Source of the DNA: Sipunculus nudus
Lineage: Eukaryota > Annelida > Sipuncula > Golfingiida > Sipunculidae
Length of the DNA stretch: 64,000 nt
Direction of reading: 5' to 3'
Assembly: GCA_026874595.1 (NCBI GenBank)
Contig: CM049313.1
Location: 34,561,159-34,625,158, forward strand
Made by a program: the position numbers and the translations under genes. Positions 1 to 64,000 of this stretch are shown here, piece after piece. How positions within the stretch are numbered: the stretch's first letter is position 1; each line of letters begins with the position of its first letter. The notes below the pieces were generated by a model that was given only the letters and a program-made list of their open reading frames with translations, made no database searches and was not told where the DNA came from.

Positions 1-1852
1 CTTCACTTTTAATGGTGGATGCATTTTGTATAGAAGATGGGGGGCACTTTGTTTGCAAGTTCCATATACTGCTTTGATGGAGCTGAAGAAAATGCGGAGG
101 TCTTATTTTCAGAATAATGCTGGACTTTGTCAGAATTCTACTCTCGCCATGCTATTTTCTTTCTTCACTGTGCTGCTTGGACCTGACACTTCGGCTCCAT
201 AAAACAGTTGAAAGACATTCTACAATCTATGAAGGCAATTGTTCATCCACAACCAGGTATTTTTTGGTTGTCTCTTTTTGAAAAACCGAATGTTGAACTC
301 CTTCTCCTTCACAAAACTTCTGGTTTCCGTTTTGTTTACAAGCTCCTAAAAGAGTCCCGTGATAGGTCAGCGTGTTTTCCAGCGTGCTATTTCATCAATA
401 TCAAATGTTTTATAGGACAACGTTGTTTTCTGGGGGACGGTGCAGTGTGCAGTGTAAGGATCAATCTAACCAGGCGGTGGTGATCTAAAACTCGGCTGCA
501 TGCACGGCCCTGGTGATCCTGGGGTCTTGTGTATCGCAACCTCGGCTGACGGCTTGGTAGATTTAGTTGCGCTGTTTGGACCTCAGATACTTCCAGTTTA
601 TTTTGTATATGTCTGATTATCTGAAAGAAGTGTTTGTGAAAGTCGGGTTGTGCTCTACAGAGATAATTTAAACAGGCCTTAATCTTTATCCCCCTTTATC
701 AAGGGGGTCCTGCCCCCCCCCCCCCCTCCCCTCTTTGGAGCCGAAATAATCTTTTTAGGGTTTCAAACCAATTTTGCGACCCTGACCCCTTCCTTCCCGG
801 ACAAGAGGACCTTTTTAAGGTTTTCTTTCAATGTTCTTGGCGTTACCCTCCCCCTTTCATCAAAACCCTGGATCCGCCCCTGTAATATGTGAATTATTAA
901 GCAACTATTTCCATCACTATGTTCTTATAAAAAGAACACTACCTTTAAACTCAATAATTTGTCTAATTTGCATAAGATTTATAAAAACATACGTTATATG
1001 TAATCAAAATGAAAATGTTGTACCCGAAATACTTAACTCTTTCTGAAAAAGTAAAAATATCGATACATTTGTTTATGAAATTATCAATTCCACTTGTTTA
1101 TTCAAATTTATACAAATTACCTAATCAAGTTAGTACAATACAAATTTCTTGGTAACAGATATCGATTCTACAGGAAAAATTATCCCATTATCAACTGAGA
1201 TAGATTTTTAATTTGGGATTATCAAGTTGTTCTTGGGTTAACCATTATTGTACTGGCTGTTTTCGATTCATATATAGCCCTGGTTTTAACATGACCGCAT
1301 TCATCAAAGATGGCAGAAGAAAAAAATGCAAACATCTACAACAATATGCAGTAGCTTAGTAACAGTAGGTATCTTTATAGGTACAAGATAAAATTATCTT
1401 ATTATTCTGTGAAGAACGCATTCATTATACTAACACTTTAAACAATAAGTAAATTACCTCTTACTTTATCGACTTTGAATAAAAGTTTTAATCAAATGAA
1501 TTGTGGTGGCCTTTACATTAATCAGTCCAAAGCAACCCCCTATAAGAAAATCTGGATCCGCCCCTGATGGGGTTATATCTCAGACCTATCACGACATGAC
1601 TCTGTTAGTCATGGTGCACAGTTTTTTTTTTACATGTATATGCACCAATGACATGCAGATAAACATGCCACATAGACGATAACATTCAGACTGGGACAGC
1701 AATATTCCTTATCATAACATCTTTTAGGCCACGTCATTCTTTATCAGATCACAACCACAGCGTAAACTAAAAACGTACGGCTTATCAATGGAATACCAAC
1801 ATCAAGATTAAAAAATTGCATAACTGACAGAGAATACAACGTAACGGCGTGT
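1..1852. other. Intergenic, repeat remnants
   Basis: I see no convincing exon here. The stretch holds a short hairpin of C and G runs around 690-707, a poly-C tract (713-726), and two places (about 866-881 and 1553-1566) where the same end sequence GGATCCGCCCCTG appears, which looks like the shared terminus of an interspersed repeat. The open frame at 208-483 has no motif I recognise. Confidence 0.5.
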
Positions 1853-2353
1853 GTGATAGGTCTCGCTGAAACACCATTAAAGATGGCCGCAATGCTTCGG
1901 ATAGGCCTGCTCAAGCAATACCTTATTTTGATGGTATTATTATATAAATCTCTTGTAGCATTGATAATATGGGCTGCACAATCAAAACTCTCTTTGGTAA
2001 ATAAGACCAGATACGTGTACATTTCAAATTCAACAGCTATTTTGGGGGATGTGATGGTGCCAGTACGGATTAAACGTCCTGCTGTATTTCAGTCGCAAAT
2101 GGCGGAGGTTCACAGATGGCGGTGCCGAAGAATTCAACAGGAATGTGCCATACCCGCAGTTAGAAGTGAAAGGACACGTCGGCCGTTCGTAAAACCAAAT
2201 ATCTACGTTCTAAATATTAAGGTAATAATGTGCAAAGTTGCGAAGGCTGGGTCGCAATCTATTTTAGAATTACTTCAAAATCAGAAGAACTCAACCTCCG
2301 GAAACCGTCTGTATAATCTTTTAGGAACGGAGACCGAGGACAAGTGGTTATAA
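1853..2353 (+). CDS. Carbohydrate sulfotransferase, N-terminal exon (partial)
   Basis: First recognised exon of a Golgi carbohydrate sulfotransferase of the Sulfotransfer_2 type (HNK-1, chondroitin and dermatan sulfotransferases), which move sulfate from PAPS to a sugar. The frame has 166 codons. Residues about 17-42 form one hydrophobic segment after a short basic N-terminus, as expected for a type II signal anchor. Residues 81-110 are basic (HRWRCRRIQQ, RSERTRR), like the stem before the catalytic domain. Residues 127-134 read CKVAKAGS, matching the 5'-phosphosulfate-binding loop (family form C-x-V-P-K-x-G/A-x). An alternative start is Met11. The frame ends at a TAA only three bases before the poly-T of an inserted LINE, so the true exon end may be a weak GT near 2345. 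Partner exons lie at about 9488 and 10401. The family call rests on motif recognition, not a search. Confidence 0.6.
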   Translation: MIGLAETPLKMAAMLRIGLLKQYLILMVLLYKSLVALIIWAAQSKLSLVNKTRYVYISNSTAILGDVMVPVRIKRPAVFQSQMAEVHRWRCRRIQQECAIPAVRSERTRRPFVKPNIYVLNIKVIMCKVAKAGSQSILELLQNQKNSTSGNRLYNLLGTETEDKWL

Positions 2354-2388
2354 ACTTTTTTTTTTTTTTTTAACACTTTATTAATCAA

Positions 2389-2743
2389 ATGAAGTACATG
2401 TACAACGACGAATATCAGTTTACAATTTCAACGATATATAACAATACGCGATCCATATACATACAACAACAACAACAAAAAAAAACAACAAAAAACATAC
2501 AACTGACATACATAAGAACCAAAGGAACCTACATACACCGAAACAAAACAAGACAAAGCAGGTGTACGTGTCTCATGGGAATTTTTTAAAATTAAAGTTA
2601 ACTGTTTTATTTCTTTGTAAGCCTCTTCCTATTATAATAACTTGAGTAGAATTTATATAGTATATTTATTCCGTTTATTTAATTGATAAATATATTTTAA
2701 TGAATCTAATAAACACTTCACCTCCCCCCCCCCCCAGTCGATA
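2389..2743 (-). other. LINE 3' untranslated region
   Basis: Low-complexity sequence between the ORF2 stop and the poly(A) tail of the LINE, with A-rich and CAA-rich runs near 2465-2500 and a C run at 2726-2736. The + strand open frame at 2389-2589 is composition only. Confidence 0.6.
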
Positions 2744-3309
2744 TTAAGCATTGTTTAAGTTGGTAATTGGTTTCCAGAGATTTTCGTGATATTTTAGTTT
2801 TCCTCTGGAAAGTGCCACCTTTGTTTCAATGTCATAGTAATATTTTATGAAATTTCTTGCACCATTAAATGACAACACCTCTCTTTTACACTTTTTCACA
2901 TATATGTAATATTTTACAAAGAGTATAATTTTGTCCAGTAATCCATTTAAGCTTACATTCAGAATTATTATTTTAATTGAGAAAAAGTTTGGAATACCAA
3001 AGGTTGTGAGCCAGTCATATGTTTTTTCCAAAGTTCCTTGGTATAATCACATTCATAAAATATATGTGTGATGGTTTCTTTCTTACTGTTACAAAAAGTA
3101 CATGGTTCACTCTCTATAATACCGGCTTTAGTCAAGAATGGGTTTAATGCAGGAATACGATGCACAATTTTATATTGAAAATATCTTAGTTTTGTAGAAA
3201 TTGTTATGTTATCAATATTCTGAAAAGCTTCATGTATTTCATCTCTTGTGCACTCTCCTAAATCTCTTTGCCATATTAAAATACTATTTTCTGGCTGAGT
3301 GCATTTCAT
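2744..3309 (-). pseudogene. LINE ORF2 zinc-binding motif and C-terminus
   Basis: Two overlapping open pieces (2968-3309 and 2744-3031) in different phases. The upper one holds LRYFQYKIVHRI and then CTFCNSKKETITHIFYEC, a C-x2-C-x7-H-x4-C zinc-binding (zf-RVT type) motif. The lower one carries the hydrophobic tail with a KYYIY-type segment that closes many L1/Tx1 ORF2 proteins. A frameshift lies in their overlap. Non-coding sequence follows down to the poly(A) tail. Confidence 0.75.
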
Positions 3310-3463
3310 CGCAACTAGTTCATTATAAAAAGGTTTGTAGGGTTTGCATGTTGAATTAATCTATTAATTATATATATATGTGCTCCCTCATAGTAGTTAT
3401 CACAAATTTCTGTTCACCATTTATTTGGTATTGCATGTATAAGACTATTATATCTCATTGTGT

Positions 3464-4063
3464 CTATATGTATTCCATATATATCCTGTAATTCAAGTTT
3501 ACTGAACAATGTATACTGGTTATTTTTTTTTTCTTGATTAAATCTTGGATATATCGAATTCCTGCTTCATACCATATTTTATAGAATGCAAGTTTACCAT
3601 TAATTTTAATATGTGAATTACACCACAGTGACTCTTTCAAATAATCCCCGACTGTTTCTGGCGTATCATAGTTGAACTTGCACCATTCTTGCAGGATTTC
3701 AAACCAAAAGTTATTTAATTTTCTTAGAAAAAGAATGCTATGCATATCTTCATATTTCATATTGCAAGTGAAAATATAAGCAGTCATATGCTTTAAACTT
3801 GTATCTATTAAATGCCTCCATCCAACATCTGTTTTTCCTGTTAACAATCTCTTTATCCAAGTAATCTTTGTGGCTCTAACTTTTGACCAGATATCCACCA
3901 TATTCAATCCTCCATACTTTTTTGGTTCTATTAAAGTGCTTCTTTTTATTTTATCTATTTTGCTATTCCATATGAAATTACTGAGTAATACCTCTATTTC
4001 CTTTAAGCAATGAGGTAGTATATTAGGTAAAAGAGATATATGGTACTGTGATTGTGATATCAT
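3464..4063 (-). pseudogene. LINE ORF2 connection region
   Basis: Continues the RT frame after one TAA. It carries FIWNSKIDKIKRSTL, KKYGGLNMVDIWSK and WCNSHIKINGKLAFYK, a pattern found downstream of the RT thumb in L1/Tx1 elements (a GGL or GGI motif and a W-x-N motif). No enzymatic residues are expected here. The same pattern recurs in the second LINE near 15.0-15.5 kb, which helped to place that fragment. Confidence 0.8.
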
Positions 4064-5145
4064 TTAAGATTTTATAACTGTAATTTTTCCTATTGGCGTT
4101 AACTGTCGTTTGTCCCAAATATTTATCATGTTTTTTATTTTTGTGATTGATGGTTTGAAGTTTAAATCATTTAAATTTTGTAATCTATTATTAATTTGAA
4201 TACCCAGTACCGTCACTGGTCCGGTAGTCCACTGCAGGCCCATCTTAATTATTTCATTTTTTCCATGTTCATGGTTTCCTATTGGCATGATTATAGTCTT
4301 TTCCAAATTAATTTTTAGACCACTTATAGAGTGGAATTGGCTAAACTGATCAATGGTTTCTTTAATAACCTCGGGTCTACTTTCTATAAACAATGACGTA
4401 TCATCTGCATATTGTGATATTTTATGTATTTTGTTATTTACCTCTATACCTTTTATTTCTTTATTATTTCTAATTCTTGTAGCCAATATTTCTGCACAAA
4501 TGATAAACAAATATGGTGACAGGGGGCATCCCTGTCGGACTCCCCTGTTAATATTAAAAAAATTCGTGGACCAGCCATTTTTTAATACACATGATGTTAT
4601 ATCCTTGTAAAAGACTTTTATCCATTGACTTATGTTATACCCGAAGTTGTAATAATCAAGAGCTTTATGTGTAAAAGGCCATTCTAATAAATCGAAAGCT
4701 TTTTCAAAATCTATAAGCATAAGATCAGCTTTTACTTTATTATTACTGCAATGTGAAAATAAACTATAGATCCTTGTGATAGTTTCTCCAATATACCTAT
4801 TGCGCAAAAATCCAGTCTGGTCGGAATGAATAATGTTTGGAAGTACTTTTTGTAATCTAAGAGCTATACATTTTGTAATAAGTTTATAATCAAAATTCAA
4901 AAGCGATATTGGTCTCCAATTTTTTAATAATTGAGGATCCTTAGATTTTTTTGGAATTAATGTTATAACGCCTTGTCTTTGTGATATATTAAGTCTGCCT
5001 TCTGTGAAAGAATAACTATATGAAGCCATTAAGTCTTTCCTGATATTTTCCCAGAATATTTTATAAAATTCTGCAGGCAAACCATCAATACCTGGCGATT
5101 TGCCATTCTGGAATGTTTTAAAACAATCTTCAAGTTCACTTTCGG
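4064..5145 (-). pseudogene. LINE reverse transcriptase domain
   Basis: Reverse transcriptase core of the element, open for 338 codons from 5080. Visible motifs in order are WRPISLLNFDYKLITK, DQTGFLRNR, LIDFEKAFD (first catalytic Asp), GVRQGCPLSPYLF, and QYADDTSLF (YADD at about residues 224-227, the catalytic Asp pair), then LKINLEKT and VLGIQI. The motif set and the spacing fit the L1/Tx1 group. All catalytic residues are present. The break is a TAA at 4064-4066, directly followed by the next open piece in the same frame. Confidence 0.9.
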
Positions 5146-5670
5146 TTAATTCTTTATCACAGTAATTTTTACTTCTTCTGAGAGGGTTTCGGGATTATCT
5201 TGGAAAAATTCATTAACAATTTCTATAGGGGGCTGTTGCTGCTCTGAAGAATATAATTTAGTATAAAACGTTGATATTTCCTTCAGAATATTATTCTCGT
5301 CAGTAATATATTGAACATCTTTTTGCTCTGATGATTTTTCAATTTTTAGTTTTGTGATAGTTTTTCTGTTATGCAACCTTTTTTCTAAATTTAAAAAATA
5401 TTTTGACGGTTTTTCCCCTTCTAAATACCAGGTAGTTTTACATCTTAGCATAGCACCCTCCGTTTTTTCTTGCATTATGGTTTCAATTTTAAGTTTCAGT
5501 GCATTTATTTCTTCTAAAAGATTCTCATCGGGTTTTTTCCCGTACTGTTCTTCTAATTCTGCTAATTTGGACTCTGTATGCTGCAGTATCTCTCGTTTTT
5601 GTTTCATTTGTCTAGAAGCATATGTAATCGTTGCCCCCCTTATCTTACATTTAATCGTATCCCACATCAA
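5146..5670 (-). pseudogene. LINE ORF2 linker between endonuclease and RT
   Basis: A charged, largely helical stretch of 174 codons, rich in Lys, Glu and Gln, in the same frame as the endonuclease part above it. It contains the typical RT-proximal segment with YLEGEKPSKYFLNLEKR. Linkers of this kind join the two enzymatic domains in L1-clade ORF2. A frameshift just below 5160 separates it from the RT frame, where the signature NGKSPGIDGLPAEFYK can be read across 5120-5065 in the next phase. Confidence 0.8.
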
Positions 5671-5697
5671 GGCTGGATTAGCATTACTGTTAAATTC

Positions 5698-6438
5698 TTA
5701 TGTTTCTATGATGGTATTTTTAATTAATTCTATGTATTCTGGAATCTTTAAATATTTACAATTAAGTTTCCAAAACCCTGGTCCCCTTTTCCTATATTTT
5801 AAATCGAGTCTAATTCCGATTGATGAATGGTCTGTTTTAAAACCTGGAAAAATCCAGCTGTTTTCCACATTTCCAACAAGGCCTTTTGATATTAAGAAAA
5901 AATCTAGTCTACAGAATATATTCGATGGTCTTAATCTTTTCCAAGTGAACTGCTGAAGTCGCGAATGTTGATCACGCCATATATCTACCATATCTAAATT
6001 GTCTTACCACATATGTATTATATTCTGTGCTCTTTGATGAGTTGTAGGATTACCTCCTTTTTTATCCTCCTTTATATTTAAAACTAAATTGAAATCGCCT
6101 CCCATTAATCTGTTATCATTGGGAAAGGATTCAACGTATTCCATTATTGTTTCGAAAAAGTCTGGACTATCATGGTTAGGCCCATATATATTCACTAATG
6201 TAAGTCTTGATTCTTCAATTGTAATATCTAATAATAGAAATTGCCCTTTCTCGCTTCTAATAATATCCTGTATTTCAAAATTAAGATCATTTTTTATCAG
6301 AATACATACTCCTTTAGAACTGCTTGTGCCATGTGAAAATAATATAGTACCTCCCCACTCGGCTCGCCAAGTTTTTTCATCTTTTGGGGTACTGTGTGTC
6401 TCTTGTAAAAAAAATACTTTAGCCTTTTTTATTTCTGC
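5698..6438 (-). pseudogene. LINE ORF2 endonuclease domain (broken)
   Basis: Minus-strand frame encoding the apurinic-like endonuclease that nicks target DNA for LINE insertion. Reading down from about 6438 there is the catalytic strand with FLQETH, then KGVCILI, then VNIYGPNHDSP and GGDFNLVLN (6004-6195), then a C-terminal part with RLDFFLISKGL and FKTDHSSI (5701-5991), which supplies the family Asp and His residues. The N-terminal Asn-containing strand is missing because the element is truncated there. One in-frame TAA at 6004-6006 and another at 5698-5700 interrupt what is otherwise one frame. Confidence 0.85.
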
Positions 6439-6440
6439 TC

Positions 6441-7049
6441 ACACAATGTTAGACAAATATTATGCGAATATATGAAGTTGCATATATACTCATTAAAGCC
6501 AAACGGACCACCTTATTAGAAGATGATTAATTACTCCATCAACTAGTTAATGGAGAAAAAGGAACGATGTCAATGAGGTAACTACCACCTGCTTGCCTCT
6601 ATTAGAGGTGCCCATCTAGACCTAATAGGAATATATAGGGTTCTTGTATTAACCTACTCAATGCCAATAAACCAGATTATTAAAATTAAGCACTAATGGT
6701 GACAATATGTCTGCTTCATTTGTCTAACTCTCATTTCTTAATTAAATAGCATTTTTTAACTACAATAATGGTCAAGCCCCAGGGGCGATGTTAATGTTTA
6801 AATTTGCCAAATAATTAAAAAATACACCTTTGTGGGTGCGGTTCGTTTTTTTGTAAATCACAGGTAGAAAAATGCACTAAGTCCATCATAGTTTCAAAAA
6901 CTTAAAAAACTCATATACCTGTTCATTCTATCAAAGAGATTCTTTTTTATGGTATTACCTTTTTATAAATCTGAACTGATCTCCATCAGTTTACTTTCAA
7001 TTACCTCTAAGGTAAACATGTGTAAAAAAACAACTTTTAATAATATAAT

Positions 7050-7111
<62 letters not shown>

Positions 7112-9487
7112 CCATTCTATAGCCTGTGTTACACTCGGTACCAACCTCTGAAAATACGTCAGTTTGATAACCTTAGAAAATCATTGGCTAATCCTTTTAC
7201 AAGGTCCAAAAAGGAGTAACTTTAAAGTTGATATGACGAGCATTTTAACTTCAATATATATATATATGAATAAAGAACTCTGAATAATTATAACACTAAT
7301 CTATGTTCATTAAACAAAATTCCAGTGTGATTTTTATATTTTAAAGTCTAATCATTTATACAACCCTTTATTACTAAACTGTTGAAGAAATCACCTCATA
7401 TATGCGGCTTTTAATATTACATTTCACAACCAAAAATATTTAAAATAAAACTCTAGAGCTGACAGTGTCGCAAGCAATCTTTCTAATTCTTCTTTATGCA
7501 AATATCATTGTTTTAAGATCATTGCTGTATTACATGGCTGTACAATTGTTATTATTCATGTTAAACAAACACCATACTCCGTAGTGCATTTTGGCGCTTA
7601 TAATTCTCTGGTACTACTCAGAATATATCTCTGTTTCAAGGACCTATATAATTGTCAAAATACACCATGAAGGTAAGCTCAACCTACCATTATTTCAGTC
7701 CAGTTGACTGATTTCACCTCAGGGAAACATAAACGCTTTTTCTACATCTAGACCGCATGCAACAATACTAAAATAACCAGTAATACCTTTCAATAAAAGT
7801 AAAATACACTTTCCATACCAACATATCAACAAAAGAGCAACTGTGAATATTACCAAAGTTGTTAGTATATTCTTACATTAACCAAAATATACATAAAATC
7901 ATCAATAGTTCATATTCTAATGCAAACAACATCAGTACTTACCATTTTGATTCTATTCATCAAATTTCATTCAACTCATATGTCTTTTCCTTGTTGAAAT
8001 TAAGATAAGCATGATGCTATACATGTTATGTTTATCAAGGTGTTTGGCCTCTTAAGTTCGAAAAATTTCAATCTTTATTAATAATACCATCTTATGCAGC
8101 ACCTCTATTCTAAAACTAATATTATATCTAAAATATTCCGGTATGCTACTTAAAACATCAGTTTCGTAACTTTATTATTTGACATTAACCTAGGTGGTTT
8201 TCAACTGGTTGATGTTTAACATACAACAGTTTTAACATAAGGAAAAAACATGCTCAGTCCATGTTCAAATTATCAAAATGTACATACATGATACATATTA
8301 ATGTTTCAGCCATCATAACCGAAGAATCAGAATTTTCATGTGCTACTTTACATGTATTAAGATATTTCTTTAAACATTATTTTTGAAATGCCATCTATGT
8401 TTATTCTACATATAGTACAAGTCTTCATATTATTTGAACATTCAGTTTCTGAAGGTACATTAAAACTATTCTTACTATAGTCTATACTGTAGAGGTTGTA
8501 CTTTTTACGATGATACCTTTCACTTTGTTGTTGTGCACTTAACATCCATATTTGTTTCAGTTTCACCTGACTTCCAAATGTTCATTCGGTGTCCAGAATA
8601 AAATGTTGTTTTAATATCTATTAACCTTAAAAGTTAGATCCAGCTGTCAGTACAGCCGGTATCTTCTTAAATCTTCGGATTGTGATTCTCAACTGAGTAT
8701 CAACACTATTTAGTTTTAATACAGCAAGAAGGGATACAATCAAAGATTAATCTAATTCTACGCACAAAAGAACGGTAGTGTCTCTGGTCGAAGAAAAAAA
8801 ACTCTTGTGATCTCTCTTTGTTGAAACATGAGGAAGTCAGGTTGAAAACACATCAATATTGATTGTAATACTTCTATCCAAATTACTTAGACGGCACCGT
8901 TTAATAACGCATTTTTAATACATGTAATAACATATAAATGTGACATTGGTATCTAAGAGCAACACAAACTCACCCAGTTTTCACTTTCCTTAAGTTTTTT
9001 TTCTGTGTCCTTTTTTAATATCTTTGTTAATAACAAAATAATAAAAAAAACAAGGAATAGTTAAGTAAATTCATATGTTACATATACACTGCTTTCTACC
9101 AACGGATGTATGCAATTCTACGCTGTCACAATATTATGCCTGCATGTACCTTCACATTATCACGGTGTCATTAAAAGTTTCTCTGGGTAAACCTATAACA
9201 GTTACACATCTGTAAAAACAAAAACAAAAAAAAGCAATCCTCCCCATAATATCAATATTTCGTATGACATTTCATGTAATATAAATACATTTTGGCTAAC
9301 CGAAGGAAAAAAAAAAGGGGGAGAAAAGAAACGGTTTACGCAGACCCAATACTAATAGACTTTTTCCCACAATACGTTTATAAATAAAATTTAAAAAAAA
9401 ATAAAAATAATAATAATAAAGAATTTAAATAATTTTTTTCCCACGATAACTCAGTCTGGAATATAATTTATAATCTTTTTGTTTTAG
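6441..9487. other. Intronic or intergenic stretch, no gene seen
   Basis: AT-rich sequence between the LINE and the second sulfotransferase exon. It holds a (TA)n array at 7052-7103 and a short TA run at 7252-7266. If the sulfotransferase is one gene, this is the large intron, and a short exon with the 3'-phosphate-binding motif should lie in it. I did not find a convincing one. Confidence 0.45.
7052..7103. repeat. (TA)n microsatellite
   Basis: About 26 TA units with one TTTA interruption near the right end. Confidence 0.95.
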
Positions 9488-9777
9488 GTAAACGTTTTTA
9501 ATTATATTAAAAGTTTTCTCAAGAATATGTGCCATATAGACCATCAGCTTTCCAGTATAAGTGTCCGGGGGAGCGATAAAGAGCAGGAAGAGTACAAAGT
9601 ATGTGGTTATAAACTTACATTCAAACAGTTTGTCAAATATTTGATTTACGAGCATAGTATTGCTAGACATCCAAATAATCATTGGAAAAGATTCATAGAC
9701 GGATGCCGTCCCTGTGAAATAAAATATAATATAGTCGGAAAATTGAAACTATGTCTTCATAAACCAGGCAAACTTAC
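9488..9777 (+). CDS. Carbohydrate sulfotransferase, middle exon
   Basis: Exon of the same sulfotransferase as 1853-2353. It begins at 9488 after a good acceptor (CTTTTTGTTTTAG, ending 9487) in phase 0, not at the internal ATG at 9527. It encodes KVCGYKLTFKQFVKYL followed by NNHWKRFIDGCRPCEIKY and then VGKLK. In Sulfotransfer_2 proteins this is the conserved central block: a T-F-x-x-F helix, then H-W, then C-x-P-C-x-I-x-Y-D and an I/V-G-K-x-E segment. The frame stays open to a TGA at 9779-9781. Two donors are possible, a GT at 9753 (phase 1) and a GTGATG at 9778 (phase 2). The residues after VGKLK stop resembling the family, which favours the earlier cut or a small frameshift. Confidence 0.62.
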
Positions 9778-9890
9778 GTGATGATCCTAAAAAGCACAAG
9801 AAGATATACGGTTTGATAGAAGCAGCCTGTCGGGGCCCACTAGGAGAAGCAACAGAAGCCGAAAAAGATGTTTGTGGACATAAAATTGTA

Positions 9891-10360
9891 CGCTCCCGAG
9901 GCAGCGGAAATCTTGCGCTTCTAAAGAAGCTACAGATTTTTGCGCTGCCTGATTTGACCGTTTATGATGCACTTAAACACCAGGTTGTGCACATAGGCCT
10001 GTCTGTTGAATAAAACTGCTGATGTGACGAGCAGCCAACCAAATGCAAGTCAACAAACACTTGACAGGCATCAGGCTCCCCCCAGAAATCACGTGAGGGG
10101 CAATTCTCTCTGAGCCTGTGGCCTGTTCAAACGGTCGATGGGGCGATGAGCTGTCACTCAAAACGAAATGAACAACATTGCCTCCGTGTATTCCTCGCTT
10201 GGCTGGTAAACCGTGTTGTCTTCAATACAGGGTCTCATCTGATTGGACCAAAAAACAGTGCTCCCCTCTGGTGTAGAGATTCAGGATACAAGGTCATAAC
10301 AAACAACGCTTACGATATAGGTAGTTGGCCTATGGGTAAAGCGCTGTGTAAAGAAATTAT
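9891..10360 (+). repeat. Interspersed repeat A, copy 1
   Basis: About 465 bp that recurs at 23785-24203 and, as a short reverse fragment, at 61155-61246. It starts near GCTCCCGAGGCAGCGGAAAT and ends near GGTAAAGCGCTGTGTAAAG. The copy lies between the second and third sulfotransferase exons, so it probably inserted into an intron. I see no terminal inverted repeat and no tRNA-type box, so the class is unknown. Confidence 0.8.
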
Positions 10361-10400
10361 AGTAAAACACGTAAATAAAGCTCACTGAAAAAAAAAACAG

Positions 10401-10726
10401 GCTTTGACGTCACATCTAAACATTGCTCGTGGTGTCCGTCGGAGGGCAACTTAAGTGATTTTATGAACAATTTATGGCGCTATAACCTTAAATCTAGCAT
10501 TGAATATAAATGGAAAGACAGATATACGATGTTTTTAGAGATCATTGCTTCTCTCAAAGGGGAATCAGAGATGACCAAGTCGGTTTTAAGTGCTAAAAGG
10601 AACGCCCTCTATCAGGCATTTCAGCAACTACCACGTGAGAACATTTTTAAAATTCTACAAATATACGCAAGGGACTTTGAGGCATTTGATTACGACACCA
10701 GTGTTTATTTATCTGGCACCAAGTAA
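10401..10726 (+). CDS. Carbohydrate sulfotransferase, C-terminal exon
   Basis: Terminal exon of the sulfotransferase. The open frame can be extended upstream of the ATG at 10463 to an AG at 10399-10400, where a phase-1 join to a donor at 9753 is possible. An alternative acceptor at 10455 would fit the donor at 9778. The frame ends at TAA 10724-10726. The C-terminal block AFQQLPRENIFKILQIY followed by ARDFEAFDYD matches the family ending (F-x-x-L, L-x-x-x-Y-x-x-D-F-x-x-F-x-Y). The roughly 60 residues before it are Lys- and Ser-rich and variable, as usual between the central block and the end. The acceptor is unusual because it is preceded by A rather than pyrimidines. A polyadenylation hexamer follows at 10847. 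Confidence 0.6.
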
Positions 10727-10846
10727 CCCACGGCAGGACACCTGTGTGTAATATATGGTTTTTATCATCCTTGTGTTTTCCTTACACAAATGTACATTAC
10801 AACATGTCATTAAGATAAGGAAGATTATTAAATTGGAGTGAAACAG

Positions 10847-10852
10847 AATAAA
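10847..10852 (+). other. Candidate polyadenylation signal
   Basis: AATAAA about 120 bases after the sulfotransferase stop codon. A second AATAAA lies near 10959. Either could serve the transcript. Confidence 0.4.
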
Positions 10853-13021
10853 CAGGTGCAATTGCTGATTGTGTGGATATTCACAGCCAATATACGTTAT
10901 GCATCTCCAGAACCAAATTTTGCGACTTGTATTGCAATCAAGGGATTTTAAACGGCAATAAACCTTTCAAATATCAAAGAAATGGTCGAAACCAGCACCA
11001 GTTTTGTGAAACTTAGAGGTATTAGCAGTTTTACAGATATGTATGTCCTGAGATACTCTGCAGAACACGTATCCCGATGTGCTTTTGCCCTCCATGCGAG
11101 AATTTATTCATTATCTCTAGCTCGGTAACAGTACTGTATTTGACTTTACGCGCCCCAGAGGTCAGTTCCACCGACCCACATAAAAAAACAGTGTCACTGT
11201 AGCACCCAGCATCATAAGTTTATAAGAGGTCAGAACTGGCAGTTTATTTTCCTCTTGAATTATTCATTTCTAAGAAATGTCATCCTTTACAATGGTCAAG
11301 CCTACATCTTTTCGTTTCAATCCTTAAGCACCCCTGCCAGCCGAGACACTTTGAGTTGAGCCCAGTTCATCTACCGACACCGCCGTTATTTCATTAAGCA
11401 TAAAATGAACTGACTTTGTGGAACCTTGCCTTGTTTTCAAGAAGCAAAATCTACAAATATAGGCCTACATGTGATTTTACTTGACCGACAAGACTACCAT
11501 GCATTTAAATGCAATATGTGACTAAGGACTAGTTATAAACATGGTGTATTGCCACTAACATATAGAAAACAAGCTTGCTGTTATACAAATCGATTTTATG
11601 TGACAAATTATTACCAATTCTTTCAAGCAGTCTGAAGGCTGCCGATTTTTGCCATATGAAGTCAAACCATAAAACGTCGATTGACCACTTATTTTAGTCA
11701 AATTCTGTTTTAGCCAGGAACATTTACATGTCCTCTTAGTAATTAGAATGCGCACCACACATAACATGCCGCTTTAATCTAAGATAAGCTCCTGTTCAGT
11801 ATCTCGTGAAGGGTTTGTCTGAGCTTCTAAGCTTCGTCTTCGTGAGGTTCAGTGATAGCACAGATATACCAAGCAATAATCATATCCCTCGCTCTCATTG
11901 GTCTCTGATACTTAAGGATCCTGCTTATGCGGATACGCTATACTAACTAGGTTTTCCGTCCGTCCGAAGCCCTTATTTCAAGACTTTAACGGAGTTTCAT
12001 CTCTATATATACACTGGCGATTACCGATAAAAGTACAGCAGGTCATCAGGAGAGATGTTAATATCGCCTATCGGCAAGAGAATATCGATTAAATTTTGAA
12101 TTTTTTAATTGAAAAATACCTTAATTGTCAAATTTAATTTTAAAGCTCCGCCTGGATTTAAAATACCCACATTTAACTAATAATGAAGAACCGCGTCATG
12201 GTCGTGCGAAACCAACAAAATAATACAGCTATATTACCTCGTACCGGTCCATAAAGCCTGTATTAAGCATATATCTATAATAATAGTAATATCTTTGTCA
12301 GAGACATCGATAATCCTATTGATTTGTAATTTAAAATGTCATGTTAGAGATATCTATAATCGAATGATGTATCGATGTACAGTAACAGTCAACAGTATCA
12401 ATCAACTTGTCTGGCTACTTGAAGGTCACATGAGCGTCAGCATTTTAGCGTCAAATAAAGAAATGCTGTTCTAGACATTGTGTTGTTTGTATTATATTTC
12501 AGTGTATAAGATAAATATTTAATCCCAGTCTCCCCTGTGCTTAATATCAATACCTTCAGTTTGCAGACCATTTATCTCGTAAATATGCTTTACAAATCAT
12601 ATATCAGGGTATGATGAAACACTGAACCCAATCTTCTTCACTGTCCTTTAAAATCCCTCTCTCACAGTATCATATTTGCATTTCTCTCAACACATATAAT
12701 GATATTTACTTATAATATTTTCAGAAAAAAAATATTCGATTTTCTGCAATATATTACTTAAAAAATAACATTAAATTTAACTTTCAAATTATGAGTAATC
12801 CTTATGCAAATTCAATAAGGTAGTATAGACATGCAATATCTTATATTTTCTTTAATACGAAATGGATAATTAAAATATTCAATTGAAGAAAATACTGAAA
12901 AACTATTTAACTGATCGATGAAATTAAAAATAAATAAATAAGTGAGGGGAAAAAGTTTGTCTTCCATTTCCCCTTGGAAACAAGGTCCATAGAAACCATT
13001 TAAAGTCAATATTCATATAGT
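10853..13021. other. Intergenic, nothing recognised
   Basis: AT-rich sequence with no exon, RNA gene or repeat that I can support. Open frames here are short and lack motifs. Confidence 0.5.
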
Positions 13022-13300
13022 TGCCGGCTTTTGTGGATTAGGGGTAGAGCACTGGACTCAAAGCCTCGAGATCGTGAGTTCGAATCTCAGCCGAGGCGAG
13101 GAGATTTTTCATGGTATGCCACCAACGAGGATGAGCGTTCTGCAGGCTTAATGTGATATCCGTGCCATACGGCCGTGTTTCACTCACAAACGAGTGCACC
13201 TTTCGGGTTCCTCGGTGGCGTGACCCAGCAATGGGGACGATTACACACCCAGGGCCCGCAGGTGCAGTAGTCAAAGGGCCTTGTTAACGCCTGTATATAA
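13022..13300 (+). mobile_element. tRNA-derived SINE, copy 1
   Basis: The head resembles a tRNA gene: a box A-like stretch at about 13033-13053 (GGATTAGGGGTAGAGCACTGG) and a box B-like GAGTTCGAATC at 13076-13086, spaced as in an internal polymerase III promoter. A conserved body of about 200 bp follows. A second, reversed copy lies at 50731-50985 and shares both the head and the body, so this is a family and not a functional tRNA gene. Confidence 0.8.
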
Positions 13301-14265
13301 AATGAGCGGAAGCTGTGATACCGTCCTGTCACGAAGTCAGAAACCGGGAAGGAATACTGCAGATGTACATATACTTAGTTACGCTAGCATTAAGAAATAG
13401 AGACGATTACCTAGAACAAAAAAAAAATAGAAAAAATATGCATAAATTCGTTTCTTCAAAGTGGGATTCCACAAGTGCTTCCGAGAAAACACGAAGAAAT
13501 GCGAAGTCATCATCACCAATATAAGGGGGCAACCAAATACTTAATTTGCTTCCTACGTTTTAACGGTCGGGTCAAGAATCCGGGAGTCCATTGACTTCTG
13601 GTTGTCTTTTTGAAACCAAGAACCAGCAAGCGGAAAACGTTTCTTCCGATGATGCAGTTATTCACATCTTGTTTAAAGAGAGTTTTACATAATATCAGTG
13701 CAAAGAAAACGGGTGATGGTTTGTTCAAGTAGATAAGCTCAATATTTACCCAACTAGCATTTCTCAGCAAATCAATGTGGAGAGTGAGTAACCTTTAAGC
13801 TCCTGGGAATTTCAAGTACTGCACTCGATACATCATCGGCTGTTAGTTAATGTATGTGATTATGGCTAGAAGGGGGGTAGAAGTGCCACTAGATAGGTCA
13901 ACGTCATCACTTGAAACCAGCCTCCATAAAACAAACGTCGGCGTCCGGTTTAACGACCAACTTCCGTGCCGGTCGAAATTTCGCCGAGGGGAAGATAATT
14001 TAGAAACAGATTGTCGCTGGCGTGTAAACCAGGCACATTTCTCCTTTCAGAGAGGAAAATACCAATTGATAACCGCATGACTTGATTTTATGTCCCCTCA
14101 GGGATATTAAACGAGACCTGAGGCAGTGCGTAAACAACAGTTTGAGCTCGAGGGTTATGTTTAAACTACCGCACTTGTGATACATTCAGAGACCGTGGAG
14201 TCACAAGGAAAACCTAACAGATCGTTCCAAGGGAAGGCATCTTCTTATTTTCTTAACCATTTTAT
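13301..14265. other. Intergenic, nothing recognised
   Basis: Several open frames of 60-85 codons occur on both strands, but none has a domain, splice-site support or a second copy in the window. Confidence 0.45.
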
Positions 14266-14560
14266 TATGCCCCCGCCACAAAGTGGCCGGGGCATATAGT
14301 TTTACCCGTGTCCGTCATTCCGTCATACCGAAATCAAACAGTTGTACTGACTTTTTTCGCAATGCCTGTAGATATTGGCCTGATTTTTGGTGTGTAGGCA
14401 GATAATGACCAGTTACAGATCGAGTTCGCGTTTCGTCCCGGTTGACCTACTTTTGATTGTTTTACGGCTCCTAAACTTAGAAAATTTCATGAAAAATAGA
14501 AATTTTCATGACAAATACACATGTACGGACTTTTTTCGCATGCCTGCAGATATTGGCAGA
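14266..14560 (+). mobile_element. Element with a 5' hairpin (TATGCCCC...GGGGCATA)
   Basis: The left end is a hairpin (14266-14296): TATGCCCC and CCAC pair with GTGG and GGGGCATA around a short loop. The following text, with a repeated TGTACTGACTTTTTTCGCA-like phrase (about 14343 and again near 14521), is typical of short non-autonomous elements abundant in marine invertebrates. The right end was not found, and an RT-like fragment follows. Confidence 0.55.
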
Positions 14561-14798
14561 TAATGCTAAAAGAGAATATCACGCAAAAGTATTAACAAGC
14601 AGACCAGAAAATACCACCAATGATTTTAATAAAATAGCAGGATCGCTCAGAGAGGATAATCCATACCTCAGAAAAACCCGCGTTCATCACAATCAAACAC
14701 CACAAAGAAAACTCTATACCAATACCAAATACCGACTGATAAATCCAACGAAATCAGAAATGGGGCGCGTGAGTAAAGTTCCCAATAAAAACATCTAA
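14560..14798 (+). pseudogene. Possible reverse-transcriptase ORF fragment
   Basis: The open frame 14508-14798 contains NTTNDFNKIAGSLREDNPY and KYRLINPTKSEMGRVSK. The second phrase resembles a segment I recall upstream of the palm in a family of invertebrate reverse-transcriptase-like ORFs (R-L-I-N-P-x-K-S-E-x-G-x-x-S-K). The catalytic part is absent. The assignment is from memory and unverified. Confidence 0.35.
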
Positions 14799-14829
14799 AC
14801 CTGGACTGTAATTTTACTTTGGCTGAAGG

Positions 14830-17131
14830 CTCAGATTTTTTTACTCTGAGTTATTCTTTTGTACAAATCTTTGAATAACACTTTAATCATATTTAGTATT
14901 ACATCTTTAAATGAAACATAATTAATATTTTCAGAAAATCTGAATACAGTTGTCTTGCATTACAAATGTACGAATGCAATCATGTCAATTCTGCGGGATA
15001 GGCTGTATTAAGGAAAACCAGTGTACATAGTACATTTTGCATTCATTACTGTCTGGAGGTATCATTTCATCCAGTATTTTCTTTTTTCCGCTGGTATTTG
15101 TAAGATCATGTACATACTTCACACTTTTTGCATCAAATTCTTTCATATATACATAATTACCTCCTATCTTTATAAAAGTATAGTTCCACACGCTTTGGGA
15201 CAACATTATTTCTGGGTTGCTTGGTTTACTAGACATGTATAATGACCATACGTTCAAGCATTTTTGATAGCAAACAGGAATGTCGTCACCAAAACGTCCG
15301 ATATCCAGATTTGCTGTAATATTCTTTACCCCTACCAATTTGTTAAGATAAAAAATTCGGCACAGCAGTATTTTTGGCATCTCCAGCGTTTAAAAATGTT
15401 ATCATCCACATTAATCTTTGACATTCAACTATCGATGCAACATCCGGCATTCCAATACCTCCTTCTTTCTTACAGTTTATCATAACTCCATTTATTTTGT
15501 TTGTGCTTTCGAACACATAAACCATCCATTTATATCTTTAAAAAGCTTTATATTTTTAATATCTATATGTTTACCTATTAGAATTATAACACCTCTCGAC
15601 TGGCTTTTACCGTTGCAAAAATATGTAGAGCCCTACCATTCTCGTTTCCATAAAGATTCGTCATTTTCCGTGCAATATTTTTCTTGTAAAAATATCACAC
15701 TATTTGCGCCACCTTTATCATTTAACCAGTTAAATACTTTATTCCTTTTCCTTTGTCCCCCTCAATCCTCCCACATTCCATGTTATTACTAGGAAAATAC
15801 ATACATGAATGATATAATTTATAGAACCGCTTATGTTCCACATAGATCACATTCATGTCTTATATACATACACTAAATTAACATTACATTTAACACATGT
15901 TTTTGTTGTCGTCAATTCCTCCATGCATCTGCGTACTTTCCATCTTAAAATACACGTAGGCAATGACATCAGTAATGTTCTGAATAACAAGGTGACCCGT
16001 CATTAATTGAATACAGCGATACAATTTCGCAAGAAATGTCCAAATGTAGAAAAAATGAACTAGTTTATGAAAACTTTCCACAGTCATGGTAGGTAATGAA
16101 TATAAATTGTAATGGAAATAAAATATCGATTTAGGGTTATGTTTTAAAAACATACAAAAGTAGTTTTTGAATTTTGAAATTTGTTTTGGATAAATAATCT
16201 GATTATATATCTTGCTTGGGATTAATTTAGAAAATGGCAAGGTGAGATGGACTCCCCTATAAACTTTCTCATCAACACAAGTTGATAGTGACATATATTA
16301 TACATGATTATGCACAATGCATACATTATTAAGTATCTTATAACTTTTAACTGGTGTTAATGCTTTGACAGTCTCAGCATACATATACGGAGGGTTTTCT
16401 CTTAAAACCAATTCCAACTGCTGAAATAATTTAAACGTTGTGAAGGTTATCACACGCTCATTGAAGTCTCTGCTTTTAATGGTGCCATCATGTGAGCAAA
16501 AGACCTTTACCAAACCAGCCTTTTTCAGCTGGCGGCCCTGTTTTAATATATTTTGCCTCTTTTTCGTCAAATCAACATTTATGAAGATGTCTCTGGCTTG
16601 GCCCTGCGAATTTCAGTTTCGCTTTAGCTTTATACAGTTTTGCTTTTGTACGGTATGATAGCAATTTAACTAAAATTGGCCTAGGTTTTATATCTGTACT
16701 TAGCCGACCAACTCTGTGCGACCTTTCAATGTTCTCAAACGATAATTCAACACCTAGATGTTCCTTGGCAATATCATGGTGTCTGTGCACTCCTCTGTAT
16801 TCTCTGGCCAGCTGTTTGATATTATCAGGGACTTGCGTCAAGAGCATTGTTGCTGATCGACCATTTGTTCCTGCAGACTATCTATCTCACTATTTATAGA
16901 TTCTAGTTGCATATTTTTTGTTCACATTCATGGGTTTTTTGCTAACTGCTTGGTCTATAATTGACTTTAATGCTCTCTTTACACTATCGTATTTTAATGC
17001 TTCTGTCAACAAGAGTGTGAAATTCTCTTGCTCAATATTAATTGAAATTTTATCTGGTGAGTTTGGCTGTAACTGTGATAAGGGTTTCTAATCAGATTTA
17101 TCAAATTTAACACTTTCACTAATGATTTGGT
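14830..17131 (-). mobile_element. Second L1/Tx1-like LINE, internally deleted
   Basis: Read on the minus strand from about 17131 downward: ORF1 (about 17131-16298), an inter-ORF stretch, the start of the ORF2 endonuclease (about 15800-15500), then an abrupt jump to the C-terminal part of ORF2 (15490-14985). The whole reverse transcriptase is missing. The endonuclease start is shown by a TWNVGGLRG-type strand, then FLQEKYC, then RGVIILIGKHI. The C-terminal part is shown by KKEGGIGMPDVA and by W-x-Y/N-FIKIGG. The portion 15646-17131 is duplicated at 17518-18885 plus 22213-22334. Confidence 0.8.
16298..17110 (-). pseudogene. LINE ORF1 (RNA-binding), copy 1
   Basis: ORF1 protein of the LINE, of the L1 ORF1p / transposase_22 type that coats LINE RNA. 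The N-terminal part (17090-16860) is helical, with ALKYDSVKRALKSIIDQAV and a coiled-coil-like EIDSLQEQMVDQQQ. The RRM-like part contains NIERSHRVGRL and RPILVKLLSYRTKAKLYKAK. The C-terminal part has VDLTKKRQNILKQGRQLKK. A stop near 16850 and a frameshift near 16590 break it. Copy 2 appears to carry the same lesions, so the gene was dead before the duplication. Confidence 0.8.
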
Positions 17132-17516
17132 TTGCTTTGGGGGGGGGGGGGGGGCGGGTTATGCACCGGGAAAGTGGAAGGGTCACTGTGAAGTCGTTTA
17201 CCGGTACCTTTAAAGCTACAGTCCCACTGAAGCAGGCAATACAACGGATAGGCAAGGATTACCACGGATCACCCGGGGCGTTTTATGGCAGAAATCGGCA
17301 GAAATCCATTTCACACAGCAGCATTGCGGTAGAGCCCCGGATCGTCCCGGCAGCGCCAAGGATCATCCCGGCAGCACCCCGGATGCACTGGAAATAACCC
17401 CGGCAAAGCCACGGATAGCCCCGGACCACCACGGCAGTGGCACGGACACCAACGATACGGATGAGCCCCGGATCATCACGGTTTACATTCCGCCCCGGAT
17501 CACCACGAATCGCCCC
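17132..17516. repeat. GC-rich degenerate repeat R, copy 1
   Basis: A poly-G tract (17139-17154), then a conserved stretch with GCTACAGTCCCACTG, then a run of degenerate 15-bp-like units built on CCCCGGATCATCACGG. It matches 22335-22721. The open frames on both strands (Arg/Pro-rich or Gly/Arg-rich) are composition effects. Confidence 0.8.
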
Positions 17517-18217
17517 ATTCCATAAAGATTCGTCATTTTCCGTGCAATATTTTTCTTGTAAAAATATCACACTATTTGCGCCACCTTTATCATTTAACCA
17601 GTTAATTACTTTATTCCTTTTCCTTTGTCCCCCTCAATCCTCCCACATTCCATGTTATTACTAGGAAAATACATACATGAATGATATAATTTATAGAACC
17701 GCTTATGTACCACATAGATCACATTCATGTCTTATATACATACACTTAATTAACATTACATTTAACACATGTTTTTGTTGTCGTCAATTCCTCCATGCAT
17801 CTGCGTACTTTCCATCTTAAAATACACGTAGGCAATGACATCAGTAATGTTCTGAATAACAAGATGACCCGTCATTAATTGAATACAGCGATACAATTTC
17901 GCAAGAAATGTCCAAATGTAGAAAAAATGAACTAGTTTATGAAAACTTTCCAAAGTCATGGTAGGTAATGAATATAAATTGTAATGGAAATAAAATATCG
18001 ATTTAGGGTTATGTTTTAAAAACATACAAAAGTAGTTTTTGAATTTTGAAATTTGTATTGGATAAATATTTTGATAATATATCTTGCTTGGGATTAATTT
18101 CGAAAATGGCAAGGTTAGATCGACTCCCCTATAAACTTTCTCATCAACACAAGTTGATAGTGACATATATTATACATGATTATGCACAATGCATACATTA
18201 TTAAGTATCTTATAACT

Positions 18218-18885
18218 TTAAACTGGTGTTAATGCTTTGACAGTCTCAGCATACATATGCGGAGGGTTTTCTCTTAAAACCAATTCCAACTGCTGAAATA
18301 ATTTAAACGTTGTGAAGGTTATCACACGCTCATTGAAGTCTCTGCTTTTAATGGTGCCATCATGTGAGCAAAAGACCTTTACCAAACCAGCCTTTTTCAG
18401 CTGGCGGCCCTGTTTTAATATATTTTGCCTCTTTTTCGTCAAATCAACATTTATGAAGATGTCTCTGGCTTGGCCCTGCGAATTTCAGTTTCGCTTTAGC
18501 TTTATACAGTTTTGCTTTTGCACGGTATGATAGCAATTTAACTAAAATTGGCCTAGGTTTTATATCTGTACGTAGCCGACCAACTCTGTGCGACCTTTCA
18601 ATGTTCTCAAACGATAATTCAACACCTAGATGTTCCTTGGCAATATCATGGTGTCTGTGCACTCCTCTGTATTCTCTGGCCAGCTGTTTGATATTATCAG
18701 GGACTTGCGTCAAGAGCATTGTTGCTGATCGACCATTTGTTCCTGCCGACTATCTACCTCCCTATTTATAGATTGTAGTTGCATATTTTTTGTTACGTTC
18801 ATGGGTTTTTTGCTAGCTGCTTGGTCTATAATTGACTTTAATGCTCTCTTTACACTATCGGATTTTAATGCTTCTGTCAACAAGA
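18218..18885 (-). pseudogene. LINE ORF1, copy 2 (interrupted by insertion)
   Basis: Duplicate of the ORF1 at 16298-17110, with NIERSHRVGRL and RPILVKLLSYRAKAK visible. It carries the same frameshift near the VDLTKKRQ segment. The upstream part of the ORF is separated by the transposon and resumes at 22213. Confidence 0.8.
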
Positions 18886-19451
18886 CACTTACAAAAGTGT
18901 GTAACGTAATGGAACGAACCTTTTACAGGCTCATGCATATTTATTTAGGTTGCATGAATACAATGACCTGGTCGTTGCGCATGCGCAGATGTTTCTGGGT
19001 CGCTACCACTATTACCAAAACAATAGCTTCACGTGGTGTTTTCCATGTATCTCTCAACACATCGTATCGGATTCATTCTCTTTTTTGTTTTCCTGCCGGG
19101 ATTTATTATGTCCAAGTATTGTTGATCATACTTCCTGCACCATCTCGGGTACGTAGAGCAAGGGATTATCAGTGATCAAGTGGGTACAACTACAAGTGCA
19201 GAGAGGGGAACGTGCACGGAATCAGACACCAGTCTGAGGCGATAACGCGGGACCCGTGTGCCGGCTTGCTGTCACTGTCAGATCTGGTTCCAAAGATTTA
19301 CACTGAAGATAATTTTGAGTTTGGTTCTGGATTTTCTTAACAGTTGGTTTATTTAAATTTGTGTGTCAGTGATTAAACCATTAGCACAACCCTCGTACCT
19401 ACTTCCACTCAGTGCCTTCAGTTATAAATATTTAATGAGCCATAGGCAACT

Positions 19452-19473
19452 CCCCCCCCCCCCCCCCCCCCCC
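19452..19473. repeat. Poly-C tract
   Basis: 22 consecutive C, inside the transposon. Similar runs occur at 713-726, 31381-31400 and, as G, at 17139-17154 and 22342-22359. Confidence 0.9.
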
Positions 19474-20066
19474 ATAATAATAAATTGTTAAACAAGTGTG
19501 CTCCATGCAATTATTTTTTATTTAATGATATTTTAACTCAACTTATTCTGAGTACTCAAAATAAAGTTATCAGTTGTGTTGTCAAAAAGCTGTGTAACCA
19601 GAGTTTCCTAGAATATTAATTTTTTAATTTAAATTAATATAATATTTAAGTCTGTCATGACCTTACTTTTCCACTAATAAACTTTCACTCACTTTGTTGT
19701 AAACGTTTCTTAAAATAATTAAGCCATAAACAATAAAATAAGTGGATCCCAAAGGAAAATGATCTGCAGTATTTAGACCCATAGGTAATAAGACGGGGAT
19801 AACATTATGTGCCTAGAATGTTAAGGCAATATTTCAGCTTGTGCAACCTGTAAATCACAGGACATAAAGATACCAGATGATTGAACTTTGAATGTATGGT
19901 TGATTTTGTTAATACATATTATATAAAATGTTAAAAGACCAAAGTGTTTCTTGTGTGATTAATGTATAAAACAAAATTGCATGACAACAAATTTGCCAAC
20001 ATTGATAAGGATGTGGATGCTTCTTTGTACACTTAAAATTACCTGAAATGTGTTTGTATTTGTTTG

Positions 20067-20078
20067 TATATATGTATA

Positions 20079-20132
<54 letters not shown>
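20067..20132. repeat. (TA)n microsatellite
   Basis: TA-rich run with some TG interruptions at its left end, inside the transposon. Confidence 0.9.
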
Positions 20133-20134
<2 letters not shown>

Positions 20135-21050
20135 GTTTATTTGAATACATAGACAAATATATGAAATGCCTTATTATGAGTTGTGTAGTATAGGTAGTAA
20201 TGTGTACAGCAAAGGTTAAGCCTGTTTTGTTTGCAGTTCATGCTTTTCAAAATTAAATTAGGTGGTCCCAGGGCAAAGCTAGTCAAATAAATGTACATTG
20301 TCAGCCTTAATGTAGGTTCAAAGCCATTTCAGATCAATATAGTAGACACCACATTTTATGACATTCACATGGTAACTAATCATACACATACAGAGGCAAA
20401 AGGAAGATTGTGCAACACATGTGATTAAAAGACAGTAGAACATGAGATTAAACAAAATAATGATAATTTTATTGTACATATATTCTAGAGAATAAGTTCT
20501 ATATTATAGTATGGTCAGATACACATAAACTTACCAGTTGTTTTTAATAAATATAAAATGTACATGAAAATTCATATCACTGAATGAAATATATATTACA
20601 CTAAAATATATTAGGGAATGCTTAACGAAAGAGTAATTTTTTTTTAACAAACCTGGAACTGTGAAAGCTGAGGGTTTACTGGTCATATGAACATTTAGAC
20701 AGTGGATTACATCACTGAAAAAAGTATAATTTTCTTTGTTCAAATGATCCTAATGCATTCCCAGGCAAACCCATTTCTTATGTATAAGTTTTTTAATTTC
20801 TGCAGATGGGTTAAAAACTGACATTAGCCAAAATGGGCATATATGTATACACCATGTATTGAAAGATTTCTCTTTGATTATTTTCATACATGATATGCAA
20901 CACTTTCTAGTTTAGTATATAACACTATAGTCAAAAGATTGAAATGATATGCCATTAGCAAATTTATATTGCCCCTGACATCATTGTTCAATGTCACAAA
21001 AAAAATGATCATTAAGGGATTAACAGTCAGTACTGAGTAATGTCATCAGT

Positions 21051-21158
21051 TCAAACTTCTCCCTCAAATAAAGATGATTTATGCTGATATGTTTGCTGCC
21101 AGCTCGACAATGTAGATTCTGTTTTCAGGCAAAATCCATATCCAAACAAGACTTTTTT
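21051..21158 (-). CDS. Unidentified terminal coding exon inside the transposon
   Basis: A 108-bp exon: 35 codons and a TGA stop (21051-21053), preceded by the pyrimidine-rich acceptor TACTTTCTTTTTAG. It follows the exon above after a 183-bp intron, phase 0 to phase 0. The peptide includes KKVLFGYGFCLKTESTLSSW and ends in SLFEGEV. There is no domain I can name. A TTTATT on the + strand near 20467 could be a polyadenylation hexamer for the minus-strand transcript. Confidence 0.58.
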   Translation of the reverse strand, partial: KKVLFGYGFCLKTESTLSSWQQTYQHKSSLFEGEV

Positions 21159-21341
21159 CTAAAAAGAAAGTAACAAACACATTGTGTATTCATTGAACAA
21201 AAAATTCATTAATTGCATGAACAATCTTAAAATGAATAACAACAATCTTTAATATCTGATGACTTTGAAAAAACATATTCACTTTAAAAAATCAAAACAA
21301 AAAAGTGGGACGATAACATAAAATTAAATTAAAAAATATAC

Positions 21342-21482
21342 CTTCACAATTTTTCTTTCAGTCAACCATATAGGTAAACCATAAACATTAATATGTGAAA
21401 AGAAGTGATGTTCTAGATAACTCGGTAATGGGCCTTCCCTCATGAATAATTTTTGCTTTAAAATTTTAACTGGAACTATTAA
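21342..21482 (-). CDS. Unidentified coding exon inside the transposon
   Basis: A 141-bp exon open in one phase for 47 codons. It is preceded by the acceptor TGTATTTTCAG and followed by the donor AAG|GTATAT, both canonical and both phase 0. The peptide contains KQKLFMREGPLPSYLEHHFF and NVYGLPIWLTERK. I do not recognise the family. The next exon (21158-21051) joins in frame. Upstream exons are uncertain: a strong GTAAGT donor lies at 21891 on this strand, but its apparent reading frame (a short ATG frame) would need another exon to join. The exon is too short to show as a long open frame, so it is easily missed. Confidence 0.6.
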
Positions 21483-21829
21483 CTGAAAATACATGTATTC
21501 ATTATTACAACATTTTCACAGATTTGAATGAAACAAAGAAATAAAGTATAAAAATAAAATATGATAATAATTTCAATATATGGTAGGGCACAAGTGAAAC
21601 TGTAGCACTGAAGTGGAGCACCCAAAACTGACGCTATAATAATATATTTGTCCAATAAAATATAAACAGTAATTAAGTAAAATTGTTATTGTTGTCTTTG
21701 AGCTATTCCATATATTATATCATTACCATAAATACAAGAAATATATGGGGAAATTGGTTTGTTTATGTTTTTTTAAAGGAATATAAAACGGGATTGAACG
21801 GGTTGTCGGTCAAGTATCCTGCATAATTT

Positions 21830-22180
21830 TGAACTTGAAAACATACTCGACAGCTTACACCCGCCGGAGGTCACCGGACATAAACACTTACCGCTGAAAT
21901 GGTCCTGTCAACAGATGGTGTATCGTGATTATATGAGCAGTCATTCACGCTAATTGACGATCAAAACCGGGGTCTTTTCCTTAATTGTGACCATTTTTGG
22001 ACATCCCTGCCGTGTCATTTTGTTTACCTGAGCTCCCAGTCGTGTCAGCTGTGACTGCCCGCGCTGTTATCACACGTGACCGCCACAAATCAAGTGAACA
22101 ACTGATGAAGCGGTCGCCTGGAGTAATACCACGTGAGGCCGCCAGGGGTCGGGGTTATCCGTAACTAGGCCTCATTATGC
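21830..22180 (-). promoter_or_regulatory. Candidate promoter/5' region of the transposon gene
   Basis: A CpG- and GC-richer island in AT-rich surroundings, at the right end of the transposon and upstream of the minus-strand exons. It holds two CACGTG E-boxes (about 22074 and 22130) and two good splice donors on the minus strand (GTAAAC near 22030, GTAAGT at 21891). This is consistent with a 5' exon and promoter, but there is no direct proof. Confidence 0.35.
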
Positions 22181-22334
22181 AACTGGATTTGTCCTAAGGG
22201 AATTTGTAAGTGCAAGAGTGTGAAATTCTCTTGCTCAATATTAATTGAAATTTTATCTGGTGAGTTTGGCTGTAACTGTGATAAGGGTTTCTAATCAGAT
22301 TTATCAAATTTAACACTTTCACTAATGATTTGGT

Positions 22335-22985
22335 TTGCTTTGGGGGGGGGGGGGGGGGGCGGGTTATGCACCGGGAAAGTGGAAGGGTCACTGTGAAGTC
22401 GTTTACCGGTACCTTTAAAGCTACAGTCCCACTGAAGCAGGCAATACAACGGATAGGCAAGGATTACCACGGATCACCCGGGGCGTTTTATGGCAGAAAT
22501 CGGCAGAAATCCATTTCACACAGCAGCATTGCGGTAGAGCCCCGGATCGTCCCGGCAGCGCCAAGGATCATCCCGGCAGCACCCCGGATGCACTGGAAAT
22601 AACCCCGGCAAAGCCACGGATAGCCCCGGACCACCACGGCAGTGGCACGGACACCAACGATACGGATGAGCCCCGGATCATCACGGTTTACATTCCGCCC
22701 CGGATCACCACGAATCGCCCCGGCAGTTTTTGACATACAAAAACTGCCGGCTCGCCTTCCCGGACCATCCCGGCAACGCTACGGATTACACCCTGGATCA
22801 CCCCTGACCTGTCCGTGGCACTTCCGTAGCTCTGCCGGGTCCTCTATGCGACTTACACTTAACCTTGAGACCGTTGCTACCTTTATTAGTGAGAGGGGGT
22901 TTCCCAGCTTCGCGCTTATTCATGAGGGATTTAGGGTCTTTGTTAACCCTGGAAACCATGCCAAGCAGTGTACGAGGTGACCTGT
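22335..22985. repeat. GC-rich degenerate repeat R, copy 2, longer
   Basis: Copy of 17132-17516 that continues past the duplication breakpoint. It has the poly-G tract (22342-22359), the degenerate CCCCGGATC units, a perfect 13-bp hairpin (22720-22732 with 22738-22750, loop of 5) and further CCCGG units to about 22845. No real protein is encoded. Confidence 0.75.
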
Positions 22986-23429
22986 GTGCGACCAAGCGAG
23001 GCTTCCGTTTCCAGGGCTAACAAAGTGTAAACACTATACAAAAAAGCCATACTTCACCAGAAACACTTAGCCTTCGATTTCATACAACTTTGGATCAAAT
23101 AAAATGGAATATTACACACTTACATGCATCTGTCTGTAGCAGTAGATATCCATATTCCTTTTAATTGGTAATTATAACAAAATAGAGCTTTCTAACTGTC
23201 AATATCTGGAGGGCTAGCCAAATCCCTAACATGGGCTAATTAATTTGTAGCAATAGAGAAATCAGAAAAAAAAGCATTAATGCATTCAAGGAGGTCAGTA
23301 CTATACGACAACCACAGCAAACTCCATTTAAAAAAGCTACAGTTGCAGGAGTGCAATCCAGTTCTGGACAAAGGGTCCCTGAGCCATCGCAACGTGGCGA
23401 TACTACCAAGTCAGCAAGCGGAAACATTA

Positions 23430-23712
23430 CATTTTTTTTGGCAAAATCAGTCACGGGTTCCCTGATTGACAGGTGTTTTGGCCCGAACTTGAACATGCAC
23501 TGTTGTTACACACCGGTTGTAAGCCTGAAAGAAAACGGAAAACGCAGATGGCTTGAGCGCTATGTTTATGTTCGCGCCAGTTATCGCGCTCGGTCCACGC
23601 TTTTTTAACAGGATATAGGAGGAAGAAAACGGTTTCAAGGCAATATTTCTGCAGGTACCATATTATTTCAAAGAGAAGACGCTATTTTTTGTATAAATTA
23701 AACATTCTGTTT
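23430..23712 (+). repeat. Interspersed repeat B, copy 1
   Basis: Shares order and sequence with 57160-57390: a CCTGATTGACA phrase, a TTTTTTAACA-like phrase, and GTTTCAAGGCAATATTT with GCAGGTAC. It lies just before repeat A copy 2. The class is unknown. Confidence 0.65.
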
Positions 23713-23784
23713 AGGTGATTAGGTCCCTTTAATGATTATGCTGAACATGGAGAAAACTTTTCATAATTTAATCAATCAAAAGTT

Positions 23785-24203
23785 ACGTTTCCGAGGCAGC
23801 GGAAATCCTGCGCTTCGAAAGACGTTACTGATTTTCCCGCTGCCTGGTTTGACCGTTCATGATACTCTTAGACACCAGGTGGTGTGTCGTTGTCTGGCAG
23901 CCAACCAAATGCCAGTTAACAAACACTCGACAGGCATCTTGGCTCCGCCAATAGCTGCGCTTCAAGAGCACTCAGATGGTTACTCTTAGTAAAAAATAGT
24001 CGAATTTTAATTGCTCCCTCTGCGTTCTGTGACCATATCAGCCAACCAAAGAGGTCGTGTTTCAACAGCACAGGGTCTCATCTGATTGGACCAAAATACA
24101 GTGCTCCCCTCTAGTGTAGCGATTCAAGATACAAGGCCAAAACAAACAGCGCTTACGATATAGGTTGTAGGCCTATTGGTAAAGCGCTGTGTAAAGAGCG
24201 TAA
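23785..24203 (+). repeat. Interspersed repeat A, copy 2
   Basis: Matches 9891-10360 in the same orientation, including CCGAGGCAGCGGAAATC, CAGCCAACCAAATGC, TCTCATCTGATTGGACCAAA and GTAAAGCGCTGTGTAAAGA. About 50 bp shorter than copy 1. Confidence 0.8.
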
Positions 24204-24515
24204 TCAAAAGTAAGTCATGAAGACACATTCAGTACTTTGCCTTTCACAGTCTGAAAGAGAATTTGGTCCAGCCATATTCCAAATCGGGTTTTAAACCGGA
24301 CTGAATCCCGATCAACTGGACCAATCGCCAATTGGTCCAAATCGGGACCTGGGCTTTAATTGATACTTAAGATTGTTGACTGTTAGATTGTTGACCACTC
24401 TATGCAATTAATATCAAACTTTCCATGTATTCATTTTTCAGGTGGTTGTAAAAGATCACCTGGTTTTAACTGGTTCATATAATGAGCGCCTATCATTCGA
24501 ACACCAGTGAATTTA

Positions 24516-24825
24516 TTCGAGTCCACATCATCCGGGTCCAAGTCCAATTCCGATACAACTCATGCAAAATTTATGTTAATTTACAAGTGCCTTTAATGTT
24601 TAATACGTTAAGCCCCTGACGCAGAGCTAAACATTTTATGTGAAGTCTCATTTTTATAATATTATATGAGTAGTTCACGCATGTAAACAATCTTTAAATA
24701 ACATATGACAGGGTTTTTTTTGTATTGGACTCGAGATGTACCTGGGGTTAATTCCCGAGTCGTTATACATCCGAGTCCTAGTACATGTTGAGTCCAAGTC
24801 CCTCGAGTCCAAGTCCGAGTCCTGG
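24516..24825. repeat. GAGTCC/GGACTC hexamer cluster
   Basis: Scattered GAGTCC and AAGTCC hexamers, dense at 24728-24825 (GAGTCCAAGTCC, CGAGTCCTGG) and also present at 24516-24552. A degenerate short repeat. Confidence 0.55.
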
Positions 24826-27500
24826 AAAAAATAACTCTGTGTCAGACATGTAAGCTTTATAAATATTATACTATAATTTTTTTAATATTAGTGTGAAAAG
24901 CATATACCCATTTTCTGAAAGTAAGTTCTGTGGTTGTTGTCACTTATTCATGTATTTTGTATTATTCGAATACAAAAAGATATAATCCCCTAGAAAACCA
25001 CATACTAAATTGAATAAATTTGACTGCTGGGATATGATTATTGGTGGCCCAGTTTTCACAGTTAAGGTATGCTATGGACTTTTTTCTCAACACAAGGGAT
25101 AAAAAAACACTACTGGTCCATACATAAATTAAGTCTGATATAAGCTGATTTAGCCTGAGACGAAGGGTTTTAAATCAGCAATCTTTATATATTTTACACT
25201 TTAAGAAATGAAACAGTATAAAATTATCTAAAAAGGGTTTTTTTTTATTTATGTATATATTTATAGTATCTACAAAATAAAAAATAAATAAAAAAATAGA
25301 TAAACCCCTTAATTTAATCATTTTTCTGCGGGTTGTGTGTTATTCCTGTGGACCCCAATTTACGACAACCTGAAGGTCTCAATATTTTATCATTAATATA
25401 AGATATAGAACGTAATATTCGATAAATAACCAGAAGCATAAAACGCCCGCTACATGTATAGTAGTCGACATCACTTTCTTTTGAATCATGGGATGGGAGA
25501 CCGCATAGAAGAAAGGTTGATTTCATTATAAACCGCCCAGCGTCCATTGTGGCACTGTGATTGTGACCCCTGAAAAACAATTGACCCTTTTGACATCTAT
25601 TATGTCTGTCCGCGTCATTTTTATTGGTGAAAGTGAGATCTGTTATTTAAGAGAATGGATGAGAAAAAGGTCACTGAAAGTGTAAATTAATGGCAACATA
25701 CGAATTATATGTTCAACAATTACATGTCAGAAACCTCAAACCCATCATCACTAATACCGTGAGGCCTACACAGCTGCCACGGTCCTGAAACTCAATGCCC
25801 GTTCACGTCCAGGATGATTGTAATGAATTGCTCTGTTATCATAATATAGACAATGGAATATAATCCTTTGAACTAAACTAATATTATGGAGATTCAGAAT
25901 ACTTCCAAAGTTCAATTTATTTGTTCCTTTTGTATCATCCTAACCCTAACAGAATTTCATTAAAATCTGTTCAGAAGTTTTTGCGCTAAACTGTTTAGAG
26001 ACAAACCAAGTAACCAAGGCTAAAACATGATGTTTCTCGCTACCTGATGGAGGCTAACCAAAAGTTCAAGCCTCCTTAAAATGGTATCTTATGGTCAGAC
26101 TATTAATATACAAGGAAGGACATCTTTTTGTTTTATAACGGAATAACGTCCATAAGAAATATAACATGTGACATTTTGGCAATGTATGGAATGTCGCATA
26201 GCATATTTCATGAAAAGTGAAGTTGTGTTTCATAAGATCTTGTTTACTTTTTAATGCCCAGGATAAAATATGGACATGCCTGGGGTTGCATAAGGAGTGA
26301 GTGTGATTGTCAATGATTTGAGTGAAAAATAGGCTAAAGATTTCAGTCGCATTTAAAATGACGAATACAAAGTAACTGAACATGTGTTGATATATATATA
26401 AAACTAAAGTGGAAGCAATCATATTTATTAATTGCTAATTTTTACCCACTGGAATTTAATTTTCATAATATATGCATCCAAAACCTTAAATCTTCATGTT
26501 ATTAAATTTGTTATCAATTTCCGGTATGCTTGAATAATGCTTTCTTCCAGTGATTGTTTGCTACATTCTTTTCTAGGAGGCAAATTACACATCCTGCAGG
26601 TGGTATAATTTTTTTTTGCTGACTTTTTTTTTCTGTTAGAAACTTGATTCTAAAACATGAACGGACTTTTCTGAATAACTGATACAAGTTTTTTTGTTGT
26701 TGTTGTTGAACAGATTTTTATATTGTGAATTATGGCAATTTGCTTTGGTCCTGATACCAGGTATTGGGAGGAACCTAAGTATTAATTACCGAATGTGGCG
26801 ATTCAAATTATGACCCAATTAAAGCCGCCATTGTTCTGGCGGACAGTAGTATATTCTTTTTGCGCTTACACGCCACACAACAAGGTTTATTCAGGATTCT
26901 GTTTATATTCTTGATCTGGTGGTCAAGAAATCAATGAGTGCTTTCTAAGTTAATCTTATTAAAGTATTATCAACAAAAGGATAGCAAACTTATCTAAGTT
27001 TTGAGTAAGTTATATACACTACCATCTAAAAATCGTCCAGGAGCTGAACATTATCTTCCTTAATACAATGTGACGATTTGGCTGCCCAACTGAAAATATA
27101 CCGTAATATGTTAAAATGAAACTTTTTTACTGTTACCGGCCAATCACCTATAAAGCATGTTGCACGAAAATTAGCGCCTTCCCTTTAAAATAAATATTTA
27201 CCTTGTAAAACATTGCCCTTAAATCGTTTGCTATCTCTTGTAATCAAATGTTAAAAACTGTGGACCGGGGGCGATTAAGGGTGTCAGCATAATCAGACCT
27301 CCGGTCATACGGCCTTGTTATGGTAAACAGACTGTGTTTACCAGCACGCAAAGCCATAACATGGTGTTTAACAGCCGTATGCGAGGAAATGAGACCGTGT
27401 GCTGGGATGGTTTTGCTGGAAAACATTTGTTCAAAGCAAAACTGATAGTGTGAAAGAATAATTTAGCTCCTGATTATGTCCCTTTAAATAAAGATACAAT

Positions 27501-27504
<4 letters not shown>
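24826..27504. other. Intergenic, nothing recognised
   Basis: AT-rich sequence with short motif-free open frames on both strands (for example minus 25314-25580 and 26066-26422). A small inverted repeat GGTAAACA/TGTTTACC lies near 27320. Confidence 0.5.

Positions 27505-27544
<40 letters not shown>
27505..27544. repeat. (TA)n microsatellite
   Basis: About 20 TA units. Confidence 0.9.
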
Positions 27545-27546
<2 letters not shown>

Positions 27547-27718
27547 TATAGCTTCAAAAACGAGAAGAGACGAAATACCACCACACTAAGCGAATACATT
27601 TGGAAAATAAAGGACTTAAATGTGCAATATACCATACAATGGAAGATAATCAGCAAAGCCAGAGCGTACTCCACATCATCTAAATCATGTAACCTTTGTT
27701 TGGAAGAAAAGTACTTTA

Positions 27719-27912
27719 TTATTCATCGCCCCCATTAGGCACTCTAAACAAAAGAAATGAAATCGCAGCGACATGCAGGCACAGTTCAAAGCACCTGCTG
27801 ACTAGCCATGACAACATGACACTCAGGCCTTTGGAAATAAACTGATAGGGCCTGGAGTCATGATGGCAGTCACAACAGAACGCCCATTCTAAGGGTCGGA
27901 TCAAAATATTTC
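27719..27912 (-). repeat. Interspersed repeat C, copy 1
   Basis: Read in reverse it matches 63262-63392: a GATCCGACC-x-TTAGAATGGG phrase, then CATCATGACTC, then AGGCCTGAGTGTCATGTTGT with CATGGCTAG. This gives two oppositely oriented copies 35 kb apart. Confidence 0.75.
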
Positions 27913-28926
27913 CTGTCTGGTGTTATTTGGCATCACAGGCTTATCTGGTCGTATTATATGTGCTAAATATCAAAGAAAATGGGTTGTTACGCAAAAATTA
28001 TTACATTTATTACCTCCTTTCGTCACTGTGGCACCGATTCACGTGAAGCGGTACTTCTCGTTCGAAACTTAAGTGTCATGACGGGGTCGTGTATGTAAAC
28101 TTGGAAGTCCGAAGCCGGAAGCCGGAAACCAAGGAATTGTTTTATAAATAATGCAGTTTAAAGCATATACAAAATGCTTACGCTTCAATACCGTTTTGCT
28201 TTTTCCCGATAGAATAAGATCTTTACTATCATTCTGTGAACAATTATAGTTATTTATTCTTTGATCTGAAAGTTATGGACGATTTTGTGCTCGGAAGCCA
28301 TCTCGGAAGTCACTCAGAAGTGCTGGGATGTGATTCAAATATGTATAACTCGGAAGTCACAGAGACGCACTGGTTAACTTGTGGTCAGTTGAGAGCCACA
28401 GCCCAAATGCAGTTTCATTATATTATAGTTGCATGCATATATTTAAATTGCTTATGCATGATTCTGCTTTTAATGAGTGTATAATACAATACATGATACA
28501 AAATCGGAAAACTATGTTCTCAAATTTTTGTTTTGTAAATTTAATATAAATGTATAGAGATATGTGGGTGTATTTTCAAATAATATATTTCACCCCATGA
28601 AATATATTAATAAAATCTAGAGCCATGTTTTTGTTAAATATATTTATATTTACATGAGCGGGGCAGGGGAGGGGATGATTTTAATTCTTAAAATATACAA
28701 TGTAAAGAGGACATTTTAAGGCACCTTAAACCATCGTTCTTCAGTTCATCTAAAATCGACGTTTGGGGTGACAGGCTGTCGCTACCTGCTGACCAACTAC
28801 AAATCCCCTGGATCAAGTTTAAGGAGCCCCGACAAGACCACTCAGTGTTCCTGACGAGTGAGGGCCCGTAGGGGCCCTTACGAAACAGAGCTGTCGAACA
28901 CAAGTAAGTGTGTTTAGGTCCTGAAA
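27913..28926. other. Intergenic, nothing recognised
   Basis: Includes repeated GGAAGTC-like and GGAAGCC phrases at 28100-28350 but no gene I can support. Confidence 0.45.

Positions 28927-28981
<55 letters not shown>
28927..28981. repeat. (TA)n microsatellite
   Basis: About 27 TA units. Confidence 0.9.
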
Positions 28982-28984
<3 letters not shown>

Positions 28985-29399
28985 CGCACCTCAGTATCAT
29001 CAGTAATATGTTCACAGAATGTAAACCACGACAAGAGTCACTGTTACTTTATCACATTACACAGAGATAATTGACATGTTAAAATAATACACACCAAACA
29101 TAAACTAAATCGTGCTGGAACGATGGTGTTTTCGCAAGAACTGTATGTTCTACCACTTCTCAAGTTGCCTCCCCCTTTCTGCATGTATATCAGGACACTG
29201 GGCATCGCTATATGTGTTATTATCAAAAGACTGCAACCTTTCTATATGGATTTTTTTTTTAATTTTGATTTAATAAAACTTGAAGCGAATTGGATTTTGA
29301 CCTTAACTTTTGAATTAGAAGTTTTGTACGATATGATCTGACCCTAAGTAACAGGTTTGTTTAGAAATAATAGCCATAAATTTGACTCTCTGGCATTAA

Positions 29400-29747
29400 T
29401 ATTTGCCTCCGCAAGGAGGGTATGCATTTATTTCTGATAGTGTGTGTGTGTGTTTGTGTGTTTGTTCACAGTGTAACTTACGTTATGATGTACGAGATCT
29501 CATGATATTTTTAGGGCATTTTGGGAACGTACCAATGAAGTATTAATTAGATATTGGTGTGGATCCGGCACATGATCCGGATTCAGGAACGCCATCAAAG
29601 AATATTCACAAATGTAAAGTCACTTATTCACGAACGAACCTGGCAATATGGGCCGAATTAATGAATGCAAACGCGGTTTAGGGAAAATCCCACAATAGGG
29701 ACCACCACATTGCGGAGGCGTGCATTCCTTTGAATGCAGATTTCTAG
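29400..29747 (+). mobile_element. Helitron-like non-autonomous element
   Basis: The left end has a small hairpin (CCTCCGCAAGGAGG, 29406-29419), then a TG-rich stretch and a GATCCGGCACATGATCCGGA phrase. The right end has the hairpin GCATTCCTTTGAATGC (29722-29737), then AGATTT, then CTAG (29744-29747) followed by T. A hairpin shortly before CTRR with a following T is the 3' signature of Helitrons. The same design, with a greatly expanded tail, occurs at 45735-47935. Confidence 0.65.
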
Positions 29748-30930
29748 TTTACTAAAGGGAACCAGGAAGTCATCATCCAAAGCTAACACTCAGTGGAACA
29801 GCTGCTCCCGAAATGTTTGCGTGGTGGCCGTCTTAAACTATTTGTACTAAACGGGATCATGAAATTAAAAGTTTGGTTTTAACATTCATATTCTGACATA
29901 CTATTTCTTAACGCCATTCTGTAATGAAAAAGGTCTTTATATCAACTGGGTAACCGAAACTAGGCAGCTACTCCCGACAGTAGCGCACACTGCCTGTACA
30001 TAAACAAAACACGTGACAGAGGTTTCTTAAAAGTGAAAAAGTGACCGCTATTAGACATTTTGAATATAAGTAGAAAGCAGATGAGCAGCAAATGTTGACC
30101 AAAACTACTTGATGAAACTGACAGAAAGTATATATACGTTTGAGCAAATCTGCCGATATATAGTGTAGAGGAATTCCTGGCGTTCGCTTATAATCATAGC
30201 CATTCGATCGTTCAAGGAGAGAAAACAGCTAGCAGTGTATGAACGACAGAAATCATTTAAGAATTGAGAAAATACAAAATCTGAGCGACATTGCACCGAG
30301 TTACACATAGATTAGGCAAAAGCTATGCCTAAATGAAAACGTAAAGATGTATCATATGAAAACTAGAGAACATGAAACTCACAATAGAAATTAATCCTTA
30401 AAGTTTGATATATGTCTATTAAAACTATTTTTATAGTTGAAAACATACAACAGCAACTGCGGTCAAATATGTCATGGGACCTGACGTTGAAATACATGAA
30501 GTATACATCAGTCAATTCAGTCTTACTCGAGACAAGGGTTCGACCATAAAAACCTGAAAGTCCTGAATCAAAATCACGTCAACGTTTGAATGATATAAAG
30601 AAGTGACAGACCCACCAGCTGCGCAACCGAACGCAGATGGTTTTTTATGTGAAAATGGGAAGCAGCCTGGCCCTACTGAATACAACCCCTCTTTATATTC
30701 CAAACAGTTGGGAAATAATACCTAAAACTAGCGCCGGATTTTGCGTCTTGCACCTTTTCTTCCTCCTGTATGCGAGAGTTATGTATAACGTCCACAAGCA
30801 CTGCAGGCGCACTTGTTTACCTGTGCAACACAGTTCAGTCGGCTTTTTCTAGAATTCCGGATTGGAGGGTGTCAGCATTTTGGAAGGAGGGTCCAACCTA
30901 GCAGCGGCGTCAATTTGTGTTCAAGGGTTT
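29748..30930. other. Intergenic; one shared fragment
   Basis: No gene seen. About 60 bp near 30590-30650 (GACAGACCCACC...GAACGCAGATGG) match 31540-31592, showing another small dispersed repeat. Confidence 0.45.
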
Positions 30931-31110
30931 GAGGAGGTGACACACAGAGCGAGGAGATGACTCACAGGGTGAAGAGATGACTCACAGGGCGAGGGGATGA
31001 CTCACAAGGCGAGGAGATGACTCACAGGGCGAGGGGATGACTCACAGGGCGAGGGGATAACTCACAGGGCGAGGAGATGACTCACAGGGCGAGGATATGA
31101 CTCACAGGAT
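30931..31110. repeat. 20-bp minisatellite with TGACTCA in each unit
   Basis: Nine head-to-tail units of exactly 20 bp (consensus GAGGAGATGACTCACAGGGC). Seven contain a perfect TGACTCA, the AP-1 (TRE) consensus. The unit at 31051 has TAACTCA and the first has TGACACA. There are no spacers. Confidence 0.95.
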
Positions 31111-31116
31111 GAGCTG

Positions 31117-31119
<3 letters not shown>

Positions 31120-31164
<45 letters not shown>
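31120..31164. repeat. (TA)n microsatellite
   Basis: About 22 TA units directly after the 20-bp minisatellite. Confidence 0.9.
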
Positions 31165-31167
<3 letters not shown>

Positions 31168-32682
31168 AACCTTTTATTGTCTGTGGGACAACCTTCAAAT
31201 ATATACCAATTCAATATAAGATTAAAACAATAAGTAACGTGTTAATTATATATCATTTTAAAATATTTCAAAGTTAACTCAGAAATGGAACCAAAGTATA
31301 CATTCTCACTATACAAAGATTTCCTTTCCAATATACAGATATTATTCTCTCAATATCAAGGGTGCGGGGTTATAAGACTGCCCCCCCCCCCCCCCCCCCC
31401 TTCTACCCCTATCCCTCCCTGAATTGAAGCCCTTTCAACCCAGGAAAACTAATAAGATGTAGCTCAGATCTGGTTAATGAGAGGGCTCAGGCTGCAAAAT
31501 TTGACTTTAACCCCTAAAAATGGTCCGGTGTTTGAATGGTAAAAAGAGAGACAGATCCACCGGTTGGCGTGATGAACGCAGGTGGCTTACTGGTTGACAA
31601 TGTAGGCGACGTGACTCGGCAGAGGGCGAAACTTGAAGTACTGGCGCAATGACTGCATGTGTAAAGTCATAATGGGACCACTGTGTGCCTCATCACCGCA
31701 GGCGGACGGAAAGAAATAAAAATAGGTCGTAGGACAGCAGCAAATACAGCAGACAGATAAAGTAGTCTTAGACATGGCTTAGTGGTTCAATAAAGGGGCA
31801 AAGGTGTTAAACACTCAGTTCACAGACAGAAGCGGGGAGATCGGCGACATCAGGAAAAAATATTACGGAGGATTATAGCATGGGTTCTTTTGTGGTATTG
31901 GCATCAGTTCAGTTTTAATCATTTTTTGTGGCCCAGGGTGATCTTCAGCGGATGTTTCAATATCGCACAGGGCACACCCGTCAGCTAAGATGTGTTGTCA
32001 TTGTTGAGGTGGTGAAGTTAAGATTCTTAATATAATATTAAGACATATTTTCATGTAAATGAGCTTGTATGTTGCAATACCTTCTCGATCATGTGTAGTA
32101 ATTCTGGTTCAATGAATAAAGCTACGAAAATCCATCTTAATACACATATGTTGATCATTTTCATCCGTCATGCGTATGTGATGTCCCTTGAGTTGGATGT
32201 ACCTATAACGCTACATGCGATACGCTGAAAACACGGAGCTCAGCGAAATGACGTGTACACATAACGCTACGTCAACGTCTAACGTATTACGTAACGAAAA
32301 ATTCGAAAATGTATCGCAGACGTTTCGTTATAGGAAGTGTTTTGGCAGCCTACAATGTCGGCTGCGGATGATCAGTCTTTGAAAAGTCTTTAGGCAGCCT
32401 ATAATGTCGGGTAAACCTTTCAGTCTAAAACTCGCGCAACCGAAATGCTTTAACTGATATTTCAAGCGCTTGTGAACATGTTGTCTAGGTATATATACAC
32501 ACACACTTTAAAAACATGCACTTTTAATGTTGTGTCTTAAATTTACAGTTCTGATGTCTTAATATTAGACCTTAGATATATACATAATAACATATGCGCA
32601 ACATATATATCGACGTGCCATTCCTTGCATATTGACAACTTTTAACCCTTTACTGTTCACAGTCACGAAAGCGCGATATATG

Positions 32683-32683
<1 letters not shown>
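31165..32683. other. Intergenic, nothing recognised
   Basis: Contains a poly-C tract (31381-31400) and, at about 32200-32345, an unusually CpG-rich stretch with many ACG triplets (AACGCTAC, TACGTAACG). No gene found. The Cys-rich minus frame at 31587-31775 has no support. Confidence 0.45.

Positions 32684-32731
<48 letters not shown>
32684..32731. repeat. (TA)n microsatellite
   Basis: About 24 TA units. Confidence 0.9.
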
Positions 32732-32732
<1 letters not shown>

Positions 32733-33167
32733 CCGAGGCGTGAGTCATGCATGGCAACGCGAGGCGTAGCCAAACCAATGCCATGATTGACATACGCCAA
32801 GTACAATTTTACGATTTGCAAAATATTTCACTTGGCAATAATGATTTGTCCCACATACTCAGGACGAGGGTCATTTCTATGACCACAATCGAGCCCCAAC
32901 GTGGTCTAATTCTAGATAATTCTGTATATATGCGGCGTACGATAACGCCGAATACAAAGGCAATTAAGCTAAATATTGTGTTTATGGATGCAAACAGTTC
33001 TAAGTCCCTTGAAATCGCGGTGCTTCTCTAAATAATAGATCATTAAATTACACTCTGTGGCCGCTTCGTCGACCTATTATGACATTAAGACTATTTTATC
33101 GTAGCCCTGTAGCCGTTGCATGAAGACGGATACCATCCGAGAGAGGTGTGCCCAGAGCCAATATTTT

Positions 33168-33292
33168 TACATTTCGTTTTGATTGACTGCACAGAGCCCT
33201 GTGCCGTTGGGGTTGTCGGGCCTTTCATTGAGAGCCCGTGGCACTCGGGTTGCCGGGCCGGTTAGCTGTCAGTCAAAGTGGAACTGAAATGA
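33168..33292. mobile_element. MITE-like inverted repeat (~120 bp)
   Basis: The left arm CATTTCGTTTTGATTGACTG is the reverse complement, with a few changes, of the right arm CAGTCAAAGTGGAACTGAAATG. The middle is GC-rich with GTTG(C/T)CGGGCC in both halves. Part of the right-arm text (AGCTGTCACTCAAA...GAAATGAAC) also occurs at about 10149-10173. Confidence 0.55.
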
Positions 33293-33618
33293 ACTATTAT
33301 TTAGAAAGAGTAACGCGGTGTTTGAAACCGTTTCCTGATGAGAAATGGTCAGTGATTATCGTGGCCTTATCTCAGAGAGCCGGACCACTGGCAGGTGATA
33401 CATTATAACAAGTTAACCTTAGCCTCAGAGGCTGCTGGCTGAAATGGTTTGGGGAGAACACAGGGCAGGTATTTTTTGCCGCTTATCACCACTAATAAGA
33501 GCTATCCGGCGTGCAGATGTCTGTTAAGCAATTTACACGGCTGCAGTGTATTTTACATATGCCGTCGATACAAAATAATCTTCAATTTATGATGAATACA
33601 GCTTAATGTAATCGTAAA

Positions 33619-33747
33619 GTGGAATGTTTCTAGTTTTCTCAATGGATCTTCCAGGTCTCTAGCCCTTACTCCCGTGCTCTCTTACTAGTTACGCTACGCT
33701 GTGCGAGAGCCCTAGAAGATGATTTGAGGAAACTGGAGACATTCCAC
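33619..33747. mobile_element. Fold-back element (~130 bp)
   Basis: GTGGAATGTTTCTAGTTTTC at the left pairs with the reverse complement of the right end (GAAACTGGAGACATTCCAC). Inside, GTGCTCTC pairs with GAGAGC around a loop. A related, more decayed unit lies at 34010-34108. Confidence 0.65.
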
Positions 33748-34245
33748 ATGACAATTAAATTCTTTCGTCTGAAAATGTATTCGTTATAAAATAAAGATAT
33801 TCTTATCAAATACGCATTTAATATAACATACCACTTAGACAGTGTTTGTCCACTTTAAATGTTGATTAGGTGAATATTTATTGTCCTAATAAACGGTGAT
33901 ACGCGGGGAACGATGCCTTCTCTGGGCCCCCCGGTTCATTGTTTCAGATTCTGAGACAGTTTCAAGCGCCAAGGTTGCAAAGTTTTAAAAGTGAGTTTTG
34001 TTGACATATAGCCCATAGCTTTCGTGCTCTCTCCTTACGCTTCGGTCCCCCCGCTGAGAGAGCCCTAGTAGGAGGTGTTTGAAAACTGGAGACATGCCAC
34101 TAGACAAAAAGAAACCAATACTCTCCCAGCTAAAAATGTGTCATATATAAGGATATAAACATATTTGTATCATATGGTAACATAACATACCACTTTAAAC
34201 TCGGCATGTACATTAAACAGTTGAATCAGGTAGGTCTTGATTTCA
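33630..34245. repeat. Diverged direct duplication, units of ~375 bp
   Basis: The fold-back element plus its right flank (33635-33900) is repeated at about 34010-34245. Shared phrases are GAGAGCCCTAG, AACTGGAGACAT-CCAC, AACATACCACTT and a late GTTGA-TAGGT phrase. Confidence 0.6.
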
Positions 34246-34499
34246 AGCGGTAAAAACAAGCATGTCTGGAGGGGATTTCCTTGGGTTCCTCCAACATAAA
34301 ACGTCATACCCGTTGTCAACCTCCAGCGCAAAGTCAAGATATGTTGTTTTTATCCTTAACATTCATGATAAATTTTTGTACGGAGAATGATGCATCACAC
34401 GCGCCACCTGGTGCTTGTCCCAACTTTAGGAACAACTGCCAGGTCCAGGGAAGGTAAACTTTTAATGTGAGTACGGTTTAGGCACTAAAGCAGGGGTTA

Positions 34500-34925
34500 C
34501 AACAAAATTTCTTGTTCAGGCGAACACATTAACATATTTTGCCCCCAAATGCCTAAGTTTCCCTGTTACAAACACAATATTTGATTTTATAGGAATTTTT
34601 GCCCAGTACAGGATTTACGTTCTCAAGTTTACTTGAAGCTTCATATGCGGCGGGTATCCATGGAATGGATACAAACGCCGCATAATAACATGCAGTTAGT
34701 TGACATACAGAAACATCATATTTGGCTTAATTTCTTGGTCATTCGAATAAAGTACTATATCTTCCTTAGTTACTTTAAGTTTCCTTGTCATAAACGCAAT
34801 ACTTTATTTTACACGATTTTTTTCCCGACAAGGGTTTTAAGTTCTCCAGTTTACTCTGAAGCTTTTTATGCGGCGGTATCCAGGATCCTGGATATCGCCG
34901 CGCTTAATGCAGTTACCAGGTCTCC
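34500..34925. repeat. Direct duplication, ~230 bp units with hairpins
   Basis: Two units share ACACAATATTTGATTTTA-like text, TTCTC-AGTTTACT and GAAGCTT-ATATGCGGCGG. Each ends in a hairpin: GCGGCG-TATCCAT with ATGGATA-CGCCGC at about 34647-34683, and a near-perfect palindrome GCGGCG-TATCCAGGATCCTGGATA-CGCCGC at about 34869-34900. Confidence 0.7.
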
Positions 34926-34929
34926 ATAA

Positions 34930-36840
34930 CCGCGTATTATTAACCATGATTCACCCCTAAGCTATGACCAGTCGAATGGAGTTACTAAGCTTATCAGAAC
35001 CAATCGCGTGTATTCCTTATTTGAAAACTGCCCCATTATATGTAAAATCGGCTGTAAGGTATGAGATAAATTTGGACAAATCTAATACTTATAAAAGGAA
35101 TTCAGTTCACGTTTGTTCGCAATGTTCTCTGCAACCGCGCTATGTACAATATTGTGCCGTACATCATTTTAAAGGTTATTATCCCCGAAGTGACATAGGC
35201 GATATGAAAATAAATAATTTTTAATATACATATAATTTTGAGTGATTTTTCCGTTTTTTTACCAAGCACAGCCGAACTGCATTCGGCAATCACCGGAATG
35301 CGTGCATCGTGGTCACTTAACCTTTAACACTAAGGACTTTTGTTCATATGAATAACGCTTGCTTTCAATGAGGGATTTGACCCACGTGCGTGGTCAGTAA
35401 AAGAGAAAAACGCATGTTTCTCGCTTAATGAAATGGACAGTTCAACCTAGGAGGATTAATGACAAAACCTAATTCAAGGTCCCAATTTCAGGAACAGGCG
35501 TGGGGTGGGAAGGGGTGGAGTGGCGTCTGGGGTTTCAGGCCTCAATATTTGTCTGATACGATAAAAAAAAAACATTGCGGCAATTGAAAATGAATACAAA
35601 CCCTCTGCATGGAGTCCCGTTGGGTCCGCTTCTGCTACTTACGAGGTATGCATATTTCTGTTTCTTTCTTCAGGAACAGTTTCCTTGCAACGTACATTTA
35701 ATAAATCTTTCATGTGTTCCTCACATCAACCTAATCTTTACACGTCCACCGATAGAATCCAGTCAAATATCATCGAAAACCTTAATGCCCCCGCGTCTCA
35801 TTCCGGTTCGCAATGTTAACACCATGACTAGCCAGGTCATCAAGGTAAACATACCGGGGTATAAATTTCTTGCCACGAGGACAAAACCACAAAATAAATG
35901 TTAAAAATATTGGAGCGACTGCAGGATCACTCACGCACTGTCTCCACCAGATTATGAGTTTATACGGACGGACGGTATTATGTTAAGGATTCATGTAATT
36001 TAAAGTTAATACCAAAATTAAGATACAAGCAGCTGTACATAGAAACGTTTTCTGTTCACAGAAGTGTTGTTCCTCAGAGAGGTGCGTGAGTTATTCTGCT
36101 GTCGTGCCAAAATGTTTATACATATCTTATTTAGACAGTTTCCTACTGAAAACTTATATTTTCTGTTAACTTTTAGAATAAAAAAATGAGCCAACATTTC
36201 ACATTTCAGTTAATAAATCTCCCCAACCCCGGTAATAAGCCCGGTATGTCGCGTCTATCAGCTAGTAGATATATATAACCAATGTGAATATGTTTAAAAT
36301 CACATACCAATCAAACTGTAAGTGATAAAATAATTGGTACTTCCCTTAAGTAACTGCCACTATTACGTGAATTGTTCTGTGTTTGGGTGAACTTGTAAAA
36401 ATAGCAGTGCGCAATAGAGAAGTAGCTAGCGCCATTAGACATTCTTAAACAATGGAAAGAAAAAAATACCTCTCCTTTAAAAAAGATCATAAGTAACAAG
36501 TTCCCTTTTCTAAACACAAAACCGTCTTTGACGTGGTTGTGGGCCGGGGTGGGGTGGGATACGAATCCCCATCCTCACACAAACACACAGTAGCACACAC
36601 ACAGGCCCTTGTAATGGGGAATACCAAATGTACCCCCCCCCCCGTCCACTTTCTAAATACAGTATAATAACAATCATTTTATCAGTGGTGATTCCAAATT
36701 CCAGTTCTGGGAGGCAACTGTTTGGAAAGCATGCATGTGACTGTCTTGCGTGTGTATCAGCCGAGGACGTTGGGCGTGGGAAGGGTGCCTCCCACCCGTT
36801 CGAATTTTTTAAGCAGTTTGAAGCAATTAAGAATTAAAAG
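34930..36840. other. Intergenic, nothing recognised
   Basis: No gene with recognisable domains. The longest frame (35575-35904, 109 codons) has no motif and no splice support. Confidence 0.45.
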
Positions 36841-37080
36841 AACAGGTAAAAATACACGAAATAATAGGGAATATTATATAAAATAACAGGGAGTAGTATA
36901 TAAAATAACAGGGATTAAAATATAAAATAACAGGGAATAGTATATAAAATAACAAGGACAAGGAATGGTATATAAAATAACATGGGAATAGTATATAAAA
37001 TAACAGGGAATAATATATAACATAACAGGGAATAATGTATAAAATAACAGGAAGTAGTATATAAAAAAACAGGGGATAGT
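36841..37080. repeat. ~22-bp AT-rich minisatellite
   Basis: About ten imperfect units with consensus AGGGAATAGTATATAAAATAAC (lengths 20-28 bp). The minus-strand frame at 36915-37337 is a by-product, with repeated FLYTIPCYFI-like residues. Confidence 0.9.
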
Positions 37081-37084
37081 AATG

Positions 37085-38110
37085 CTTCCAAAATAAAAAG
37101 TGGTGATGAAACCTTTGCCCTTAATTCTAATCTATAAAACGTGTATTTTTTATATTTGAGCCTTACATGTTTAGGAACCGAAATGTTGCGGAAACCGGTG
37201 AACCTAAACTGGCATAAAATCAGTGAGTTTTCTTGAAGGCTGCACTCAATTGATACTTTACTGACTTTGCAACACTGTGATATATTTTTGGTAATGACTT
37301 CTATTTTTATGGATTTCAATAAGAGACAAAATGCCATTCATTTAACAAACAATATCAAATTAGGGGATAAAACATGACATGCCCCTCCCTCTAGTTGAAG
37401 GGTCTGTTTCCTGAATAATACTTGTCGTGACTTTGTGGTTTAGTAACTGTACGTGTAAGACCTACGCCAACGTATTCCTGTCTACCAGGAATTGATTAAA
37501 TAATTAAAGCTTCTTATTCCCTTGCTTACAAATACTATCATGAAACTAGTTGAAATCAATATGTACATGTAATTGGATTTGCCCACATATTCGTTTTAAC
37601 TCTAGCAGATTCATGACGACTGTGAAATTGTCGTTTGCACTTGTGGTGAAAAAAAGGCGCTTCTTTATTTTCGCTTTGCACCACATGTGCAAGGAAGGCG
37701 GGCCGTTAGAAGTACAACGTATACAATGTCATGATCTATGTACATAATATTTTCAATTTACTCTCATTGAATGATATTAAAATACAATTTTCAATCAATC
37801 CGAGATAATATTATTTCTTTCCCTCGATAAGTTCTTGTGGTCGTAAACACGGTATTTATTAAATCAATAATTCTATTAACGCCCAACTGATTTCAGTTTG
37901 TGATTGCACCTGTTGAACTGGGAATATACAAAATGTGATATGAAGGCAGCATTATCTGGGATGTAGAAAAGGGTTCCAAGCTCAACGTTACATTATGGTT
38001 CACGGGGTCGCGGTCTTGGACACTCCTCGGTCAATCTTTAAAGCTCTTTCACACACCGCCGATGTCACTCCGATATTCTTCTCTTACACTGCCCCGATGT
38101 CTCTCGGTGT
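37085..38110. other. Intergenic, nothing recognised
   Basis: No coding or repeat structure that I can support. Confidence 0.45.
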
Positions 38111-38114
38111 AGCG

Positions 38115-39790
38115 ATTTCAGATCATCCCCCCTTAAGTTAACCCCCGGTAACTTGAAACGATTTTAAGATTATCCACGCTTCAGATTAGGGAGGGGTTGT
38201 GGTTAATCTGAAATCGATCTCAGATTACCCCGGGAAACTAGAAATCGATTTTAGATTACCGCCTGTGATATCAGATTAACACCTTCATAACAGTTTTGTT
38301 TTTATAAGTATATATTTAAAGTTCATACAATTTCTGTATTCTGGATTTCACAGATTAAGTGAATCTGTGCATATCTTATGTTAACATGTAATGTGTCATG
38401 TGTGAGTAAAAGAAAATAACTGTGTACCTAACATTTTATTTTACGTTAATTGACTCAGTCTTTTAAATCTTCACGTGGTTTATTGAAATAATATATCATG
38501 AGTTAAAAACATAAAAATTTATCATTTGGTTGAATCAGCCAGGGGAAACTTCAAATTAGGTTCAGACTACCATAATTCAGACTTATCAATCTCAGATTAC
38601 CGAGAGTAACATGAAAAAAAGGGGGGGGGGGGGGTAATCTGAAATCAATCTCAGATTACCGGAGGTAACATATAATGGGGAGGGTAATCTGAAATCACTC
38701 TCTGATTACCGGGGTAACATAAAATGGGTTAATTTGAAATCAATCTAACATAACCGAGGTAATCATGAAATGGGGGTAATCTGAAATCCATCTCAGATTA
38801 CCGGGGGTAACATGAATGGGGGGGGGGGGTAATCTGAATTCAATATCAGATTACCGGGGGTAACATGAAATGGGGGTAATCGGAAATCAATCTCAGATGT
38901 CCCGGGGTAACATGAAATAGGGGGGGGGATCTGAAATCAACCTCAGATTACCGGGGGTAACATAAATGGGGGGGGGGGTTAATCTGAATTCAATATCAGA
39001 TTACCGAGGGTAACATGAAATGGGGGTTATCGGAAATCAATCTCAGATGACCCGGGGTAACATGAAATAGGGGGGGGGGGGGATCTGAAATCAATCTCAG
39101 ATTTCCCGGGGTAACATTAAATGGGGGGTAATCTGAATTCAATCCCACATAACCGAGGTAAACATGAAATGGGGGTAATCTGAAATCAATCTCAGATTAA
39201 CGGGGGTAACATGAAATGGGGATAATCTGAAATCAATCCCACATAACCGAGGTAAACATGAAATGGGGGTAATCTGAAATCAATCTCAGATCAACGGGGG
39301 TAACATGAAATGGGGTGGGTAATCAGAAATCAATCTTAGATTACCGGGGTAACATGAAATGGAGGGTAATCTGAAATCAATTTCAGATTTCCCGGGCTAA
39401 CATGAAATAGGGGAATTCATACGTGATGATTAGGTAAACCTAATAGCACGTGGTGTTATTTGCAGGAAGCATTGCATCCAGAATAAAGACTGAGCCTTTA
39501 TGTGAATCAGTCTCAGAATACAGAGGGTAACATGAAATGGGGGTAATCTGAAATCTATCTCAGATTTCCCGGGGTAACATGAAATTGGGGGTAATCTGAA
39601 TGCAATCTCAGATTGAGAATGGTTACATGAAATGGGGGTAATCTGAAATCATTCTAAGATTTCACGGGGTAACATGGAATGGGGCGGGGGGGGGGGGGGA
39701 AGGTGGATCTGAATCAATTTCAGATTACCGAGGGTAACAAGAAATGGGGGTAATCTGAAATCAATCTCAGATTTCCGGGGGTAACATGAA
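38115..39790. repeat. Array of ~47-bp palindromic units
   Basis: About 27-30 imperfect units after a more diverged start. The unit is roughly CATGAAATGGGGGTAATCTG then AAATCAATCTCAGATTACCG then GGGGTAA. GGTAATCTGA and TCAGATTACC inside each unit are inverted repeats, so each unit can form a hairpin. Runs of G vary from 3 to 13. A part between 38285 and 38560 is non-repetitive. There are no constant-length spacers, so this is not a CRISPR. Confidence 0.9.
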
Positions 39791-39889
39791 ATAGGGGAAT
39801 TCATACGTGATGATTAGGTAAACCTAATAGCACGTGGTGTTATTTGCAGGAAGCATTGCATCCAGAATAGAGACTGAGCCTTTATGTGA
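39401..39889. repeat. 105-bp non-array segment present twice
   Basis: 39401-39505 and 39785-39889 are nearly identical (GGGGAATTCATACGTGATGA ... ACTGAGCCTTTATGTGA). The second copy is the junction of the array with right-flanking sequence, so the first copy marks a block duplication of flank plus array. Confidence 0.85.
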
Positions 39890-42189
39890 TTGGCTGGTGC
39901 AGTGTGACGTCACAGGCAAAATACAAGAATGACCGAAATCTAGCAAAAAGTGTTGTTTTAATTCTTCCCTGATAATTTGGGATGACAGTGTCAGAATTAC
40001 TAAGCTTTTTATGAGATCTTGAATTTAAAGTAACATGGGTTTTCCCTGTGGGTGACGTCACTGCCGAAATTACAGTGCTCATAGATCTGCCAATAGTATT
40101 TGAACAAATCACACAACCCCGTGTTTTATTTTGTGTAAAAACAATAGAAAAATATGTTTCTCCTCCAGGAATAGGGTTCAGTTTATAAAATTCTATATTT
40201 ATATTTATTTCATTGTAAAGTGTGTTATATGATAATATGAGATTTGGAATACGTTTGCTTGAACTGAAAGAAGTTTTCACAGGCATGACTTGGTCTTCTA
40301 GTTATGTGCTAGACGTTGATATAATTTAAAAAATATATTAGTTTATCCAATGGAAGCAAAGAACCCACGTGATGGATACCATGAGGTTAGGCTACATTTG
40401 AAATCAAGAAAGTGGCGATGGATCCGCCAGAAATGTATTCCATCTCAGGACTCAGGACTGTTAGATCTAACATGTAGGACGATATGGTATTTAGATGGAC
40501 AGTCAGAAATGGCACTTCATGTTTTCGCAAAATATGACTGCCTGACTGTATAGAATGTTGTTAAATGACCATTTTCATTTTTATCTTTAATATATTTGAC
40601 GAGGGTTGAACTTGTCACCGAAATCCTCTGTTGTCACGCCTCTGAAATGTCTGTTTTTTTTTATTTAGCTGTCGGGACAGGCAGACGATTCCTAGAGTGT
40701 CGAAAGGAGTAATTTTTCATAAATACCCATAAATCCTGAGCAATTTGAAATTGTTTTGCGCTATCTGCGCCAGAAACTACGCAGGTGCACTCGGCCCATG
40801 TCAACCCGGCCAGTGGAAACCCCCTACCCGGGCGACGTCGCGCGGGCCAGTCCCCGTGCAAGAACAAGTGATACGCCTGTTACGGCAAAAAAGTAGCTTA
40901 CTTCATGAGCATTATCCAGGCGATGAGGTATTAATAGATGGTCGGCAGTAAAATGCTGTTACTGATATTCTAAGCCGGTTACTCTTAAACAAGTAGGCCT
41001 TATATGTTGTATATTGATTGTGTACTAATTTAACGTCATGTATACACGTCACTGCATGGTGTCAATTCTTTGTATTTATAAAACTGTTGTCAGTTCTGTA
41101 AAATGTGTAATTTGTACCTATCAAACAATCGACTTCGTTGTGTCCTGGCTTACTTATCCCAGCATCATATTTATATAACAATGGGTTTAATTCTATGAAT
41201 AACATTCTGTTCCATTTCCTCTATCCAACTAGTTTTCGCGATATTTCTTTTGAATTTATTTTTGTCAGTGAATAAAATGCAGCTGTTACCACAGGAGGTT
41301 ATAAATATTTTACATTGCGTACCTGGAAAGAGTTGCAAAGATCATGGCGTCCATTTGAGGCATGTTCATATCTGTTTATTCACTCTAAAAGCTGGAAACA
41401 TGTTCATGGTTCAATTTGAAACACCGTTTTGTCCCATTTTAAACACGTATTTGTCGATTTCAAAACAAAACGTGTTTCAAAACTATGCTTTCACGTTTCA
41501 GTTTGAAACATGTTTCAATGCTGGGAAGATAAACATGTTTTGCAACATGTTTTATGTGAATTACATGTTTCAGTATTTACATGACTATCTTATCCTAAAA
41601 CATGTGTCTAACTGACATGAATCGTCACATGTTTCACACAAACAGTCACCTGTTTCATCTTACAACTGGAAAAAGTATAATTCGCATTTTTGTCCAATTG
41701 TTTCGTATTTCTAAGCATCATTCAGCTTCCACAAACATATCAAATAATCACAAACATGTTTTAAGGAATTTTATACCTCATACATGCTCAACATTACGTC
41801 TCAATGACGATACAATTTCACAGAGGATATCAAAGCAAACGTACAACCATTAAAGAATAATGACACAGTCACCATATTATTGCATGTAGGCAAACGTTAA
41901 GTATTTCGACGTTAAACTTACATATCAACAGGATAATAAAACCAAATTATGTTTTGTAACCTGGTATTTTTTTATAGGAACAACAGCTTTAGATCACACA
42001 GTGCAATTCCTTCCGAAAACCAGAATTTTATATGAAGCTTATTTTGCAACAAATTAGTTAATATTAAAAATGATGATAGCCAATGACTAAAATAACTGCA
42101 AAATAAAAAAAACAGTCCTGTCATAATTTGTAACTCACAAGTTTACATTTGTTGAGTATATCAAATAATTGTATCTGCCATAACAGATT
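39890..42189. other. Intergenic; cluster of AACATGTTT palindromes
   Basis: No gene recognised. At about 41395-41640 there is a dense set of AAACATGTTT/ACATGTTTCA words, several palindromic. An oddity of unknown meaning. Confidence 0.45.
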
Positions 42190-42199
42190 TTTGCGGATA

Positions 42200-43322
42200 C
42201 TATGTTTTCAGTCGGACACGGCCGCCTCCGCCGCCGCTTAGGTTTCCGGAGACTTCCTCCGTAACCACTGGGCGGAATTTTTCGAAATTCGGAATTATGA
42301 TCGGGTCACATGCGAACTGCTGCGTCCTCTTTTATGGTTTACCTCTGACCTTTCCTCTCTGCCAAGCGTCCATTTGTGCGTCTGTTTCCACACATAAACC
42401 CACATATCTCGGGAACCGTTTGACTGATCAGGCTAAACATTTTGCACAAATGTAGCCCTTGGAAAGCTTTATAACATACACTAAAAATGGTGGCGCTACC
42501 TGCAACCATTTTTGCACAGCGTCCATCTGTTCATCTGCCTTGGGATAAAATCTATCATATCTCTGCATTGGTCAGACTCATACAACTGAAATTTTGCATG
42601 TGTATACACCCTGAACAGCTTTCTTGATTTTATGACAGGTGGCGCCACCTACATTCACGTTAATGCTGCAGACATCCAAGCTCATATTCGGGAACCGTTT
42701 GACCGATCGGGCCAAAATTTTGCATGTGTATAGATCTCACATAGCTCTTTATCTGCCACCATTTTCGCACAGTCTCCATCTGTTCATCTGCCATGGGATA
42801 AAATCACTCATATCGCGCAGTGGTTTGACATATCTTCCTAAAGTGTTGCATGTTTATACATCTTGGATAGCTTTCTCGATTTTGTGGCAGGTGGCGCCAC
42901 CTACATTTATGCTTATGTTGCAGACATTCAGGCTTATATCTCAGGATTGGTTTGACATATCCCCCTGAAATTTTGCATATGTATAGATCTACCATAGTTC
43001 TTAATCATACACAAAATTGAAGGCGCCACCTGCCACCATTTTTGCACCGTGTTTGTCTGCTGTGGGATAAAAACGCTCATATACAAGTAGTAAGTTTGAC
43101 TTATCTGCCTAAAATTTTGCATATGCATACAACTTGGACAGCTTTCTGGATTTTGTGGTAGGTGGCGCAACCTACATACACATTTCGGCTGCAGACATCA
43201 ATGCTAATATGCAACACATCTCACTCTATTTCCCCTTGCCACTTAATCCATGCCTCACTTCACCCGTCCCACTCTGATTTTCGAGGATACACCTAGTCGC
43301 TTGTCGACTACCCGTATTCTAG
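42200..43322 (+). mobile_element. Helitron-like element with internal ~255-bp repeats
   Basis: The right end has hairpin TAGTCG-CTTGT-CGACTA (43294-43310), then CCCGTATT, then CTAG (43319-43322) followed by T: again hairpin plus CTRR. Inside are about three diverged tandem units of roughly 253-269 bp (TGGGATAAAA at 42541, 42794 and 43063; GGTGGCGCCACCTACATT at 42639 and 42890). Open frames 42639-42968 and minus 42804-43170 follow the repeats. The 5' boundary is uncertain. Confidence 0.6.
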
Positions 43323-44119
43323 TTTGTTAATAGTGTAACTGTTACTGTCTCTTTTACATTTATTTGAACTAATAGCAAGATTGGAGCCTTGTACAGCTGA
43401 CCAGCATACGTCCTTTCCCTTAAAGTAAATCAGAATAACATAAATCATATATTTTCTTTAATTTTATATGAAGACAAATGTGTCAATATTTGCGTTACAT
43501 CATATTGGAATAGTAGGGCCATTTAAAATAGTAAAATTAAATTACTCAACACACAGGCAGGTTACTGTTTGTGTGGTTTGTAATGTCAATGTCCTACTCC
43601 TTTCAGCTAATTATAAGGTAGTTATATAACAGAATTGGACTTGAATGCCCCTAAAGGTACACTTGCTAACCTTTTTTGTTAGTAAAAGATTAAAAATTTA
43701 TAAAAAGCACCATTCCGCTTATGGGTACATACTCCTTATATATATAAGGAAACCAGATGTATAAACAACTTGAATCTTGCCGGATTTACATAAAGTGAAA
43801 AGTGCACCCAGGTATATAATTGTTGAAACTTCTACGCCAGTGATGATGGTCCAGTGGCATAGTCCAGGGGCTTAGCCAGGGCGGTGCTGATTAAACTATT
43901 TCTAATGGTTGAAGTATTTGAACTGCTATAGAATTTTCAGTTTTTCTGGATTTCAATATGTGAAGACAGTATACCATCCTAGATTACGTGTCATGGATCC
44001 ACTGAAAGCCCAGCATCATCGAACAATATCATACAAGGTAAATAATCTTACCTTTGTATTTTTATGTGTTTAATAATGTTCATATATCACAGTTATGTTA
44101 TGATTGACAATATTATATT
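43323..44119. other. Intergenic, nothing recognised
   Basis: No supported feature. Confidence 0.45.
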
Positions 44120-44665
44120 GAAGTGGCTAAACAGCCGGCAGGATTTTTGTGGATATTTCTTGCATCAACTCATAACACAATAGCTATAGGCTCAACAGCT
44201 TTAATTGGGTGTGGTGTAACACTGTTTAATTATACCCTTGACTTTATCAGCTGATCCTTTGGCCATTCATTCGACATATCCTGAGTTTGTTTTCACACAC
44301 TAATTATTTGTTTGCTCATATGCAAACTAGTGTATAAACTATAAACAGTCTCTTGACACACATTCACATTTCTGGTATTTTTTTTATCACAAAATATCTA
44401 AACTATCCTGTAAATATCACTAATGTGGACTTTTAATACCTACTCATTTGTACTCAACATACTTATTACATATAGACCAGCAAAATAGATAATATAGTTA
44501 GTAATCACTATATTGTCAGCTATATTGTCCAAATGATAATGGAATGTACAGAGTAAAACACTGAAATATACTAAAATAGAGCATACATTTATTTGCCGGC
44601 AGTTTAGCCTGTGGGGTACACTGTCGACAAGGTCAGTTTCCCCTGCCGACTGTTTAGCCACTTCC
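44120..44665. mobile_element. MITE-like element with ~25-bp terminal inverted repeats
   Basis: The left end GAAGTGGCTAAACAGCCGGC and the right end (reverse complement) GAAGTGGCTAAACAGTCGGC are inverted copies 545 bp apart. An extra internal GCCGGCAGTTTAGCC lies near 44595. The interior is AT-rich with no transposase. Confidence 0.75.
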
Positions 44666-45031
44666 ATATATCACTAGGCAATATTGTTAAGATCACACTT
44701 AGTAACAGGCGTTTGAATTCAATTTACTTGTGTTTCCCTTTTATTTCTTTTTGATATTCTCGAGGAGGTCCTGTTATTCGACATGTTTGTATGTGAAACT
44801 CTTGCTCTTTGCCGACAGGTGGAAACCTAAACAAATGTGCCGAACAGTTTCCACGTATCGCAACGCGGAAAGGGCACCCCACCGTGCTTTTTTTAAAAAG
44901 AAACGATAGTGACTCTGATCCAATTCATAAATAGACAGGTTTATTTTGCTCTGTTTGAAACACGGTGCTATATACCAACAAAGATTGGAACAAATCCATT
45001 TCAGCAGACCGTCCCTTTTCAGACCATCTCG

Positions 45032-45033
<2 letters not shown>

Positions 45034-45096
<63 letters not shown>
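45034..45096. repeat. (TA)n microsatellite
   Basis: About 31 TA units, the longest in the window. Confidence 0.95.
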
Positions 45097-45100
<4 letters not shown>

Positions 45101-45389
45101 AATTATATCATGAAATTCGAAAAGCAAAACTGCTACTACTGCGCAGCGTGATGTATAAAATTAATGAGAAAACCAATTCAGCCAGCCAGGCGTTATCGAA
45201 TCTCGTGTAATGGAGCCTTGGAAACAACCTGATTTAATAAACAACGCAATTAGCTAATAATGAATAGAACTTACTATATTAATTCTTTGTAAATTATATT
45301 TATTAAAGTGACTGATGTAAATGGCTTGGATGTGTCCTGGCTTACATATCCGGAAAATAAGATAAACATAACAATTCATTCAACTTTGT

Positions 45390-45480
45390 GTAGTATCTTT
45401 GAATACTTTTTTTTTAAAGAATTTTTTTGTTGGAGGTCACCGCCTCAAATTTTTAATGCTGGCTTAACTAAATATATGGA
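45390..45480 (+). repeat. Repeat D, copy 1
   Basis: Shares GAGGTCACCGCCTC and TTTTTAATGCTG with 55225-55300 and, more weakly, 50570-50640. Confidence 0.5.
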
Positions 45481-45734
45481 CATCTATGGACATCTATATG
45501 GACGTGAGGATTTCTTCCAGACTAAAGAACAACCTAATTAACTACATTTATTATAAATTCTATCTCAATCTTTGATGTGTTCCATTTTATGAAAACAGTT
45601 ACAGACGTATTTTAAAAAAAACTATCATTGTCAAAATCACGACGGGACCAAGGTGTGTTTGAACATTTACAAAGATTAAACCATTCCTCCTGTCAGTGCC
45701 TATTTAAATTAGTGATTATTATATAAACATTAAA

Positions 45735-46010
45735 TATTTGCCTTCGCCTGTTCATCACCGATCGTGTGTGTGTGTTTTGTGTATTTTTGTATACGTTTGA
45801 GCACAACATAACTCGCGCAGTCATAGCATGAACGGTATCTCATGAATATTTAAGGGGATTTTGGGAAGGGCAAATGAAGAACCGGTTATATTTTGGTGTG
45901 AATCTGGCACATGGTCAGGATTCAGGAAAGACATCGAGGAATATTCACAAATGTTATGTCACTTATGTACGAATGAACCTGAGAATAGCGGCGACTTGTA
46001 TTTTTTGGAA
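45735..46010 (+). mobile_element. Helitron-like element, 5' part
   Basis: Matches 29400-29660: ATATTTGCCT(T/C)CGC, the TGTGTGTG stretch, ATCTCATGA, ATTTT-GG-A, TTGGTGTG-ATC-GGCACATG and GGATTCAGGAA-G-CATC. It leads directly into the 66-bp array, which is an expansion of the element's 3' hairpin region. Confidence 0.6.
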
Positions 46011-47935
46011 TGCATTTTTCTAATATTACATGGTTTCCGTGAATGTCCACATGGCGGCGGCTTGTATTTGTTGGAATGCAGAATTCTAATATCACAGGGT
46101 TTTCCTGAATGTCCACATGGCGGCGACTTGTATTCCCCGGAATGCAGATTTCTAATATTACATGGTTTTCCTGAATGTCCACATGGCGGCGGCTTGTATT
46201 CCCCGGAATGCTGATTTCTAATATCACAGGGTTTTTCTGAATGTCCACATGGCGGCGACTTGTATTTCTTGGAATGCAGATTTCCGATATCACAGGGTTT
46301 CCCTGAATGCCCACATGGCCGCGGGTTGTATTCTTTGGAATGCAGGTTTATGATATCACATGGTTTTCCTCAATGTCCACATGGCCGCGGCTTGTATTCT
46401 TTTGAATGCAGATTTCTAATATCACATGGTTTTCCTGAATGTCCACATGGCCGCGGCTTGTATTCTTTGGAATGCAGATTTTTAATTTCACATGGTTTTC
46501 CTGAATGTAAACATGGCCGCGGCTTGTATTCTTTGGAATGCAGATTTCTGATATCACAGGGTTTCCCTGAATGCCCACATGGCCGCGGCTTGTATTCTTT
46601 TGAATGCAGATTTCTGATATCACATGGTTTTCCTGAATGTCCACATGGCGGCGGATTGTATTCTTTGGAATGCAGGTTTCTAATATCACATGGTTTTCCT
46701 GAATGTCCACATGGCCGCAGCTTGTATTCTTTGGAATGCAGATTTCTGATATCACAGGGTTTCCCTGAATGTCCACATGGCCGCGGCTTGTATTCTTAGG
46801 AATGCAGATTTCTGATATCACATGGTTTTCCTAATTGTCCACATGGCCGCGGCTTGTATTCTTTTGAATGCATTTTTCTGATATCACATGGTTTTCCTTA
46901 ATGTCCACATGGTGACGACTTGTATTTCTTGGAATGCAGATTTCTAATATCACAGGGTTTTCCTGAATGTCCACATTGCGGCGAGTTGTATTTCTTGGAA
47001 TGCAGATTTCTAATATCATATGGTTTCCGTGAATATCGGAATGCCGGTGGCTAGTATTTCTTTGAATGGAGATTTCTAATATCACAGGGTTTCCTTAATG
47101 TCCACATGGCGGCGACATGTATTTCTTGGAATGCAGATTTCTAATATCACAGGGTTTCCTTAATGTCCACATGGCGGCGACATGTATTTCTTGGAATGCA
47201 GATTTCTAATATTACATGGTTTTCCTGAATGTCCACATGGCGGTGGCTTTTAATCCTTGGAAAGCAGATTTCTAATGCAACATTGTTTTGTGAATATCCA
47301 AATGGCGGCGGCTAGTATTTTCTTGGAATGCAGATTTCAAATATCAAATGGTTTCCCTGAATGTCCAGATGGCGGCGGCTTGTATTCTTTGGAACGTAGA
47401 TTTTTCATAACACATGGTTTTCCTGAATGTCCACATGGCGGCAGCTTATATTCTTTTGTATGCTGATTTCTAAAATCACATAGTTTCCGTGAATGTGCAC
47501 AAGGCGGCGGATTGTATTCCCCGGAATGCAGATTTCTAATATCACATGGTTTTCCTGCATGTCGACGTGGCCGCGGCTTGTATTCTTTGGAATGCAGATT
47601 TCTGATATCACGAGGTTTTCCTGAATGTCTACATGGCCGCGGCTTGTATTCTTTGGAATGCAGATTTTTTATATCACATAGTTTTCCTGAAGGTCCACAT
47701 GGCCGTGGCTTGTATTCCTTGGAATGCAGATTTCTAATATCACATGGTTTTGTTAAATGTCCACATGGCCGCGGGTTGTACTCTTTGGAATGCAATTTCT
47801 GATATCACATGGTTTTCCTGAATGTCCACATTGAAGCGGCTTGTATTCTTTGGAATGCAAATGTCTGATATCACATTTTTTCCCTAAATATGCACATGGT
47901 CGCGGCTTGTATTCTTTGGAATGCATATTTCTGAC
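46005..47935. repeat. 66-bp minisatellite, about 29 units
   Basis: The unit is exactly 66 bp in most copies (for example CTGAATGTCC at 46105 and 46171). It contains TGTATTCTTTGGAATGCA, the same hairpin plus AGATTTCTA that closes the Helitron-like element at 29722-29747. Because 66 is divisible by three, both strands stay open over long stretches as 22-residue repeats (+ strand ECPHGRGLYSLECRFLISHG; minus KNTSRGHVDIQGNPVISEIC). Two unit types alternate in blocks: GGCGGCGGC (about 46.0-46.3 and 46.9-47.5 kb) and GGCCGCGGC (46.3-46.9 and 47.5-47.95 kb). I see no evidence that either frame is a gene. Confidence 0.95.
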
Positions 47936-47937
47936 CT

Positions 47938-48920
47938 TAGGCCTTGACCTTCATATATGAGATTGATATGCTCTAAAAATGGACTTTTTTCTAAAATATT
48001 TATTGTATTGCACTTCTGAAATCGTTTGCAAGACATGGTTTCAGTACGATCCAACTCCATGAGTCCTATTCCCAATTCCTTCATTATAGCTTGCCTTTTA
48101 AAACTGGTCTCCAATTAATTTATAAAAATTGTATTATTTGTAATACATTATCAGTCAATAAAATGGTAGCAACAGGCCAAATGTTTGTCACATTTAGCTT
48201 TCATGACAGGTTGAAGCGCCTGCAGAATTGGGTCCGGCACGTTCGAGCAAAAATATGGCGGGAAACTGGTGATATATGACTCGGTTTTTTATATGATATA
48301 GCAATAAAGCAACAAACGCCATGAGGGTCACCAAGACGATGAAACAGACAGAGATAAAGAAATTACTTGTCCTTATAATGAGCCATCAAAAACATGTCCC
48401 GTCTCAGAAGGAGACCGTCCGTCATACGTTCATTGCACTAAGTGACTAAGTTATCTTACCTATAGTTTCTGTTATACTTATATATAACACGTTGGTTGTT
48501 GTTTGTGTTGTTAATTAGCTGCATATATGTACCCAGGTGTCATTCCTGACGATCCTGTAATCTATAATTTTATATTTGGCAACACAATCTTGCCCATGTC
48601 CTGATTTACATATCGTCTGTTTTATTAAACTCTTCACCCTGATATGAGAGGGAATATTCTTAGTAATACACTCACCATGGCACAAGGTGGGCATACAGGG
48701 TTAACCAGAAACATTTATGTATATAAAGTGTAGTTGTGTCCGCCGGTGGTATTTTACCTTGACTTTAATAAACGAGATTGAGATGCTGGGAATATGGACA
48801 GTATGGACTATAAGATTCTGATGGTATTGCATTTCTTAAATGACTCGCAATGTGCCTTGTATTAATTAACATTGATGGAGAGTGCCTTGTTTAAGCTATT
48901 ATAGCAAATTGTTCAATCAA
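47938..48920. repeat. Repeat F, two diverged copies flanking
   Basis: 47938-48110 and 48755-48920 share CCTTGAC-TT, GAGATTGA-ATGCT, ATGGAC, TGGTATTGCA-TTCT-AAAT and GCAATGTGCC-like text. Confidence 0.5.
48290..48660 (+). repeat. Repeat E, copy 1
   Basis: Matches 53160-53520: AAGCAACAAA-GCCA, AGACGATG, GCACTAAGTGAC/GCACCCAGTGAC, TTGGTTGT, AATTAGCTGCAT/AATGAGCTGCAT, CATTC-TGACG, CCATGTCCT and ACCCTGATATG in the same order. Confidence 0.65.
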
Positions 48921-50564
48921 TGTAAATTAATAAACTTTAATTGATCTTCCGATTTATAAAATTTTTCCATAAATTCATCGACCACCACTTTTCAGAATAG
49001 ACTATAGTTAAAAGAGATAAAGTTTGGTCTTAAACTGAAAAAAAACATCAGTTCTTCCATAGGAAGCAACTGTCAAATTGTACGCCACAGTAAGCTCAAG
49101 TCAGGAGGAGGTTGAGGCGAAGGCGCCGTCAAAAATCGGTCCGCCAAGTTCTAGTGTGGGAGCATATGTCACCGAGTATTTTTTCTTTGTAAAAGGTTGA
49201 CACCCAACATTTTTGTGATCCTTAGGCCTTAACCTTTGCAAAATATATGGTGCGAATTTTTTTCAAAAGGGGTTTGGTCATTTTTTTAGGTCAATTTTGA
49301 TTTCAAAGCAAACTGGAGGGTTAATATGTATTAATATTTTCCTTAGAGGAAAGTCTTTCAACATAACACCTCAAAAAGACCAGTGTGATATATTAACGCA
49401 TCATAACTTGGACAAGATACATTTAAATTATTATTACTAATTTAGAAAGCACTTATCGAACGCATAACTCCGCAAACAACTAGATCCGCATCAACATATA
49501 CCCAACTAACCATAAAAAAATATTCAGTTGTTCCTTGGCCATTAAAAATACGTGCTGTGACAACAAACTATTCTGTTGTAGTTAGTACAATAGGTATGAC
49601 GGACTGATTTTAGGTAACCTGTATCGTATACACTATCGCTTTGTGCTCCCTGATTCTCACCAGTGGATAAAGATTTAGCCTCATTTATACAGAACGTATG
49701 AAAATGACCCTCTTACGTCAATCCATTGTTCCATCATAACAGCACTGACACCATTAACTCCCTGATACTTAAGGCAAAGAAATCCATCTCTTTTGGTTAG
49801 TTTATCCGGAAATCTTAAAGTTCCTAATGAATCTTAAAGATTATTGTGGGTATTGTGGTCATGAGCTAAGAAGAATTGATAAAAGTTTTAAGCGGATTAT
49901 TTATTTTAATGTAAATTGTGTAAAGGATAATCAGCAGAAAAAGGAGCAACTTAAGCTGTATACAGTTCCAGGCCCTCTCTCACGTCACACTGATCCGACC
50001 AAACGTTTCAGGAAATGTTACCTAGTCCATAATTCACAATGTAATGAAGTTTCAGCCAACTTGTGGAGCTAGTCAGTGGACATATATGAGCAAGCAAAAC
50101 AATGTACAACGCCAATCACATAACGTCAGCCAATTTCTTTGTGCGCGCAATAACATACCATTTGGGAATAAATGCACCTTCTTGTAGGCAGCTGTTTGCA
50201 TAAAAAATTTATTCATCATTTAAAATCTTTTGTAGGCTGTGGACATCAGGTAGTTTATAGTAGACAAGTATTCACATACATTAACATTAAGATGAGCCAA
50301 AAGGGCAGAAAACTAACACCAAATGAAATGCACATTTTTTTTCTGAAGAATGCATTAAGGAGACTGTTGAGGGGAAACCAAGAGGATATTTCAGAAAATG
50401 TATCAACATTAAGTTCTGTTGAAGGAGTCAATTTTCTTTTCAAATTAAATATAAAATTTAAACAAAATTCAAGAGTGTCAAATTGAGTCATATCATGTTC
50501 TCTTACGTGTTTGCATATGATCTTCAATCCAAGCTGACTCCCATCTCCCAAGGTTATTTTTAAT
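48921..50564. other. Intergenic, unsupported open frames
   Basis: Two + strand frames (49827-50072, Cys-rich start CGYCGHEL; 50172-50486, Lys-rich) look weakly protein-like but have no motif, splice support or second copy. I do not call them genes. Confidence 0.4.
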
Positions 50565-50730
50565 GATATTTTAGTTTTTTTATGGCCTAGGTTATGGTCT
50601 CAATTTTAATGCTGAATTATCTAATTCTTAATCTAAGTATTTACATCTTCAGAGTTTCATTTCGGTTTGGGACTACGTGACAGGGATGTAGGAATCACTT
50701 CCTAATATTTAATTTTACATCCTGGTGTCA
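50565..50730 (+). repeat. Repeat D, copy 2
   Basis: Shares TTTTAATGCTGA-TT-TCTA, AAGTAT-TACATCT and AGAGTTTC-ATTTCG with 55225-55340. A SINE follows immediately. Confidence 0.6.
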
Positions 50731-50985
50731 CCCTGTCAACCGCAGGTCCTAGGTGTGTAATAATTCCCATTACTGGGCAATAACACGGATGCACCTCCCA
50801 AAGACGCACTGGTTTTGATACACGGCTGTGGGGTACGGCCTTCCTATTAAGCCTGCAGAGCACTCACCCTGTGTGGTGACCGACCGCGAAAAGCTCACCG
50901 CTTCTCGGCTGAGATTTGAACTCACAACCTCCCGGCTTTGAGTCCTGTACAATACCCTTAGTCACAGAAGCCGGTTCCTTTCTGG
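50731..50985 (-). mobile_element. tRNA-derived SINE, copy 2
   Basis: Reverse copy of 13022-13300. The box B region appears as GAGATTTGAACTCAC (50911-50925), and the tRNA-like head ends in GAAGCCGGTTCC. The body contains ACGGCC and TAAGCCTGCAGA, matching copy 1. Confidence 0.8.
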
Positions 50986-53159
50986 GGGATGATTTTTTTT
51001 TTTTTATAATTCTGGGAACATGAAATCATGGGCTTATAGGTTATACCAGAATTAAAATATTAACAGACACAAGATAAAACAATGGTAAAATATAAACTTC
51101 TGGTTATTATATAATTCTTGCTACATTTCATTCTCCTTAAATGGCTTCACAATTATATTCAGTTATGTGTGAGATTTACCAAGGGAAAAAATTCACAAGA
51201 AAAGTTATTTTGTAATGCACAATGACAACATAAGCTGTTCTCTTCGTTTTGCTAGATTGATACAGCATTCTTTTCAAAACATAATTTTGAAAACAGTAAT
51301 CTGTAGAGTATAAGTAGCAGCCGGGTTACACTTTCTATATAATGCAAGCTTTAAGGTTCAAATTAGAATGAAGATACACTATTTTGAAATTTTTATTATA
51401 CCTTATGGGATATGGGATGACTGTCGCTGGATATGCTTTATTTGCTTCAATCATTAACAACAGAGCATGTCAGATGCAGAAGTTGAATAAACATGATTGA
51501 TTAGAGCCCAGTTTTGTTTTATATTTGATTTTTATACCAGATAAATGTATGCAAAACTGTATCGTTGGAGGCCTGCTTAACCAATTTTCATTTCCCTGAA
51601 AACGTGATCCAACTAGGTTTTGAGTTGCCGCACACGCTAGAGAAGACATATGCCTTATGTTGCAAAACATATGTCTTGAATGTAATTAAAACTCTTGCAA
51701 TTATTTTTCCGGATTAAGCCATATTTTTATCCAGATAATCATTACTTTTACATTAATAACGGCAATAATAACAACAGCAAAATAGCTGACTTTATAATGT
51801 GAGGGTCGATATGGAAAAATCAATATTAAAGTTTAGGAGCACATACAAAATTCATTTCAATTACATTTAACTTTTTTGACATAGCATTTTGTGATAGTAA
51901 AGTCATAAATGTTATGAGTCACAAAGCTGTATGTTGCCAGCATCATATCCAAATTATTTGTGACTAAGCCAATAGAATCTGCACTCAGTTCGTCTGATTG
52001 CTTGTCCAATTTACTGCTTAATGATTTCTCAAAATGATCTTAATGATCTAATCAAAACATGAATAATAAATCGTTAAAATTGATTTTTAACTTTAGTTAA
52101 AGAAATTTGCAGTTTTTGTAAATTGGAATAACTTTAATATGCAAGCACATTTCTTTAGAGTTCTGGCAAGCGCACATCATTTCTCTGTGATATTTCAAAA
52201 GGGGGTACATGTAAAGTACTGCAATGTAATTAAAATATAATAGGACCTGTATTATGGACCTGACAATTGTTGTTGTGGCCATACCTTGATCTCCGATTTC
52301 TACTGCCAAGAATTTTGTAATTATGCCCAGTTTCATATAAAATTACTTATTGCCATTCCTATAATTAGTCAGCATTGATTTAAATGCCTCATCATTTATC
52401 ATGACTCAAGAGGTCGATATATAAGATATTAAGTGTCTACAAACCTATAGGCTATACGAACGGGAGCTACATGACCCCACAACTCAAATGACCAAAGATT
52501 ACCGTTTGTTGTTTTTAATCAAGAATATTCAAAACTTATCCCCCGCCAAAAATGTTAAAGCTACAACGATATTCGCAATAGTGTGTGCATTTTCTCAAGC
52601 AATAAGTACATTTTTGTGGCGTACCCGATATGTTCGCATTATGCACCACTGATTTCGCCATATAGCTTTTCACCACTTGTGTACAGGTGTATAATTATGA
52701 TTCTGTTATCAGAATTATAAAAATTGGCAGATATCATGATATGTCAAGGATAATAGCAATATATATGTATATAGTGTGAAAATATATGTGTATATGTAAC
52801 ATTACAGATATGTAAATTGGTGTCTTTAATATGTACCCAAAATTTAATTTTAGACAATCCAAAAATGTTCAGATAAAACAATTTGTGCCTAAAGTATGTA
52901 AAGGAATTCCAAAAATAACTTTTTTTCATATTCTTGTCCCTCTTTACGTTTATTTATGTTTCTTTTAATTTTCTTAAACCATTTTCAAACAAGCTAAAAG
53001 ATATAACAAAATAAATTAAAAAAATTGGCACCATGTTTTTTACGCTTCAATGGAAGGTGAAGAACAAAAATGCATGGGGTGCCACATTTTTACAAACAAA
53101 ATTTTCTCTGAACGAATTTGCCCCTACCCTGCAGAATACGGTGGAACAATAAAATATAT
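50986..53159. other. Intergenic, nothing recognised
   Basis: AT-rich, with only short motif-free frames. Confidence 0.5.
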
Positions 53160-53520
53160 AGTACCCTGATTTCTGTATGACAGTCATAAAGCAACAAAAG
53201 CCACGGGGATTGTCCAGACGATGGGCCAGACATACATGGACCAAATGCTTTCTCATTATTAACAACCATAAACGAATCCTGCTCTCCCGGGCACAAGACC
53301 TTCCACCGTAAATCACTGCACCCAGTGACCTGAGCTGTTCCAGTTATGCATATATGACAAGTTGATAATTGGTTGTGTTCTTAATGAGCTGCATGTGCTC
53401 ACTGGTACCATTCATGACGTCTTTGTATTCGCTTCTGCGATTTTATTGATTGATTTAACCTCGCCATGTCCTAGCATAAATTATTTGTTTATTGTCTTTT
53501 TTATTGGATATTTTACCCTG
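53160..53520 (+). repeat. Repeat E, copy 2
   Basis: Diverged copy of 48290-48660; the shared phrases are given in the entry for copy 1. Confidence 0.65.
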
Positions 53521-53806
53521 ATATGTGACAAAACATAATCAGAATAAAGAGTGAACCGGTGTTTTACAAGGGACGTAAAGGGTAGCTTGAAAGCACTCAA
53601 CAACCGCATGCCTCCGCCAACATCCTGAATCACAAGGTATATTACCAGGATCCTGATCAGACTTATAACTGTGGTTTGTGCTACGTAACCGCAGGAAATA
53701 CACGAAATCTGTATATATATATATAATATCAATTTGATGTAAATCCCATCATATATCATATATGAAAGGTGATATAAAGGAAATCACCATAAAAATACTA
53801 GAGGCA

Positions 53807-54231
53807 TACTGTGGTTGCCTTATTATTCGCGAGGGTTTTAATTTTGCGATATTTGCGATATGGGAAATAATCGCGAATATGAAACCCTCGGGAATAAGAT
53901 GTCCCACTAAATAAGATAACCTCTGGAAAAAACTTTATCAGGCACCTATTCTGTTCATGATATAAAAACTGGCCCATACATCCAGCATTAATTATTGTAA
54001 AACACGCCGTACAAACTGAGGCTAAATCGACTGTGATACAAGTTATAAGTTACTGACTGAACCAGAAATGAATGAGATATTGTAAGATTCATTTAAACTT
54101 TCAAATCAATACAAATTGTACTGCTTTAGATTACAAGTTTCTGTTGCAATCGCGAAAATGAAACCCTCTCGAAACGTCAAAAATGAAGCAATCGCGAATT
54201 TCAGCCTCGCGAATATAAAGCCAACCACGAT
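53807..54231. mobile_element. MITE-like element with TATTCGCGAGG inverted repeats
   Basis: Left end TACTGTGGTTGCCTTATTAT then TCGCGAGGGTTT. The right end is the reverse complement in kind (CCTCGCGAATATAAAGCCAA then CCACGAT). There are nested inner inverted copies (CGCGAATATGAAACCCTCG at 53871-53890 and CGCGAAAATGAAACCCTC near 54152). About 425 bp, no ORF. Confidence 0.7.
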
Positions 54232-54685
54232 CAACAAGTAGATACGATCCAGTACTTTTATACAAGTACAATAAATAAGAAATAACTATGGTGTCTCAGG
54301 CACCGCGCGTCAATTAAGACCCCCGTATAAAAATTTTTCATTAAAGAAAAAAAAATAATAAAATTAAAAAAAAAATGTCTATTTCTTATGTCGTTTTCTA
54401 CTTGTGTTGCATTACAATCCTGTTATTATGCGGTTGTCCCCTGATCAAACGAACTTGTTATCGAAAACCTGTATAAAAAAAAGGAAAATCGTCCTCCCTG
54501 ACTTATGTCTGAAAGAAAAAATTGCGTGAGAAATAAATTTTAGCCTTGTCTGTTTAACCCCTCGCCGGAGTTTAAACCAAATAAAACCTAATGTACTACG
54601 TTCGCTTGAACCGATATTGTAGAACACTTAGATTTTCACCACGTCCATCGGATTCTGATTAGGCAGTCGCGAGCTAGGCAGGTGG

Positions 54686-54868
54686 TTATATGACGGGTAG
54701 GGTTCCTTGTTTAGCGGGTGCTATATTTATCCATTTCCCATACCATCTTCCTGTCACAAACTTGAAATCTTTCCTGAGAATAAGCACATTTGTATAATTG
54801 CACCGGTTGGTTTCCGCTTTCAGCACGCGCCGGAAATTATCCAATCCCCTTAGGGCCGTTAGTTCCAT
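54686..54868 (-). CDS. Unidentified small ORF
   Basis: Sixty codons ending in VTGRWYGKWINIAPAKQGTL and PVI. It has a less AT-biased codon use than nearby frames and looks protein-like, but I recognise no family, and it lacks clear splice sites. It could be a terminal exon or an old element remnant. Confidence 0.25.
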   Translation of the reverse strand: MELTALRGLDNFRRVLKAETNRCNYTNVLILRKDFKFVTGRWYGKWINIAPAKQGTLPVI

Positions 54869-55224
54869 TCATAAGATCTACCTTACTTGGATAGCATCTG
54901 GGGCATTTTTTCCTATAGATCACGGACAACAGAGAACTTTGCAGTATATTTTATTGTCTGAACATTATATAAAAAACCTCTGTGAACAGGTTTGCCTGTT
55001 TTCGGACAATTGTTCCGAATAACATTTGTTCAAATGTTAACTTTTTTCATTTATTCCTCTAATTACACCATGATTGTGTGTCAATTAGTTCTTGAGAGTT
55101 CTGTTAGTCTGTAACAACTTATTCGTGGTTGTTCCAATCAAAAATGAAGAAAAAAAGGTCAATTAGCTACCATGAACGTGGAACACCGGCGAAAACACCA
55201 CTTTATGACAGACAAAAGGAAATC

Positions 55225-55400
55225 ATTTTTTAAAGATTTTTTGTTTGAGGTAACCGCCTCCATTTTTAATGCTGATTTGTCTATTTTTTACCATAAGTAT
55301 ATACATCTGTAGAGTTTCCATTTCGATTTTTCGACTACTTGACAAGGCGGTAGCACACGCTTCCTATCATAATACTGTGTATCCTTGTGTCATCCAGGCC
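55225..55400 (+). repeat. Repeat D, copy 3
   Basis: Matches copies 1 and 2 (GAGGTAACCGCCTC, TTTTTAATGCTGATTTGTC, AAGTATATACATCTGTAGAG, CTTCCTA...GTGTCATCC). Confidence 0.6.
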
Positions 55401-57042
55401 GGTTGTTTACCGAAGACGGAAAGCTCTTGCGAAATACTGCACAGTCAGATCTGATGCTGCAAAGATAGTCTACCTAATTCTGACAAATTTCCAAAACCAG
55501 TACTCCGAGGCTGGTGCAGGTGTTAAGATTATTATTTGTGTCCAGCTCTTTAAATCCTTCTTTAGCCACCTTCAATAATGTAAACTCTGTATTACATAAT
55601 TTATACAATTTCATATAATATTGTCCAGTTTTACCACCTTACACCTTTCATTTACATTCGTTATCCATTCAATGCCATTCATCTCGCCAATATACCCATT
55701 TTCTCTTTTGAAATACATGTATTCTGTTTTAGAATGCCACCATAGATACGAATCCGTGTTTCTTTAAAGCTACAGAGCGGATAAAGGATTTTGAAAAGAG
55801 GACGAGGGCAAAATGTGAAGGGCCAATGTGAAAATCTTAAAACAGTCCTGCATTTCGGAAAAACAAAGTGAATAGCAAAGTAAAAAAAAGTCGAAACCCT
55901 CAAACAAGGCGGGCACCCCCAATCCCTGAAACCCCGTTCTGGATCCGTCACTGCAGTCCAAAATTGGGCATCTGCTTCAGAGTTGGGTAGAAATGATTAG
56001 TTGTTAACGTCTCTGCTTATCGAGGATGGACAGTGCATGGTTGCTATATTTTTACCCTAGCCACACTTTTTTTGTTGATTTATCTGTCGAGAAAAATACC
56101 AAAAACGGTTTGAACGAATTTTAAGGAAACTTTGTCAAAGATAGGAATATAATGTCAAAGTAACAATCAATCAAATTTGGATATATCTTGATTACCTTCC
56201 GGATCCGAAATTTTTAAAGGATATTTACCATTACGTTATCTTTGAAATCCGTTTTTTTCCCGGCCGAGGGCATGCACGTCGTTGAGTGGGACCGTAATTT
56301 AATGTAAATTCACTAACGGGATGAACATTTCTCAATTGGCGATATGTACCCGTGTTGCCTAACTGGAAATGCCATGTTCTGGAGGGCAGAGCTAAGCTGT
56401 GATACAATTAATGTATTTCCTACGCTTATGTAGCACACATCAATGTTTGATAAATATACTTCAGCCCCCCCCCCCGGAATATCAGACAAATGGTAATATT
56501 TGGGAAATTTTGGGAAAATGCTTCTTCCCATATTGTTTCTTTTAAAGTAATTTGCTTAAGGAAAAATAAGTTTATTTTTCCGCACCTCGCGCAGTTTTTT
56601 TATAAGTATTTTATCAACTTTCAATTAATAACATCAATTCAGATGGCATAACAATGTTGTTTTCTTGACATGATTTGACAAAAAGACAATATATCTCTGT
56701 TTAGTAGATCAGTTGAACATTTGGTATAGATTTATCAGTCACGCATGGCACGGGACATCCTCCTCTCTCTTTATATATATTAGATTAGATTTATTACAGT
56801 TCAATTGCAGTTGCGACCTTAAACATTAAATAATTTATGTATATGTCAAGTGAAATATTGGTGTTATATTCTTGACATCAGGGATCAGAATGAATAAAGA
56901 CCAAATTTTATCACCAGTGGTAGATTAAAAGACAATATATGTTTCTAGAATTTAAAGGACATGTTGTTGAATAAAGGCGTTAAAATTCTGTATATACTAC
57001 AGAAAGTTTCATTTTGACTACATAATTTACAATTTTCTATAC

Positions 57043-57043
<1 letters not shown>
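55401..57043. other. Intergenic, repeat remnants
   Basis: The stretch 55790-55955 ends in CTGGATCCGTCACTGCAG, similar to the repeat ends near 866 and 1553. No gene seen. Confidence 0.45.
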
Positions 57044-57094
<51 letters not shown>

Positions 57095-57109
57095 TATATA
57101 TATATATAT
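57044..57109. repeat. (TA)n microsatellite
   Basis: About 32 TA units with one AATTA interruption. Confidence 0.9.
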
Positions 57110-57159
57110 CGCGGGAAGAGGTATTAGGGATGTTTGTATGGCCCATCAGCGTCAAGATC

Positions 57160-57390
57160 TTTTAAGGTCCAAGTCAGTCGGGACATCTCCTGATTGACAC
57201 GTATTGTGGCTCCACGATGCACAATTAAGGACCCACGCGCTGTGTTAACGGTGACATCTTTGATCGCTCCCGCTCTACTGTTTTAACACTCGTTTTAGGA
57301 GTAAGCAAACAGTTTCAAGGCAATATTTTGGCAGGTACAGATTTATATTGAAGGGAAAAGGTTATTTTTGTGTTAATTCAACATGGTTTA
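57160..57390 (+). repeat. Interspersed repeat B, copy 2
   Basis: Matches 23430-23712; see copy 1. Confidence 0.65.
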
Positions 57391-57956
57391 TGACAGGACA
57401 TGTCTCACATATGACAGCGCATCCTGTCAGTTGGTACATAACACCAGCCGGAATTGACGTGCGGTAAAAAGGGTTGGAATGGCTGTACAACTGTTTATAA
57501 ATCTGAAAAAAACTGCTATATGGGAGGAGCTGTGACATGAAGGCCTAACTTCTTGATTAGAAGTTGAATACATCTACATTAAAAACTATATATAACTATA
57601 TGTGATATTTAAATACCTATACATTGAAGATGAATTGGCGCCACCTGGTAGGAGAGAATTGCAGTGCTAAATTTCTTTTTCTCAAGTCGTTTACAAACTT
57701 TTAAAGCTAGCGATGGAAAAAGAATATTTGAGGAAATCTCTGCAGCATCTTAGAGGGGTCTTAAGTCCATTCCTCAAAATCACTATATTAAGAAAACATA
57801 TTGTGTCAACAACAACAGTCAGTTACGTTTCATTACGTTTGATATTAAATTCATTAATAAGATTTTGTTACGAGCGTTGATCAGTTATTCCCGAAATGTA
57901 ATTGAAATGTTTTCATTACGTATGAGGGTGAAGTTTTATGTCAGCTTAAATTGCTA

Positions 57957-58085
57957 ATAAAACAAATGCATATATATATATATCAGAACGCCATATTGGA
58001 CCATAACTATTCCTTTATTCAATATGACGTCACAATATTCATACACCGGTTGTGTTACATCAATATCAATACGCGACAGTTCTCC
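57957..58085 (-). repeat. 3' LTR segment with CRE-like palindrome
   Basis: Part shared with 60664-60777. It contains TGACGTCA (the CRE palindrome), present in both LTR remnants, and a short TA run not present in the other copy. Confidence 0.65.
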
Positions 58086-58323
58086 TTTGCTAATTATATA
58101 CCAGACTGGTATGACTATTGAAAAGTAGTTGTAAACCTGTGTGAATATCAAAATATATTTTATTGAATAAATGTCTATTGTATAACTGTTATTGTTGGAA
58201 GTTAACCCTGTCAAGATAGTTTTACACTTTAATATGGTTATGAATTTCCCGTTTATTAATAGCTGGATACTTCCGGTCCATTTTACAATTAGTAACCTGT
58301 TAATATGTTTACTTAACAATATT

Positions 58324-58924
58324 TTACAAGTTTAACTTCACTGGGACTTTTCTATCTCTTAGAGATCTCCTTACCTTGGGTTTAAATGGAGACTGTTGTT
58401 CAACCTGTTGTTCAAAAGCTGGATTATCAAACATATCCGGTGCCATTATATCATTTTTCCTCTCAGATGTACAACCTTCATCATTCCTGATACTATCTGT
58501 CTCCTCAAACAACTTACTAATATCCAATATCTCTTCTGACAAATTATCCTTTTCTGCAGTGTCTGTATACCCTTTCCATTCAAATCTCTCTTGATCATCA
58601 CTAGTTTTCCAGAAATTCTTCTGATCTTATACAATAAAAAATCATCACCAGGCTTTCTTGGCTGAAACTAACATGACGTGTCCAAACACCTCCTTCTACT
58701 TTCACTCCATATGTCAGTGCTCCTTTGTGGCATTCAGTACTACCAGGTACCCATTTCTCTCTGCCAAGATAATTTCTAACATACGCTGTATCTCCTATCT
58801 GAACGCTCCTTTGTTTGGAACTGGTACCACCATAATCCTGAATTTGTTTGTGTAGTTTCCCTGTCACATTAAATTTCACATTTGAACGCAAAGCATCTAA
58901 ACGGTTACGCAAAGTTCGCTTCAT
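58324..58924 (-). pseudogene. Gypsy integrase C-terminal domain and pol end
   Basis: The piece 58601-58924 has LRNRLDALRSN, then VQIGDTAYVRNYLGREKWVP and GGVWTRHV, the SH3-like integrase tail. The piece 58324-58542 ends in RRSLRDRKVPVKLNL, a common end of gypsy pol. A frameshift lies between them near 58600. Confidence 0.8.
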
Positions 58925-59400
58925 AAAAAAACACTGCTGGTGTCTCGCCTGTAACAGAATGGTTTACATTTACGATATGCAAACAGAAATCTAACTTAAT
59001 CTGTGCAGATCCATTCTCATGACGTGCTTCTCTTAACCATTGTTTTAAAGATTGAACAAAACGTTCGGCTCGTCCATTAGTGCTAGGGTGATATTGTATA
59101 CTAAATTATGACTATAATACCACATTCCATAATGAAATTATGAAATTCTGCTGGAGTAAACTGTGTCCAATTAACCGATACTTAAATCTATGGTATACCC
59201 GTGCGACTGAAAATAGTGTGCAAACAGATATAGCTCTTTCTGATGTAGTTGAAGGCATGATAAATACCTCGGGCCATTTTGAATACGTATCTACAACTAC
59301 TAAATAAGTATGGCCTTTGAAACGGTTCTGCAAAATCTACATGAATGTGTTACCAAGGATTGGTTGCGCACACCCAAGGGTGTAACGGTGCTAATGATGG
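58925..59400 (-). pseudogene. Gypsy integrase catalytic core (frameshifted)
   Basis: HPWVCATNPW near 59390 leads into the frame 59112-59333 with HTYLVVVDTYSKWPEVF (first catalytic Asp). A shift then follows, and further core motifs appear in other phases (a VNWTQFTPAEFHNFI phrase near 59165, WTSRTFCSIFK near 59075). The DDE core is recognisable but scattered over three phases. Confidence 0.75.
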
Positions 59401-59414
59401 AATGTTTTGTGCAG

Positions 59415-59729
59415 TCATGGCCACCAAATATAGGACCTTGCCACCGATTTCATTTTCCCTATACCAACGTGTCCACTATGTAATTCTGACAATACTGTAC
59501 TACGATACTTTGATGGTACAATAACTCTAAGACCCCTCATCAAACATACCTGTTCAAGTGACAATTCATTCCTTCTGTGGTAAAATGATCTTAATACTAC
59601 ATCACCTTCTGGGAGCCTCATTGGCCACCCATCATGCACATATATCACAACTTTCCACAATACAGGATCTTTCCTGTTTTCTCTTACAGTTTGGTCCCTA
59701 GGAACAGGTAAAACACCAATAAGAAACAC
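59415..59729 (-). pseudogene. Gypsy integrase zinc-binding (H2C2-like) part
   Basis: 104 open codons. SKYRSTVLSELHSGHVGIGK and MKSVARSYIWWP correspond to the second half of the integrase H-H-C-C domain that precedes the catalytic core. The segment before it (RNELSLEQVCLMRGLRVIVP) fits the family. Confidence 0.8.
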
Positions 59730-59779
59730 ATGCGATGCTGAAGCTTCAGTTTCTACCTGGGCACTGTCAGTTGGTAGTC

Positions 59780-60460
59780 TGAACAGACAATCAACATTTG
59801 CTTAGCTAGGTCTAAATCTTATGTCATAATCAAATCCTGTTAAGTACATAGCCCATCGCTGCATCCTTTTTGCTGCCAAAATAGGTAAACCTGTCTTTGA
59901 GATAAATATGGCAGTTAATGGCTCGATGTCTGATTCCAATGTGAACCTATGGTCATATAGGAAAAGATAGAACTTATTCACAGCAAAAATAATACCTTAT
60001 GCTTCTCGTTTAATCTGTGAATAGTTCGTTTCAGTTTTGCGAAGTCTACACAAAGCGAACTGCACTTGTCTCTCTTCACCGTTCACATATGTATTAAAGC
60101 TACAGCTTCAGGTGAAACATCTGTTGCTACAGTTATGGGCAGGCTAGGATCGAAATGTACAAGAAAACCCGAGTTCTGCAATAACTCTTAGGACTTCTTC
60201 AAGCCTTTCTTGCTGTACCTGGCCACTTTAAATGAGACGTCTTCTCAAAAAGTGCTGCAAATCGTGCAAACACTGAGGCTAATCCTGCAATGAATTTTCT
60301 GTAGTAATTAACCCTAATTTGACTCTGAAATCAGACACATTCTGTGGTTCCATCATTTCTAAAATTTGGTTCACTTGAGCGTGTGCTTTGTGTACTTCAT
60401 CTTTACCGATAACATGACCCAAGTATTCCATTGAGGCTTTTATAACTTTTATCAGGACTC
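59780..60460 (-). pseudogene. Gypsy pol: RT end and RNase H
   Basis: Pieces in several phases. EYLGHVI near 60430-60410 is the end of the RT. ETNYSQIKREA near 60020 and KFYLFLYDHRFTLESD near 59950 belong to RNase H (the D of the ESD segment is catalytic). LPILAAKRMQRWA and TGFDYDIRFRPS follow. At least four stops or shifts break the region. The protein cannot be made. Confidence 0.75.
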
Positions 60461-60663
60461 AATAAAACCCTTACGATGCCGTAATGCTTTTTACCTAAAG
60501 AGTGGAAAATATTGCGGGGACCTGAGGATTGCTGAAATCATCCAGTAGCGAGCAAAAACAGTTCAAAACGTTCAACGTAGCAATCCAATACCCCATGCCA
60601 GTTGTCGTGTTTTGGGACCGATATAAACTGGGAAGGCGCATATTACCGCGATCTATTGCACGT

Positions 60664-60777
60664 TAAATAAATGCATATCAGAACAACATTTTGGACCGGA
60701 ACTGCTTTCTTAATTCAATATGACGTCACAATATTCATACATCGGTTGTGTTACATCAATATCAATACCTGATAAAA
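60664..60777 (-). repeat. 5' LTR remnant
   Basis: Counterpart of 57957-58085, truncated at the upper end where a minisatellite begins. It also contains TGACGTCA. Confidence 0.65.
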
Positions 60778-60968
60778 GGAAAACTTCTTTAGAGGGCAAA
60801 GGAAAAGCGGAATAACTTGAAAGGCAGCTGAGACACGTTTATCCCCTTGTCCTTTATCTAGGTTAGACACGTTTATGTCCCTGTTCTTTATCCAGATGAG
60901 ACACGCTTATCCCCTGTCCTTTATCTAGGTGAGATACGTTTATCCTCCTGTCCTTTTCCAGGTGAGAC

Positions 60969-61132
60969 ACGTTGTTACGGGGTGACATAAAATCGGACCG
61001 AACTGTCTCGCTAGTGAAGCTTGCTTTGCTAGCGAAGCGGTTGGTACGCCGGACTTGTGCACAACCAACATGGATTCGAATCCGGGATCGGCCCAATGTT
61101 TTCGCCTGAGCAATTTGTATTCGTAACAACGT
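60969..61132 (+). mobile_element. tRNA-like insert bounded by 11-bp inverted repeats
   Basis: The boundaries ACGTTGTTACG (left) and CGTAACAACGT (right) are perfect inverted repeats. Inside, TAGCGAAGCGGTTGGTACG (about 61029-61047) resembles a box A and GGATTCGAATCCGG (61072-61085) a box B. The stems do not fold into a complete cloverleaf, so I call it tRNA-derived and not a tRNA gene. Confidence 0.5.
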
Positions 61133-61154
61133 TTATCCCCCTGTCCTTTATTTA

Positions 61155-61246
61155 CGCTCTTCACACAGCGCTTTAACTATAGGCCTACTTCCTAATCAGT
61201 TGCTTTTCCGAAGCGTAAGATTTCCGCTGCCTCGGGAGCGTAGTCC
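61155..61246 (-). repeat. Interspersed repeat A, short reverse fragment
   Basis: Has both ends of repeat A (CACACAGCGCTTTA at one side, GATTTCCGCTGCCTCGGGAG at the other) but lacks about 370 bp of interior. Confidence 0.7.
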
Positions 61247-61460
61247 TTTATTCAGATGAGACATGTTTATCCCCTGTCCTTTATCCAGGTGAGACGCGTT
61301 TATCACCAGTTTCTTATCCATGTGAGACACGTTCTTCCCTCCTGTCCTTGAATAATCGATATTTATATCCAATATTTATATTTCAATTTGTTTCAGCAGA
61401 TATCATTCCGAAATTTGAAAATTTATTGCCAATCTTTCTCCTGAAATAAAGGATAAAGAA

Positions 61461-61550
61461 AGAATATGATTTGTTAATAGCTGGCTTTGTTTTGTTAAGA
61501 AAGAATATGATTGGTTATTAGCTGGCTTTGTTTTGTTAAGAAAGAATATG
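61461..61550. repeat. 41-bp tandem repeat, ~2.2 units
   Basis: AGAATATGAT-TGTTA-TAGCTGGCTTTG repeats with a 41-bp step at 61461, 61502 and 61543. Confidence 0.85.
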
Positions 61551-62200
61551 CCTACAGGTTATTTTTTTCAACAGAACAGTTTTTTTCCATTCATAAAAGT
61601 ATACTTTGGTGTACAGTCAGGTGAACATATCCGCGTTGTGTACCCTTAACTGTAATTATTGCACCTAATTATCTTAATTACTATATGGTGCGTCCTAGCG
61701 TGACAAATGAGATTTTTCATTTAAAAAAGGTTACCATGAATAAAGTGTAAGCGTTAATGGTGAACGGTCTGGATTTGACAACAGCTCCACTTACACAACC
61801 AATCATTAGTACTAACTAGAATCAAATTTAATTAATCTTCTTCTGTCAGACTGCAATATTCTGGATCCGGTTACTATGACAGCACGTGAGCGATGATCAT
61901 GTACTACATCCACTGTAGCCTAATGGACGGAGTGACATATACGTACTGGTCACATGTGTGTTGGTGTGTGGACCCATTGTTTATTGCTAGTACTGCCTGT
62001 TAATTGAGCGTGAAGGTTGCCGTTATAAGTCCATCTTTATGCCTTATGTTCCTATAATTGAGACATATCAGATTAGCGAACCTCTACCGCAAATCTTTAT
62101 CATATTTTTGCTTAGAAGATCTGACGGGGGGCAAGCTCCATTATTTTTTAATTAATTCATTAATAAATTTATTTATTTATTTATCATGATTATTATATCA
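61551..62200. other. Intergenic, nothing recognised
   Basis: No supported feature. Confidence 0.45.
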
Positions 62201-62270
62201 TTCTTCTTCTTCTTCTTCTCCTTCTTCTTCTTCTTCTTCTTCTTCTTATTATTATTATTATTATTATTGT
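62201..62270. repeat. (TTC)n(TTA)n compound microsatellite
   Basis: About 15 TTC units followed by about 7 TTA units, just after a (TTTA)n run. Confidence 0.95.
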
Positions 62271-63261
62271 TGTTATAATCATCAAAATTGGTCAAACTTT
62301 TTTTCTCATTGTTTGTCTAACTTTTTGAACTTTTAATTGTTTGTTTTATTTATTTCCAGGGTAACCATTATTTCTTTCCAAAGCTTAATAAAACAAGGAA
62401 TGAAAAGGGACTGATCATAAAGCTTTACTTAGTGTTTTTTTCCTACATTTTTCCTCAGGTACACCTTTATTTGTACAGAAAATACAGGTAAAACTTTGTG
62501 TGATTAATTTGGATTTCTAGTCCGACTGGTCGAGCGCTCGCGGAAGGTATGCAATGATTCATGCCAATTAACTGGTGCTTTTATTTGATTTGATTTTTTT
62601 TCAAATTAAGAAATAAAGAATCCATTAGGTTACTAGTCTGTGATCTTGATCGCCTGGCCGCAGTTAGTAGATATTCTTGACATATTATCTTAAGATATAT
62701 GTGTGATCAAGTTCTCATATCATTTAATAATCATCTAAAAGCACGCTAGCGAATAGTTAAAGGTCGCCATTTTGATATCTGACGTGTATTTAATAGGAGA
62801 AAAGGGGGCCTAGCTAACTCTAGCCTGCCACCCAAAAGTTGAATTTTAATTACCTGAAGACATTCGGGTGGTAGTACAAGCTTTTTTGTTCGCATAAATT
62901 CTAGTACATACAGATGTGCACACCATTTCAAACAGCACTTTTTCATTTTCACCTGTTTGTCGAACTTTCATTTTCCGGAAGTAAGACATAAAGTGACGTT
63001 TTTCTGTTGGTAAAAATATTACATTCACGGTTGACTTACGTATATTCACGTAGCAGTTATTTATAACAAGGTTGGTTTTACTCGGAAAGTTTGTCTCTGC
63101 GTCCGTCATGATGGCTTAACTTACAGTTTTGTGTTAAACGGTGCCATAGGGGAGAAAGGAGGTAACTTATGTATTTAATTTTTGTGACAACATTTTTTTC
63201 ATCATTATTTAGCAAATATAACACGACCATATAAGCCTCTGATGTCAATACTACCACGCGG
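62271..63261. other. Intergenic, nothing recognised
   Basis: The minus frame 62846-63109 has no recognisable domain. Confidence 0.45.
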
Positions 63262-63392
63262 CAAATATTTTGATCCGACCATTAGAATGGGTGTTCTATT
63301 AAGACTTGCATCATGACTCACAGGTCCCTACCCGTTGTTTTCGAAGGCCTGAGTGTCATGTTGTCATGGCTAGTGCCCACAAAAATCGGTGT
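63262..63392 (+). repeat. Interspersed repeat C, copy 2
   Basis: Reverse-orientation partner of 27719-27912. Confidence 0.75.
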
Positions 63393-64000
63393 CGATAATT
63401 ATCCAAGCACGCCCAGCATCTAGCACCAGATAACTGAGGTTAACAAATGAAAATAGACGGTGTTGATTCAGATGCTCTAAACAACAAAAACTGATGTACA
63501 TTCAACTGACTCGAGTCATGTTTTTTTTTTTTGGGGGGGGGGGGGAGGGTTGGTCGACTTTGCCACGTGTACTACGTTAACTAACAGCCGGTGGATAAAC
63601 AAGCTCATATATCTATCACTATCACAGGGCATTACATGAACTTCTCTTAACAGGAAATAACTAAATTTAATTCATATGTATACCTAGAGTAGGCAAGAAA
63701 CAAATAAATTCTACCCAAAAAACGCATACATGTGAAAAGTTGGCTTTCACTAAAATACCCAGAAGGGCTTTAGTTCGGCTATTAACATCAATACCACAAC
63801 GTTAACGACAGGAACTTTTTCTTGAAGATAAGATGGCTTTTCATTTTATAGATTAAGGTATAATAATCTGCGTTTTCTTTGAGGAACATTCAGTACCACT
63901 CGTTTGCTACAGGTGTCGCTAGTGTGATGGAAAGGCATTGTCCTCCTCATGCCTGTTATCACGCCGCCTCCTGACACAATATTCCAGGTTGTTTACCACT
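63393..64000. other. Intergenic, nothing recognised
   Basis: Contains a T run followed by a G run (63519-63545). No gene seen. Confidence 0.45.

Follow-up and report, generated by a model that had tools for sequence, protein, structure and literature searches.

Background

Antibody gene rearrangement derives from RAG transposons, and Transib elements, which carry a single transposase gene, have the heptamer CACWATG. CAC termini and 5-bp target-site duplications (TSDs) are described as common to Transib and to the RAG-like (RAGL) transposons (PMC7204232). The same work gives the terminal inverted repeat (TIR) consensus of the protostome RAGL transposons as CACTWMCAAACKTYKBB, with the core CACTWMCAAA, and 5-bp duplications throughout; it further describes a small number of non-autonomous RAGL elements from the pearl oyster Pinctada imbricata and several deuterostomes, which have a RAGL-type TIR pair and often TSDs, and are without intact RAG1L or RAG2L. 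Amphioxus ProtoRAG has the heptamer CACTATG, a 5-bp TSD and two unlike ends with inner conserved blocks, its block GCCATCTTG following spacers of 27/31 bp, and a GC bias of the TSDs has been reported for ProtoRAG, Transib and RAG alike (PMC8289069).

Here we describe an element, found in a 64-kb stretch of DNA (the window), which in our estimate is with a probability of roughly 93% a non-autonomous RAGL DNA transposon that is moved by the RAG1L-RAG2L proteins which the genome's own RAGL transposons encode. It resembles the elements of Pinctada imbricata and deuterostomes in its RAGL-type TIR pair, its TSDs and the want of an intact RAG1L or RAG2L; whereas those are small in number, 29 distinct two-ended copies are found here. 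The element adds to an already known kind, and the genome in which it sits documents it unusually well. A search of the open-access literature recovered no earlier description of a non-autonomous RAGL family that has been amplified.

Structure and coding content of the element

The initial annotation had placed at this locus a 3.3-kb DNA transposon with CAC termini and a 5-bp TSD, and its boundaries, its 10/10 TIRs and the CAAGA on both sides all prove to be exact (Table 1). The element has a length of 3,327 bp, starts with CACTTACAAA and ends with TTTGTAAGTG, and its AT-rich interior contains a (TA)n tract (20067-20132). A screen of the window for pairs of perfect 10-bp inverted repeats with identical 5-bp outer flanks (200-8000 bp spacing, simple repeats excluded) recovered four such pairs, with the three besides the element all lying in one G-rich minisatellite. 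The TIR and TSD structure of the element is real and unlikely to be a product of chance. An LTR element is ruled out as the ends are inverted and are not of the TG..CA type.

Table 1. Features of the element and of the tandem units around it, in window coordinates
Feature	Position	Strand	Remarks
Whole element	18886..22212	.	3,327 bp, AT-rich interior
Left TSD copy, CAAGA	18881..18885	.	basis: sequence
Right TSD copy, CAAGA	22213..22217	.	basis: sequence
Left TIR, CACTTACAAA	18886..18895	+	protostome RAGL core 10/10, 17-base consensus 15/17
Right TIR, CACTTACAAA	22203..22212	-	CACATACAAA instead in 14/21 copies
Constrained left end	18886..18915	+	six older copies, first 30 bases against the rest
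Left terminal 150 bp	18886..19035	+	shares homology with the C10 RAGL on the RAG2L side
Right terminal 150 bp	22063..22212	-	shares homology with the RAGL transposon on the RAG1L side
CCAGTTGCATAAT block	22174..22186	-	begins 26 bases inside the right end
Tandem unit 1, without the element	15646..17517	.	1,872 bp
Tandem unit 2, containing the element	17518..22721	.	1,872 bp when the element and one TSD are subtracted
Empty site, target CAAGA uninterrupted, in tandem unit 1	17010..17014	.	

The longest frame lying entirely within the element is of 95 aa. Pfam searches with ten fragments of the element and with its six frames (X at stops) returned nothing over the family cut-offs and no remains of RAG1L or RAG2L coding sequence, and the weak matches below the cut-offs look like chance. 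A search of the window against Rfam at gathering scores gave no match, and the comparison with a phage collection likewise gave none. The convergent RAG1L and RAG2L genes that mark autonomous RAGL transposons are encoded by the protostome RAGL transposons and by those on C10, C7 and C3 of this genome (12 kb on C10), whereas the element encodes neither. As the initial annotation saw no transposase in the element, so we found no coding gene in it, which makes it non-autonomous.

Terminal repeats and the RAGL consensus

Both ends of the element match the RAGL core CACTWMCAAA at 10/10 positions, and the whole consensus at 15/17 and 14/17 positions, a score of 14/17 being by itself common (24 places in the window). 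The exact core occurs only twice on the two strands of the window, these being the ends of the element, against about one occurrence expected by chance. The initial annotation had left the assignment of the heptamer CACTTAC in doubt; this doubt falls away, since the reference was the Transib and vertebrate consensus, and the protostome RAGL core fits at all ten positions. As CACTTAC fails the CACWATG of Transib, agreeing with it at 4/7 positions, and fits CACTWMCAAA exactly, the termini favor a RAGL element over a classical Transib. Accordingly, of the earlier suggestion that the element belongs to or uses RAG/Transib machinery, as a non-autonomous element or a new group, the RAG and non-autonomous parts are retained, and the new group and the classical Transib are dropped.

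A recently amplified family

Searches of the genome (1.43 Gb, a eukaryotic size) with the left end (first 555 bases) recovered at least 42 matches, 32 of which start at base 1, and those with the right end (last 413 bases) recovered at least 43. Of the 42 left-end matches, 30 were taken up as loci (L009-L038, with L009 being the window copy). L010-L029 were then followed across to both ends, as L039-L058, and for the nine loci L030-L038 the reading covered just 1.5 kb to each side; hence, the 21 copies read to both ends are the window copy and 20 others. L001-L008, which are matches to the 10-mer only, are excluded from the counts. Pairing of left with right ends gave 31 combinations; in two of these the left end is split and enters a second time with its other piece, which leaves the 29 distinct two-ended copies. 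Both ends are at 95% or above in 23 of the 29, and 21 of these 23 were read. Perfect and mutually different 5-bp TSDs lie at the exact boundaries in 18 of the 21 copies. The check proposed with the initial annotation, namely querying the genome with the ends, thus bears out both the boundaries and the length of the TSD. In the remaining copies (L050, L057 and L058) an end is damaged or shifted, and a displaced 5-bp repeat can be seen beside it by eye.

Divergence from the per-column majority, with microsatellite and poly-C columns masked, is 0.5-1.7% among the copies. Between the window copy and L039, a copy located on C1, there are 3 substitutions and 24 gap columns; given that only three substitutions separate these two, copying was recent, and the family is a recently amplified one. 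The exact TIR core is present in 26 of the 30 left-end loci, including four at 80-86% identity. Across six older copies, identity amounts to 174/180 within the first 30 bases and to 2681/3034 over the remainder of the 555-bp end (Fisher p 9e-5). L035, the seventh of the older copies, is matched from base 7 onward; it lacks the conserved outer end and was left out of this test. On this pattern of conservation, the terminal bases seem to have been maintained in the older copies. The 10-mer CACTTACAAA alone shows no enrichment, with 6,300 matches in the genome versus 9,169 for the reversed control, and the argument consequently depends on the paired ends, the TSDs and the longer homology.

At the left, 19 of the 21 copies have the heptamer CACTTAC; at the right, 14 copies have CACATAC (15 with the trimmed bases of L050 counted in) and six, including the window copy, have CACTTAC. 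The combination of CACTTAC at the left with CACATAC at the right is found in 13/21 copies (14 with L050 past its trim), and this commonest pair is that of the RAGL transposons of the same genome; in L045 the pair is reversed.

RAGL transposons in the same genome

The genome contains 34 above-cut-off matches to the RAG1 family PF12940, some of which are pieces of one locus, and 14 control genomes contain none (0/14). We read a RAGL transposon on C10 in full (12,220 bp, TSD ACACA) and one on C7 in part (12,699 bp by coordinates, TSD GGATG), both of which terminate in CACATAC at one end and CACTTACAAA at the other. The RAG1L-side boundary, CACATACAGATG, is where the C10 and C7 copies cease to agree, and the RAG2L-side boundary, CACTTACAAATG, was placed by the TIR on C10, with the likeness to C7 stopping at the same base. 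Both the protostome RAGL transposons and those on C10, C7 and C3 have the CACTTACAAA terminus and the 5-bp TSDs in common with the element; with the genome's own RAGL transposons the likeness goes further, to the CACATAC of the opposite end and to end homology extending beyond the TIR.

The RAG1L frame on C10 is open (957 aa searched), with the RAG1, the importin-binding and one RING family above cut-off, and it matches the amphioxus RAG1L of 6b40 with E=9e-151. In an alignment inspected by eye it retains the acidic residues that we take to be the catalytic ones of mouse RAG1. Its C-terminal CGTCGNTGHNKLTC fits the Cx2Cx3GHx4C motif (PMC7204232). The convergent RAG2L on C10 has an open frame of 470 codons, with the PHD above cut-off and the kelch (E=5.6e-9) below its cut-off, and it matches the RAG2L of 6b40 with E=7e-17. 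The RAG1 match has one stop on C7 and none on C10.

The 600 bases of the RAG1L side are complete at four places (C10, C7 and two on C3) with 98-100% identity, and at least 499 bases of the RAG2L-side end recur at ten places, including five within a single tandem array on C17; both ends are present in the C10 and C7 copies and in the C3 copy at 52.1 Mb. Further PF12940 matches with open frames are located on C2, C11 and C14. None of the 85 end matches of the element comes closer than 0.84 Mb to any of 20 RAG1 places representing the 34 PF12940 matches. The initial annotation had recommended looking for longer relatives with a RAG1/Transib-type transposase, and relatives that share the TIR and encode RAG1 and RAG2 are present in the genome. 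Judging from their sequences, these RAGL copies are candidate autonomous partners of the element and a possible source of its transposase.

Homology between the ends of the element and of the RAGL transposons

We compared the terminal 150 bp of the element with the ends of the RAGL transposon using dinucleotide-preserving shuffles. The left end aligned with the RAG2L-side end with a score of 56, and with a score of 39 upon removal of the first 10 bases, neither being reached by any of 1000 shuffles. The right end aligned with the RAG1L-side end with a score of 37, and here too none of the 1000 shuffles reached the observed score, either with or without the first 10 bases. The scores of the crossed pairings were reached by 553 and 123 of 1000 shuffles, and the left and right ends of the element bear no significant likeness to each other (313/1000). 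The end homology is specific and co-oriented, with the left end corresponding to the RAG2L side and the right end to the RAG1L side. The CCAGTTGCATAAT block lies at an identical distance of 26 bases from the RAG1L-side end of the RAGL transposon. Among the copies it is found at 26 in 20/21, and in L050 at 9, which with the 17 trimmed bases again makes 26. The family shares with ProtoRAG the CAC heptamer, the 5-bp TSD and the two unlike ends with inner conserved blocks, but differs from it in its CACWTAC heptamers and in having CCAGTTGCATAAT, from 26 bases in, at one end.

In blastn comparisons of the element with the C10 RAGL we recovered an AT repeat (E 8e-5) and two patches in the left end that are weak alone (36 bp, 78%, E 0.04; 61 bp, 72%, E 0.011), with all other matches at E of 0.49 or more. 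Given this patchiness, the element may not descend directly from C10-type copies.

Proposed mechanism

By analogy with the known RAG and ProtoRAG reactions, we infer that the RAGL proteins are the movers of the element; which RAGL copy provides them is likewise a matter of inference. A RAG1L-RAG2L transposase from the full-length RAGL copies would bind the two unlike ends of the element, where the signals recognized would be the CAC heptamer, the A-rich sequence that reaches about base 17 and, at one end, probably the block 26 bases in. It would then excise the element and join it to the target with a 5-base stagger, generating the 5-bp duplication.

Alternative explanations and the empty site

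A variant that is compatible with this reading takes the element to be of the RAGL type and has it moved by a RAGL family other than the C10/C7/C3 group. The open-frame PF12940 matches on C2, C11 and C14 and the patchy end homology to C10 speak in its favor, whereas the commonest pair of heptamers, the way it is oriented and the 26-base distance all agree with the C10 group; we regard this variant as quite possible, if somewhat doubtful. A non-autonomous Transib element, dependent on a RAG1-type transposase without RAG2, would likewise display CAC termini and 5-bp TSDs (PMC7204232), and some of the weaker PF12940 matches could be Transib. However, the heptamer agrees at just 4/7 positions as against 10/10 for the RAGL core, the ends are homologous to those of a RAG1L-RAG2L transposon, and a survey of mollusc genomes is described as having identified one Transib element (PMC10294476), all of which renders this origin very improbable. 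We attach even less probability to a non-autonomous element of hAT5 or of another CMC-clade group (EnSpm, Chapaev, Mirage). EnSpm/CACTA, Chapaev and Mirage generate TSDs of 2-4 bp, as opposed to the 5 bp observed in 18/21 copies. The TSD length does fit hAT5, which is described as making 5-bp TSDs, and the CMCT clade, Transib included, as having mostly CA..TG ends with TSDs of 2-5 bp (PMC12730594), but the exact match to the RAGL core and the RAGL homology at both ends are contrary to such an affiliation.

A separate question concerns the insertion site, which the initial annotation considered to be precisely dated by an empty site in the neighboring tandem unit. The intact target TCAACAAGAGTGTG is indeed found uninterrupted at 17006-17019 in unit 1. 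Units 1 and 2 differ by 23 substitutions over 1,870 compared positions, with 4 gap columns (~98.8% alike), and all 23 substitutions lie to the left of the insertion and none to the right; a Pfam search with unit 1 at E 0.1 gave no match. As the target is empty in unit 1, the duplication preceded the insertion, provided that the units represent a real duplication. This order is what survives of the dating, the claim having been too strong in that it carries no absolute date. The two units could instead be an assembly artefact in which haplotypes with and without the insertion were set in tandem, as might be suspected from their adjoining positions, their similarity and the lack of any substitution to the right of the insertion. 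We consider this unlikely; moreover, the family and its TSDs at other loci are independent of the empty site, and under such an artefact the element would stay real and only the order of duplication and insertion would be lost.

Implications

A single genome here contains both 18 insertions with exact junctions and candidate transposase genes, and the older copies reveal which terminal bases persist. The two ends of the element are unlike and each corresponds to a different side of the RAGL transposon, which bears on how V(D)J recombination came by its two-signal rule. We tentatively raise the possibility of an active RAG transposition system in an animal that the TIR suggests to be protostome-like, wherein near-identical and possibly working RAGL transposons would now be moving a protein-less family; the fixed RAG2L-side and RAG1L-side ends of this family, as if unlike ends were needed, might then represent a forerunner of the 12/23 pairing in V(D)J recombination. 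In contrast to the GC bias of the TSDs of ProtoRAG, Transib and RAG, those of the element family have only a slight excess of G+C (42% versus 36.5% in the window).

Tandem units and size variation of the element

Comparison of the two tandem units (15646-22721), of which the second carries the non-autonomous RAG-like (RAGL) transposon, revealed that all 23 substitutions between them sit left of the insertion point, with none across the ~504 bp to its right. This asymmetry could be explained if one side underwent gene conversion, or it could be an effect of the assembly. Another copy of the element elsewhere in the genome (L049) displays ~1 kb of extra sequence at its (TA)n tract.

RAGL ends and RAG1 pieces elsewhere in the genome

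On contig C17 (G000:C17:37334878-37366621) we recovered five RAG2L-side RAGL ends with equal scores, spaced exactly 7,812 bp apart; this series is a tandem array, the repeated unit of which contains a RAGL end. The locus G000:C13:53570992-53591311, where pieces of RAG1 are present in both orientations and a RAG2L-side terminus is immediately adjoined by 93 bases belonging to a RAG1L-side end, is a nested or rearranged RAGL. Beyond the C10 group of transposons encoding RAG1L and RAG2L, additional RAG1 frames occur at G000:C2:3873420-3875147 and at other loci matching the Pfam RAG1 domain, one of these frames being open over 997 codons.

Other repeats in the window

The integrase zinc-binding frame and the direct repeats surrounding it perhaps constitute an LTR element. 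Several frames are open in the 66-bp minisatellite.

Minisatellites, a LINE-type retrotransposon and a possible LTR element in the window
Feature	Position	Strand	Remarks
LINE-type retrotransposon, broken	2968-6438	-	reverse-transcriptase frame and endonuclease-like frame (match of the latter below its cut-off)
Minisatellite, G-rich	38585-39797		47-bp unit
Minisatellite	45985-47934		66-bp unit, ~29 copies
Direct repeat pair	57972-58072 and 60667-60768		87%; flanks the integrase zinc-binding frame
Integrase zinc-binding frame	59415-59801	-
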